Shown in pieces: positions 1 to 47,780 of a stretch of 47,780 bases of DNA; position 1 is the first letter of the stretch, and each line of letters opens with the position of its first letter. The stretch comes from Clostridia bacterium (lineage in GTDB: Bacteria > Bacillota > Clostridia > Oscillospirales > Acutalibacteraceae). Location: positions 1-47,780 of the forward strand of contig JAFRXY010000007.1 of NCBI GenBank assembly GCA_017441385.1, written 5' to 3'. The notes under the pieces were generated by a model, which was not told the DNA's origin, did no database searches, and saw nothing but the letters and a program-made list of their open reading frames with translations. The translations under genes were made by a program, and so were the position numbers.

Positions 1-251
1 AAAATGAGCGCAACAACTTGGAGGCAAAAGTTAATTGGCATTTTCGAACAAAAGATGCTCGTATCAAACTTGTTTCTCTGTATCCCGACCTTTGAATGTG
101 GTGCCTATTTTAGTTCGTATATCATCGTGTCTATACACTAGCGAAACGAATGTTTCGCTGGGATTTCTGGCAAAATATGGCGGAAAAGATGCCAGCCAGA
201 CGTGCGTGGAGAGATTCTGAACAGGCTCTCAGGGAGATAAGGAGCAGGTTT
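1..251 (+). other. Leader upstream of the MATE gene, no confident gene
   Basis: This stretch holds no gene I can support. A frame open from base 1 runs to a stop at 139-141 and could be the tail of a gene beginning outside the window or a chance 45-codon ORF (ATG at 4); I recognise no family in it. A small hairpin AGCGAAAC/GTTTCGCT lies at 140-159 without a T-run. A second, GAGAG/CTCTC, lies just before the ribosome binding site of the MATE gene and could affect its access. I found no convincing promoter and no known riboswitch. Confidence 0.4.
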
Positions 252-1670
252 ATGTGCAGCAGGAATGATACGGTTTTTAAAACGAAAAAACAAAATAGCA
301 ACAGCAAGGAAACCAGAAGCCGGCGGAGCGAAGCCGTGCTGCTGACGGAGGGAAATCCACGGCGTGTGATACTCTCGTTTGCTCTGCCGATATTTTTAAG
401 CCAGCTTTTCCAGCAGCTTTACAATACGGCTGACGCATGGATCGTGGGACACTATCTTGGCGACAGGGCTTTCGCGGCAGTCGCCTCCTCCGGAAGTCTG
501 GTTTTCCTCTTTATCAGCTTTTTCATCGGTCTGTCCATGGGCGCGGGCGTGGTGATCAGCCGATATTTCGGCGCGGGCGACAGCGAGAAGGTTTCGCGCG
601 CAGTACATACCAATGTGCTGGTTTCTCTGCTTTGCGGGCTGCTTCTGGCGGCAGTCGGAGTGGCTGCGACGCCGTCCATTCTTCGCCTGATGAAGACCGA
701 CCCCGATGTATTGCCGCAGTCGATACGGTATTTCCGCTATTTCTTTATCGGCTCTCCCGCCATGGTGATGTATAACTCCCTGAAAGGCGTGATGAACGCG
801 GTTGGAGACAGCCGCCGTCCGCTGTATTACCTGATTTTTTCATCGCTCCTCAATATTTTTCTGGACTGGCTCTTTGTCGGACCCTGCGGACTGGATATCC
901 GCTGGGCGGCTATCGCTACCGCTATTTCACAGACGGCTTCCGCCCTGCTTTGTCTGAGGCAGCTCTCAAAGAAAGGCACCGTGTATGCCCTTTCCCCGCG
1001 CAAGCTGAAAATCAACAGGGCGATTCTGACCGAAATACTGCGGCTGGGAATTCCTTCCGGGGTGCAGAATTCCGTGATCGGTCTTGCCAATGTGCTGGTG
1101 CAGACCAATATCAACACCTTCGGAGATGTGGCGATGGCGGCGTGCGGCGCTTATTCCCGCATAGAGGGCTTCGCCTTTCTGCCGATCATGTCTTTTTCGA
1201 TGGCTATCACCACCTTCATCGGTCAGAACCTCGGCGCAAGGCAGTACGACCGCACGCGGAAGGGTGCGCGGTTCGGGATAGTTACATCGGTGCTGATGGC
1301 GGAGTTGATCGGAGTGACAATATTTGTCTTTGCGCGTCCGATGGTTTCCGCCTTTGTGGACGAGCCGGAGGCGGTGGCGACAGGCGTTTTGCAGTGCAGG
1401 ACGGAGTCGCTCTTCTTCTGCCTGCTGGCGTTTTCCCACTGTATAGCCGGCGTATGCAGAGGCGCGGGCAAAGCGTTTGTGCCGATGTTCGTCATGCTGT
1501 CGGTCTGGTGTGTGCTGAGAGTAATCGTGATCACCGTTGCCATGCAGCTTTCGCACACCATCCAACTGCTTTTCTGGGTATATCCCCTGACATGGTTTAT
1601 CAGCTCGGTCATCTATCTGTTTTATTACCTTTTCTCCGATTGGATACACGGATTTGACAAAGCCCAATGA
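252..1670 (+). CDS. MATE family multidrug/metabolite efflux protein
   Basis: A polytopic inner-membrane antiporter of 472 residues, the usual length for the MATE family, expected to export drugs or metabolites against Na+ or H+. About 12 hydrophobic segments are spread over the whole length. The first repeat begins with the family-typical pattern around FALPIFLSQLFQQLYN and the stretch WIVGHYLGD, and the second repeat starts near LRLGIPSGVQNS. The open frame begins at 150, but ATG at 252 is the better start: ATAAGGAG lies 7 bases before it, and the earlier residues are polar and unlike the family. Its substrate cannot be read from sequence. It is monocistronic as far as visible and convergent with serS, sharing the terminator between them. 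Confidence 0.9.
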   Translation: MCSRNDTVFKTKKQNSNSKETRSRRSEAVLLTEGNPRRVILSFALPIFLSQLFQQLYNTADAWIVGHYLGDRAFAAVASSGSLVFLFISFFIGLSMGAGVVISRYFGAGDSEKVSRAVHTNVLVSLLCGLLLAAVGVAATPSILRLMKTDPDVLPQSIRYFRYFFIGSPAMVMYNSLKGVMNAVGDSRRPLYYLIFSSLLNIFLDWLFVGPCGLDIRWAAIATAISQTASALLCLRQLSKKGTVYALSPRKLKINRAILTEILRLGIPSGVQNSVIGLANVLVQTNINTFGDVAMAACGAYSRIEGFAFLPIMSFSMAITTFIGQNLGARQYDRTRKGARFGIVTSVLMAELIGVTIFVFARPMVSAFVDEPEAVATGVLQCRTESLFFCLLAFSHCIAGVCRGAGKAFVPMFVMLSVWCVLRVIVITVAMQLSHTIQLLFWVYPLTWFISSVIYLFYYLFSDWIHGFDKAQ

Positions 1671-1694
1671 CGTTTTTTCTTCCAATACAACAAT

Positions 1695-1742
1695 GACCCC
1701 GTCAGTGACACATTTGTATGTGACTGACGGGGTCTGCTTTTT
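1695..1742. terminator. Terminator between MATE gene and serS
   Basis: Perfect 12-base arms GACCCCGTCAGT (1695-1706) and ACTGACGGGGTC (1723-1734), followed on the plus strand by TGCTTTTT. The minus-strand side is only moderately T-rich, so it may serve serS as well, but the plus-strand direction is better supported. Confidence 0.8.
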
Positions 1743-1764
1743 CGATTGAAACGGACGGAATGAA

Positions 1765-3054
1765 TTATTTCTTAGGAATAAGCACTTCCTTGCCGCCCAT
1801 GTACATGCGCAGCTTTTCGGGAATTCTGACGGTGCCGTCGGCTTGCAGGTTGTTTTCGAGGAAGGCAATGAGCATTCTCGGAGGGGCGACGACGGTGTTG
1901 TTCAGCGTGTGGGCAAGGTATTTTTTGCCGTCCTCTCCCACAACCCTGATGCCGAGTCTGCGTGCCTGCGCGTCGCCAAGGTTGGAGCAGGAACCTACCT
2001 CAAAATATTTCTTCTGACGGGGCGACCACGCTTCCACGTCCACCGACTTGACCTTGAGGTCGGCAAGGTCACCCGAACAGCATTCCAGCGTGCGGACAGG
2101 AATATCCAGCGAACGGAAGAAGTCAACGGTGTTCTTCCAGAGAACGTCGTAATACTTCATGCTTTCCTCCGGCTTGCAGACCACGATCATTTCCTGCTTC
2201 TCAAACTGATGAATGCGGTAAACGCCCCGTTCCTCAATGCCGTGGGCGCCCTTCTCCTTGCGGAAACAGGGGGAATAGCTGGTGAGCAGCTTGGGAAGTT
2301 CGCTCTCCTTGGTGATGGTACCTATGAATTTGCCGATCATGGAGTGTTCGCTGGTGCCGATGAGATAGAGGTCTTCGCCCTCGATCTTGTACATCATGGC
2401 GTCCATCTCGGCGAAGCTCATCACGCCGTCCACGACGTTCTTGCGGATCATGAAGGGCGGAATGACATAGGTGAATCCGCGGTCGATCATGAAATCCCTC
2501 GCGTAGGAGAGAATGGAGGAATGCAGCCGCGCGATATCGCCCATGAGGTAATAGAAGCCGTTGCCGGCGACGGAGCCGGCCGCGTCGAGATCGATGCCGT
2601 CAAAGGTCTTCATGATATCGGTGTGGTAAGGAATCTCAAAATCCGGCACCACCGGTTCGCCGAACCGCTCCACCTCGACATTCTTGCTGTCGTCCTCGCC
2701 GATGGGGACGGAGGGATCGATCATATTGGGAATGGTCAGCATGATGGTGCGAACCTTTTCCTTCAGCTCGGTTTCCAGCTTTTCACACTCCGCCAGACGC
2801 TCGGAGAACTGCGTGACCTTGACCTTCTCGGCTTCAGCCTCTTCCTTTTTGCCCTTTGCCATGAGCGCTCCTATGCCTTTGGAAACCTTGTTGCGGTTGG
2901 CGCGGAGTCCGTCGGCTTCCTGCATGATGGTGCGGAGCTGTTTGTCGAGCGCGATGACTTCATCGACGAGCGGCAGCTTGCTGTCCTGGAATTTCTTTTT
3001 GATGTTTTCTTTGACTGCGTCGGGATTTTCCCGTAGGAACTTGATATCCAGCAT
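1765..3054 (-). CDS. serS: Seryl-tRNA synthetase, divergent type
   Basis: Charges tRNA-Ser with serine in the cytoplasm (class II synthetase, 429 residues). The N-terminal ~110 residues are the charged helical tRNA-binding arm. Class II motif 2 appears as CFRKEKGAHGIEERG and motif 3 as LNNTVVAPPRMLIAFLEN. The ending PEKLRMYMGG is typical of SerRS. The motif 2 and 3 wording differs from the usual bacterial forms (for example LNGSGLAVGRTLVAILEN) and is nearer to the divergent SerRS seen in archaea and some second bacterial copies. The frame extends to a GTG at 3066, but ATG 3054 is preceded by AAAGGTGAT and begins the family-typical MLDIKFLREN. It has its own promoter, so it need not be co-transcribed with the polymer genes upstream. 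Confidence 0.93.
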   Translation of the reverse strand: MLDIKFLRENPDAVKENIKKKFQDSKLPLVDEVIALDKQLRTIMQEADGLRANRNKVSKGIGALMAKGKKEEAEAEKVKVTQFSERLAECEKLETELKEKVRTIMLTIPNMIDPSVPIGEDDSKNVEVERFGEPVVPDFEIPYHTDIMKTFDGIDLDAAGSVAGNGFYYLMGDIARLHSSILSYARDFMIDRGFTYVIPPFMIRKNVVDGVMSFAEMDAMMYKIEGEDLYLIGTSEHSMIGKFIGTITKESELPKLLTSYSPCFRKEKGAHGIEERGVYRIHQFEKQEMIVVCKPEESMKYYDVLWKNTVDFFRSLDIPVRTLECCSGDLADLKVKSVDVEAWSPRQKKYFEVGSCSNLGDAQARRLGIRVVGEDGKKYLAHTLNNTVVAPPRMLIAFLENNLQADGTVRIPEKLRMYMGGKEVLIPKK

Positions 3055-3096
3055 GTATATGATCACCTTTACTTATGAAAATTGATTAATAAAATT

Positions 3097-3125
3097 ATTA
3101 TACATCAGATTACGTGAAATAGCAA
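3097..3125 (-). promoter_or_regulatory. Promoter of serS
   Basis: On the minus strand, -35 TTGCTA (3120-3125), 17-base spacer, -10 TATAAT (3097-3102), about 45 bases before the serS start. No T-box sequence is visible in the short leader. Confidence 0.65.
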
Positions 3126-3133
3126 TAGCATTA

Positions 3134-4120
3134 TTACATTTTTACCGGAAGGAAATTGCAATGGACGAACACCAGCTTTACCAGCGCCTTACTGCGGAAA
3201 ATGAGATTCTTCCTGTTTGAAAAATAGTATTTGTTGCCCTTCCAGCCGGGGAATTTTTCATCGAGATAGCTGTAGGCGCGGTCGATGAACCGCAGCTTGA
3301 ATGACTTATTGCCGTCGTCGTAGGCGCGTTTGACACGGGTAAAAATATGCACCAGAATCACCCACCGGATGACCTCGCCGATTTTGTCATAATCATTCAG
3401 CCGGTGCGCCCGTTCCTCGATGATATCGCAGGCCTTGAAAACGTCGAACGCCTTTTCGTCGGAGGAATTGCTGATGGAATCGCCGCGAAGCCTGCGGTAG
3501 GTGTAATGCACGTCGGGAACAAGCGCGATTCTGTCGGCGGTAAAGAGAATGCCGTAGATCACCGCCACGTCTTCATAATACATGCCGTAGGGGAACAGAT
3601 TGTCCTCGGTGAAGATTTCGCGGCGAATAACCTTATTCCAGAGGTAGGGACGGCAAAGCCGCACCTTTTCCGGCGTTTCGCTGAGTGAAATGCAGCCTTC
3701 CCCCTTGATTCTGTCCTGCACATGCACGTTGTCCTCGGCGCCGATGATTTCTATGACATTGCCGGCGCAGATGTCCGCGCCGTATTTCACAGCGCCGTTG
3801 TACAGCTTCTCAAAGAATGCCGGCTCCACGCAGTCATCGCTGTCCACAAAGCCGATGAATGCGCCTGTCGCCTGCTTCAGGCCGTAATTCCGCGCGTCGG
3901 CAACGCCGCCGTTGGGCTTGTCGAAGGCTTTGAATACGCCGGGGTATTTTGCTTCGTAATCCCTCATGACGGCAAGGGAACCGTCGGTGGAGCCGTCGTT
4001 GACCATGATGACTTCCATGGAGTCGATGGTCTGGGCGGTCAGGGAATCAAGGCATTTCGTCATGAATGCCGCCGAATTGTAGACCGGCACGATGACCGAT
4101 ACTTTGATATTGTTATCCAA
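3134..4120 (-). CDS. Family 2 glycosyltransferase
   Basis: A cytoplasmic GT-A glycosyltransferase (328 residues) that adds a sugar from a nucleotide donor to a growing surface polymer or lipid-linked acceptor. The GT2 pattern is at the N-terminus: VSVIVPVYNSAAFMTKCLDS, then VNDGSTDGS, and GFVDSDDCVEP with the DxD metal-binding motif. The C-terminal half resembles those of capsule and teichoic-acid glycosyltransferases. The start is TTG at 4118-4120: GAGGTG lies 6 bases upstream, and the nearby ATG runs at once into a stop. It lies 22 bases after the TagF-like gene and is probably co-transcribed with it, so it likely decorates or primes the same polymer. The exact sugar cannot be told. Confidence 0.88.
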   Translation of the reverse strand: MDNNIKVSVIVPVYNSAAFMTKCLDSLTAQTIDSMEVIMVNDGSTDGSLAVMRDYEAKYPGVFKAFDKPNGGVADARNYGLKQATGAFIGFVDSDDCVEPAFFEKLYNGAVKYGADICAGNVIEIIGAEDNVHVQDRIKGEGCISLSETPEKVRLCRPYLWNKVIRREIFTEDNLFPYGMYYEDVAVIYGILFTADRIALVPDVHYTYRRLRGDSISNSSDEKAFDVFKACDIIEERAHRLNDYDKIGEVIRWVILVHIFTRVKRAYDDGNKSFKLRFIDRAYSYLDEKFPGWKGNKYYFSNRKNLIFRSKALVKLVFVHCNFLPVKM

Positions 4121-4142
4121 TCATTTCACCTCGCAAATCAAA

Positions 4143-5861
4143 CTACAGCACGACCTTCTCGCATTTCCATTCGCCGTGGGCATTTTCAAACGCCGCGACC
4201 CACCCCGCGAAATTCTTTTCGGAGATAACCTCGCTCTGTCCGGCATGATAGGCCGTCAGCGCCTGTTCGAAGCAGTCCCCCGCGAAATTCGCCACTATAT
4301 CGAACCGGCATTCGCCGAGAATGCGTCTGTAATTGCGCTCAAAGACCTTGGAACGGTACATTCTGAGCAATCTGGAAGTGCTTGCCCTGTCGGGGTTGAT
4401 CATTCCCGCAAGAAGGGCGCGTACCGTTCCGCGCGGCATCAGACCGTTGCGGCAGAGCACGCGGACATTGTCATTGACCCGCAGAATCTCGTCGGTGCAT
4501 TTTCCTTCATCTTCGATCAGCAGCGTGACATCCGTGGAGGCATAATCAATGCCGTCCAGCCATTTCAGTATCTTCTCGGTGTGCGGGCCTGCGGCAAAGC
4601 TGCCCCCCGCCACCAGCAATTTCTTTTTGGTAGAAGTATCCTTCACAATGCGGCACTCCGATTCGTCGTTGTGGAATACAGCGTCAATGACCTTCCGGGT
4701 AACATTGCCGTCGTCGAATTCGCAGGCCCATGTCTTCATCTTGCTGTAGGCGCTGCCGTATTCGTCGGTCAGGCTTCCGGCACGGTTGATCCAGCCGGCG
4801 ATATCTCCCATATCGCCCGAATAAGGGCCGGGAAGTTCATGCAGCCCGAAATAGACGCCGCGGTATTCCCTGTAGCTTTCCAAGTCGGGTATGTAAAATA
4901 TGATGGGTCTGCCGGTCAGCAGGAAGTCAAAGAAGAGGCTGGAATAATCCGACACCAGCACGTCGGTCACCGACAGGAGTTCATCGGTATCAATTGACTG
5001 GGGAATGTACCGCCCGCTTCTTTTCTCCTCGTCAGACAGCAGCTTGTATACCATGGGGTGCGGCTTGATCAGAATCTGGTATTGTTCGGTGTCGATGTGG
5101 TGATACAGATAATCGCAGAATTCGTCGTAACGGGCGATATCCTTGTCCGCGCGGTCAAATGACGCGCCCTTCCACGTCGGCGCATACAGAATGATTTTTT
5201 TATTTTCCTCGATCGCGATACGCCGGCTGATCAGCTTTTCGATAATGTCGTCCCGCTTGGTGGAAAAGAGAAGATCGTTGCGGGGATAGCCGTTTTCTAT
5301 CAGCTTGCCGGTGTAAATGCCGCCGAGTTTGTAGCTTTCAAGATAAATCTTCGTCATGAAGCGGCAGGGAGAAATCAGATAGTCTGTGAGAAGAAAATTC
5401 CTCGTCATGTTGCGTGAAGTGAACTTGCCGTCCGGCACATCGTAACCCAGTGTTTTGAGGGGGATTCCGTGCCATGTGTTGACGTAAATCTGCTCCGGCT
5501 TTTTGGTGAAATAGAAGGGCAGCGTGTTGTTGACGATGATATACTTCGCGCTTGTCAGGGCGTTGAAATAGCCGCTGCTGTTCTTTGTGACAAACCGCAC
5601 GTTTGTCCAGTCGCCGTATTCCTTCCTGAGCTGGCGGCACTCGGCAGGGTCGTCGATCTGCCACACATGGTCATAGCGGTCAAATTCCTTCGTTTCCATC
5701 ATCTTGCGGAATACCGCGTAAGGCCCGCAAAGCATTCCCGCTCCGTGGTGAGAGGAATAGAATATCGTGAATTTATCCACTTCGTTTCGTCTGTAATGCT
5801 TCGAATACCTTGCTGCCAGCAATACGGTCGGCAGTTTTCTGATAATATTTTGAATGCCCAA
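4143..5861 (-). CDS. TagF-like CDP-glycerol/ribitol polymerase with extra C-terminal domain
   Basis: A 572-residue protein whose residues ~60-390 match the CDP-glycerol glycerophosphotransferase family (teichoic-acid primases and polymerases, membrane-associated): NTWHGIPLKTLGYD, IENGYPRNDLL, ILYAPTWKGASF, KPHPM and VLVSDYSSLFFDF with the conserved His and Ser/Asp positions. The last ~170 residues (from about KKKLLVAGGSF) look like half of a GT4/GT-B type glycosyltransferase, so the protein may couple chain extension to another transfer step, or that half may only bind the acceptor. The start is TTG at 5859-5861, with GGGAG 10 bases upstream. It is followed 22 bases later by the GT2 gene and preceded by licD. 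Whether the unit is glycerol-P, ribitol-P or another polyol is not visible. Confidence 0.85.
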   Translation of the reverse strand: MGIQNIIRKLPTVLLAARYSKHYRRNEVDKFTIFYSSHHGAGMLCGPYAVFRKMMETKEFDRYDHVWQIDDPAECRQLRKEYGDWTNVRFVTKNSSGYFNALTSAKYIIVNNTLPFYFTKKPEQIYVNTWHGIPLKTLGYDVPDGKFTSRNMTRNFLLTDYLISPCRFMTKIYLESYKLGGIYTGKLIENGYPRNDLLFSTKRDDIIEKLISRRIAIEENKKIILYAPTWKGASFDRADKDIARYDEFCDYLYHHIDTEQYQILIKPHPMVYKLLSDEEKRSGRYIPQSIDTDELLSVTDVLVSDYSSLFFDFLLTGRPIIFYIPDLESYREYRGVYFGLHELPGPYSGDMGDIAGWINRAGSLTDEYGSAYSKMKTWACEFDDGNVTRKVIDAVFHNDESECRIVKDTSTKKKLLVAGGSFAAGPHTEKILKWLDGIDYASTDVTLLIEDEGKCTDEILRVNDNVRVLCRNGLMPRGTVRALLAGMINPDRASTSRLLRMYRSKVFERNYRRILGECRFDIVANFAGDCFEQALTAYHAGQSEVISEKNFAGWVAAFENAHGEWKCEKVVL

Positions 5862-5900
5862 GAATGTATCACTCCCGGATGTATGAATAATTTCTTTATT

Positions 5901-5980
5901 TCAGCGCGAAGCGCTCCAACATTATTCATTTTTCAGTATTCATTATTCAGTCTTCATTTAGCGCAGCTTCGCTGAGCGCA
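5901..5980 (-). repeat. Post-stop heptad-repeat element 1 (after licD)
   Basis: Read on the minus strand, directly after the licD stop comes a GC-rich inverted repeat (GCGCTCAGCGAAGCTGCGCT). Then five 7-base units beginning TGA follow (TGAAGAC, TGAATAA, TGAATAC, TGAAAAA, TGAATAA; 5921-5957), and then GGAGCGCTTCGCGCTG. The same palindrome recurs in elements 3 and 5. Confidence 0.8.
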
Positions 5981-6820
5981 TTAAAAATGATGCTTGATGA
6001 CCCGCTTTTCCGGCGGCGGCGGGGTCATGTAATCGCCGTAGATGGTGGTGAGAATCAGGTCGGTGTCCTGCGGCACGGGGAACATGCCGTCCTCAAAGGG
6101 AACCCGCACAGGCTCGCCGAATGCCGATTTCGGGAAGGTTTCCTTCTGCACCTTGTAGTAGCTGGCGAGGCAGACAATGTACTGATTGTCGGGGCTGTTG
6201 AATCTGGTGTAGTTTTTGTTGATGCATTTGAAAAGGAACTCCCTTGACACGAAATGTGAGGCAAAACGGAGGACCTTCGCCGGGAAGGAATTCGCCTCGG
6301 CGGTACCCATCTTCTGGGAAAGGGTGCCGCGCAGAATCCGCATTTTGGTTCCCTGCCATGTCTGGGCGGGGGAGGAGAGCTTCGGCACGTTGTCCAGCGG
6401 GAAGATGTCGATCATCGGGCCGTTGTTCGGCGTGACGTGGGCGATGTGGGACTGGCGGAATTTCGGGCTGTCGGTGATCAGACGGACTTTCAGCAGCGGC
6501 GTCCAGCAGTTTTCCATGGTGGTGTAGTGCTGAATCTCGTATTTTTCGCCCATGGCTTCGGGGGCGATTTGCAGGAAACGCTCGTAATCCTCCCGCATCA
6601 TCAGCAGGTCGATGTCGTCGTCCCACGGTATGAAGCCCTTGTGACGCACGGCTCCCAGCATGGTGCCTTCTCCGAGGTAGTAGGGAATGTTGTACTCGGT
6701 GCAGACTTTGTCGATGTCCTTCAGCATGGCCAGCGTTACCTGCTGTAGCTCATGCACCAGCTCCATGGCCTCCTCCTGCGTCTTTTCGGGGGAGGAATTA
6801 TTGTTGTTATCGCTCATCAT
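5981..6820 (-). CDS. LicD family phosphotransferase
   Basis: A 279-residue member of the LicD family, which transfers phosphocholine or related phospho-groups from nucleotide-activated donors onto surface glycans such as teichoic acids. The diagnostic N-terminal part is clear: LGEGTMLGAVRHKGFIPWDDD followed by IDLLM, giving the acidic metal site of the nucleotidyltransferase-like fold, and the C-terminal region carries the usual R/Y-rich ending. The start could be either of two adjacent ATGs (6820 or 6817); AAAAGGAAC lies upstream. Its placement before the TagF-like and GT2 genes suggests it decorates the polymer they make. The donor could be choline-P, but no choline uptake or activation genes are in the window, so this stays open. 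Confidence 0.87.
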   Translation of the reverse strand: MMSDNNNNSSPEKTQEEAMELVHELQQVTLAMLKDIDKVCTEYNIPYYLGEGTMLGAVRHKGFIPWDDDIDLLMMREDYERFLQIAPEAMGEKYEIQHYTTMENCWTPLLKVRLITDSPKFRQSHIAHVTPNNGPMIDIFPLDNVPKLSSPAQTWQGTKMRILRGTLSQKMGTAEANSFPAKVLRFASHFVSREFLFKCINKNYTRFNSPDNQYIVCLASYYKVQKETFPKSAFGEPVRVPFEDGMFPVPQDTDLILTTIYGDYMTPPPPEKRVIKHHF

Positions 6821-6865
6821 AAGGTAATCCGTTCCTTTTTTTAGTATTGAAAAATCAGAATAAGA

Positions 6866-7879
6866 CTATGATTTTGACTGCCTTTTGCGTTTTTTTACTT
6901 CCTTTTCAATGCCTTTAACACTTTTAAGATACGCTTCTTCTACCGGAGACAGTGTGATTGCCTGATACTTACGGTATTCTTCCTTTGCTTTTTTCATTGC
7001 CTGATCGTGGCTAACACTTCCGGCGCCGGTAAGCAACGCTCTTTTTCCGGAAGTCAGAACAGCATCCAACTGTTCCACATAATCGCTCATATACATGGGC
7101 TTGTGCTCAATGGCGTTGATTTCCGCGAGATCAAAATAACCGGCAACAAGATTATTCAGAATTTTCAGCTCGTCCTCCGATAGATAATTCTTCGCGATGC
7201 CAATATCTTTAATAGCCGGAAGTTCACCGGAAAATGATGTTAGCCCCATAAAAGGTTTCTCGGCGTCAGCCCGTTGATAAATGACTTCAGCCGCGGTGTG
7301 ACCGTGAGCGGCATAGTGAAGTTTGTTCTGCACTATTTTGAAAAATCTGACAGACTCATCGCTTTTGGGATCGTAATCCACACTGGTTGCGTACAAATCC
7401 AGAACCTGACGGTAAAGTACCTTTTCTGATGAGCGAATGTCCCTGATGCGGTCAAGCAGTTCTTTCCAATAATTCCCTCCGGCATTTCCTTTAAGACGTT
7501 CATCGTCGATTGCAAATCCTTTAATCAGGTACTCTTTAAGAACATTGTTAGCCCAGATACGGAATTGAGTGCCGCAAAGTGACTTCACGCGGTAACCCAC
7601 AGAAATGATAACGTCAAGGTTAAAGTATTCAATACTTCTTTCAACCTCTCTGTCTCCCTCGATTTGAACTGTTGCAAATTTTGCAACAGTTGAATCGCGG
7701 CTTAATTCCCCTTCTGTAAAAATATTCCTGATATGCCTTGAAATGGTGGACTTATCTCTCTGAAACAACTCCGCCATCTGATCGAGTGAGAGCCAGACAG
7801 TCTCATTCTTCATGTTTACGCTGATCTTTGCCAGACCGTCCTCGGTCTGATAGATGATGATTTCACCGGTGTTTTCCAT
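6866..7879 (-). CDS. RhuM family protein
   Basis: A 337-residue protein of the RhuM (virulence-associated) family. An N-terminal DNA-binding-like region around TVWLSLDQMAELFQRDKSTI and SRHIRNIFTEGEL is followed by the family block SIEYFNLDVIISVGYRVKS and FRIWANNVLKEYLIKGFAID. The C-terminus is basic. The family's biochemical role is unknown; the first part resembles phage antirepressors and KilA-N-type regulators, and family members are common on islands. Base composition here is more A+T-rich than in neighbouring genes, which fits recent transfer. AGGAAGGAT precedes the ATG. A near-perfect 25-base palindrome lies inside the reading frame (7667-7691). It sits alone between licD and the transglutaminase-like gene. 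Confidence 0.85.
   Translation of the reverse strand: MENTGEIIIYQTEDGLAKISVNMKNETVWLSLDQMAELFQRDKSTISRHIRNIFTEGELSRDSTVAKFATVQIEGDREVERSIEYFNLDVIISVGYRVKSLCGTQFRIWANNVLKEYLIKGFAIDDERLKGNAGGNYWKELLDRIRDIRSSEKVLYRQVLDLYATSVDYDPKSDESVRFFKIVQNKLHYAAHGHTAAEVIYQRADAEKPFMGLTSFSGELPAIKDIGIAKNYLSEDELKILNNLVAGYFDLAEINAIEHKPMYMSDYVEQLDAVLTSGKRALLTGAGSVSHDQAMKKAKEEYRKYQAITLSPVEEAYLKSVKGIEKEVKKRKRQSKS
7667..7691. repeat. 25-base palindrome inside the RhuM gene
   Basis: Twelve-base arms AACTGTTGCAAA and TTTGCAACAGTT around a single central T, with no mismatch. It lies within the codons for the family stretch STVAKFATVQ, so part of it may be constrained by the protein. Confidence 0.75.
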
Positions 7880-7920
7880 TTTCTTTATCCTTCCTGTGTT
7901 ATATGAGAGTAGCAGTGCCG

Positions 7921-7990
7921 GTTATAGGATAATCATTCACCATTCACCATTCAATATTCATTTAGCGAGCGAACGGATGTGAGCCAAGCG
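7921..7990 (-). repeat. Post-stop heptad-repeat element 2 (after the transglutaminase-like gene)
   Basis: On the minus strand, directly after the stop come GCGCTTGGCTCAC and TTCGCTCGCTAAA. Four 7-base units follow: TGAATAT, TGAATGG, TGAATGG, TGAATGA (7930-7962). No GGAGCGCTTCGCGCTG copy is present here. Confidence 0.75.
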
Positions 7991-9151
7991 CTACTGGTGG
8001 TCTCTGTTCCAGACCGACCATTTGGTGTTGCCGTCGGTCGCCATGAAGTAGTATTCGCGCACCTGCGTGCCGAATTCGTCGGTGTCCGCCTCGCAGTCGT
8101 AGTAGTAATACATGCCGTTGAGCCGCATGCGGTTCCAGTAGTGGAGAATGTCCCGGCGGAATTCGGTGTCGCCGTTCAGCACGAAGCGGCCTTTGATCAT
8201 TTCGCAGTCGTAGCCGGCGGCGTTGCATAGCGACTGAAAGAGCATGGCGTAATGCCGGCTGTCTCCTGTCTGATGCTTGAAGTAATACCGCAGGAGCTTA
8301 AGCTGTTCTTCGCTCCGGTCGGAGACAGTCTCGTAGCGGATATGGGTGCCTACGTAGTAATAAATCGCCCAGAGCCGTTCGGTATCGCTCATCTCATCCG
8401 TAAGTATTTCATCGAGAATGACCTTCAGCCTGTCGTTGATGGCGTCGTCGGCGGTGTAGACCGGTTCTTTGGAGGAATTGCGGGTGACGGCGGAATGACT
8501 GCTGAGTCCGCCTTCGTCGTCAAGTCCTCCGAAAGCCTCCCTGATCAGCCTGTTGATATCCTCGTCGGTCACGCGCACTCTGGATTCCTCGTTGTAGGCG
8601 TCGTAGCTGCGTTCGTCGAGGAATATTTCCTCCATTGCCTCCACGCCGCCGGAGGAACCGCGGAAAAGAAAGCAATACGCCCCGAAGCCCGCGCCCCCGA
8701 TCATCGCGAAGATCAGCAGCACGATACCTGCGGCCTTGGCGATGTCCAGCGGGCTCATGTAGCTCATGTCGGAAGCCGCCTGATCGGCCAGCACGGTAAA
8801 GACGGAGGTCCTGCCGGGAACCGGCACCAGCCGCCACGGGTCAATATCGATGGTGCGGTTGATACGCCGCCAAAGATCTTCCTTTTCGTCCGCCGTCAGG
8901 CTGTCGGGAATATCCGCCAGCGTCTTTTCATGAATCAGGCTGAGCCTGTTTTTCCGCACGAGGTAGCGCAGGGTCTTGTCCACCTGCTTGCGCTGCCAGT
9001 AGTCCACATTCGGCGCGGTGCGCAGGTCGGAAATGTCAAAGTACATGTCGATGAACGCTTCCCGGCAGACGATCATGGTGTCGGCGCGATTGAGACAGCG
9101 CTCAAAGGCATAACCGAAAACACGGTCGCATGTACGGTTGTAAAACTGCAT
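7991..9151 (-). CDS. Membrane protein with sigma-region-2-like N-terminus and cysteine-less transglutaminase-like domain
   Basis: A 386-residue protein of unknown function. Residues ~1-110 look like region 2 of an ECF sigma factor or its decayed form (FYNRTCDRVFGYAFERCLNR, then REAFIDMYFDIS). A single membrane segment lies near residues 140-165 (AAGIVLLIFAMIGGAGFGAY). The C-terminal part resembles a transglutaminase-like fold: GDSRHYAMLFQSLCNAAGY, then HYWNRM and YYYYDCEAD, which line up with the catalytic Cys, His and Asp regions. The Cys position is Ser, so the classical thiol chemistry is missing. ATG 9151 is chosen: an in-frame TTG at 9202 lies inside the upstream terminator's T-run. Possibly an envelope sensor; that is inference. 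Confidence 0.6.
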   Translation of the reverse strand: MQFYNRTCDRVFGYAFERCLNRADTMIVCREAFIDMYFDISDLRTAPNVDYWQRKQVDKTLRYLVRKNRLSLIHEKTLADIPDSLTADEKEDLWRRINRTIDIDPWRLVPVPGRTSVFTVLADQAASDMSYMSPLDIAKAAGIVLLIFAMIGGAGFGAYCFLFRGSSGGVEAMEEIFLDERSYDAYNEESRVRVTDEDINRLIREAFGGLDDEGGLSSHSAVTRNSSKEPVYTADDAINDRLKVILDEILTDEMSDTERLWAIYYYVGTHIRYETVSDRSEEQLKLLRYYFKHQTGDSRHYAMLFQSLCNAAGYDCEMIKGRFVLNGDTEFRRDILHYWNRMRLNGMYYYYDCEADTDEFGTQVREYYFMATDGNTKWSVWNRDHQ

Positions 9152-9199
9152 GAATGTCTCTCTTTTTTTCTGGTATTTTTTCCTGTTAGCCAGTCGCGC

Positions 9200-9263
9200 C
9201 AAAAAATCACCGCCCTGTCGGTATTATCTGATTATTTCAGTATACCAAACAAGGCGGTGATTT
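9200..9263 (-). terminator. Terminator after the GH13 gene
   Basis: Read on the minus strand, arms AAATCACCGCC (9253-9263 on the plus strand as GGCGGTGATTT) and GGCGGTGATTT (9204-9214) are an 11-base perfect inverted repeat with an inner GGTAT/ATACC stem. A TTTTTT run follows. The rest of the gap to 9350 holds nothing I recognise. Confidence 0.8.
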
Positions 9264-9350
9264 ACAAGTATTTAATTGTTACATTTCTTCAAACAGAAAT
9301 GACAGTCAGGGCGACTTTTTACGGAAAAAGCGCCTGAAAAAACCCGCCAG

Positions 9351-11237
9351 TCATTTGAACATGGAGTAATTATTGGCTCTGAGTACAATGCAGCTCATGG
9401 GCGGAACAGTAACGACGCCATTGTAGATCGATGCCATGCCCAGTACGGTGCGCGCGCCGTAGAAACCTGATGGCAGATTGATGTGGTGAGTGTTGGTCTC
9501 GGAGCGGTTGACCGCCACAAAGAGCGAATCCCTCTTGCCGCGGCGGACGAAGGACATCACCGCGTCGCGGCACCTGGCCACTTCAAATGTGCCTTCGGTC
9601 AGGCAGTCCACATCATTGCGCAGCCTGCCGAGCTTCCTGTACCAGTCGATGAGCCCGATGTTTTCTTTGCCCCACGGGTAGGTGGAACGGTTGAAGGGAT
9701 CCTTGTAGCCTTCCACGCCGGCTTCGTCACCGTAGTAGATACAAGGCACGCCGGGAAGGGTGAATTGCAGCACGGAAGCCAGCTTCATCTTGCAGATGCC
9801 CTTTTCGCGCTGTTCGGGGGACATCCTGGCGTAGGCCTGCCACTCCCTGCCCCGGTTGTGGGCGGGTTCGCCGGCGAGAATGGTGATGGCGCGTTCGGTG
9901 TCGTGGGTGCCGAGCGAATTCATCAGAATGCGGGTGACCTGCGGCGGGTAATTCTCCATGATGTTGTTGACCACTTCGATGGCTTCATCGCCTGACCAGC
10001 CGGTGAGGAAGCCGAGAATAACGTCCTTGAAGGGGTAATTCATGACCGAATCGAGCTGCTTGCCCAGCAGGTAGCGCCGGCGCTGTCCGTAGGCGATCTT
10101 GTTGCTCGCGTCCTCCCAGACCTCGCCGATAATGACCGCTTCGGGGTCGGTCTTCTTGGCGGCGTAGCGCAGTCTGTCGAGGAATACGTCGGGCAGTTCG
10201 TCGGCCACGTCAAGACGCCAGCCGCTGGCGCCCTTTTCCAGCCATGTGCCGATCGTTCCGCCCTCGCCGGTGTGGTATTCGATAACGTCCGGCTCTTCTT
10301 CCTTGACTTCCGGAAGGGTGTCGATGCCCCACCATGAATGGTAATTGTCCGGCCACTGGTAGAATTTGAACCATGAATAATAGGGAGATTCCTTGGAATT
10401 GTAAGCGCCGATCGAGTCGTAGCGCTTCTTTTTGTTGAAGTAGATGGAATCGTCGCCCGTGTGGGAGAAAACGCCGTCCACAATGATCCGGATGCCGCGT
10501 TTCTTCGCCTTCTCGCACAGCTCGATATAATCCTCTTCGGTGCCCAGCATAGGGTCAATCTTGCGGTAATCGGCGGTGTTGTAGCGGTGATTCTCGTGGG
10601 CTTCAAAGATCGGGTTGATATAAATGCAGCTCACGCCCAGCGATCTGATATAGTCGAGCTTCTGGGTAATGCCCTTGAGATCGCCGCCGAAGTAGTCGGA
10701 GTTGGTGATCATGCCGTATTCATTGGGCGCCCAGTCGGGCTGATCGCCCCAGTTTTCGTGTATCTTTCTGCCGTAGGGAATGTCCTCATGCTCGACGCCC
10801 GATTTGCAGAAGCGGTCGGGGAATATCTGGTACATGATGCCGCCGGCCAGCCAGTCGGGGGTCTTGAAAGTGCTTTCGTAGACGGTGAGCTGCCACGCGA
10901 CAGGCTGGGACTGCAATTCGCCCAGACCTTCGCGGGTACGACCGAGGTACTTGGTGCCGGACGAGGTGGAAAGCTCAAAGTAGTAGTAATTGAGGGAAGC
11001 CTCTTCGGGGGTGTAGTCCACTTCCCAGTATTCAAAATCATCGCCTTCCATGCCGCACCAGAAGAGATTGCCTCTGTCCACCCTGCCCTCATGCTCATTG
11101 TGAATGATGAGGGTCGCCGCCGTGCAGCAGAGATAGCGGGGGAGACACAGCTTGAAATGCACAGGCGTGCCATTGGCCACGGCTCCCGTAGGTTTGCGGT
11201 AAAAAGGATTGCGCGAATTGAAAAGTGTCTTTTTCAT
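9351..11237 (-). CDS. GH13 alpha-glucan hydrolase (neopullulanase/cyclomaltodextrinase-like)
   Basis: A 628-residue cytoplasmic enzyme (no signal peptide) that cuts alpha-1,4 (and perhaps alpha-1,6) bonds in maltodextrin, cyclodextrin or pullulan fragments. Residues ~1-125 form a beta-rich N-terminal domain, then the barrel begins at GIMYQIFPDRF. The catalytic regions are visible: DGVFSHTG, GWRLDVADE (nucleophile Asp near 345), IIGEVWED (acid/base Glu near 375) and LGTHDTERA (stabilising Asp near 446). ATG 11237 is set by AGGAGG nine bases upstream, so the longer open frame reaching 11333 is not coding. It follows glgP by 133 bases and probably works with it on intracellular glycogen or imported dextrins. 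Exact specificity within GH13 is uncertain. Confidence 0.9.
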   Translation of the reverse strand: MKKTLFNSRNPFYRKPTGAVANGTPVHFKLCLPRYLCCTAATLIIHNEHEGRVDRGNLFWCGMEGDDFEYWEVDYTPEEASLNYYYFELSTSSGTKYLGRTREGLGELQSQPVAWQLTVYESTFKTPDWLAGGIMYQIFPDRFCKSGVEHEDIPYGRKIHENWGDQPDWAPNEYGMITNSDYFGGDLKGITQKLDYIRSLGVSCIYINPIFEAHENHRYNTADYRKIDPMLGTEEDYIELCEKAKKRGIRIIVDGVFSHTGDDSIYFNKKKRYDSIGAYNSKESPYYSWFKFYQWPDNYHSWWGIDTLPEVKEEEPDVIEYHTGEGGTIGTWLEKGASGWRLDVADELPDVFLDRLRYAAKKTDPEAVIIGEVWEDASNKIAYGQRRRYLLGKQLDSVMNYPFKDVILGFLTGWSGDEAIEVVNNIMENYPPQVTRILMNSLGTHDTERAITILAGEPAHNRGREWQAYARMSPEQREKGICKMKLASVLQFTLPGVPCIYYGDEAGVEGYKDPFNRSTYPWGKENIGLIDWYRKLGRLRNDVDCLTEGTFEVARCRDAVMSFVRRGKRDSLFVAVNRSETNTHHINLPSGFYGARTVLGMASIYNGVVTVPPMSCIVLRANNYSMFK

Positions 11238-11274
11238 GCCTTTCCTCCTGACATTAAGTTTGGAGTTTGGAGTT

Positions 11275-11370
11275 AAGGAAGGCGCGAACGCGCCTTGAAA
11301 ATAATACATTTTCAGCGCGCAGCGCTCCTTCACTATTATCTATTCTCTATTATCTATTCTCTATTATCTA
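11275..11370 (-). repeat. Post-stop heptad-repeat element 3 (after glgP)
   Basis: On the minus strand, right after the glgP stop, come units TAGATAA, TAGAGAA, TAGATAA, TAGAGAA, TAGATAA and TAGTGAA (11332-11370). Then GGAGCGCTGCGCGCTG follows, which is the palindrome of elements 1 and 5 with one change. A second hairpin with arms AAGGCGCG/CGCGCCTT comes next. Confidence 0.85.
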
Positions 11371-13770
11371 TTACTTCTTGAGTCCCCAGATGTTCTTGGC
11401 GTAGTCCTCGATGGAGCGGTCGGCGGCAAAGATGCCGGACTGCGCGATGTTGACAAGGCTCATGGAATTCCATCTGTATTTGTCGAGATAGAGGGCGGAA
11501 GAATCGTTCTGCGCTCTGCAATAGTCGTTGAAGTCGGCGAGAACCATATATCTGTCCATGTCGAGCAGGGAGCTGACCACGTCGTGGAACTGCTTGCCGC
11601 CGAAGCCCGCGCTCATGAAGTCGATGGCCTTGTGGAGCTGCTGGTTGTTGTTGTAGCAGTCACGGGGAGAGTAGATGTTCTTGAGTCTCTCCGCTTCGGG
11701 AGTGGACATGCCGAAGATGATGATGTTGTCGTCGCCCACTGCGTGATGAATTTCGACATTCGCGCCGTCCTCGGTGCCGAGGGTGATGGCGCCGTTCATC
11801 ATGAACTTCATGTTGCTGGTGCCGCTGGCTTCTGTGCCGGCGAGGGAAATCTGCTCGCTGATCTCCGCCGAGGGAATGAGCTTCTCGGCGACGGTCACGC
11901 GGTAATTCTCGAGGTAGACCACCTTGAGCTTGCCGTCCACCCGCTTGTCGTTGTTGATGAGGTCGGCAAGGGTGCAGATGAACTGGATGATCTGCTTGGC
12001 GAGGAAGTAGCCGGGAGCCGCCTTTGCGCCGAAGATATAGGTCTTGGGGGTGAAGGGCGCGTCGGGATTTTCCAGCAGCCACTGGTACTGGGCGAGAATG
12101 TGGAGCGCGTTGAGGTGCTGTCTCTTGTACTCGTGCAGACGCTTGACCTGCACGTCGAATATCGAATCGGGATCGACCTTGATGCCGTTGTTCTTGAGGA
12201 TATAGTTGGCCATTTCGACCTTGTTCTGGTGCTTGATGGCGGCCAGCTTGTCGAGCACCGCCTTGTCGCTTTTGTACTTCATCAGATTCTCCAGCTTGGA
12301 GGCGTCCTTGACGAAGCCGTCGCCGATGAGGTCGGTGATCAGGGAGGCGAGTCCCGGGTTGCTCTGGTTGAGCCAGCGGCGGTGCGCGATGCCGTTGGTG
12401 ACGTTGGTGAATTTCTCAGGCATAACGCTGTAGAAATCCTTGAACACGCTGTCCTTGATGATCTGGCTGTGCAGCGCCGAAACGCCGTTGACATGGTGGC
12501 AGGTCGCGACGCAGAGGTTGGCCATCTTGACCCAGCCGTCGCGGATAATGCTCATGCGGGCCACCTTGTTGTAATCGTAGCCGGTGCGCTGATCCATTTC
12601 GGCGCAGAAGCGGCGGTTGATCTCGCAGATGATCTGATAGATGCGGGGGAGCTTGGCCTTGAAAAGATTCTCGTCCCAGCATTCCAGCGCCTCCGCCATG
12701 ACGGTGTGGTTGGTGTAGGCCATGACCTTGGTGGTCATATCCCATGCCTTATCCCAGTCGAAGCCGCATTCATCCATGAGCAGGCGCATGAATTCCGGAA
12801 TGGCAAGGGTGGGATGGGTGTCGTTGATGTGAATGGCGTTGAATTCGGCGAAATTCTCCATGGAACCGCCGTGTCTGCGAAGGTGGCGCTTGACGATATC
12901 CTGCACCGAAGCCGACACGAGGAAGTACTGCTGCGAAAGACGCAGGCTCTTGCCCTCGACGTGGTTATCGCCGGGATAAAGCACCTTGGTGAGCATTTCC
13001 GCCATGGCGTTCTGCTCCATGGCGCGCAGATAATCGCCCTCGTTGAAGAGCTTCATGTCGAAGTGAGGACATTCGGCCGCCCACAGGCGCAGGGTGGAAA
13101 CGCCCGCGCCGTCCTTGCCGGCGCACATCATATCATAGGGAACCGCCTTGATGATGTTGTAGTCCTTGTGCTCGGCATGGTGATAGCCTTTGTTCCAGCT
13201 TTCCTCAACCCTTCCGTTGAAGCGGATGTCCACGGCGTCCTCGCGGTGGGGAATCATCCAGACTTCGCCGCCGGGCAGCCAGAATTCCGGCAGTTCGGTC
13301 TGCCAGCCGTCAATAATCTTCTGGTTGAAGATGCCGAATTCGTACCGCAGCGAATAGCCCATGCCGCAGTAACCGTCGTTGGCCAGACCGTCGAGGAAGC
13401 AGGCGGCAAGTCTGCCGAGACCGCCGTTGCCAAGACCCGCGTCCGGCTCCTGGTCGTATATTTTTTCAAGGGTGGTATCATACTCAGCCATGCACTGAGA
13501 AACCACCTTTTCGAGGTTGAGATTGTAGAGATTGTTGCGGAGGGAGCGTCCCATCAGGAATTCCATGCAGAGATAATAAACTCTTTTACCGCCGTTTTTG
13601 TCATTCTTGTCGGAAAAGGCCTTGCGTGCTTCAAAGAGCATGTCGCGCACCACAAGCACAATCGCCTTGTAGATGTGTTCGTTGTCCGCGTCCTCCGGCT
13701 TCAGTCCGTAATGGTGTGACAGCTTGGCGTCGATCAGGGACTTCATTTGCTTTGCGTTCAGGTTATTCAT
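11371..13770 (-). CDS. glgP: Glycogen/maltodextrin phosphorylase
   Basis: Phosphorolysis of alpha-1,4-glucan to glucose-1-phosphate, a cytoplasmic PLP enzyme (GT35). At 799 residues it has the family's usual length. The hallmark PLP-lysine region EASGTSNMKFMMNGA is present near residue 640, together with ETHIER-like substrate-loop parts, GNGGLGRLAACF near residue 110, and NGIAHRRWL. ATG 13770 has GGAGG upstream, and a strong promoter lies about 90 bases further up. With the GH13 gene downstream it forms a glucan-degrading unit; GH13 trims branches or cyclic forms and GlgP releases G1P. No glycogen synthesis genes are in the window. Confidence 0.96.
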   Translation of the reverse strand: MNNLNAKQMKSLIDAKLSHHYGLKPEDADNEHIYKAIVLVVRDMLFEARKAFSDKNDKNGGKRVYYLCMEFLMGRSLRNNLYNLNLEKVVSQCMAEYDTTLEKIYDQEPDAGLGNGGLGRLAACFLDGLANDGYCGMGYSLRYEFGIFNQKIIDGWQTELPEFWLPGGEVWMIPHREDAVDIRFNGRVEESWNKGYHHAEHKDYNIIKAVPYDMMCAGKDGAGVSTLRLWAAECPHFDMKLFNEGDYLRAMEQNAMAEMLTKVLYPGDNHVEGKSLRLSQQYFLVSASVQDIVKRHLRRHGGSMENFAEFNAIHINDTHPTLAIPEFMRLLMDECGFDWDKAWDMTTKVMAYTNHTVMAEALECWDENLFKAKLPRIYQIICEINRRFCAEMDQRTGYDYNKVARMSIIRDGWVKMANLCVATCHHVNGVSALHSQIIKDSVFKDFYSVMPEKFTNVTNGIAHRRWLNQSNPGLASLITDLIGDGFVKDASKLENLMKYKSDKAVLDKLAAIKHQNKVEMANYILKNNGIKVDPDSIFDVQVKRLHEYKRQHLNALHILAQYQWLLENPDAPFTPKTYIFGAKAAPGYFLAKQIIQFICTLADLINNDKRVDGKLKVVYLENYRVTVAEKLIPSAEISEQISLAGTEASGTSNMKFMMNGAITLGTEDGANVEIHHAVGDDNIIIFGMSTPEAERLKNIYSPRDCYNNNQQLHKAIDFMSAGFGGKQFHDVVSSLLDMDRYMVLADFNDYCRAQNDSSALYLDKYRWNSMSLVNIAQSGIFAADRSIEDYAKNIWGLKK

Positions 13771-13860
13771 AAATAAGCCTCCGGGTAATTTTTATAAAAG
13801 CGGCAATCTGTATTGTTGAGAAACCCGCTGATGTGCCGCAATTCAGGGGTTGACTTATAT

Positions 13861-13889
13861 ATTTTAACACATTTCCAATGTAATTTCAA
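13861..13889 (-). promoter_or_regulatory. Promoter of glgP
   Basis: Minus strand: -35 TTGAAA (13884-13889), exact 17-base spacer, -10 TAAAAT (13861-13866). The 90-base 5' UTR that follows carries a short GCGGCA/TGCCGC inverted repeat. The rest of the 360-base gap (13890-14059) is A+T-rich with no gene that I can see. Confidence 0.75.
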
Positions 13890-14059
13890 GAATAAATATT
13901 ACAAGAAGGTCGCAGATATTTGTAAAATTTATACATCAAGATATCCTTATTGCACAAAATTTATATTAATTTTGTATTGATTTACAAAATTGTTATCAAA
14001 TTGTCATAAAAGTCACGTTTTCATCGTGCGGCATGGCATTATTTTCGGGAAAAGTAACG

Positions 14060-14102
14060 AAAAAAACAGCGGCGGGGTTCCTTTTCGGATCCCGGCCGCT
14101 GT
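14060..14102 (-). terminator. Terminator of the aspS-gatCAB operon
   Basis: Arms ACAGCGGC (14066-14073) and GCCGCTGT (14095-14102), extended inward by GGGGTTCC/GGATCCC-type pairing. On the minus strand they are followed by TTTTTT. Confidence 0.85.
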
Positions 14103-14131
14103 TTGTATGTGAATTAATTTTGTGAATTTGC

Positions 14132-15565
14132 TTATCTCAGCTTTTCGATTTCCTGCACAAGAAGTTCCCTGATCACAGCGGGATCCCCCTTGCCTTTGAG
14201 CACCTTCATGCAGCCGCCGAAGAGGGATTGCAGCGCCTTCTCCTTGCCGCCGAGGTAATCGCCGACAGCTTTCTGATTTTCCGCGAGGACGTTTTTCACG
14301 GTTTCCAGAATCAGCGAATCGTCCACCTTCGCGTCGAGCGCCTGCTCCCTGACATACTGCGCGGGATCCACGCCCTTCTCGATCACCGCGCCGAGCACCT
14401 TCTTGCCAACGCCGCGGTTGATCTTGCCCTCGTCCACCAGACCGATGATGTAGGAGAGCGCTTCGGGGGCGATATCCAGCTCGCCGATCACCTTGCCGCC
14501 TCTGCGGAGAATACCCGCGCAGTCGGTGAGGATCCACGCCGCCGTGTCGGTCGGCTTGCGTCCGGAAGCCACCACCGCGTCGAAGATGTCGCAGAGTTTT
14601 CTCTCGGACACCAGCGAGGAAATATCCTGCGCGGAAAGTCCCATTTCGGTGTATTCCGCCGTCTTTTGCTCGATGGTCGCGTGCATGCCGCTCTTGATTT
14701 CGGCCAGCCATTCATCGTCCACCACCACCGGCATGAGATTCGGGTCGGGGAAGTACCGGTAATCGGCGGCCGTTTCCTTATTGCGCATGGCGAAAGTGCG
14801 GTTCTTCATGTCGTCCCAGCGCCTTGTCTCCTGCACCAGCACCTCGGTGCGACGTTCCAGCGCGTCGGTGTGACGCGCCACCTCATATTTGATAGCCCGT
14901 TCAATGGAAGCCAGCGAGCTCATGTTCTTGATTTCACTGCGCACGCCAAGCTCCTCCGTGCCTTCGGGACGGATGGAGATATTCACGTCGCAGCGCATGG
15001 CGCCTTCTTCACACTCCGAAATGCCGCCGAAGCGCAGCATGGCTTTCAGCTTTTCGAGATAATTCAGCACTTCCTCCGCGCTGCGGAAATCCGGCTTGCT
15101 GACGATCTCAATCAGCGGAACGCTGGTGCGGTTGAAGTCAACGTAGGTCACATCCGCCCAGTCGTCGTGCACCAGCTTGCCGGCGTCCTCCTCCATGTGA
15201 ATCTGCTTGATACCGATGCGGCTGGTGCCGGATTTGGTGGGAACGTCCACATAGCCCTCGGTGCAGATGGGATGGAACCACTGGGTGATCTGATAGGCGC
15301 AGGGAAGGTCGGGATAGTAGTAGCTCTTTTTGTCAAAGGTCGCGTATTGATTGATCTTGCAGTTGAGCATGATGCCGGCCTGCACCGCCAGTTCCACCGC
15401 GTGCCGGTTGGTGACGGGAAGCATACCCGGCATGCCGCAGCAGGCGGGACACACGCAGTCGTTGGGCTGATCGGCTTCGGAATGGCCGCCGCAGGCGCAG
15501 AATATTTTGGATTTGGTGGAAAGCTCCACATGCGTTTCCAGCCCCATTACCACTTCATATTTCAT
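14132..15565 (-). CDS. gatB: Asp-tRNA(Asn)/Glu-tRNA(Gln) amidotransferase subunit B
   Basis: The kinase and tRNA-binding subunit of GatCAB: it phosphorylates the side-chain carboxylate of mischarged Asp-tRNA(Asn) or Glu-tRNA(Gln) and completes amidation with ammonia. The protein has 477 residues, the normal size. Visible features are MGLETHVELSTKSKIFC (Mg-site His), the zinc-type cysteines FCAC...CVCPACCG, IHMEEDAGKLVHDD, VDFNRTSVPLIEIVSKPD, YRYFPDPNLMPV, and the C-terminal YqeY-like tail domain. All key parts look intact, in contrast with the gatA homologue next to it. Its ATG overlaps the gatA stop by one base (TGATG), with AAGGAG upstream, suggesting translational coupling. It is the last gene of the aspS-gatC-gatA-gatB operon. 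Confidence 0.96.
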   Translation of the reverse strand: MKYEVVMGLETHVELSTKSKIFCACGGHSEADQPNDCVCPACCGMPGMLPVTNRHAVELAVQAGIMLNCKINQYATFDKKSYYYPDLPCAYQITQWFHPICTEGYVDVPTKSGTSRIGIKQIHMEEDAGKLVHDDWADVTYVDFNRTSVPLIEIVSKPDFRSAEEVLNYLEKLKAMLRFGGISECEEGAMRCDVNISIRPEGTEELGVRSEIKNMSSLASIERAIKYEVARHTDALERRTEVLVQETRRWDDMKNRTFAMRNKETAADYRYFPDPNLMPVVVDDEWLAEIKSGMHATIEQKTAEYTEMGLSAQDISSLVSERKLCDIFDAVVASGRKPTDTAAWILTDCAGILRRGGKVIGELDIAPEALSYIIGLVDEGKINRGVGKKVLGAVIEKGVDPAQYVREQALDAKVDDSLILETVKNVLAENQKAVGDYLGGKEKALQSLFGGCMKVLKGKGDPAVIRELLVQEIEKLR

Positions 15566-16758
15566 CAGTCCGCACTCCTTTCCACCGCTCCGGCAATGCT
15601 GAGCAGGGTGCTTTCCCCGAAGGCGGCAGTCCAGAGCTGCACGCCGCCCGTTACCATGGCGGGAATGCCGGTCAGGTTGGGAATTGTCGTAAAGAGCAGC
15701 TCTTTCTCGGTTCTTTCAAAAGTCTCCGCGAGGTCGTATTCCCCAACGGACGCGAAGCTCATGGCGGGGCAGAGCACCGCGTCAAAGGAAGCAAAGACCT
15801 CCTTCATCTTCTCGGAAGCAAGTCTGCGGATACGCAGCGATTTATCGTAGCAAATCATATACTGATTCTTGGAAAGCACAAATGAACCGTAAAGCACGTT
15901 CATCTTGGCGGTGAAACCCATGCCCTCCGTGCGGGAATTGACATACAGCTCGTCGATGTCCTTGTAGGTCGGCGTGCGGTAGCCGAACTTCACGCCGTCG
16001 TAGCGGGAAATGTTATTGCATGTCTCGGCGGACAGCATGATCTGCCACGCGGTCGCGTAGGCTTTTACGTCGGGAAGGGAAATTTCTTCGACGGTCGCAC
16101 CGGCTTTTTGCAGCTTGGCGGCATATGCGTCGATTGCCGCCTTCACGGATTCTTCCGCCGCGTCGTACAGCTCCTTCACAAGGGCGATCTTCATGCCGGC
16201 GATGTCCTTGTCGGTGGCATACTCGTATTTCTCCGACGGAAGGCTGGTGCCGTCCTTTGCATCGTGTCCGGCGATGGCGGAGAGCAATTCCTTCACACCT
16301 TCCGCGTCTGCGGCGCAGACGCCCACCTGTTCGCCGGAACAGGCGGTGGGAATAATGCCGTACCGGGACACCGTGCCGTAGGTGGGTTTCAGGAAGTCCA
16401 CACCCGAAAGGGCCGCGCCCCTTCTAGGAGCGCCGTTCATATCCACACAGAGCGCCTGCTTCACCGTACCCGAAGCGACGGCTTCGGCGGCGGCGGTGGA
16501 AAGGGTGCCGTCCGTCTTTTGGCAGACGCCGTGATAGGAGGTTTCGCCCGCGAGGTCAAGCCCGAATTCGCCGGTGTGGGTCTTACCCCTGAGCGTGAAG
16601 CCGGCTTTGAGCAGACGTTCCACCGCGTCGGAGCTGAAAAGCGGCACGAATCCGTCCAGAATGTGGGAGCCGGCCTTGGTTTCATACCCCTTTACCAGAA
16701 TCGTATCATCCACCGCGACCGTGCCGGCGGAGTCGATTTCCGTCATAAAATAATTCAT
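15565..16758 (-). CDS. GatA-like amidase homologue lacking the catalytic triad
   Basis: Homologue of the glutaminase subunit GatA of GatCAB, but only 397 residues against about 485, missing the N-terminal ~65. Family landmarks remain: GFVPLFSSDAVERLL, LKPTYGTVSRYG, SLPDVKAYATAWQI, and the ending with TTIPNLTGIPA. The amidase-signature triad is gone. The Lys of the usual IKDN motif is Asp (VAVDDT, about residue 17). The GGSSGGS loop is shortened to DGTLST. The nucleophile Ser of DTGGSIRQPA is Ala (DMNGAPRRGA, about residue 110). The reading frame is intact, so it is not simply decaying. GAGGTG 6 bases before ATG 16758 sets the start, although the frame opens at GTG 16767. It may be a structural or regulatory subunit, with a real GatA elsewhere. 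Confidence 0.85.
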   Translation of the reverse strand: MNYFMTEIDSAGTVAVDDTILVKGYETKAGSHILDGFVPLFSSDAVERLLKAGFTLRGKTHTGEFGLDLAGETSYHGVCQKTDGTLSTAAAEAVASGTVKQALCVDMNGAPRRGAALSGVDFLKPTYGTVSRYGIIPTACSGEQVGVCAADAEGVKELLSAIAGHDAKDGTSLPSEKYEYATDKDIAGMKIALVKELYDAAEESVKAAIDAYAAKLQKAGATVEEISLPDVKAYATAWQIMLSAETCNNISRYDGVKFGYRTPTYKDIDELYVNSRTEGMGFTAKMNVLYGSFVLSKNQYMICYDKSLRIRRLASEKMKEVFASFDAVLCPAMSFASVGEYDLAETFERTEKELLFTTIPNLTGIPAMVTGGVQLWTAAFGESTLLSIAGAVERSAD

Positions 16759-16768
16759 TTCCGTCACC

Positions 16769-17050
16769 TCACTTCACCAGTCTGGGAACGATCCAGCTGT
16801 CTTCGCTGTGTTCCGGAGCGCCTGCGAGCAGTTCGTCCCTTGTGAATGCCTGCTCGCGCACGTCTTCCCGGAACACGTTGGTCATGGGCATGCAGTGCAC
16901 CATGACATCCGTGTTTTCCGTGTCAATGGCTTGCAGCGCTTCGACTTCCTTTCCCATAAAGCCGAAGACATCCATTGCCTTCTGTTCCTCCGCGTCGGTG
17001 AGTCTGAATTCATTCAGGCTCTCCAGAGCCTTCAGAGTTTCAACCGTCAT
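16769..17050 (-). CDS. gatC: Asp-tRNA(Asn)/Glu-tRNA(Gln) amidotransferase subunit C
   Basis: Small linker subunit (93 residues) that wraps around GatA and GatB and holds the complex together. The short, mostly helical N-terminal half (LTDAEEQKAMDVFGFMGKEV) and the extended tail ending FTRDELLAGAPEHSEDSWIV then PRLVK are typical of GatC. ATG 17050 has AAAGGGGAT in front; the frame extends seven codons further up but without a ribosome site. It lies 27 bases after aspS and 10 bases before gatA. The family has low sequence conservation, so position in the operon adds much to the call. Confidence 0.9.
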   Translation of the reverse strand: MTVETLKALESLNEFRLTDAEEQKAMDVFGFMGKEVEALQAIDTENTDVMVHCMPMTNVFREDVREQAFTRDELLAGAPEHSEDSWIVPRLVK

Positions 17051-17077
17051 TGTATAATCCCCTTTATGCAAGTGTCG

Positions 17078-18808
17078 TTATTCTCTGATGCTGATATTGG
17101 CTTCCAGAAGCTGCTGCTCCGTGACCTCGCTGGGCGCGCCGAGAAGCAGATCCTGCGCGTTGCCGTTGAGCGGGAAGGCGATAACGTCCCGGATGGAGTC
17201 CTCGCCGGCCAGCAGCATGACGATTCTGTCCACGCCGGGGGCCATTCCGGCATGCGGCGGCGCACCGTACTGGAAGGCGGTATAAAGGGCGCTGAAACGC
17301 TTCTCCAGCTCTTCTTCGGAATAGCCGGCGATTTCAAACGCCTTGCGCATGACATCGATATCGTGGTTTCTCACCGCGCCGGAGGCAAGCTCGATGCCGT
17401 TGCACACCAGGTCGTACTGATAGGCCAGCACTTCGGTGGGGTCTTGGTTTTCAAGGGCAAGCAGTCCGCCCTGCGGCATGGAGAAGGGATTGTGGGTAAA
17501 GATTGTGTTGCCGGTGCTTTCGTCGATTTCGTACATCGGGAAGTCCACAATGAAACAGAATTCATAGGAATCCTGATCAATGATGCCGAGATTCTCGCCC
17601 AGCCATGTTCTGATCTGTCCCGCTTCGCGGTTCACGATGGACTTCGCGTCGCAGATGAAGAAGAGGGTTTCGTTCTCCTTGATGCCGGAGAGGGAAGTGA
17701 TTTCTTCCTTCTGCTCAGGGGAGAGGAATTTCGCGATCGGGCCTTTGAATTCCCCGGCGGTGAGGGTGAGGTAGCCCAGACCCTTCATGCCGATGGAAGT
17801 GGCGAATTTGAGGGAATCCTCAAAGAATTTCCTGCTCTGACCGTGGCAGTCGGCGACAATGCCTCTGACCGGCTTGCCCTTGAAGAGCGGGAAGTCCACC
17901 TTGGCGAAGAAATCGGTCAGGTCAATGATTCTCAGCGGGTTGCGCAGGTCGGGCTTGTCGGTGCCGAACTGCATCATCGCGTCCTTGTAGGTGATAATGT
18001 CAAAGGGCTTGGGGCTGATCTTCTTATCGGAATAGGTGCGGAAGACTTCGTAAATGACGTTCTCGCAGACATCCAGCACTTCCTCCTGTGTGGCAAAGGC
18101 CAATTCAAAGTCGAGCTGGTAGAATTCGCCCGGGCTTCTGTCCTGACGGGCGTCCTCGTCACGGAAACAGGGAGCGATCTGGAAATACCTGTCGAATCCG
18201 GACACCATCAGCAGCTGCTTGAACTGCTGGGGCGCCTGCGGCAGGGCGTAGAATTTGCCCTTGTGCTTCCGGCTGGGAACGAGGAAGTCTCTCGCGCCTT
18301 CGGGAGAAGAAGCGGTGAGAATGGGCGTCTGAATCTCCAGGAAGCCCATTTCCTCCATGCACTTTCTCATTGTGCGGATGATATCGGAGCGGAGCCTGAT
18401 GTTGTGCTGCAGGCGGTCGCTTCTCAGGTCAAGATAACGGTATTTCAGACGGACGTCCTCGCGGGTGCCTCTGGAATCGCTGATGTCAAAGGGCAGCATG
18501 TTTCTGCACTTGCCCAGAAGGGTGAGGGATTCCACCACCAGTTCGACTTTACCGGTGTCCAGCTTTTCGTTGACGGTTTCGGGATCTCTCTCGGAAACGG
18601 TGCCCTGCACCGAAATGACACATTCCCTGTTGACGCCGCTGAGCAGCGTCTCGTCATGAATGACGGTCTGTGTAATGCCGGTGTAATCCCTTAAATCCAC
18701 AAAGATAACGCCGCCGTGGTCACGGATGGTGTCGACCCAGCCGGCAAGCTCTACTTTGGCCCCGATATCCTTCTCGCGGATGTCGTTGCAGTAATGCGTT
18801 CTGTACAT
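17078..18808 (-). CDS. aspS: Aspartyl-tRNA synthetase, probably non-discriminating
   Basis: Bacterial-type AspRS of 576 residues. An N-terminal OB-fold binds the anticodon (ELAGWVDTIRDHGGVIFVDL), class II motif 2 is in RYFQIAPCFRDEDARQDRSP, the GAD insertion follows, and motif 3 is in YGAPPHAGMAPGVDRIVML. His31 in RDHGG is the residue found in non-discriminating bacterial AspRS enzymes, where discriminating forms such as E. coli have Leu. Such enzymes charge both tRNA-Asp and tRNA-Asn, and GatCAB then converts Asp-tRNA(Asn) to Asn-tRNA(Asn). Its place at the head of the gatCAB operon supports this. ATG 18808 has GGAGGA upstream. Expression is controlled by the T-box leader. Confidence 0.93.
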   Translation of the reverse strand: MYRTHYCNDIREKDIGAKVELAGWVDTIRDHGGVIFVDLRDYTGITQTVIHDETLLSGVNRECVISVQGTVSERDPETVNEKLDTGKVELVVESLTLLGKCRNMLPFDISDSRGTREDVRLKYRYLDLRSDRLQHNIRLRSDIIRTMRKCMEEMGFLEIQTPILTASSPEGARDFLVPSRKHKGKFYALPQAPQQFKQLLMVSGFDRYFQIAPCFRDEDARQDRSPGEFYQLDFELAFATQEEVLDVCENVIYEVFRTYSDKKISPKPFDIITYKDAMMQFGTDKPDLRNPLRIIDLTDFFAKVDFPLFKGKPVRGIVADCHGQSRKFFEDSLKFATSIGMKGLGYLTLTAGEFKGPIAKFLSPEQKEEITSLSGIKENETLFFICDAKSIVNREAGQIRTWLGENLGIIDQDSYEFCFIVDFPMYEIDESTGNTIFTHNPFSMPQGGLLALENQDPTEVLAYQYDLVCNGIELASGAVRNHDIDVMRKAFEIAGYSEEELEKRFSALYTAFQYGAPPHAGMAPGVDRIVMLLAGEDSIRDVIAFPLNGNAQDLLLGAPSEVTEQQLLEANISIRE

Positions 18809-18857
18809 ACAAATTCCTCCATTTTGTTTTTTTGCCTTGCAAATAATAAATAAATAA

Positions 18858-19118
18858 CAAAAAACCCGTCCCAAGAATCACATAGACTCTTGGGACGGGC
18901 ATTTTTTCGAATTACCCGCGGTGCCACCCAAATTGGCGATGTTTCAATACGCCCGCTTTGAAATATGCAACTGTGGCTTACGGAAAAGCGTTCCCACGCT
19001 TACTACTCACCCGAATGCACTTTCAGTCCGTGATGCATACTCCCTGTCGGGTTTTCCAAAAAAGCGGAGTCTTTTCCGGCCCCGGAAGGGGAAATGCCCG
19101 ATTCCGGGAAAAAGCTCA
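18858..19118 (-). promoter_or_regulatory. T-box riboswitch of the aspS operon with intrinsic terminator
   Basis: Read on the minus strand, the leader carries the T-box core GGGTGGCACCGCGG (18917-18930), then a terminator with 12-base arms CCCGTCCCAAGA/TCTTGGGACGGG (18865-18899) and TTTTTT. The TGGC of the core pairs with GCCA of a tRNA 3' end, that is, discriminator base G73, as in tRNA-Asp and tRNA-Asn. Upstream lie GAGTAG, a hairpin AAGCG/CGCTT, and stem-forming segments expected for stem I. Low charging should favour antitermination. I could not place the specifier codon with certainty (GAC or AAC expected). Confidence 0.92.
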
Positions 19119-19124
19119 GATTAA

Positions 19125-19153
19125 ATTATGGCACACTCCGCGCGAAATGTCAA
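19125..19153 (-). promoter_or_regulatory. Promoter of the aspS operon
   Basis: Minus strand: -35 TTGACA (19148-19153), 17-base spacer, -10 CATAAT (19125-19130). Transcription would start near 19118, at the head of the T-box leader. Confidence 0.85.
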
Positions 19154-19191
19154 GCGTTTTTTTAACAATGAATAAAAAATCTGATTATTTA

Positions 19192-19220
19192 TTGAATTTT
19201 AGCAATATATATGATAAAAT
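19192..19220 (+). promoter_or_regulatory. Promoter of the glycan operon
   Basis: Plus strand: -35 TTGAAT (19192-19197), 17-base spacer, -10 TAAAAT (19215-19220). It points into the eight-gene operon starting at 19291 and is divergent from the aspS promoter. Confidence 0.7.
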
Positions 19221-19290
19221 AACTTGGTATACGTATGAATCGGTAATTCTTTCACGGTTCTTCGTTTCACTAAAATCAGGAGATGTTGTT

Positions 19291-20028
19291 GTGAAGATAA
19301 TTGGCGTCATACCAGCGCGGTTTCATTCGTCCCGGCTGCCCGGTAAGCCGATTGCCGATATTTGCGGAAAGCCGATGATCTGGTGGGTATATCAAAACGC
19401 AATCAGGGTGAAGGAATTTGATGCCGTCTATGTCGCTACCGACAACGGGCAGATCCGGTCGGTCTGCGATGAATACAACATGAATGTCATTATGACTTCC
19501 ACGGCTCACGATACTCCCACCTCCCGCATTTACGAGGTATCGCAGACAGTCGACAGCGATTTGTATGTTTTCATAGGAGGGGACGAACCGCTGGTGGATT
19601 CCGACGCCATATCAGAAGTCGTCGGAACGGCGGTTCGCACCGGCGGAATGGTGACAAATGCCATGACAGTTATTGCCAGCGCCTCTCAGGTAATTGACTA
19701 TTCCAACATTAAAGTCGTCGTCAATACAGACGGCCGTCTGCTCTACGCTTCGAGAAGCGCGATTCCATATCCCAAGGGGGAGCTTGATTTCAATTACAGG
19801 AAGTTTGTAGGCATCGGCGCCTTTACAAAGGAGGCGCTTGCCATCTACAACCGTACAAAGAAAAGCAGGCTGGAATTAATTGAAAACTGCGACCTGATCC
19901 GGTTTCTCGATATAGGCGTCCCCGTCAGAATGGTCGAGGTGACGTGCAGAAGCCTGTCAGTTGACACTTCAAAGGACTTGGCAATGGTTTCGTCCATCAT
20001 CCATAACGCTCGCTTCGGAAACGGATAA
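19291..20028 (+). CDS. CMP-Kdo synthetase-like cytidylyltransferase
   Basis: Predicted to activate a 2-keto sugar acid (ulosonic acid) with CTP to give the CMP-sugar. At 245 residues it matches KdsB in length and motifs: VIPARFHSSRLPGKPIADIC, GKPMIWWVYQNA, the GGDEPLVDSD segment for metal and CTP, KVVVNTDGRLLYASRSAIPY, and the closing SVDTSKDLAMV. The start is GTG 19291 with AGGAGA 7 bases before; the frame open from 18958 runs through the aspS T-box region and is not coding. Gram-positive cells have no lipid A core, so the product is more likely a capsule or glycan building block, and the adjacent aldolase may supply its substrate. It could instead activate another keto acid. Confidence 0.85.
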   Translation: MKIIGVIPARFHSSRLPGKPIADICGKPMIWWVYQNAIRVKEFDAVYVATDNGQIRSVCDEYNMNVIMTSTAHDTPTSRIYEVSQTVDSDLYVFIGGDEPLVDSDAISEVVGTAVRTGGMVTNAMTVIASASQVIDYSNIKVVVNTDGRLLYASRSAIPYPKGELDFNYRKFVGIGAFTKEALAIYNRTKKSRLELIENCDLIRFLDIGVPVRMVEVTCRSLSVDTSKDLAMVSSIIHNARFGNG

Positions 20029-20107
20029 CGAGCCTTTTCAAAAACCGTTTTGAATCTGTTCACGGGTTTTACAGAGTTTACTGATTGCTTTTTCTGGAGG
20101 AATGATA

Positions 20108-21712
20108 GTGAAATCTTTACGGCTGCTGGACTGCACCCTCAGAGACGGAGGGTATGTCAATAACTGGGACTTCGGTCACAGTGTTATCACCGGCACATAC
20201 AAACGGCTTGATTCTTCCGGTGCGGATTTTATCGAAGTCGGCTTTCTGGACGACAGACAGCCCTTTGACATCAATCGCACCATTCAGCCCGATACCGGCT
20301 GTTACAATGAAATATTCAAAGGCGTACAGAAGAAACAGGCCATCCCGCTGGCAATGATCGATTTCGGAACCTGTTCCATAGAGAATATCTCGGATTGTTC
20401 CGAAACATTCATAGACGGCATCAGGGTGATATTTAAAAAAGAAAAAATCGAACAGGCGCTGCCCTTCTGCAAGGCCATCAAGGAGAAGGGCTACAAGCTG
20501 TTTATTCAGGCCATCTCCATTACGGCGTATTCCGACATTGAAATGCTGCAATATGTCGAAAAGATCAACGAGATTCATCCCTTTGCCTTTTCCATTGTGG
20601 ATACATACGGACTGCTGGATCAAAGAAAGCTGGACAGGTATTTCAGTCTCATCGACAACAATCTCGCCCCTGACATCGCAATAGGCTATCATGGCCATAA
20701 TAATTTTCAGCTTGCGTTCAGCAACACCCTTCATTTTATTCAGTTGTATACAGACAGAGAAATGATCGCCGACGCTACGGTTTACGGCATGGGAAAAAGC
20801 GCGGGCAATTGCCCGATCGAACTGATCGCGCTCTATATGAACCAGCTGTACGGCAAGAACTATGATGTCTGTCAGTACCTTGAGATACTCGATACCGATC
20901 TGATGTCGGTCTATCAGAATGTTTACTGGGGGTACAAATATAACTTTTACATCTCGGCTATGCAGAACTGCCATCCTAATTATGTGCAGTACCTTCTTAA
21001 CAAGAAGACTTTGTCTGTCAGCAGTGTAAATAAAATTCTTTCTGAAATTCCGGAAAACATCAAGCTGCATTACAGCGCGGATTATATTGAAAAAGCATAC
21101 ACGGAGTATCAGTCAAGAAATATTGATGACAGTCAGGCTATCGCGTCGTTATCCGCGATTCTTTCCGGTAAAAAGGTGCTTGTGATCGGCCCGGGACGTT
21201 CTTTGCAGACCGAAAGCGGCGCTGTGAGCAATTACCTGACAGCAGAGCAACCGGTTGTCATTTCGGTCAATTTTGATCCGGACGATTATAATGCTGATTT
21301 TATCTTTGTCAGCAACGCCAAGCGTTACAGCAAGCTCTCCGATATACATGACATTGCTTCGGTGCAAAGCAGGCTGATTGTTACGTCGAATATCGTTCCG
21401 TATGACAGAAAAGCCGATTTTATTTTAAATTATTCCTCACTCAATTCCGCCAACAGACAAAACAGCGATAACGCGCTCCTGCTGTTATTGGCCGCGCTCG
21501 CGAAAACAGGCGTAAAAGAAGCCGCGCTCGCGGGATTTGACGGATACTCCGCCTCCGGTGAGAACTATTTTGATATGAAATATGAATTCGGCGGCAATGA
21601 TGAATACTATATCAAAAGCAATGAAGTGACCATCAACGGTCTGAGAGAATTGTCAAAGCTCATCACCATCAGATTCATCACGGAATCGCTTTATTCGGAG
21701 GCGCTGATGTGA
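20108..21712 (+). CDS. DmpG/HMGL-type aldolase fused to a DUF115/GT42-like domain
   Basis: A 534-residue fusion. Residues ~1-280 are a DRE-TIM metallolyase of the HMGL/4-hydroxy-2-oxovalerate aldolase type: LLDCTLRDGGYVNNW (metal Asp and catalytic Arg), the strand GADFIEVGF, and YHGHNN giving the HxH metal site. These enzymes make or split bonds next to pyruvate. Residues ~350-534 form a Rossmann-like domain with VLVIGPGRSLQTE, VISVNFDP, FIFVSN and AALAGFDGYSASGENYF, resembling MptE/DUF115 proteins and sialyltransferase family GT42. The start is GTG 20108: GGAGG at 20096-20100 is 7 bases away, whereas the ATG at 20102 is too close. It follows the CMP-Kdo-synthetase-like gene, so I infer it builds the keto acid that enzyme activates. 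Confidence 0.75.
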   Translation: MKSLRLLDCTLRDGGYVNNWDFGHSVITGTYKRLDSSGADFIEVGFLDDRQPFDINRTIQPDTGCYNEIFKGVQKKQAIPLAMIDFGTCSIENISDCSETFIDGIRVIFKKEKIEQALPFCKAIKEKGYKLFIQAISITAYSDIEMLQYVEKINEIHPFAFSIVDTYGLLDQRKLDRYFSLIDNNLAPDIAIGYHGHNNFQLAFSNTLHFIQLYTDREMIADATVYGMGKSAGNCPIELIALYMNQLYGKNYDVCQYLEILDTDLMSVYQNVYWGYKYNFYISAMQNCHPNYVQYLLNKKTLSVSSVNKILSEIPENIKLHYSADYIEKAYTEYQSRNIDDSQAIASLSAILSGKKVLVIGPGRSLQTESGAVSNYLTAEQPVVISVNFDPDDYNADFIFVSNAKRYSKLSDIHDIASVQSRLIVTSNIVPYDRKADFILNYSSLNSANRQNSDNALLLLLAALAKTGVKEAALAGFDGYSASGENYFDMKYEFGGNDEYYIKSNEVTINGLRELSKLITIRFITESLYSEALM

Positions 21713-21772
21713 GCAAGACACACGATATTCAACAATTATAAAGGAATACGGCAGGTTATGAAGGGGATCATT

Positions 21773-22162
21773 ATGAAAAAAAGTAATTGCAAAGTTCTGG
21801 CTTTATTGCATTTGTTATTCATGCTCTTTTCCCTGACAGGCGTATGCAGCAAACTGGCTGGAAAAAGCGATTTCTTATCTCCCGGCTTTTTCTTCTGGTA
21901 TGGCGCCATGATCGTGATCATGGGCATTTACGCCGTGGGATGGCAGCAAATCATCAAACATTTACCGCTTTCCACCGCTTTTGCCAACAAAGCGGTAACG
22001 CTGATCTGGAGTCTGATTTTCGGAGCAATCATTTTCCGCGAGCATATCAAGTGGACGCAGATTGCCGGCTGTATGCTGGCTGTCATCGGCGTGATTCTTT
22101 ATGTTCTGCCGCAGCGAAACGAAAAACAGGAAGAAAAAGAGGTAACGGAAAATGACAACTGA
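21773..22162 (+). CDS. Half-size EamA/DMT transporter subunit A
   Basis: A 129-residue protein with four hydrophobic segments (VLALLHLLFMLFSLTGVCSK, then FFWYGAMIVIMGIYAVGW, a third around NKAVTLIWSLIFGAIIF, and IAGCMLAVIGVILYVL) and a charged, Glu-rich tail. The pattern PLSTAFANKAVTLIWS is typical of SMR/EamA half-transporters, including ArnE/ArnF, which flip undecaprenyl-phosphate-linked aminosugar. The start is ATG 21773, with AAGGGGA close upstream, rather than the ATG at 21758. Its end overlaps the next gene, which is of the same kind, so the two probably form a heterodimer. In this operon the cargo is likely a lipid-linked sugar; that is inference. Confidence 0.8.
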   Translation: MKKSNCKVLALLHLLFMLFSLTGVCSKLAGKSDFLSPGFFFWYGAMIVIMGIYAVGWQQIIKHLPLSTAFANKAVTLIWSLIFGAIIFREHIKWTQIAGCMLAVIGVILYVLPQRNEKQEEKEVTENDN

Positions 22163-22499
22163 AATGATTCCCTATCTTGCCATTGGATTTTTTAGTGTTT
22201 TTGTCGCTTCAATTTCACAGGCCATGCTCAAAAAAGCGTCCGGCCAAAAGCAAAAGGATCTGCTTCACGAATATCTCAACCCCCTGACCGTTACGGCGTA
22301 TGCTATGTTTTTTTGCAGTACGCTCATGACAATGGTCTCGCTTCGAAAAGTACCTCTGGCAATGAGTCCCATGTATGAAAGCAGTTCCTATATTTTTGTT
22401 ACGATTTTCGGAGCGTTATTTTTCTCGGAAAAAATAACCGTGAATAAGCTCATCGGTCTGGGCTTTATTCTTTCCGGGATTGTGCTGCTTGCCATTTGA
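22152..22499 (+). CDS. Half-size EamA/DMT transporter subunit B
   Basis: A 115-residue protein of the same type as its neighbour, with four hydrophobic segments and the conserved half-repeat ending (VPLAMSPMYESSSYIFVTIF, then FFSEKITVNKLIGLGFILSG). It overlaps the preceding gene by 11 bases, and GAGGTAACGG lies just before its ATG, so the two are translationally coupled and most likely act as a pair in the cytoplasmic membrane. Small multidrug efflux is the other use of this fold, but the setting among glycan genes makes lipid-linked sugar translocation more likely. Confidence 0.8.
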   Translation: MTTEMIPYLAIGFFSVFVASISQAMLKKASGQKQKDLLHEYLNPLTVTAYAMFFCSTLMTMVSLRKVPLAMSPMYESSSYIFVTIFGALFFSEKITVNKLIGLGFILSGIVLLAI

Positions 22500-22524
22500 T
22501 GATTGAGGTAGGGATTGATAAAAA

Positions 22525-25410
22525 ATGAAAAAAGAAACGTATAAAAAATCCGCAATATATTTTGTTCCTCTTGCGCTGTTCTCAATACTTGGCATTCTTG
22601 CCTTGGTCAGATATGCGATTGTAAGAAATTGTTATCAAAAACCATACACGGAAGATATCACGGTATCCGCCTGCGATTTTCAGGGCAGCGGCACCCGGAA
22701 GGATCCGTTTATTATTTCCGGTTCACAGGATTTGGAGCAGTTAAGAACATTGGTAAACCGCGGCGAATCTTTTGACGGCTGTTATTTTTTGCAGACTGAA
22801 AATATTGATCTCAATAACATTCCGACAGATCCCATCGGAACTGTCGACAGTCCCTTCGGAGGAATTTACAACGGCGGAGGACACAGTATCTCGAATCTCC
22901 GTATTGAGTCCGACAAGGAATATGCCGGCTTCTTTGGAACCATATCCGGAACGGTGGCCAACCTTGGCATCGAAAGCGGTGAAATAGGCGCTGTCAGCGC
23001 GGGAGGTATCGTGGGACGGTCTGTCGGATTCAATGCGGCGATACTGAACTGTTACAGTAAGGTCAACGTCCACGCAGACCGGGCCGCAGGGCTGGCTGAC
23101 TTTTTCCCCGGCGGAGTGATGGCGTCCTGTATCTTTTGCGGAAATCTTGAGGGAGAATATACCAGCTTAGTCACCACTTCATGTGATGTTAAATTATTTC
23201 ATTGCCGCATGGTAGATGATGATTTTCTTATAACCGGCAGCGTCACAAAATTCCTGCTAGGTTTCAGACTCTCTTCCGCAGTGAGTGAAGTGTATTATGC
23301 CAATGAGCGGGGAATTAAACTCAACTCATGGCAGATTAAAAACGGCAATCCGGCTTTCGCGGATAGAGGCTTTTTCAATTCGTTCGTGACATTTGTCAAC
23401 CTGTATTTATTGCCAATCGTACTCCTTCTGATGATGTTCCTGCTTTATCGGCATAAAAGGAAAAATTATGGCAAGTATCAGGAAGCCAATCCATCGGAAC
23501 GGAATGCGATCATTGAAGGTGAAAAAAAGATTTCATACGGTCTGTCGGTTATAAGCGGCGTGGTTTCGCTCTTTGTGGATTGTGCCTTGATCGGGAAGGG
23601 CATTTCATGTCTGAATCCCGGAAACCTGTGTTTCATTCTGCTGATAAACCTGCTCTTTTGCTGGCAGTTAACCGAAAGTATCCAGTACATTGATTTTCAC
23701 AAAATCCTGTCCGGCATCCGGTCGGAAGGGCTGCCTCTTGCGGTCTGTATTTCAATTGTATCGGCAATCGAATTGGCTCAATTCAACCGCGTCCCGCGCT
23801 TTGACGGCTACCTCTATTATGGCAGCATGACCAAGGCAATCAACATGTTTCAGCTTGATCTGTTAACTTATATTGGAAACTTTTTTAACTGGTGGAAATG
23901 GACACAGGGGCTTGTATTGCTCATAGCTCCATTTGAATTTTTAGCGCCCGGGAAAATGATCGGCATGTATCTGGCCAATATCATCATAACGGCGGTCACC
24001 ATGGTCGTTCTTTACAGAGTATTGAGAACAATGGTCGTAGGAATTTCACCTTTTTTTGCCGCCGTCACCAGTATGCTGCTGATGCTTTTCCCGTATGAAG
24101 CGGGAATCATGACATATCTCTGTATAGATACCCATATCACGCTTTTCCTCATCTGGCTCATTTACAGTTATCAGAAAAAGAATCATCTTCTTGTGTGTTT
24201 CTGCGGTTATCTGCTTGCCTTCAGCAAAATTACCGGCTTGGTTTTCTACGTTGTTTTCCTTCTCTGCGCGGGGCTGATGGAAGTTTACAGAATGAAAAAC
24301 GGAAATTTCATGCAGCGGCTTTTACGTTGGTGGAACTGGAAAACCGTCCTGCTTTGGATGGCTCCGGCGGTTTTATTTTTGCCTTTTACGATAACAGACG
24401 ATAAACTGGCGTCTCAGTCCTTTTACGGAAGCGTCAGCGGCTCTCCTTTTGGTCAGAAAACGGCAATCAGCCTGTTAAATACTGTTTTTCAAACTTTTAT
24501 TTTTGGGTTCCGTTGGCTCATTCTCCTGATAGTTGCTGTTGCTATGGCAATGGCATTGATCAAAAGAAAAAATATAAAAAGGATCTTTACCCCGGACGGG
24601 CGATTGCTCTTTTTTCAGACAGCGGCTTCATGTCTTGCTGTATTTGTTATGTTTATGGTATATAACGGTAACGCCGAATGCCCCCGCTATACAGCTTTGT
24701 TTAATGTTTTTTATGTTTTAGCGATTCCGTTTTCCATTTTTATGTTAACTGATAAAAAATCAATAAGACATTTCTTATTGATTCTATTGACTATATTATT
24801 GTCCGTTCAGCTATTCTGGACAATCGATCCTACCATAATCATGATAAATGATGGTGTGTATTCCGGAAAGAAGAATATATTTAAATTGGCTCTGCCAAAC
24901 GATTCCAGATTAAGTATGAGCATAGGAGCAGGATATGGCAAGGGATATCAGGTTTATTGCGATTTATACGTTTATAATTTGGAATACGGTTTTCTGGACG
25001 ATTTATTAGATAAGCTTCTTGATGATATTAATCCTAATGAACACTCTACACTCGTGATATTAGATGTAATTGATTATGAATATCACATCAATGGAACAGA
25101 CATGCATTATCCTATCTACTGGAATACCAGAGAACATCACCGCACCTATGACGGCAACGATGCGGACAGCATCTATTTTTCCGACGTCGTATCGGTTACA
25201 ACTGACGATATTCTGAGCGAAAACAGTGAACTGAAAGACCGTTTTTATTTACTGGTGCCGGCGCGTATCGACTCCCGCAAGGCAATCAGCGCTCTTGAAA
25301 AACAGGGCTATCAACGTTTCTATGAAAAACATCCCGAAAATGTATATGGCAGCATTTCGGTTTTCGGTTTTGAAAAAAGCGGAAAGGTGAATGTGAATGA
25401 CGGAAAGTAA
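22525..25410 (+). CDS. GT-C-like membrane protein with an extracytoplasmic GLUG-like repeat domain
   Basis: A 961-residue membrane protein. After one N-terminal membrane segment (IYFVPLALFSILGILALVRY), residues ~55-280 are a beta-rich domain with GLUG-type repeats: GTRKDPFIISGSQDLEQLRT, PFGGIYNGGGHSISNL, YAGFFGTISGTVANLG, AGGIVGRSVG. These occur in surface adhesin-like proteins. A second membrane segment follows near 300, then about ten hydrophobic helices with the layout of GT-C glycosyltransferases, which use polyprenyl-phosphate sugars outside the membrane. The loop RFDGYLYYGSM after the second helix of that block has the acidic residue expected there. The ~170-residue C-terminal part is soluble. 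The fusion is unusual. The start is ATG 22525 behind TAGGGA. The glycosyltransferase call rests on topology, not on a matched family. Confidence 0.6.
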   Translation: MKKETYKKSAIYFVPLALFSILGILALVRYAIVRNCYQKPYTEDITVSACDFQGSGTRKDPFIISGSQDLEQLRTLVNRGESFDGCYFLQTENIDLNNIPTDPIGTVDSPFGGIYNGGGHSISNLRIESDKEYAGFFGTISGTVANLGIESGEIGAVSAGGIVGRSVGFNAAILNCYSKVNVHADRAAGLADFFPGGVMASCIFCGNLEGEYTSLVTTSCDVKLFHCRMVDDDFLITGSVTKFLLGFRLSSAVSEVYYANERGIKLNSWQIKNGNPAFADRGFFNSFVTFVNLYLLPIVLLLMMFLLYRHKRKNYGKYQEANPSERNAIIEGEKKISYGLSVISGVVSLFVDCALIGKGISCLNPGNLCFILLINLLFCWQLTESIQYIDFHKILSGIRSEGLPLAVCISIVSAIELAQFNRVPRFDGYLYYGSMTKAINMFQLDLLTYIGNFFNWWKWTQGLVLLIAPFEFLAPGKMIGMYLANIIITAVTMVVLYRVLRTMVVGISPFFAAVTSMLLMLFPYEAGIMTYLCIDTHITLFLIWLIYSYQKKNHLLVCFCGYLLAFSKITGLVFYVVFLLCAGLMEVYRMKNGNFMQRLLRWWNWKTVLLWMAPAVLFLPFTITDDKLASQSFYGSVSGSPFGQKTAISLLNTVFQTFIFGFRWLILLIVAVAMAMALIKRKNIKRIFTPDGRLLFFQTAASCLAVFVMFMVYNGNAECPRYTALFNVFYVLAIPFSIFMLTDKKSIRHFLLILLTILLSVQLFWTIDPTIIMINDGVYSGKKNIFKLALPNDSRLSMSIGAGYGKGYQVYCDLYVYNLEYGFLDDLLDKLLDDINPNEHSTLVILDVIDYEYHINGTDMHYPIYWNTREHHRTYDGNDADSIYFSDVVSVTTDDILSENSELKDRFYLLVPARIDSRKAISALEKQGYQRFYEKHPENVYGSISVFGFEKSGKVNVNDGK

Positions 25411-26386
25411 CCCGACTGTGACAAAAGCACAACTGAACTTCATTGTCCTCTTGAAATTCGCGGCCTGTCTGTTGATTATCAACAGCCATTGCAGAGAAAT
25501 CTATCCTTATTTCTTTCTCGCCGTGGGCGGTGGACATGGCAACGCCCTTTTCTTTATCATTTCCGGCTATTGTCTGGCCAACATAAAACCGGGCTTTTTG
25601 GATTGGTATCTGAAACGCGTCAGAAGAATTATTCCGGCGGCTCTGCTGATGATGACAGTGGGTCTGGCCCTGAACTACGGCGCCGGCATCGTCGACAGCC
25701 GGCAATCGGGGCTGCAATTTGTCGCGGATCGCTATTGGTTTATCTGGGCGATCATGATCTATTACGTCCTGTTTTATTGGGTGGTCAAAAACAGCCAGAT
25801 CAAAAGACTCCTTATATTCCTCCTGATATATTTCACCGGATATGTTTTGCTTTACACCTTTTGCATTGACAAGTCGCAATTCTGTATGGAACCTGAGGGA
25901 TTCTCGTGGTTCAAAGTATATTTTTATTTTGGCATCATGTTAACCGGCGGCATATTGAAAAAAATCGGGCAGCCCGAAATGAAGCCGGAAACAATAAGAA
26001 AAAAATTATTTCTCCCTTTGGTCATTTTAATAATGATTGCGGGAATCACATGGGCGGCTGAATACTGGATGATATTTATAAAGGGAACCGGATACGGTAT
26101 ACAGTTTTTCATTCATCTGTCGGTTTATGTTTTCACCGTTTCCGTCTTTCTGCTATTCCTCTCATGTGAGAATTTGATTGACCCGAACAACGCGTTTTTC
26201 CGGAAATGCGTTACACCTGTCGCCCAAAGCACCCTTGAAATCTATCTGGTACAGGTTTCGTTGATTTTCATCGTGCTTGGATTTGCATTTCCTGTCAACT
26301 GGCTTATGTTTGTCCTTATCTCCATAGGCGGAGGACTGTTGCTGCATAAGGCGGTATCCAAAATTCCTCTGACAGGTTCGAGATAA
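25397..26386 (+). CDS. Acyltransferase family 3 membrane protein
   Basis: A 329-residue integral membrane protein with about ten hydrophobic segments. The family's early pattern is present: FIVLLKFAACLLIINSHC with the conserved His, then GNALFFIISGYCLA and WYLKRVRRIIPA. These enzymes move acyl groups (usually acetyl) onto extracytoplasmic sugars of capsule, peptidoglycan or O-antigen. The ATG at 25397 lies 14 bases inside the previous gene, with AAAGGTGA upstream, so translation is coupled. It is likely to O-acylate the glycan made by this operon. Acceptor and acyl donor cannot be read from sequence. Confidence 0.88.
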   Translation: MTESNPTVTKAQLNFIVLLKFAACLLIINSHCREIYPYFFLAVGGGHGNALFFIISGYCLANIKPGFLDWYLKRVRRIIPAALLMMTVGLALNYGAGIVDSRQSGLQFVADRYWFIWAIMIYYVLFYWVVKNSQIKRLLIFLLIYFTGYVLLYTFCIDKSQFCMEPEGFSWFKVYFYFGIMLTGGILKKIGQPEMKPETIRKKLFLPLVILIMIAGITWAAEYWMIFIKGTGYGIQFFIHLSVYVFTVSVFLLFLSCENLIDPNNAFFRKCVTPVAQSTLEIYLVQVSLIFIVLGFAFPVNWLMFVLISIGGGLLLHKAVSKIPLTGSR

Positions 26387-26410
26387 ATACTACACCAAAG
26401 GAAGATGACC

Positions 26411-27595
26411 ATGAGAAAAAAAATACTGATTCTCAACGGAAGTCACAGTGAGGCGACCTTGATTCTGAAGGCAAAAGAGCTTGGATATTATGTTGTCACA
26501 ACAGGTAACAATCCGTCGTTGATGGGCCATTCTTTTTCAGATGAATATATATGCGCGGACTATTCCGACAAGGAGGCCATACTCGATCTGGTACAAAACA
26601 ACGGCATCGACAGTATTGTATCGTGCGCCAACGATTTCGGTGTGATCACTGCCTCCTATGTCGCCGGTAAAATGGGCTGGAAGGGACATGACACCTATCA
26701 AAACGCAAATACGATTCATAAAAAAGACCTGTTTAAAAATCTCCTCCAACGGCTTGCAATAAGGACCCCCTACTCAAAAGCATTTGACAGCAAGGACGAG
26801 GCCATTGACTATGCGAGATGTGCTCAGTATCCGGTCATTGTAAAAGCAACGGATCTGACCGGAGGCAAGGGGATTTTGCGGGCTGACAATATGGAGCAGG
26901 CAGTTTTCGCCATCGACAACGCGTTTGCGCGTTCAAGAGCGAAGCGGATATTGATTGAGGAATTTATTATCGGCGTGCAGCAGTCCATTGATACGTTTGT
27001 CATCAACAAAAAGGTGGTTTCTTCGGTCAGCAACGATGTGTTCTGTCCTATCAATCCCTATCTGATTCAGTCCGAAATTCTTCCGGCCAAGGGAATTGAA
27101 AGGATTCAGGACGAACTTCACGGATTCATTGAAAAGATGTGCCAAGATCTTGACCTTGTGGACGGCATGTTTACGCTTCAGTACATTGTCCGGGACGGGA
27201 AACCGTATATCATTGAGGGAATGAGAAGGGCGCTGGGCAATCAATTCCTCACGGTGGCAAGGGCGGTCAACGGCTTCCCGTGGGAAGAAGCCCTGATCCG
27301 AGCCGAAACAGGCATGGATTTATCCGGCTTGCAAAGTGAGCCTCCCATGGCGGACATCGTTGGTCATCACGGCATCATGGCAACCAGAAACGGTATCGTC
27401 AGATCATACACCATTCCCCCTGAGATTGAGCGCCATCTCTTTCAGAAAATAGACATTATCGCTCCGGGCGAAGCCATTACAGACTATATGAACCAGAGAA
27501 TCGCCTATATTTATTACACTTATGAAAACAGAGAAGAAGCTGTTGAAGCAGTATCACACTTTAACGACCGAATAAAAATAGAATTTGAGGATTGA
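26411..27595 (+). CDS. ATP-grasp ligase
   Basis: A 394-residue cytoplasmic ATP-grasp enzyme. The first ~100 residues are a PurK/biotin-carboxylase-type preATP-grasp domain (KKILILNGSHSEATLILKA, GIDSIVSCANDFG). The ATP-grasp core follows, with VIVKATDLTGGKGI as the glycine-rich ATP loop, ILIEEFIIGVQQSID, and YIIEGMRRALGNQ for Mg and phosphate. It would join a carboxylate to an amine or thiol through an acyl-phosphate. In this operon it may attach an amino acid or amide to the ulosonic acid carboxylate, which is inference. ATG 26411 is preferred to ATG 26405 because AAAGGA ends 8 bases before it. It lies 6 bases before the epimerase gene. Confidence 0.85.
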   Translation: MRKKILILNGSHSEATLILKAKELGYYVVTTGNNPSLMGHSFSDEYICADYSDKEAILDLVQNNGIDSIVSCANDFGVITASYVAGKMGWKGHDTYQNANTIHKKDLFKNLLQRLAIRTPYSKAFDSKDEAIDYARCAQYPVIVKATDLTGGKGILRADNMEQAVFAIDNAFARSRAKRILIEEFIIGVQQSIDTFVINKKVVSSVSNDVFCPINPYLIQSEILPAKGIERIQDELHGFIEKMCQDLDLVDGMFTLQYIVRDGKPYIIEGMRRALGNQFLTVARAVNGFPWEEALIRAETGMDLSGLQSEPPMADIVGHHGIMATRNGIVRSYTIPPEIERHLFQKIDIIAPGEAITDYMNQRIAYIYYTYENREEAVEAVSHFNDRIKIEFED

Positions 27596-27601
27596 TGATT
27601 T

Positions 27602-28492
27602 ATGAAAGTACTTTTGACAGGATCAAACGGGTTTATCGGCGGACATACCTGCAAATGGCTCAGACAGAAGGGTGTTTACGTGATCGGAACGGGACGTCAT
27701 CAGGAGTCTCTCGCAGAATGTGACGAATACGTGACATGCGATTTATTCACTTCAGACGTCGGCACTCTGCTTGACAAAACCAAGGCGGGTACGGTAGACG
27801 CCGTCATTCATTTTGCGGCGGATATGAGACATGAACCCTATACGGTAGAGGTAACCGCTAACAACTGCGTCGGAACGCAAAGACTTCTCGAAATGTGCGA
27901 AAGCAGAAAAATCCCCGCGTTTATCCAGCTTTCCAGCCTTCCCGTGATTGGTTATCCTGTGCAGCACCCGATAACGGAACATCATCCGCTGCATCCCCCT
28001 ACCGTTTACCACGTCACAAAGCACACGCAGGAACTTCTCGCGGAATATGCCAATTATACCTTCGGGCTGAGAACAGTCAGCTTCAGAATCTGTTCTCCTG
28101 TCGGAAAGGGCGTCAATCCAAGAACCATCTTTCCCACCTTCGTCCGCAAGGCGCTGGCCGGCGAGGATATCACCCTGAGCGGCAAGGGGACGAGGAAGCA
28201 GACCTATATTCACGTAAACGACATCAGCAATGCCGTTTACCTTGCACTGACAACCGGCGCACAGGGCGTTTTTAATCTGGCAAGCCATAATTTGATTTCC
28301 AACCATGACCTTGCCAAGAAAATCATTTCCGTATTGCATTCCGATTCTCAGATTGTTTTTTCCGGCGCGGAGGATCCTATGGATGAATGGGTGTGGGATA
28401 TCGATATCAGCAAGCTGACGCAGGCCACCGGATTTCAGCCCCAAATCGGCATAGATGAATGTATTCTTGATCTGGCAAAGTCGTTCAGTTAA
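27602..28492 (+). CDS. NAD-dependent epimerase/dehydratase (extended SDR)
   Basis: A 296-residue extended short-chain dehydrogenase acting on nucleotide sugars. Motifs are LLTGSNGFIGGHTCKWLR (NAD(P) Rossmann loop), VIHFAAD, a Ser-rich segment (IQLSSLPVIG), and the YHVTKHTQE catalytic Tyr/Lys pair. The C-terminal part has the usual GKGTRKQTYIHVNDISNAVY and ends with the WVWDIDISKLTQATGFQP pattern. It is the last gene of the glycan operon, just 6 bases after the ATP-grasp gene. It could change the stereochemistry or dehydrate the sugar that feeds the aldolase, but the substrate cannot be deduced. Confidence 0.88.
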   Translation: MKVLLTGSNGFIGGHTCKWLRQKGVYVIGTGRHQESLAECDEYVTCDLFTSDVGTLLDKTKAGTVDAVIHFAADMRHEPYTVEVTANNCVGTQRLLEMCESRKIPAFIQLSSLPVIGYPVQHPITEHHPLHPPTVYHVTKHTQELLAEYANYTFGLRTVSFRICSPVGKGVNPRTIFPTFVRKALAGEDITLSGKGTRKQTYIHVNDISNAVYLALTTGAQGVFNLASHNLISNHDLAKKIISVLHSDSQIVFSGAEDPMDEWVWDIDISKLTQATGFQPQIGIDECILDLAKSFS

Positions 28493-28517
28493 AAAAAGAA
28501 ACCTGTTCAAAAAAATC

Positions 28518-28546
28518 TTGTATTTCTCAAATAGGTGTGCTATAAT
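28518..28546 (+). promoter_or_regulatory. Promoter of the cobalamin uptake operon
   Basis: Plus strand: -35 TTGTAT (28518-28523), 17-base spacer, -10 TATAAT (28541-28546), giving a transcript that starts just before the riboswitch. Confidence 0.8.
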
Positions 28547-28552
28547 ACCAGA

Positions 28553-28760
28553 GTCATTCGGGGAAACAGGTGCAAATCCTGTACGAGCCCGTCGCCGTGA
28601 GGTGCGAACACAAGGTTTATTTTCTTATCCGACGCCGCAATCGGAGAAAAGCCATTGGAACGGAGCTTCCGTTCTGAGAAGGCGGAAATAAACGCATCGA
28701 GTCGAAATATCCGTCTGACAGAAATTCCCGGTAGAGGCCGCGGCAGCCGGCTTCGGGAAT
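28553..28760 (+). promoter_or_regulatory. Cobalamin riboswitch
   Basis: The cobalamin core is recognisable: GGGGAAACAGGTGCAAATCC, then GAGCCCGTCGCCGTGAGG, and further on GAGAAAAGCC. Past the aptamer a hairpin with ATTCCCG/CGGGAAT arms (28723-28760 region) is followed by A+T-rich sequence without a long T-run. Control may therefore act on translation of the lipoprotein gene (AGGAG at about 28773) rather than by termination. The downstream genes for a transcobalamin-like protein and an ECF component fit the ligand. The 3' boundary is approximate. Confidence 0.85.
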
Positions 28761-28786
28761 AATACATCTATAGGAGTTGTACAACT

Positions 28787-29263
28787 ATGAAAAAGACACT
28801 GTTTTCAAAATCGTTGTCATTCATCGCTTGTATCGTGCTTACTGCGGCTGTAGCACTTTTCGCAACCGGTTGCAATGACGGCAAAAACACACCTTCCGCC
28901 GATACGCAGGCCCCTTCCGGCGCCGCCGTATCGCAGACCGACGCAAAGCCCGAGGTCAAGGAGCTTGGCGAAGGGCAGACCGCTTTCACCTTCAAGGTGG
29001 TTGAAGACGATGGGAAAGAAACCGTCTTTGCCATTCACACGGATAAAAAAACCGTGGGCGAGGCGCTGGTTGACCTGAATCTGATCGCCGGAACCGTGGA
29101 AAGCTACGGTCTGTACGTCAAAACCGTGAACGGCGTGACGGTGGACTATGATACCGACGGCAAATACTGGGCGTTCTACATCAACGGCGAATACGCCATG
29201 ACCGGCGTCGATTCCACCGACATTACCGAAGGCGCGGAATATACCTTCAAAGTAGAGAAATAA
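28787..29263 (+). CDS. DUF4430 (transcobalamin-like) lipoprotein
   Basis: A 158-residue secreted lipoprotein. Residues 1-29 are a lipoprotein signal with the box ATGC before the Cys (FIACIVLTAAVALFATGC), then a Ser/Ala/Pro linker, and residues ~75-158 form the DUF4430 fold related to the C-terminal domain of transcobalamin/intrinsic factor, with DKKTVGEALVDLNLI, YGLYVKTVNG and YWAFYINGEYAMTGVDS. I infer that it captures cobalamin at the cell surface and passes it to the ECF transporter whose S component is the next gene. Its stop overlaps that gene's start by one base (TAATG). It is controlled by the cobalamin riboswitch. Confidence 0.88.
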   Translation: MKKTLFSKSLSFIACIVLTAAVALFATGCNDGKNTPSADTQAPSGAAVSQTDAKPEVKELGEGQTAFTFKVVEDDGKETVFAIHTDKKTVGEALVDLNLIAGTVESYGLYVKTVNGVTVDYDTDGKYWAFYINGEYAMTGVDSTDITEGAEYTFKVEK

Positions 29264-29781
29264 TGAAGCTCAGCGCAAAGGAAATCGCGCTGTTCGGCAT
29301 GCTGGGCGCGTTGATGTACGCTTCCAAAATCGCTTTGGAATTCTTGCCTAACGTCCATCTGCTGGGCGTATTCACCATTTCCATGACGGCGGTTTACAGA
29401 AAGAAGGCGCTCTATCCCATCTACATCTTCGTCTTTCTGCTGGGGCTGTTTTCCGGCTTCGCGGTATGGTGGATTCCTCACCTGTATCTCTGGACGGTGC
29501 TGTGGGGCGCCTGCATGCTTCTGCCGAAGAACATTCCCGGCAAATGGAAGCCCCTCTGCTATATGTGCCTCTGCGCCGCGCACGGTTTTCTCTACGGTAC
29601 CCTGTACGCGCCGTCGCAGGCGCTCTTCTTCGGGCTGAATTTTCAGCAGACGATCGCGTGGATTGTCGCGGGATTGCCGTGGGACGCGGTGCACGGAATC
29701 AGCAATTTCTTTGCCGGCATTCTCATCTGCCCGCTGATCATGGTACTCAGGCGGTCTCAAACACAGACACAATCGCAATAA
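29263..29781 (+). CDS. ECF transporter S component, probably for cobalamin
   Basis: A 172-residue membrane protein with about six hydrophobic segments and the ECF-type S-component layout (small, N-terminal EIALFGMLGALMYASKIALE, later WDAVHGISNFFAGILICPL). It binds the vitamin in the membrane and works with the shared energising module EcfA-EcfA'-EcfT, which is not in this window. The cobalamin riboswitch upstream and the transcobalamin-like lipoprotein just before it (one-base overlap) suggest cobalamin or a precursor as the substrate. Followed by a strong terminator. Confidence 0.87.
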   Translation: MKLSAKEIALFGMLGALMYASKIALEFLPNVHLLGVFTISMTAVYRKKALYPIYIFVFLLGLFSGFAVWWIPHLYLWTVLWGACMLLPKNIPGKWKPLCYMCLCAAHGFLYGTLYAPSQALFFGLNFQQTIAWIVAGLPWDAVHGISNFFAGILICPLIMVLRRSQTQTQSQ

Positions 29782-29785
29782 TCGC

Positions 29786-29835
29786 ACCGGACTGTCTTTC
29801 CTCCTTTACGTTTGGAAAGACAGTCCGGTTTTTGT
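29786..29835 (+). terminator. Terminator of the cobalamin uptake operon
   Basis: Sixteen-base arms ACCGGACTGTCTTTCC (29786-29801) and GGAAAGACAGTCCGGT (29814-29829), loop of 12 bases, then TTTTTG. Confidence 0.95.
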
Positions 29836-29868
29836 TTGAAAAAAAACCGATAATCTTACGCGACACTC

Positions 29869-29898
29869 TTGATTGTACGCATTTCGCTGTGGTATAAT
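29869..29898 (+). promoter_or_regulatory. Promoter upstream of mgtE
   Basis: Plus strand: -35 TTGATT (29869-29874), 18-base spacer, -10 TATAAT (29893-29898). The leader to mgtE would be about 300 bases, much longer than a plain 5' UTR. It contains the small reading frame at 29936 and the hairpin at 30060-30085. I could not recognise a known magnesium riboswitch in it. Confidence 0.75.
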
Positions 29899-29935
29899 CA
29901 AATGGAAGAAAACGCAAATAAGCGAGGTGAGTAAA

Positions 29936-30073
29936 GTGACCAATTCAACAGGCGACAGTTGCGGCGGCAAATGTGAGAGTAAGACAAAATCCAAGCCTCC
30001 ACACGGCATTGCAGACGGGTTCGGGTCGCTTTACAGGCCTGACCGCCTTTTTGCGCGTGAAAATCATTTTTGA
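29936..30073 (+). CDS. Candidate leader peptide upstream of mgtE
   Basis: A 45-codon frame starting with GTG at 29936 behind AGGTGA (29925-29930), spacing 5. The peptide begins VTNSTGDSCGGKCESK and contains CGGKC and, further on, KPPHG; it has no membrane segment. It lies in the long leader of mgtE and ends inside the first part of the hairpin at 30060-30085. It could be a translated sensor of the ion state or a chance frame in a structured RNA. I recognise no family. Confidence 0.4.
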   Translation: MTNSTGDSCGGKCESKTKSKPPHGIADGFGSLYRPDRLFARENHF

Positions 30074-30085
30074 GCGCATGATTTT
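30060..30085 (+). other. Hairpin in the mgtE leader
   Basis: Perfect 8-base arms AAAATCAT (30060-30067) and ATGATTTT (30078-30085) with a 10-base loop. It is not followed by a T-run. CGTCA/TGACG pairing further along (about 30105-30130) may form another stem. Confidence 0.5.
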
Positions 30086-30209
30086 GTCCTTTCCTGCTGC
30101 CCAACGTCAGCGGGGTTTCAGGGCTTGACGTGTGACCGCGTGAAGTCCGCTCATTTGTCCGTTGCTGCTTATTTTATCTCATTGAAAAAGCAGAACGGAG
30201 TGATTATCC

Positions 30210-31661
30210 ATGACAAAGGAAACAACTGAAAAGAAAGAATTACCGACCGCCGAAGCAGCACCCGCCGAGAGCAAGATGAAGCCCGACTACGAGGGCGAAA
30301 TCGTTTCGGTCATCCGGGGAAACCTCTCTCCGAGAGTCATGCAGAGCCGGCTGGAGGACTACCACGGCAACGACATCGCGCAGGCGATGGAAAGCCTCTC
30401 CCCTGCCGAGCGCAAGAAGCTCTACCGCGTCTGCACCGTGGAAATGCTCGCGGACGTGTTCGAGTACATCGAGGAGGAAGAAGCCGGCGCGTATCTCGAC
30501 GAGATGGATATCCACAAGGCGGCCGGCGTCATCTCGGAGTTGGAAACCGACACCGCCGCCGACGTGCTTCATGAAATCAACAAGGAAAAGCGCGGGCTGA
30601 TCATCGACTTCCTCAAGCCGGAGATCCGCGAGGACATCCGGCTGATTGCCTCCTTCGACGAAGACGAAATCGGCAGCCGCATGACCACCAACTTCATCAG
30701 CATCCGCGACAACCTCACCGTCAAGGAGGCCATGAAGGAGCTGATCCGTCAGGCCAAGGAGAACGACAACATTTCCACCATCTTCACGGTGGACGAAGCG
30801 GGGGAATTCTACGGAGCCATCGACCTGAAAGACCTCATTACCGCCGACAGCACCGACAGTCTGGAATCGCTCACCACCAATTCCTTCCCCTATGTCTATG
30901 CCAACGAATCCATCGACGACTGCATCGAAAAGCTCAAGGATTACGGAGAGGATTTCGTGCCGGTGCTGGACAACGGCAACCGCCTGCTGGGGGTCATTAC
31001 CGCCCAGAGCGTCATTGAAGTGGTGGACGACGAGATGGGCGAGGATTACGCCCGTCTGGCCGGCCTGATCGCGGAGGAAGACCTCAACGAGCCGCTGGCG
31101 GACAGCATGAAGAAGCGCCTGCCGTGGCTGATCATCCTTCTGGGGCTGGGTATCGGCGTGTCAGGCGTGGTGGGAATCTTCGAGTCGGTGGTGGCGCAGC
31201 TCACGCTGATCATGGCCTTCCAGTCGCTGATTCTCGACATGGCGGGTAACGTCGGCACCCAGTCGCTGGCCGTCACCATCCGGGTGCTGACCGACGAAAA
31301 TCTCACATTCAGCCAGAAGCTGCACCTTGTCTTCAAGGAAATGCGGGTCGGACTTTTCAACGGCATTCTGCTCAGCGCGGTGTCGGTGCTCTTCATCGGG
31401 CTTTACATCCTGCTCTTCAAGGGCAGGGCGGCGGTCTTTTCCTTCGCCGTTTCGGGCTGTATCGGCGCGTCGCTGATACTGGCCATGCTGATTTCCAGCG
31501 CGGTGGGAACGCTCATTCCCCTATTCTTCAAGAAAATCAAGGTTGATCCGGCGGTAGCCTCCGGCCCGCTCATCACCACCGTCAACGACCTTGTGGCCGT
31601 CGTAACCTACTACGGCATCAGCAAGCTGCTGCTGATCGACATCCTGCATCTGGCGGGATGA
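30210..31661 (+). CDS. mgtE: Magnesium transporter MgtE
   Basis: A 483-residue Mg2+ channel/transporter of the cytoplasmic membrane. Residues ~40-150 are the superhelical MgtE N domain (LEDYHGNDIAQAMES, AAGVISELETDTAADVLHEI), ~155-280 two CBS domains that sense Mg2+ (MTTNFISIRDNLTVKEAM, VPVLDNGNRLLGVITAQSVI), and the last ~180 residues carry five membrane helices. Helical hallmarks are MAGNVGTQSLAVTIR and DPAVASGPLITTVNDLVAV, with the pore Asp. The upstream leader is long. mgtE ends in the frame of the following PP-loop gene region, whose likely start is 30 bases downstream. Confidence 0.96.
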   Translation: MTKETTEKKELPTAEAAPAESKMKPDYEGEIVSVIRGNLSPRVMQSRLEDYHGNDIAQAMESLSPAERKKLYRVCTVEMLADVFEYIEEEEAGAYLDEMDIHKAAGVISELETDTAADVLHEINKEKRGLIIDFLKPEIREDIRLIASFDEDEIGSRMTTNFISIRDNLTVKEAMKELIRQAKENDNISTIFTVDEAGEFYGAIDLKDLITADSTDSLESLTTNSFPYVYANESIDDCIEKLKDYGEDFVPVLDNGNRLLGVITAQSVIEVVDDEMGEDYARLAGLIAEEDLNEPLADSMKKRLPWLIILLGLGIGVSGVVGIFESVVAQLTLIMAFQSLILDMAGNVGTQSLAVTIRVLTDENLTFSQKLHLVFKEMRVGLFNGILLSAVSVLFIGLYILLFKGRAAVFSFAVSGCIGASLILAMLISSAVGTLIPLFFKKIKVDPAVASGPLITTVNDLVAVVTYYGISKLLLIDILHLAG

Positions 31662-31690
31662 TTTCAATTCATCAGATAACCGGAGAAAAA

Positions 31691-32407
31691 ATGAAAAAAA
31701 TCCTTTCCAAAACCCGCGCCGCCGCCGACAGGTACGGCATGCTGGGGCAGAATGAAAAAATCGCCGTCGGCGTTTCCGGCGGCAAGGATTCTCTTGTGCT
31801 GCTGCGGCTGATGGCGGCGCTGCGTGAATTCCACCCTTCCGGCTTTGCGCTGACCGCGCTATGCCTTGACCCCTGCTTCGGGGGAATTCCCGCCGAGTAT
31901 GCCGGGATAGAAGCCCTCTGCGAAGAACTGGACGTTCCGCTTGTCATCAAAAGATCACGGCTGGGCGAGATCATCTTCGAGGAGCGGGGCGAAAAGAATC
32001 CCTGCGCCCTCTGCGCCCGCATGCGGCGGGGCATCCTGCACAACATGGCGCTGGAAGCCGGCTGCTCCCGCCTCGCCCTCGGACACCATATGGACGACGC
32101 GGCGGCTACCTTCTGGATGAATCTCACCGCCGGCAGCCGGATCGACTGCTTTTCCCCCGTGACATACCTCGACCGGAAGGGTATCACCCTCATCCGCCCC
32201 ATGATCTTCTGCCGGGAAAGCGAGATACGCGCCGCCGCCGCAAGGCTTCATTTGCCGGTGATGAAGAGCCGCTGTCCCGCCGACGGCTGCACCGCGCGTA
32301 CTTCGGCGCAGATGACCCTCCGCGGACTCGAAATGAATTACCCCGGGCTGACCGAACGGATTATCGCCGCCTTGCAGCAGGGCGATATCGCCGGCTGGGG
32401 AAAATAG
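31691..32407 (+). CDS. TtcA-family PP-loop ATPase (tRNA thiolation-like)
   Basis: A 238-residue enzyme that adenylates a base of tRNA (or another target) for sulfur transfer. The PP-loop VGVSGGKDSLVLLRLM is at the N-terminus, CALCARMRRG provides the CxxC seen in TtcA-like proteins, and LGHHMDDAAATFWMNL is the family's central block. Later CPADGC adds cysteines. The start is ATG 31691 with GGAG five bases upstream; the frame also opens at an ATG overlapping the mgtE stop (31658) with no good ribosome site. TtcA itself makes 2-thiocytidine, but Gram-positive members of this group are not well characterised, so the product is left general. Confidence 0.83.
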   Translation: MKKILSKTRAAADRYGMLGQNEKIAVGVSGGKDSLVLLRLMAALREFHPSGFALTALCLDPCFGGIPAEYAGIEALCEELDVPLVIKRSRLGEIIFEERGEKNPCALCARMRRGILHNMALEAGCSRLALGHHMDDAAATFWMNLTAGSRIDCFSPVTYLDRKGITLIRPMIFCRESEIRAAAARLHLPVMKSRCPADGCTARTSAQMTLRGLEMNYPGLTERIIAALQQGDIAGWGK

Positions 32408-32556
32408 TAAAAATATTCCCTCAGAATGTCGTTCTTGTCACTGAGCGCGCGGTAAACCGTCGCCGCGTCGGTATGCAAAGCTGCCGCGATATTCCCGATG
32501 CAAAATATAGCAAATTCCAGCTCGTCCGCGTTTTTGATCCATCCAGCATGCGCCAT
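32338..32556 (-). CDS. Small DUF3791-like protein
   Basis: A 72-residue gene with AAGGAG five bases before the ATG. The first ~50 residues (DELEFAIFCIGNIAAALHTD, then YRALSDKNDIL) resemble DUF3791, a small family of unknown role. The rest does not match it and runs into 70 bases of overlap with the end of the convergent PP-loop gene, so the C-terminus may have been replaced or truncated. It follows uvrB by about 90 bases with repeat element 4 between them. DUF3791 members often sit next to DUF3990-type genes, none of which is here. Confidence 0.6.
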   Translation of the reverse strand: MAHAGWIKNADELEFAIFCIGNIAAALHTDAATVYRALSDKNDILREYFYYFPQPAISPCCKAAIIRSVSPG

Positions 32557-32577
32557 ATTAACTCCTTCTTCATTCCA

Positions 32578-32642
32578 AGGGCGACAGCCCTTCCTTCATT
32601 ATTCATTCTTAAGTTTTCAGTCTTCAGTCTTCAGTCAGCGAA
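32578..32642 (-). repeat. Post-stop heptad-repeat element 4 (after uvrB)
   Basis: On the minus strand after the uvrB stop come TTCGCTGAC and units TGAAGAC, TGAAGAC, TGAAAAC, TTAAGAA, TGAATAA and TGAAGGA (32592-32637). Then a hairpin with arms AAGGGC/GCCCTT follows. The DUF3791-like ribosome site comes next. Confidence 0.75.
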
Positions 32643-34607
32643 TTATTTCGCGCTGAGTTCCTTGATACGGTCCCGGAGGTAGGCCGCCTGCTCGAAGTCG
32701 AGCAGCTTGGCCGCCTGCTTCATCTGCTTGGTCAGTTCGTTGATGAGGTGTTCGCGCTCGGATTTGGTTAATTTCTTGCCGGATTTCTCCCGTTTGCCGT
32801 CCTCGCCGTGCTGGGTAATTTCTATCACATCGGCCACCTTCTTGATGATGGTCTTGGGGGTGATGCCGTGTTCCTCGTTGTATTTTATCTGAATGTCGCG
32901 GCGGCGCTGGGTTTCCGTGATGGCGCGTTCCATGGAAGGGGTCACGCTGTCGGCGTACATGATGACCTGCCCCTCGGCGTTTCTGGCGGCTCTTCCGATG
33001 GTCTGAATGAGCGAGGTTTCGCTTCTTAAAAAGCCTTCCTTGTCCGCGTCCAGAATCGCCACCAGCGACACTTCCGGAATGTCCAGACCTTCGCGCAGCA
33101 GGTTGATGCCCACCAGCGTGTCGAATTCCCCGAGACGCAGGTCGCGGATGATTTCCATGCGTTCCACCGTGTCGATGTCGTGGTGAAGGTAGCGCACCCG
33201 CATTCCCAGCGATTCCATGTATTCGGTGAGGTCTTCCGCCATTTTCTTGGTCAGGGTGGTGACCAGCGTGCGGAAGCCCTTTTCGGCGCGGGTGTTGATT
33301 TCGGAAACGAGGTCGTCGATCTGTCCTTCCGTCGGACGGACGGATATTTCCGGGTCGACCAGTCCGGTGGGACGGATGACCTGCTCCACAATCTGCTCGG
33401 CGTGTTCTCTTTCAAAAGGCCCCGGGGTCGCGCTGATATAAATTGCCTGATTGATGAGCGAATAGAATTCCTCAAACATCAGCGGGCGGTTGTCGTAGGC
33501 CGACGGCAGGCGGAATCCGTAGTCGATGAGATTCTTCTTGCGGGCGTGGTCGCCGGCGTACATCGCCCGCACCTGCGGAATGCTGACGTGGGATTCGTCC
33601 ACCAGCAGCAGGAAGTCGTCCGGGAAGTAATTGATCAGCGTGAAGGGGGGCGAACCGGGCGCTCTGCCGGACAGCACGCGGGAATAATTCTCTATGCCGG
33701 GGCAGAAGCCGACTTCCATCAGCATTTCCATGTCATAGCTCACCCGCTGCTCGATGCGCTGCGCCTCAATGAGCTTGTTGTTCTGTTGGAAATACTGAAT
33801 TCTCTCCCGCAGTTCGTCCTTGATCTCGTCCATCGCCCTGCCCATCTTTTCCTCCGGAACGATGTAGTGGGAGGCGGGATAAATGGCAATGTGGCTGAGA
33901 ATGCCCTTGAGTTCGCCGGTGACATAATTGATCTCGGAAATGCGGTCGATCTCGTCCCCGAAGAATTCAATGCGGATGACGGTTTCTTTGGAATAGGAAG
34001 TGAATACTTCCACGACGTCGCCCCGCACGCGGAAGGTGTTGCGGGTGAATTCGATGTCGTTGCGGCTGTACTGGATTTCCGCGAGCTTTTTGATGACCTC
34101 GTCGCGGCTCTTTTCCATGCCCGGACGGAGCGAAAGCACCATGTTACGGTAGTCGATCGGGTCGCCCATGCTGTAGATGCAGGAGACCGAAGCGACGATG
34201 ATGACGTCCCGCCGTTCGGAAAGGGCGGATGTCGCGGAATGCCGCAGGCGGTCGATCTCGTCGTTGATGGAGGAATCCTTCTCGATGTAGGTGTCCGTGG
34301 TGGGAATGTAGGACTCCGGCTGGTAGTAGTCGTAATAGCTGACGAAGAATTCCACCGCGTTCTCCGGGAAGAATTCACGGAATTCGTTGCAAAGCTGGGC
34401 GGCCAGCACCTTGTTGTGCGCCAGCACCAGCGTCGGCCGGTTCATCCGGGCGATGACGTTCGCCATAGTGAAGGTCTTGCCGCTTCCGGTAACGCCCAGA
34501 AGCGCCTGTTCGTGATATCCCTTTTTCAGCCCGTCCACCAGCGCGGCAATTGCTTCCGGCTGGTCGCCGGTGGGTTTGTAATCCGAAACCAGCTTGAATT
34601 GATCCAT
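32643..34607 (-). CDS. uvrB: Excinuclease ABC subunit B
   Basis: DNA-damage verification subunit of nucleotide excision repair: loaded by UvrA, it recruits UvrC for incision and has helicase-like activity. At 654 residues it has the normal size. Motifs: [18 protein letters not shown] (Walker A), [35 protein letters not shown] (beta-hairpin), [10 protein letters not shown] (Walker B), [46 protein letters not shown], and the C-terminal UVR domain ([19 protein letters not shown]). ATG 34607 has GGAGG nine bases upstream. It has its own promoter. No uvrA or uvrC is in the window. Confidence 0.97.
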
Positions 34608-34647
34608 TTTCCATACCCTCCGTTTTATTTTTTTGTGTAACTATGTT

Positions 34648-34676
34648 ATTATATCACTTTCCGTCAAATGAATCAA
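34648..34676 (-). promoter_or_regulatory. Promoter of uvrB
   Basis: Minus strand: -35 TTGATT (34671-34676), 17-base spacer, -10 TATAAT (34648-34653). I saw no clear LexA box beside it. A weaker plus-strand promoter for the DUF5685 gene (TTGACG at 34727-34732, TAATTA at 34750-34755) may lie in the rest of this divergent gap. Confidence 0.7.
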
Positions 34677-34840
34677 TGCTTTTCGCTTTATATTTTATAT
34701 GAAAAACGAATTGGATGATAATTGAATTGACGCAGAGAAAGCGCCAAAATAATTAGTAGTATGTTTACATATTCGTAATAATGCGGCCTAAAAACTGTGC
34801 GATAATATTTTTATATATAATCAATCTGAGGAGCATAGAC

Positions 34841-35788
34841 GTGTTCGGATATATACGTGTATACAAGCCGCAACTGAAAATATGCGAATACGAAACCTAC
34901 CGCAGCATCTACTGCACGCTTTGCAGGTATCTCGGCAGGCAGATGGGTCTTCCTGCCCGGCTGCTTCTCAATTACGATTATACATTCATGGCAATGCTGA
35001 TGATCGCCCTCAGCGACGAAAAGCCCTGCTTTGAGCAGGGAAGATGCGTTGTGAATCCCATGAAGAAATGCGGCAATTGCCGGACGAACGCCCGTGCCTT
35101 TGCATACACCGCGGCGCTCACAGGCATTATGTTCTACTACAAGCTCAAGGACAGCATAGCCGATTCCACCGCCGGCAGGCGGCTGCTCTGGCGCACGCTG
35201 CAACCCTATGCGGCGCATGTGCGCAAAAAAGCAATGAAGCTCTGCCCCGAGGAGGACGCGCTGGTCGCAGAATACATAACCCGACAGTTCGCTGCCGAAA
35301 GCAAGGCTAAGGAAACCGGCGAGATCATCATCGACGAGCTGTGTCAGCCTACAGCCGACGTGCTTTCCGCCTTTGCGGAGCGGCTGGCGGACAGGGACAG
35401 CGACAGAACCGTGCTGAAGCATTTCGGCTACTTCATAGGGCGGTGGATCTATATGATCGACGCGCTCGACGACCTTGACCGCGATCTGAAAAACGGCTCC
35501 TTCAACCCGCTGGCGCTGAAATTCGGGCTGACGCAGGACGACGCGGCAGGCAAGACCGAACGGTGGGAGCAGGCGAGGATTTACGGCAACGACAGCCTGA
35601 ATATGTCCGCTGCCGAAGCCGTCAAGTATTATGAACTGCTCGATCTTGGCGAATTCAAGTCCATCGGCGACAATGTGATGTACCTCGGCATTTCCGACGC
35701 GCAGAGAAGCGCTCTCTTTCCGCCGGTAAAAAAACGGCGCAGAAATTCAGATAAGAATCAAATAAACACAGGAGTTGAAGAAAAATGA
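34841..35788 (+). CDS. DUF5685 family protein
   Basis: A 315-residue protein of unknown function, found widely in Clostridia. It begins [20 protein letters not shown] with [13 protein letters not shown], and has several cysteines in the first 100 residues ([16 protein letters not shown]) that could bind a metal, then a mostly helical body with [14 protein letters not shown] and [20 protein letters not shown]. Acidic DDLDRD resembles metal-binding motifs of isoprenoid-synthase folds, but that is only a resemblance. GTG 34841 is set by GAGGAG seven bases upstream. It overlaps the DnaJ gene (ATGA), so the two are coupled and likely share a role. Confidence 0.8.
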
Positions 35789-36456
35789 ATGATCCGTATG
35801 CAGTACTCGGCATTTCATCCAGCGCCTCTGACGAAGAGGTAAAGACAGCCTACAGAAATCTCGCCAAGAAGTATCACCCCGACAACTACGCAAGCGCACC
35901 TGACGTGGCCGATCTGGCTGCGGAAAAGATGTCGCAGGTCAACGAGGCCTACGACGCTATCGTTTCCGCACGCAAAAACGGCACACCGGTGGGCGGTTCC
36001 TCTCAATCCGGCACCAGTTCCAACAGTACGGCAGGCAGCAATTACGGCTCCTTCCAGGGCACCCAGCATACGGACTTTGCCGATGTGCGCAACCTTTTCA
36101 GCGCCGGCAGGATAACCGACGCCGAGATGGTTCTCGACGGCGTGCCGAATGCCCGCAGAAACGCCGAATGGTATTTCCTCAAGGGCAGCGTACTCTACCG
36201 CAGAGGCTGGATCGATCAGGCATACGCCTACTTCCAGACTGCCGTGAACAAGGCTCCTAATAACGCGGAATACCGCGCGGCTTACACGCAGGTTTCACAG
36301 CAGCGCACAGGCAGAACGGCCGGCTACAAATACAACGGAGGAAACGGCGGGTCGTCCTGCGCCAGCGGCTGCGGCCCCTGCTCCACCTGCATGGGACTGC
36401 TCTGTGCCGACTCCTGCTGCGAATGCTTCGGCGGCGACCTCATCACCTGCTGCTGA
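35785..36456 (+). CDS. DnaJ-domain protein with TPR-like middle and Cys-rich tail
   Basis: A 223-residue J-protein. Residues 1-65 are a J domain with the HPD tripeptide (AKKYHPDNY), which stimulates DnaK ATPase. After a Ser/Gly/Asn-rich linker, residues ~100-170 are helical repeats like a TPR ([38 protein letters not shown]). The last ~35 residues are cysteine-rich ([16 protein letters not shown], then CCEC, and CC at the very end), a possible metal-binding or membrane-anchoring tail. This differs from the zinc-finger of classical DnaJ, which lies in the middle. The start overlaps the DUF5685 stop by 4 bases, with AGGAG upstream. A terminator follows. Client and role are unknown. Confidence 0.85.
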
Positions 36457-36480
36457 TCTTTTTCAATAATCTCGCTACCC

Positions 36481-36524
36481 AAAAAGGCAACACCCGTGCT
36501 TCCGCCGTCCGGTGTTGCCTTTCT
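36481..36524 (+). terminator. Terminator after the DnaJ gene
   Basis: Arms AAAGGCAACACC (36483-36494) and GGTGTTGCCTTT (36511-36522), then T-rich sequence. Confidence 0.85.
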
Positions 36525-36550
36525 ATTATGTATGAAATGAGGAATTACGT

Positions 36551-37096
36551 ATGAATTCGGGAAAAGCAGCCTCCAAGATGGCGCTGTGCGGCATTCTCAC
36601 CGCGCTGAGCGTCGTTGCCATGATCATTGCGGGATTCATGGGAATACTGACCTACGCCGCGCCGATGATAGCGGGAGGCGTAATGATCATTCCGGTGCGG
36701 GAATACGGCAAGGGCACGGCTTTCACCATGTTCGCGGCGGTGTCGCTGCTGGGCATGATCCTCATCCCCGACAAGGAGATGGCGCTGTTCTACCTGCTGC
36801 TGTTCGGGCATTACCCCATCATTCAGCCGTCGCTGAACAGAATCGGCAAAAAACTTCCGCGGGTCATTCTGAAGGCACTGGTGTTCAATGCCGGCGCTCT
36901 GCTTTCGGTGCTGCTGGCCAAGCTGATCTTTGCCATTCCGGTCTTTGACCCGGATAAACCGATCTGGCTGCTTGCGGCGGTATACCTGATTGGCGCGAAT
37001 ATCTGCTTTGCGCTCTATGACAGCGCACTGCTGGGATTCTACACCCTTTACGACGTCAGACTGGCCCCTCTGCTGGGCAGGCTTTTGAATCACTGA
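36551..37096 (+). CDS. Conserved small membrane protein, function unknown
   Basis: A 181-residue membrane protein with about five hydrophobic segments: ILTALSVVAMIIAGFMGILT, TYAAPMIAGGVMIIP, FTMFAAVSLLGMILI, FNAGALLSVLLAKLIFAI, and WLLAAVYLIGANICFAL. The small size and the Gly/Ala-rich first helix suggest an ECF S-component-like or DUF2232-like transporter protein, but I cannot assign it. The ATG has GAGGAATT upstream. It is convergent with the polysaccharide deacetylase, with only five bases between the two stops. Confidence 0.7.
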   Translation: MNSGKAASKMALCGILTALSVVAMIIAGFMGILTYAAPMIAGGVMIIPVREYGKGTAFTMFAAVSLLGMILIPDKEMALFYLLLFGHYPIIQPSLNRIGKKLPRVILKALVFNAGALLSVLLAKLIFAIPVFDPDKPIWLLAAVYLIGANICFALYDSALLGFYTLYDVRLAPLLGRLLNH

Positions 37097-37101
37097 CTTC
37101 T

Positions 37102-38085
37102 TTACTCGTATTTTAACGCGACTTCGGGGTAGTTAATGAGATAACTGAATCCGATATCGGTAATCGAACCGTTGACACGCATACGGTAAAGCTGATACGG
37201 GTCGTCCCCTCTCCTGACATATCCCGAATCGGTGGTGAATGCAAGTCTGAATCCGGCTTTTCTGACAATTTCCTTGGCATTGCCTCCGTAAGTGCCGTAG
37301 GGATAGGCGAGGTATTTGGAACCGCCCAGTATTTTCGAGGATTTTTTGAGATCCTTCACTCCTGTTTCCACTGTCACCCCCTGCATGATTCCTCTGTTGT
37401 CAGGAATTCCGCCCTGCGGGATCTCGCCCCGGTGCATGTTGTGTGTGTGTGAATGAAGCTCGATATTCGGCAGCGTCAGTTTGTAGGGAATGTTCTTTCG
37501 CCATGACGTGACAGCAAACGAGGTGGCCGTGAATCCGTACTTTTCAAGTTCCGGCTGGAGCAGCTCGAAGAAGTTGTCCTGTCCGTCGTCGGACGTCAGG
37601 ACAACGCATTTGGCGGGGACTTCTATGTTTCCCTGAAGCCACTCGTAAAGCTCGTCCATAGACAGCGTGACGTATCCGTTTTCCCTCAGCCACTGAAGGT
37701 GAGATCTGACCGACTGTATCGAATGGCTGTTTCTGCCATGGGTAGGTTCTTCCTTTGTTTCGTCATAGAAAAAATGGTACATGACCACAGGGACAAAATC
37801 GGCTGTTGGCCCCTTGTACTTGCGGAATCTTTCCACATATCTCGGCTCGCGGAAGACAGCGGTGGTACAGAATACAGGTTCAAAATCGGATTGTTTCAGG
37901 CGGGACATTCCGCCGCGGCATCCTTCCTCAATCAATCCGTCAACGGTCGTTTCATAGGTAGATTGCAATGAATCGCCGCCGTCGGATACAGTGGAGAAAA
38001 TGTCATCGGAAAAAAACCGGAAAAAAACAAACACGAAGCCTGCCATCGAAAGCAATACAATAATGATCAGTAATACCTTTTTCAA
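37102..38085 (-). CDS. Membrane-anchored polysaccharide deacetylase (NodB homology)
   Basis: A 327-residue CE4 enzyme that removes acetyl groups from cell-wall or other polysaccharides outside the cell. An N-terminal signal anchor (KKVLLIIIVLLSMAGFVFVF) is followed by a linker and, from ~residue 125, the NodB domain: VVLTSDDGQDNFF (the usual TFDDG has Ser for Phe), HSHTHNMH (metal His pair), YLAYPYGTYG, then GFRLAFTTDSG. The start is TTG 38083-38085: GGGAGG lies seven bases upstream, while the ATG at 38118 has none. It lies 43 bases after the reductase gene, at the end of the minus-strand group. Confidence 0.85.
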   Translation of the reverse strand: MKKVLLIIIVLLSMAGFVFVFFRFFSDDIFSTVSDGGDSLQSTYETTVDGLIEEGCRGGMSRLKQSDFEPVFCTTAVFREPRYVERFRKYKGPTADFVPVVMYHFFYDETKEEPTHGRNSHSIQSVRSHLQWLRENGYVTLSMDELYEWLQGNIEVPAKCVVLTSDDGQDNFFELLQPELEKYGFTATSFAVTSWRKNIPYKLTLPNIELHSHTHNMHRGEIPQGGIPDNRGIMQGVTVETGVKDLKKSSKILGGSKYLAYPYGTYGGNAKEIVRKAGFRLAFTTDSGYVRRGDDPYQLYRMRVNGSITDIGFSYLINYPEVALKYE

Positions 38086-38128
38086 GAGAACGCCTCCCAA
38101 TCGCCGTATTTTTCTCATAAGAATACGG

Positions 38129-38863
38129 TTATATTACATATCCTCCGTTGGGACAGAGAACCTGTCCGGTGATGAAGGAAGCCTCGTCGGACGCGAGGAA
38201 ATAAACCGCGCGGGCCACTTCTTCCGGTCTGCCCAGCCGCAGGAGGGGAGTGCCTTCCGCAAGCTCCCGCAGGTCGTCGGGGGTAAGATGGGCATTCATT
38301 TCGGTGTCGATCACCCCCGGCGCGACACAGTTGACCCGGATGCCGCTGGGGCCGACTTCCTGCGCAAGCGCTTTGGTCAGACCTATGACGGCGGCTTTGG
38401 TCGCGGAATAGACCGTTTCGCAGGACGCGCCGACCTGCCCCCACATGGAGGAGATATTGATGATGCTGCCGCTGTGTTTTTGCAGCATATAAGGCAGCGC
38501 TTCATGGCAGCAGAGGAACATTCCGTCCACATTCACGGCAAATGTCCTTCTCCATTCGTCATAGTCCACATCTGTGAAAAGGCTCTGCCGCGCGATGGCG
38601 GCGTTATTCACCAGAATGTCCACCCCTCCGAGCTGCTCCCGTGCCGTTTCAAACATCGCCGCCACTTCTTCGGGCCGAGAAACGTCGGCCTTTACCGCCA
38701 TGGCCATTCCTCCGGACGCGTTGATTTCCCGGGCAGCTTCAAAAGCCGGCTCGCGGCTGTGATGGTAGTTGAGCGCCACCGGGTGCCCCTTTACGGCAAA
38801 AAGGCGGGCGGTCGCCAGTCCGATTCCCCGCGAAGCGCCGGTCACCAGCACGGTTTCTTTCAT
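38129..38863 (-). CDS. Short-chain dehydrogenase/reductase (FabG-like)
   Basis: A 244-residue classical SDR that reduces or oxidises a keto/hydroxy group with NAD(P)(H). Motifs: VLVTGASRGIGLATA (cofactor loop), ILVNNAAIARQ, INISSMWGQVGAS and the catalytic YSATKAAV, then IRVNCVAPGVIDTEM. FabG (3-oxoacyl-ACP reductase) is the nearest well-known relative. The placement away from fatty acid genes leaves the substrate open. AAAGGAG lies 12 bases before the ATG at 38863. It is in a close minus-strand series: GNAT gene 18 bases before, deacetylase 43 bases after. Confidence 0.9.
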   Translation of the reverse strand: MKETVLVTGASRGIGLATARLFAVKGHPVALNYHHSREPAFEAAREINASGGMAMAVKADVSRPEEVAAMFETAREQLGGVDILVNNAAIARQSLFTDVDYDEWRRTFAVNVDGMFLCCHEALPYMLQKHSGSIINISSMWGQVGASCETVYSATKAAVIGLTKALAQEVGPSGIRVNCVAPGVIDTEMNAHLTPDDLRELAEGTPLLRLGRPEEVARAVYFLASDEASFITGQVLCPNGGYVI

Positions 38864-38881
38864 ACGCCAGACATACTCCTT

Positions 38882-39457
38882 TCAGCCTTTTCTGAACCTG
38901 AACCCTGTTTTCGGGAAAAGAGCAAAGAATTTCTCCCTCTCGAAGCCTTCCGGCCGGATGTCCCGGCAGTAAAGGCTCATGAGCCAGACATCCTCGGCAG
39001 CCCCGTCCGTGACAACGCCGTCGGTGATATAGGCTATTTTGACAAACCCCAGACGGGTATAGGCGCGTATGGCATTGTAATTGGAAGCGCGGACTTCAAG
39101 ACGGATTTCGTTGAAGCCGCGCTTTTTCGCGTCGTTGACCGTGGCGGTCATGAGCCGGGACCCCCATCCCATTCCCCTGTACTTTTTGGCAATGCCGACC
39201 CCCAGAAAGCCCACGTCGTCCGGCTCGTCGCACCGGCGCACGATATCGCACCAGCCGACAGCCCTTCCTCCCGGCTCCACCAGCAGGAACTGCGGATAGC
39301 CTGACTGGCGGCAGACCTTGATGAACCGGAGAATGTCCTCGATCGGATAGCCTCCGGAAATGGAGAGGAATTTTCCTTCTTTGGCCACCTCGTCGAAGGT
39401 CTGGCAGTAGGAAACCGCGTATTTTTCAGTAGAACGCACGATTTTCAATTCTTCCAT
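38882..39457 (-). CDS. GNAT family N-acetyltransferase
   Basis: A 191-residue acetyltransferase with the GNAT acetyl-CoA fold: VGFLGVGIAKKYRGMGWGSR (motif A with R-G-M-G-W-G), LEVRASNYNAIRAYTRLGF (motif B, close to RimI-type enzymes), and an N-terminal half of beta strands. The target may be a protein N-terminus, an amine or a small molecule; nothing fixes it here. The gene starts 15 bases after scfB. Whether it acts on the SCIFF peptide or is simply co-transcribed is not visible. Confidence 0.88.
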   Translation of the reverse strand: MEELKIVRSTEKYAVSYCQTFDEVAKEGKFLSISGGYPIEDILRFIKVCRQSGYPQFLLVEPGGRAVGWCDIVRRCDEPDDVGFLGVGIAKKYRGMGWGSRLMTATVNDAKKRGFNEIRLEVRASNYNAIRAYTRLGFVKIAYITDGVVTDGAAEDVWLMSLYCRDIRPEGFEREKFFALFPKTGFRFRKG

Positions 39458-39472
39458 AGCCGTTGCAAAAAA

Positions 39473-40828
39473 TCAGTCCGCGAGAGCCGCCTGCATCATG
39501 ATGGCGCATTCCAGACGCTTCTTCTCCATCTCGCAGTAAAGGCTGTAAGGCTCCAGAATGTCGCCGTTCTTCTCGTTGTTGATAGCGTTGCAGCCGCCGC
39601 TGCAATAGAATCGCGCCCAGCAGTCGCGGCACTTGCGCTTGTTGTAGATGGTGGTGCGGGCGAACTTCTTCTTGATTGCTACGTTGAAGCTGCCGTCGTT
39701 CAGGCTGCCCATCTTCCACTCATCGTGTCCGACGAACTGATGGCAGGGGAAAATATCTCCCTGCGGGGTAATCGCGACGTATTCGTTGCCGCAGCTGCAC
39801 CCTCTCAGGCGGCGAATGGCACAGGGTCCCTGATCAAGATCAATCATAAAATGGAAGAAGTTGATCTTCTCCCCCGCCTTCTTCATTTCGATGAGCTTTT
39901 TGGCAAGCGTTTCGTATTCCTCAAAGATTCTGGGGAGATCGGACTCCTGAATGGAGAAATCCAGCTTGGGGTCGGAAACGACGGGTTCTTCCGACAGCTG
40001 GTCGAACCCCTGTTCATAGAGATACAGGATGTCGTTGGTGAAATCAAGATTGTAGCGGGTGTAGGTCGCGCGGGCGTAATAATCCTTGTCGCCGCGCTGC
40101 GCCACCAGCTTTTTGAATTTGGGCAGGATTCTGTCGTGGCAGCCCTTGCCGCCCCAGTCGAGCCGCAGGCGGTCATTGACTTCCTTGCGGCCGTCGATGG
40201 AAAGCACGCAGTTGTGCATTTCGCGGTTGATGAAATCGATCTTGTCGTCGTCCAGCAGCAGTCCGTTGGTGGTGACGGTAAAGCGGAAATTCTTGCCGTA
40301 TTCGGCTTCCTTGCTGCGGGCGTATTCCACCGTCTTTTTCACAACGTCGAAATTCATCAGCGGTTCGCCGCCGAAGAAATCGACCTCCAGATTCCGTCGG
40401 CCGACCGATCTTTCAATCAGGAAGTCGATCGCCCTGCGTGCGGTTTCCTCGCTCATCAGGCAGCGTTCCCCGCCGAACCCCCCCTTGCTGGCAAAGCAGT
40501 ATTCGCAGGCAAGATTGCAGTCGTGGCTGATATTCAGGCACATCGACTTGACGGAGGCGTTGACCATCCTATCGGCAAACTGCTCGTAATCGTCGGGGGC
40601 ATGCAGCTGCCCCATGTCAAATGCCTCGTAAAGCTCGGCATAAGCCGAGTCGATATCCTCCCGGCTGTATTCACGCAGGGAATCATACGCCAGTGCCGGC
40701 GTTTCCGCCGTCATTCCTTCATCGGTAAAATCCACCAGCCTGTATGTAAGATCGTCCACTACATGCACAGCGCCGCTGTAAACGTCGAGAATAATGTTGT
40801 AGCCGTTGAGACTGTATTTATGTATCAT
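39473..40828 (-). CDS. scfB: Radical SAM thioether-forming SCIFF peptide maturase
   Basis: A 451-residue radical SAM/SPASM enzyme that uses SAM and iron-sulfur clusters to join Cys side chains of the SCIFF precursor to acceptor residues by thioether bonds. The radical SAM motif is CNLACEYC near residue 105. Around VDFFGGEPLMNF and FTVTTNGLL the barrel is recognisable, and the SPASM tail has cysteine clusters (GCSCGNEYVAITPQGDIFPC, CRDCWARFYCSGGC). The precursor gene scfA lies 126 bases upstream, and this scfA-scfB order is the family's usual one. The ATG at 40828 follows GGAAGGAT. Downstream genes (GNAT, SDR, deacetylase) may be co-transcribed. Confidence 0.95.
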   Translation of the reverse strand: MIHKYSLNGYNIILDVYSGAVHVVDDLTYRLVDFTDEGMTAETPALAYDSLREYSREDIDSAYAELYEAFDMGQLHAPDDYEQFADRMVNASVKSMCLNISHDCNLACEYCFASKGGFGGERCLMSEETARRAIDFLIERSVGRRNLEVDFFGGEPLMNFDVVKKTVEYARSKEAEYGKNFRFTVTTNGLLLDDDKIDFINREMHNCVLSIDGRKEVNDRLRLDWGGKGCHDRILPKFKKLVAQRGDKDYYARATYTRYNLDFTNDILYLYEQGFDQLSEEPVVSDPKLDFSIQESDLPRIFEEYETLAKKLIEMKKAGEKINFFHFMIDLDQGPCAIRRLRGCSCGNEYVAITPQGDIFPCHQFVGHDEWKMGSLNDGSFNVAIKKKFARTTIYNKRKCRDCWARFYCSGGCNAINNEKNGDILEPYSLYCEMEKKRLECAIMMQAALAD

Positions 40829-40868
40829 GAGTTCTAAATATCCTTCCGTATGGCAAAATAAAAACAGT

Positions 40869-40905
40869 ACAAAACCGCCGGATCAAAAAGACCCGGCAGT
40901 TTTGT
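40869..40905 (-). terminator. Terminator-like hairpin between scfA and scfB
   Basis: On the minus strand, ACAAAACTGCCGG (plus-strand 40893-40905) pairs with CCGGCGGTTTTGT (40869-40881), with one G-U pair. T-rich sequence follows. A second hairpin lies at 40917-40940, with CACGCGGAT pairing with ATCCGTGTG. Partial termination here would make more precursor than enzyme. Confidence 0.7.
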
Positions 40906-40954
40906 AAAACACGGGCACACGGATTGCCATCCGCGTGTCAAAAACATGCAAAAA

Positions 40955-41095
40955 TTACTTCTCGCACTTCTGGTTTGCCACGGTGCAGGAAGTTTTGCAA
41001 GCCGACTGGCAGGAGGCCTGGCACTCGCCGCAGCCGCCCTTGACAGCGGTTTCTTTCAGATTGGCTTTGTTGAGAGTCTTGATATGCTTCTTCAT
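40955..41095 (-). CDS. scfA: SCIFF ranthipeptide precursor
   Basis: A short gene of 46 codons. The peptide begins MKKHIKTLNKANLKETAVKG and then carries six cysteines at residues 22, 25, 29, 33, 37 and 44 (CGECQASC, CKTSC and the C of KCEK), which fits the name 'six cysteines in forty-five residues'. The maturase next door makes thioether bridges between these cysteines and nearby residues. GGAGG precedes the ATG, and a perfectly spaced promoter precedes that. It is widespread in Clostridia; the peptide's function is not settled. Confidence 0.96.
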   Translation of the reverse strand: MKKHIKTLNKANLKETAVKGGCGECQASCQSACKTSCTVANQKCEK

Positions 41096-41128
41096 GGTTG
41101 TACCTCCAATCGTTCAACGAATAAAGAT

Positions 41129-41157
41129 ATTATAGCAAATAAATTTTTATATTTCAA
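41129..41157 (-). promoter_or_regulatory. Promoter of scfA
   Basis: Minus strand: -35 TTGAAA (41152-41157), exact 17-base spacer, -10 TATAAT (41129-41134), about 34 bases before the scfA start. Confidence 0.85.
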
Positions 41158-41213
41158 CCTATAAATTCAAGATTATACATATTACCTATTTTTTTGTGAG
41201 AAATATATGAAGT

Positions 41214-41654
41214 TCAACGCCTTTTTCGTCTCACACGGTTGGAACCGAGCCAGCCGCCGCAGCCGCCCGCAAGCAGCAGAAGAATCAGCTTGACGATCAC
41301 CGCAAAGCTGAAAGCGGCTTCATCCATCGCAATGCCGATGATCCACGCCCCGAGGAATACCGTCAGTCCGATGGCCAGACCGTAGAAAAGTCCCCTCTGG
41401 CGCGAAACGGAACCGCAGATCCAGCCCCCCGCAAAGCAGCCCAGCATGAGAGACACAACCGACAGCGGTATCACAGCGGACGAAACAATGGACTTCATCA
41501 CCACAAAAAGAAGCGCGAACAGCATGACAAACGCCATGGAAACCACCAGCGCGGCCACCAGTCCGAAGACAAACGGCTTGCCGATTTGCAGCGCGGGATT
41601 GCCGCCGCCGGAGCATTTGATATTTCTTCCTCTGCCTGATCTAGCACGAGCCAT
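41214..41654 (-). CDS. TIGR04086 family membrane protein
   Basis: A 146-residue protein with four hydrophobic segments (FVFGLVAALVVSMAFVMLFA, VIPLSVVSLMLGCFAGGWIC, LFYGLAIGLTVFLGAWIIG, VIVKLILLLLAGGCGGWLG) after a basic N-terminus, ending in RRKRR. In Clostridia this family is found between yajC and the SCIFF gene, and that is the case here. Its function is not known; a link to secretion of the peptide or to the SecDF-YajC complex is a guess. ATG 41654 is set by GGGAGG, which is also the 3' arm of a hairpin. The frame extends further up without a site. Confidence 0.87.
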   Translation of the reverse strand: MARARSGRGRNIKCSGGGNPALQIGKPFVFGLVAALVVSMAFVMLFALLFVVMKSIVSSAVIPLSVVSLMLGCFAGGWICGSVSRQRGLFYGLAIGLTVFLGAWIIGIAMDEAAFSFAVIVKLILLLLAGGCGGWLGSNRVRRKRR

Positions 41655-41714
41655 AAAAAAACCTCCCGAACCTCTGAGAATGAATTGGTAAATACATACT
41701 CGGATTTCCGGGAG
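41655..41714 (-). other. Hairpin overlapping the ribosome site of the TIGR04086 gene
   Basis: On the minus strand, CTCCCG pairs with CGGGAG (plus-strand 41663-41668 and 41709-41714), with CTCAG/CTCGG further in. TTTTTT follows and the ATG comes at once. The structure could end yajC transcripts and also hide the GGGAGG ribosome site. Confidence 0.6.
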
Positions 41715-41739
41715 ATTATGCCTATTCGGTTGGAAGAAA

Positions 41740-42114
41740 TTACTTCTTGAGGAAAGAGAAGAAGCTCTTCTTCTCGCCGTCTTTCTTTTCCTCGGTCTTG
41801 GGAGCCGAACGCTTTGTTTCGTTGCTGCCGATGGCCCACTTCTTGATCTTGAGCTTGTTGCGGTCGGCGCCGGTTTCGATGACGATATCGTCGTCCTTGA
41901 CGCTGACGACTCTGCCCACAATGCCTCCGATGGTCACAATGGTGTCGCCGACTTCAATGGTGTTTCTCATTTCCTCTTCCTTTTTCTTCTGCTTGGACTG
42001 AGGTCTGATGAGAATGAAGTAGAACACGGCGATGATAAGACCGTAAAGAAGTATCATGGTTACCATACCGCCTGAACTGCCGGCTGTGCCTGCGCTGAAT
42101 CCTAATAGTGTCAT
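41740..42114 (-). CDS. yajC: Preprotein translocase subunit YajC
   Basis: A 124-residue inner-membrane accessory subunit of the Sec translocon (SecDF-YajC). The single membrane helix MVTMILLYGLIIAVFYFILI is followed by RPQSKQKKKEEEMRNTIEVG, then DTIVTIGGIVGRVVSV, the YajC signature, and a charged tail. The ATG has GGAGG upstream. It lies downstream of queA and tgt, its usual neighbours in many bacteria. secD/secF are not in the window. Confidence 0.94.
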   Translation of the reverse strand: MTLLGFSAGTAGSSGGMVTMILLYGLIIAVFYFILIRPQSKQKKKEEEMRNTIEVGDTIVTIGGIVGRVVSVKDDDIVIETGADRNKLKIKKWAIGSNETKRSAPKTEEKKDGEKKSFFSFLKK

Positions 42115-42234
42115 AATTTTTGCCTCCGATTTCAGAAATTACAATCCATTATAGCAATAAAAACATAAAAGTGCAAGTCTATTTTGGAATAAACCCGCCG
42201 CAAATGTAAAAATTCCGTAAACGAATGATGGAAA

Positions 42235-43365
42235 TTACAGCCTTCTGCCGAGAATTTCTTTCTGTTCGCGGTAGAATTCCTCATAGCGTCCTTCCGCAAG
42301 CGCCTGACGGATTTTTTCCATGAGTGTGTTGTAGAAATGCAGATTGTGCATGACGGTGAGCCGCATGGCCAGCATTTCCCCGCTCTTGATGAGGTGATGA
42401 ATGTAGGCTCTGGAATGTCTGCGGCAGGTCGGACAGTCGCAGGCTTCGTCAAGAGGACGCTCGTCAAGACGGTATTTGGCGTTATTCATGTTGATGACGC
42501 CCTGTGAGGTGAAAATATGCCCGTGACGGGCGTTGCGGGAGGGCATCACGCAGTCAAAGAGATCCACCCCGCGGTAGACCGCTTCCAGAATGTTCACCGG
42601 CGTTCCCACCCCCATCAGGTAGCGGGGCTTGTCCTTCGGCATGAAGGGCTCCACCGTTTCGATAATCTCATACATCACTTCGGCCGGTTCGCCCACGGCA
42701 AGACCGCCGATGGCGTAGCCGTTCAAGTCAAGTTCGGCAATCTCCTTCATGTTGTCCACGCGGATATCCTTGTAGGTGCCGCCCTGATTGATGCCGAAGA
42801 GCATCTGGCTTTTGTTGATGGTGGCGTCCAGTGAATTCAGACGCTCCATCTCCGCCCGGCAGCGTTTCAGCCAGCGGATGGTGCGGTCGGAGCTTTTTTT
42901 GACATAATCGTAGGGCGAAGGATTCTCCACACATTCGTCGAACGCCATGGCAATGGTGGAGGCGAGATTCGACTGAATCCGCATGCTCTCCTCCGGTCCC
43001 ATGAAGATTCTGTGTCCGTCTATGTGGGAACGGAAGTGAACCCCTTCCTCGGTGATCTTCCGGAGCTGCGACAGCGAAAAGACCTGGAATCCGCCGCTGT
43101 CGGTGAGAATCGGCCCGTCCCAGCCGGTGAACTTTTGCAGACCTCCGAGGGTATGGACATTTTCATCCCCCGGGCGCAGGTGAAGGTGGTAGGTATTGCA
43201 GAGCTGCACCTGACAGTGAAGCTCCTTTAAGTCATACGCCGAGACAGCGCCGCGGATGGCGCCTGTGGTGGCTACGTTCATGAACGCCGGCATATGCACA
43301 ACGCCGTGGACTGTCTGAAAATCTCCCAGCCGCGCGTGTCCTTCCTGTTTGATAAGTTTGTACAA
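42235..43365 (-). CDS. tgt: tRNA-guanine transglycosylase
   Basis: A 376-residue TIM-barrel enzyme that swaps guanine 34 in the anticodon of tRNA-Asp, -Asn, -His and -Tyr for preQ1, the first tRNA-bound step of queuosine. Visible features: LTDSGGFQVFSLSQLRKI (nucleophile Asp region), AFDECVENPSPYDYVKKS, GINQGGTYKDIR, GGLAVGEPAEVMYEI, YLMGVGTPVNILEAV, and the zinc-site CDCPTC with H. Start TTG 43363-43365 is supported by GGGAGGA seven bases upstream. Upstream is queA (the next step), with a toxin-antitoxin pair inserted between; yajC follows. Confidence 0.96.
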   Translation of the reverse strand: MYKLIKQEGHARLGDFQTVHGVVHMPAFMNVATTGAIRGAVSAYDLKELHCQVQLCNTYHLHLRPGDENVHTLGGLQKFTGWDGPILTDSGGFQVFSLSQLRKITEEGVHFRSHIDGHRIFMGPEESMRIQSNLASTIAMAFDECVENPSPYDYVKKSSDRTIRWLKRCRAEMERLNSLDATINKSQMLFGINQGGTYKDIRVDNMKEIAELDLNGYAIGGLAVGEPAEVMYEIIETVEPFMPKDKPRYLMGVGTPVNILEAVYRGVDLFDCVMPSRNARHGHIFTSQGVINMNNAKYRLDERPLDEACDCPTCRRHSRAYIHHLIKSGEMLAMRLTVMHNLHFYNTLMEKIRQALAEGRYEEFYREQKEILGRRL

Positions 43366-43397
43366 TGATGTTCCTCCCTGAAAGGAAATAATAACGA

Positions 43398-43721
43398 TTA
43401 AATCATGTCATATCTGTTTCTGCTTTTATGGAAAACGCCTCGTATTTCCATGATTTTTTCTTCTTGTTCCGTTCTGACTGTGTAGTAGACAATATAATTT
43501 CTCACATAGATACGATAGTATACTGTATTCCTTTGCTTTACGGAACGGACTGGTTCAAATGATTCCGCATTTGAGGAACGCTTTTTGATCGCTCCAAGAA
43601 TATCCTCAATCAATCTATTGGCAGCCTGAGGATTGTCGAGCTGATATTTGATATACTTTGCCGCGCTGTCCAAATCAAAGAAAAACTGTTCCAGATATTC
43701 TATCCTATAATCATTCCCCAT
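43398..43721 (-). CDS. RelE/ParE family toxin
   Basis: A 107-residue protein with the RelE/ParE fold order: N-terminal helices (YRIEYLEQFFFDLDSAAKYI), the central RSSNAESFEPVRSVK, and beta strands VYYRIYVRNYIVYYTVR, closing with IMEIRGVFHKSRNRYDMI. RelE-type members cut mRNA on the ribosome, ParE-type poison gyrase; sequence alone does not decide between them. It overlaps the antitoxin gene by 11 bases, the usual arrangement. The pair lies between queA and tgt, which are normally adjacent. Confidence 0.88.
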   Translation of the reverse strand: MGNDYRIEYLEQFFFDLDSAAKYIKYQLDNPQAANRLIEDILGAIKKRSSNAESFEPVRSVKQRNTVYYRIYVRNYIVYYTVRTEQEEKIMEIRGVFHKSRNRYDMI

Positions 43722-43992
43722 TCAGGCTTCTCCTTAATTTTTCACTTATTTGCTCGTGAGAATACCGTCTTGTGCTTTCCTTGGCTCTTCTGTCGCATTC
43801 GTCAAGAATAGCTTCCTCTTCATCTTCTGTAAAGCTACTGGATATCATGAGTGAGGAATACTGCTCCAGACTTAATACAACCATCGTGCCGTATCCATTC
43901 TCTGTAAGATAAACAGGATTGCCGCTTTTTACTGTTCGTTTTATTGAGTCAAAGTTTTCCATTAAATCGGTTTCAGGTCTGATGTCAATCAT
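43711..43992 (-). CDS. Phd/YefM-type antitoxin
   Basis: A 93-residue antitoxin. The N-terminal DNA-binding half shows TDLMENFDSIKRTVKSGNPV and YLTENGYGTMVVLSLEQYSS, the Phd/YefM pattern, and the C-terminal acidic, helical part would bind and block the toxin. The promoter upstream has perfect consensus boxes, so this pair is probably strongly expressed and self-repressed; I did not find a clear operator palindrome. GGGAGGT precedes the ATG. Confidence 0.9.
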   Translation of the reverse strand: MIDIRPETDLMENFDSIKRTVKSGNPVYLTENGYGTMVVLSLEQYSSLMISSSFTEDEEEAILDECDRRAKESTRRYSHEQISEKLRRSLNGE

Positions 43993-44022
43993 ATTCCTTT
44001 ACCTCCCTGTTTTTCTTCTGTT

Positions 44023-44051
44023 ATTATATTGTATTTCTCTGATAATGTCAA
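44023..44051 (-). promoter_or_regulatory. Consensus promoter of the toxin-antitoxin pair
   Basis: Minus strand: -35 TTGACA (44046-44051), exactly 17 bases, -10 TATAAT (44023-44028); both boxes are full consensus. TGTCA occurs twice on the plus strand around the -35 (TGTCAATTGTCA). Confidence 0.88.
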
Positions 44052-44072
44052 TTGTCATACCAAAGACACAGC

Positions 44073-45098
44073 TTATATAATCATCATCGCATCCCCGAAG
44101 GAGAAGAACCTATACCTTTCTTCCACCGCCACCTTATACGCGTTCATCACGTTGTCGAAGCCTGCGAAGGCGGACACCAGCATGATCAGCGTGCTTTCCG
44201 GCAGGTGGAAGTTGGTGATCAGCCCGTCGATCACCTTGAATTCATAGCCGGGATAGATGAAAATCTGCGTCCAGCCGTCGTCCGGCTGAATTCTGCCGTC
44301 AATCACGGGGCAGGATTCCAGCGTGCGGCAGCTTGTGGTGCCGACCGAAATAACCCTTCCGCCGCTTGCGTGGGTTTCATTGATGAGGTCGGCGGTTTCC
44401 TTCGGCAGGCAGTAATGCTCGGAATGCATTATGTGATTGTTCACGTCGTCCACCTTCACCGGGCGGAAGGTGCCCAGTCCGACGTGAAGGGTGACATAGC
44501 CGATCTTCACGCCCTTCGCGCGGATTCTGTCCAGCAGCTCATTGGTAAAATGCAGTCCGGCGGTCGGCGCGGCGGCGGAACCAAGCTCGCGGGAATAGAC
44601 CGTCTGGTAGCGCTCCTTGTCCTCCAGCTTTTCGGTGATGTAGGGCGGCAAGGGCATTTGTCCGATACGATCCAGCACCGAGAAGAATTCATCCTCACAT
44701 TCAAACCGCACGATCCGGTTGCCGTCCTCGCACACTTCGATGACTTCGCCCGTCATCAGCCCTTCGCCGAAGACAAAGCGGCTGCCCACCTTCGCCCGTT
44801 TGCCGGGTTTGGTCAGGCATTCCCAGACCTTCTGCTCCTTCTGGGTCAGCAGCAGGAATTCGTTGACCGAATCGCCGCCTTCCTTCACGCCGAAAATTCT
44901 CGCGGGAAGGACTCTGGAATCGTTGACAATCAGGCAGTCGCCGGGGTTCAGATAATTTATCACATCGCGGAAGATTTTATGTTCCAGTGCGCCTGTGGTT
45001 CTGTCCATCACCATCAGCCGGGAGGAATCCCTCGGCTCCACGGGGTGCTGCGCGATCCGCTCCTGCGGAAGGTCATAGTAAAAATCGGAGGTTTTCAT
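44073..45098 (-). CDS. queA: S-adenosylmethionine:tRNA ribosyltransferase-isomerase
   Basis: A 341-residue enzyme that moves the ribosyl group of SAM onto preQ1 in tRNA and rearranges it to epoxyqueuosine. Landmarks: [88 protein letters not shown], and the ending [28 protein letters not shown] precedes the ATG. A possible -10 TATAAT lies at 45158-45163 on the minus strand, with only a weak -35 (TTGCTG). The final queuosine step (queG/queH) is not in the window. Confidence 0.96.
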
Positions 45099-45212
45099 AT
45101 TTTCCGTTCATCCTTTTTTGTTCAAAATTGTGAGCACTGTAGCTAAACCGGCGGCATATTATATGTAAAAACAAGAAAAACACAGCAAAACCGGTGATTT
45201 GCCGCAAAACCC

Positions 45213-45240
45213 TTGACATTTGGCGATAATGCGCTATAAT
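45213..45240 (+). promoter_or_regulatory. Promoter of the lysine-biosynthesis operon
   Basis: Plus strand: -35 TTGACA (45213-45218), 16-base spacer, -10 TATAAT (45235-45240), just upstream of the lysine riboswitch. Confidence 0.85.
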
Positions 45241-45271
45241 CTACTTAAAGACGATAAAAATAAAAAATTCT

Positions 45272-45447
45272 GATAGAGGTGCGGCATTCAAAAGAGTATC
45301 ACCGACCGAGGCAGCCATTGCCGTCGGCAGGCCGGTGGGAAAGGTTGTGCCGCCGAAGGGCTTGTCCGTATGGCAGGGCATGCGCCTGGGTGTGCGGTCA
45401 ACAGCCGTACAACTGTCATCATGCGTGATGGAGTGCTACTCAGATAA
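45272..45447 (+). promoter_or_regulatory. Lysine riboswitch (L box)
   Basis: The L-box core is recognisable: GATAGAGGTGCGG, AAAGAGTATCACC, GAAAGGTTGTGCCGCCGAAG, CTGGGTGTGCGG, CATCATGCGTGATGG, and GGAGTGCTACT, which closes the five-helix aptamer. The terminator at 45521 follows. It controls asd and dapA, the first steps committed to lysine and diaminopimelate, so excess lysine would stop transcription. Confidence 0.95.
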
Positions 45448-45520
45448 TATTGACCGGCGGCGGCTTCTGCCTGACGCTGCTCCGCAAAAAGTGGACGGTT
45501 AATATTATAGCGCATGCATG

Positions 45521-45545
45521 ACCGGTTATCAACCGGTTTTTTGTT
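45521..45545 (+). terminator. Terminator of the lysine riboswitch
   Basis: Arms ACCGGTT (45521-45527) and AACCGGT (45531-45537), then TTTTTTG. It lies about 55 bases before the asd start and forms the off state of the L box. Confidence 0.88.
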
Positions 45546-45600
45546 TTTTGTTTTATTTGTCAACAATACACCATTTATTATTTTGGAGGTCTGTATTTTT

Positions 45601-46683
45601 ATGAAACAGTCTTATAACGTAGGCATTATCGGCGCCACAGGCATGGTCGGTCAGCGTTTTGCGACGCTGCTTTCCGGTCATCCGTGGTTCAAAGTGACCA
45701 CACTCGCTGCCAGCGCCCGTTCCGCGGGCAAAACATACAAAGAGGCGGTCGGTTCCCGCTGGAAACTGGCGACTCCCATGCCGGAAGAGATGGCGGACAT
45801 GGTCATTTATGACGCGGATGCTGACATAGAAAAAATCACCTCCACGGTCGATTTCGTGTTCTGCGCCGTCGATATGAAAAAGGACGAAATCCGCGCCCTC
45901 GAAGAAAAATACGCCAAGCACGAGTGCCCCGTCATGTCCAACAACAGCGCACACCGCTTCACCGAGGACGTTCCCATGATCATCCCCGAAATCAACCCGG
46001 ATCATTCGCAGATCATCGAAGCGCAGCGCAAGCGCCTCGGCACCAAGCGCGGCTTCATTTCGGTCAAATCCAACTGCTCCATCCAGAGCTACGTTCCCGC
46101 CCTCACGCCCCTGCTCGAATACGGCGTGCAGGACGTGCTCGCCTGCACTTACCAGGCAATTTCCGGCGCGGGCAAGAATTTCGAGACATGGCCGGAGATG
46201 GTCGACAACCTCATTCCCTTCATCGGCGGCGAGGAAGAAAAATCCGAGAAGGAGCCCCTCAAGGTCTGGGGCAAATATGAGGACGGCAAGATCACCCTCC
46301 GCGACGATATCCGCATCACCACACAGTGCCTGAGAGTGCCTGTTTCCGACGGTCACACAGCCGCCGTCTTTGTGCGCTTCCAGAACAAGCCCACCATCGA
46401 CGAGATCAAGGCGAAATGGGCAGCCTTCTCCGGCGAGCCCCAGAAGCTGAATCTTCCCAGCGCTCCCAAGCAATTCATCCACTACTTCGAGGAAGACAAC
46501 CGGCCGCAGGCCAAGCTCGACCGCAATCTGGAAGGCGGCATGGCTGTAAGCTGCGGCAGACTCCGCGAGGACACCCAGTACGACTACAAATTCGTCTGCC
46601 TCTCCCACAACACCCTGCGCGGCGCGGCCGGCGGCGCCGTCCTCATGGCGGAACTCCTCTGCGCCCAGGGATGGCTCGATTAG
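45601..46683 (+). CDS. asd: Aspartate-semialdehyde dehydrogenase
   Basis: Reduces aspartyl-4-phosphate to aspartate semialdehyde with NADPH, at the branch to lysine/DAP, threonine and methionine. It has 360 residues: an N-terminal NADP fold (VGIIGATGMVGQRFATLLS), the catalytic Cys in SNCSIQSYVPALTPLLEYG, and LACTYQAISGAGK. The wording around the Cys is closer to the archaeal/fungal-type enzyme than to E. coli Asd. ATG 45601 has GGAGG about 12 bases upstream, and the open frame extends further up through the terminator, where it is not coding. It is under the lysine riboswitch, with dapA following. Confidence 0.94.
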   Translation: MKQSYNVGIIGATGMVGQRFATLLSGHPWFKVTTLAASARSAGKTYKEAVGSRWKLATPMPEEMADMVIYDADADIEKITSTVDFVFCAVDMKKDEIRALEEKYAKHECPVMSNNSAHRFTEDVPMIIPEINPDHSQIIEAQRKRLGTKRGFISVKSNCSIQSYVPALTPLLEYGVQDVLACTYQAISGAGKNFETWPEMVDNLIPFIGGEEEKSEKEPLKVWGKYEDGKITLRDDIRITTQCLRVPVSDGHTAAVFVRFQNKPTIDEIKAKWAAFSGEPQKLNLPSAPKQFIHYFEEDNRPQAKLDRNLEGGMAVSCGRLREDTQYDYKFVCLSHNTLRGAAGGAVLMAELLCAQGWLD

Positions 46684-46757
46684 GCGCTCACGCTCGTTCG
46701 CTTAGATAATAGAGAATAAATAATAGATAATAATTTCGGAGCGCTTCGCGCTGTAAA
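46684..46757 (+). repeat. Post-stop heptad-repeat element 5 (after asd)
   Basis: Directly after the asd stop: GCGCTCACGCTCGTTCGCT, then units TAGATAA, TAGAGAA, TAAATAA, TAGATAA (46703-46733), then GGAGCGCTTCGCGCTG (46738-46753), identical to that of element 1. The rest of the gap before dapA (to 46835) is A+T-rich. Confidence 0.88.
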
Positions 46758-46835
46758 ATAGATATTCACATTATTCGGTTTTCGGAATACAATATTTAAC
46801 AGAAACAAAAAATATAAAGAAAGAAGGACTGTCGA

Positions 46836-47723
46836 TTGAAGAAGACTATTTTTACCGGTTCCGGCGTGGCCATTGTTACGCCTATGAACGAGGACGGCTC
46901 GGTCAATTTTGACGCTTACGCCGACCTGATTGATTTCCAGATTGAAAACAAGACAGACGCGATTATCACCTGCGGCACCACCGGTGAATCCTCCACCCTC
47001 AGCGATGAGGAACACCGCGAGGTCATCAAATTCGCCATCGAACAGACCGCCGGCAGGGTTCCGGTCATTGCGGGAACAGGCAGCAACGATACCCGATACG
47101 CCATCGAGCTTTCCAAGGCTGCCGAGGAAATGGGCGCGGACGGCCTGCTGCTGGTCACTCCCTACTACAACAAGACTTCCCAGCGCGGTCTTGTCGCACA
47201 CTTCGGCATGATCGCCGAGAGCGTCAAAATTCCGGTCATTCTCTACTCCGTCCAGAGCAGAACCGGCGTGAACATCGCTCCCGAAACTGCCTACGAACTT
47301 TCCAAGTACGACACCATCGCCGCCATCAAGGAGGCCAGCGGCAATATTTCGCAGGTCGCCAAAATCCGCGCCATGTGCGGCGACAATCTCGATGTCTATT
47401 CCGGCAACGACGACCAGATCGTTCCGCTGCTTTCTCTCGGCGGCAAGGGCGTTATCTCGGTGCTCGCCAACGTCGCCCCCGAAGTCGCCCACAACATCTG
47501 CCAGTACTACTTTGACGGCAAGGTCGCCGAAAGCGCTGCGCTCCAGCTCGAATACCTCGACCTCTGCAACGATCTCTTCATCGACGTAAACCCCATTCCC
47601 GTCAAGGAAGCCCTCAACATGATGGGCATGAACGCCGGTCCCTGCCGCATGCCGCTCTATGAAATGACCGACGCGGCCAAAGACAAGCTCGCTGCCACCC
47701 TCGCCAGGCACGGACTGCTGTGA
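46836..47723 (+). CDS. dapA: 4-hydroxy-tetrahydrodipicolinate synthase
   Basis: Joins pyruvate and aspartate semialdehyde, the first step into the diaminopimelate/lysine branch. The 295-residue aldolase has TCGTTGESSTLSDEEHREVI, the Tyr/Thr pair in VTPYYNKTSQ, and the Schiff-base lysine in AAIKEASGNISQ (near residue 162). The C-terminal PIPVKEALNMMGM is typical. The start is TTG 46836, with AGAAGGA seven bases upstream; the ATG further up is out of frame. Shared control by the L box is likely. Confidence 0.95.
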   Translation: MKKTIFTGSGVAIVTPMNEDGSVNFDAYADLIDFQIENKTDAIITCGTTGESSTLSDEEHREVIKFAIEQTAGRVPVIAGTGSNDTRYAIELSKAAEEMGADGLLLVTPYYNKTSQRGLVAHFGMIAESVKIPVILYSVQSRTGVNIAPETAYELSKYDTIAAIKEASGNISQVAKIRAMCGDNLDVYSGNDDQIVPLLSLGGKGVISVLANVAPEVAHNICQYYFDGKVAESAALQLEYLDLCNDLFIDVNPIPVKEALNMMGMNAGPCRMPLYEMTDAAKDKLAATLARHGLL

Positions 47724-47780
47724 CGCTCGCCTATCGGCTCGCTTAGAGAATAGAGAATAAAGAATAGATAATAGATAATA
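47724..47780 (+). repeat. Post-stop heptad-repeat element 6 (after dapA)
   Basis: Directly after the dapA stop: CGCTCGCCTATCGGCTCGCT, then units TAGAGAA, TAGAGAA, TAAAGAA, TAGATAA, TAGATAA from 47744 to the end of the window, where the element is cut off. Confidence 0.8.

Follow-up and report, generated by a model that had tools for sequence, protein, structure and literature searches.

Many uncultured Clostridia of the gut and rumen appear, judging from their genes, to make the asparagine used in protein synthesis with a complex whose ammonia-releasing subunit is dead but conserved. GatCAB is the textbook example of an enzyme in which an ammonia channel couples the hydrolysis of glutamine to amidation. 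In the window (the whole stretch of 47,780 nucleotides that was analysed), a T-box leader is followed by an operon in the order aspS-gatC-gatA*-gatB, where gatA* encodes a GatA homologue that has neither the catalytic Lys, nor the two catalytic Ser residues, nor the glutamine-site Arg. We estimate at roughly 70% the probability that this operon encodes a dedicated AspRS-GatCA*B asparagine transamidosome using GatA-independent ammonia, probably taken from solution. The sequences themselves supply a dead GatA*, an intact GatB, a non-discriminating-type AspRS signature, an Asn T-box, AspRS fused to GatC in the majority of relatives, and genomes that show no second route to Asn-tRNA; from these we infer transamidosome assembly, its activity, and the use of free rather than protein-delivered ammonia.

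Loss of the GatA catalytic residues

The gatA* gene (15565..16758, minus strand) is an unbroken frame ending at 15565, with possible starts at 16767 (GTG) or 16758 (ATG). Its neighbours are gatC (boundary at 16769) and gatB (boundary at 15565), in agreement with the intact, flanked frame described in an earlier sequence-only reading. We compared its product with the complete GatA of the same genome (L001) and, as a second reference, with Staphylococcus aureus GatA. We take the Lys, cis-Ser, nucleophile Ser and Arg (S. aureus position 358) of GatA to have the catalytic and glutamine-site roles. In the alignment with L001, the catalytic Lys is replaced by Asp (VAVDD versus MGIKD), VPGGSSGGSAAAVA becomes TDGTLSTAAAEAVA with six residues gone immediately upstream of it, and DTGGSIRQ becomes DMNGAPRR, so that the nucleophile Ser is Ala. 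The Lys-Ser-Ser positions of GatA* thus hold Asp, no Ser, and Ala. A C-terminal loop and the glutamine-site Arg are also missing, and the S. aureus alignment gave the same result.

These alignments bear out the sequence-only claim of a GatA homologue without its triad inside an aspS-gatCAB operon, together with the three changes named there (Lys to Asp, a shortened loop, nucleophile Ser to Ala). At the aligned positions, Lys/Ser/Ser is not kept in the window's protein, nor Lys, cis-Ser or Arg in any of 98 homologues; a retained triad is therefore ruled out for the window, and retention of those three residues for all 98. The same reading had the first ~65 residues absent. Residues are indeed missing, and the loss is probably better described as about 39 N-terminal and about 20 internal ones, because residue 1 of the GatA* model aligns with S. 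aureus residue 40 in the fold alignment. The amidase-signature fold and the homology to GatA were both recognized, and the protein scored 254.1 bits against NCBIfam TIGR00132 (GatA), under the curated cut-off of 481.1 bits.

A scan of named bacterial genomes found 200 relatives; we retained the 80 best as loci and examined 50 of the 80 genomes. Each of the 80 record titles refers to uncultured Clostridia or to one of their families. A ruminant gut site is named in 57 titles; ammonia is plentiful in the ruminant gut. GatA*-like genes distinct from canonical GatA were also found among 60 related genomes. In an even draw of the order with at least 90% completeness requested, GatA* occurred in at least 13 of 395 genomes, the window's included, a count that covers the matches listed only, so that fragments may be overlooked. 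There, GatA* matches scored at least 367 bits versus at most 276 bits for canonical GatA.

Frames shorter than 290 aa, duplicates with identical cores and a number of repeat loci were dropped before 98 distinct GatA* sequences were aligned. The catalytic Lys is kept in none (Asp in 95, Glu in 2, a gap in 1), and neither the cis-Ser nor the Arg at position 358 in any. The nucleophile Ser178 persists in 15, the window not among them; these include three of the ten GatA*-only, AsnRS-less genomes described below (G216, G165, G473). All four residues are present in 26 of 26 canonical GatA sequences. The 98 sequences formed a single clade (local support 0.70) and keep 40 of 116 canonical-invariant columns. 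In six sequence pairs, among 16 listed, dN/dS was 0.069-0.119 for gatA* and 0.029-0.079 for gatB. As judged from these comparisons, the conserved gatA* is neither chance nor decay, given a Lys loss common to 98 distinct homologues and this dN/dS range; on the conserved clade and the same range we also rejected the possibility that the window's copy is a pseudogene or stems from a sequencing error.

Five further loci (L163, L164, L165, L166, L120) encode other degenerate GatA proteins of 302-447 aa, four of them beside aspS and four without the catalytic Lys, possibly as separate losses. A GatA without its triad is not described in the open-access literature searched, by titles and abstract openings, most subscription papers lying outside that search.

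Operon partners and the T-box leader

Downstream of gatA*, gatB2 (14132..15565, minus strand) has intact catalytic and YqeY domains (NCBIfam gatB, 498 bits; Pfam GatB_N and GatB_Yqey) with its active-site columns kept. Across 97 GatB* sequences (L140 set aside, truncated L035 left out), 73 of 88 canonical-invariant columns are retained, including the G-L-E-x-H and H-x-E-E-D-A-G-K motifs; the catalytic domain, tail domain and active-site residues that mark a GatCAB member were all found. Set against the 40 of 116 columns kept by GatA*, this means that one active site was lost and the other held. An AlaX-like alanyl-tRNA editing protein is encoded downstream of gatB on the same strand in 18 kept loci (e.g. 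L108:8748-9956, the copy scanned, and L081:5364-6611).

Upstream, gatC2 (16769..17050, minus strand; Pfam GatC, 44 bits; start codon read) is a gene of its own. The aspS2 gene (17078..18808, minus strand; NCBIfam aspS_bact, 628 bits; start codon read) encodes a bacterial-type AspRS with a non-discriminating-type His in RDHGG. At this anticodon-domain position the discriminating AspRS of E. coli has Leu and the non-discriminating AspRS of M. tuberculosis has His; we take the position to matter for tRNA specificity, a link for which no statement was found in the open-access literature searched. The His is present in 75 of 77 operon AspRSs (the window, 72 kept loci and 4 beside other shortened GatA forms), with a gap in the other two. 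None of 15 stand-alone AspRSs has it (Leu in 10, Lys in 4, Ile in 1). Four of these serve as discriminating-type control, since their genomes (G020, G032, G035, G043) have AsnRS but gave no match to GatA. Frames under 540 aa were left out, which removed the archaeal-type gene of L158 from the stand-alone set. Operon and stand-alone AspRSs fall into separate clades (support 0.985 and 1.0).

AspRS and GatC form one frame in 56 of the 75 loci scored for both, and are separate in 19, the window's closest relatives included. The fusion is already an NCBIfam family (NF009460) and hence not new as such; the window's AspRS, with gatC separate, scored 465.2 bits against it, under the cut-off of 1379 bits.

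A sigma-70-like promoter (TTGACA, 17 bases, CATAAT; 19125..19153, minus strand) was read upstream of the leader, and TTGACA was seen ahead of most aligned leaders displayed. The T-box leader (18888..19077, minus strand) carries the specifier codon AAC (Asn) and the core GGGTGGCACCGCGGG (18915-18929, minus strand); a terminator hairpin with its run of T comes next (about 18859-18899, minus strand). A miRNA match in the leader scan was rejected as being this hairpin. Against the Rfam T-box model (RF00230) the window's leader gave a weak 32.2 bits, under the gathering score of 93 bits; the L045 leader, at 99.9 bits, was the only one over that cut-off among 11 loci scanned, and none of 20 passed in another scan. 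The core nevertheless stands immediately upstream of aspS in the window and in 70 of the 80 kept loci. In 20 aligned leaders, RNAalifold gave 39 pairs, 25 of them changed on both sides, and G-A-A-C-R lies unpaired opposite two bases within stem I, the expected specifier place, with AAC invariant. Specifier loop, core and covarying stems are thus all those of a T-box. A pattern search located the AAC in 62 of 71 leaders, and inspection by eye added eight of the other nine, the exception being L084.

AAC is an Asn codon, and the UGGC of the core suits a G73-CCA end, as in the tRNA-Asn genes found. Specifier and fit together make it most likely, on sequence grounds, that the operon is regulated through tRNA-Asn charging. 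The window also holds a cobalamin riboswitch (28512-28732) and a lysine riboswitch (45266-45446), both on the plus strand.

Other routes to Asn-tRNA and tRNA-Asn identity

The window's genome is 98.75% complete. It has two amidase-family genes, gatA* and a complete gatA at C102 within a second, complete gatCAB; two bacterial-type AspRS genes, the operon copy and one at C93; and GlnRS over its curated cut-off. No AsnRS over the curated cut-off was found in it. The search for a second full-length gatA suggested with the sequence-only reading therefore succeeded, and its proposal of a complete GatA encoded elsewhere holds for this genome. It fails as a general answer: GatA* is the sole GatA found in 32 of the 50 examined genomes and, at 90% completeness or more, in 11 of the 13 that carry it. 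In the window's genome the normal GatCAB and the operon complex may share the work, or the complete GatCAB alone could do the Asn-tRNA work there.

Among the 50 examined genomes, GatA over the TIGR00132 cut-off is present in 18. AsnRS over cut-off also occurs in 18, which gives these genomes a route besides the operon. Nineteen genomes have neither complete GatA nor AsnRS, and 18 of these have GlnRS. GlnRS passes the cut-off in 47 of the 50; together with the Asn-reading leader, this disfavours a Gln role for the operon. The three misses are G073 and G101, with fragments, and G096, with nothing. In G096, GatA* was seen while complete GatA, AsnRS and GlnRS were all missing; either this genome is incomplete or it uses GatCA*B for Gln as well.

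A second survey covered 20 genomes of known completeness, and the 13 with GatA* at ≥90% completeness come from it. Neither complete GatA nor AsnRS was found in ten genomes of at least 90% completeness from four families (G232, G439, G216, G136, G208, G165, G466, G323, G196, G473). An in-frame TAG interrupts the gatA* of G196 (L133) near codon 38 of the aligned region, which leaves an uninterrupted gatA* in nine of the ten. Of the other three, G482 has AsnRS but lacks a complete GatA; a complete GatA is present in G018, and in G046 it is apparently split over two contigs. Below 90% completeness, both genes are missing from G027, G059 and G047 and both are present in G031. Three genomes with different shortened GatA forms (G041, G038, G030) were left out of the count. 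Some genomes of the named scan recur among the 60 related ones (G060 = G015, G061 = G007, G064 = G018, from matching places). The ten and the nineteen genomes are distinct, since their GatA* proteins share 40-49% versus at least 55% identity with that of the window. In these ten and nineteen genomes GatCA*B is the only visible route to Asn-tRNA. Nearly all the genomes are MAGs, so that an absence may be a gap; ten genomes in four families speak against this, and mere gaps are unlikely.

Seven genus-mates without GatA* (G003, G004, G008, G010, G013, G016, G017) show an asnS match of ~200 bits near a canonical gatA, perhaps an archaeal-type AspRS. At seven loci (L044, L045, L049, L057, L060, L068, L103) a canonical gatCAB lies near the GatA* operon.

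Ordinary bacterial GatCAB requires U1-A72 of tRNA-Asn, and G1-C72 is an antideterminant (PMC4206432; PMC9976931). At L044 (G062), whose genome also has complete GatA and AsnRS, a tRNA-Asn gene with U1-A72 lies directly upstream of the leader. A G1-C72 tRNA-Asn was found in G078 (L063:5-80) and G072 (L256:19855-19930), both showing neither complete GatA nor AsnRS. The tRNA reading covered parts of these genomes; the two tRNAs are nearly alike, and further tRNA-Asn genes are possible in both genomes. No tRNA-Asn was found in the window or the sampled parts of its genome, nor by ARAGORN in parts of G136 and G439. The G1-C72 sequences suggest that recognition is no longer based on U1-A72 where GatCA*B works alone; either the complex follows altered rules or the tRNA has been assigned incorrectly.

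Source of the ammonia and relation to known systems

A catalytically dead GatA* would mean that the ammonia comes from another source. In the mechanism we propose, uncharged tRNA-Asn on the T-box leader would lead to production of AspRS2, GatC, GatA* and GatB. AspRS2 would load tRNA-Asn with Asp, and GatB would phosphorylate and so activate the Asp side chain with ATP, then amidate it to Asn. GatA* would no longer hydrolyse glutamine and would be the structural half of GatCAB, perhaps an inlet, with ammonia entering from solution. Ammonia use has a precedent in this enzyme family: a truncated yeast GatFAB lost glutaminase activity and gained transamidation with NH4Cl (PMC4027206). Among the three options of the sequence-only reading, a complete GatA elsewhere holds for this genome only; what remains generally is free ammonia, which we favour as the probable source, or another amidase.

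In the main alternative, a diverged asparaginase-like neighbour, or another amidase, would dock on GatCA*B and supply it as GatD serves GatE in archaea. An asparaginase/GatD-like gene (~340-380 aa) flanks the operon in 21 of the 80 kept loci, in both orientations, and directly follows gatB in nine (the 21 are L104, L111, L113, L102, L116, L091, L096, L044, L045, L049, L057, L060, L068, L103, L110, L073, L087, L066, L054, L099 and L052). Each of the four proteins scanned has matches to type I asparaginase and to archaeal GatD; the asparaginase match is the better one in three and the GatD match in one. Both of the two tested pass the Pfam Asparaginase domain. However, their NCBIfam scores fall far under the cut-offs for asparaginase and GatD alike, and the usual Lys, in what we take to be the catalytic Lys motif of asparaginase, seems to be missing in the alignment. 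The gene is also absent from the window and, within at most 6 kb to either side of the operon, from 59 of the 80 loci, among which L082 has fragments; we consider such a donor improbable. Slightly less probable still is a GatA* that acts as scaffold or regulator only, with the complete GatA of another locus replacing it or feeding the complex: this would suit the window's genome and the 18 of 50 with a complete GatA, but is already contradicted for the GatA*-only lineages in both surveys.

GatA* might instead have rebuilt a glutaminase site from newly conserved residues beside the old Asp80. Asp79 is found in 95 of 98 sequences, Asp130 and Arg181 in all 98, Glu211 in 96 and Trp309 in 97, where canonical GatA has other residues; yet no set of them resembles a known amidase triad, and the glutamine-site Arg and C-terminal loop are lost, which makes this reading very unlikely. 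We give almost no credence to gatA* as a functionless, decaying duplicate. The loss of catalytic residues and N-terminus and the TAG of the G196 copy would fit it, but the 98-member clade with invariant new residues, strong purifying selection and the GatA*-only genomes already contradict it, and T-box control and the genomes without another visible Asn-tRNA route also count against it.

The free-ammonia transamidosome thus stays our preferred reading. A bolder version, offered tentatively and in our view rather doubtful as a whole, is an AspRS-GatC/GatA*/GatB machine of a gut Clostridia clade that works without a glutaminase; in it, the fused AspRS2 would have taken over tRNA choice from the U1-A72 rule of GatB (G1-C72 allowed), and the machine would be fed by free ammonia or an operon-linked asparaginase-like donor, as a bacterial counterpart of archaeal GatDE. 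If the preferred reading is true, a natural, conserved and apparently indispensable glutaminase-less GatCAB would separate both halves of the enzyme, reveal the non-hydrolytic role of GatA, and show how a translation enzyme adapts to ammonia-rich habitats. If U1-A72 is truly lost where the complex acts on its own, the indirect Asn pathway now recognizes its tRNA in a rewired way.

GatB, GatC and the overall GatA fold are shared with the glutaminase-bearing bacterial GatCAB (S. aureus 2df4, A. aeolicus 3h0l), from which GatA* differs in having no Lys-Ser-Ser triad, glutamine-site Arg or ~39 N-terminal residues. The Asn-transamidosomes of P. aeruginosa (4wj3) and T. thermophilus (3kfu) likewise combine a non-discriminating-type AspRS with GatCAB, a combination seen here from genes only; unlike them, the present system has one operon, mostly an AspRS-GatC fusion, no glutaminase residues, and a G1-C72 tRNA-Asn in two genomes. 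Most relatives have the same fusion as NCBIfam NF009460 bifunctional AspRS/GatC, whereas the window's genes are separate. In mammalian carbamoyl phosphate synthetase I, a dead glutaminase part is retained in an ammonia-using enzyme; the dead part and the free ammonia are alike, and fold and reaction are unrelated. Archaeal GatDE, which serves tRNA-Gln, has a GatB-family subunit fed by a donor outside the amidase-signature proteins; the GatB-family subunit is common to both, and the window has no GatD-like gene. In Clostridium acetobutylicum, a second GatCAB operon is under T-box control. The extra AspRSs and second GatCAB of that species (PMC4206432) resemble this added operon.
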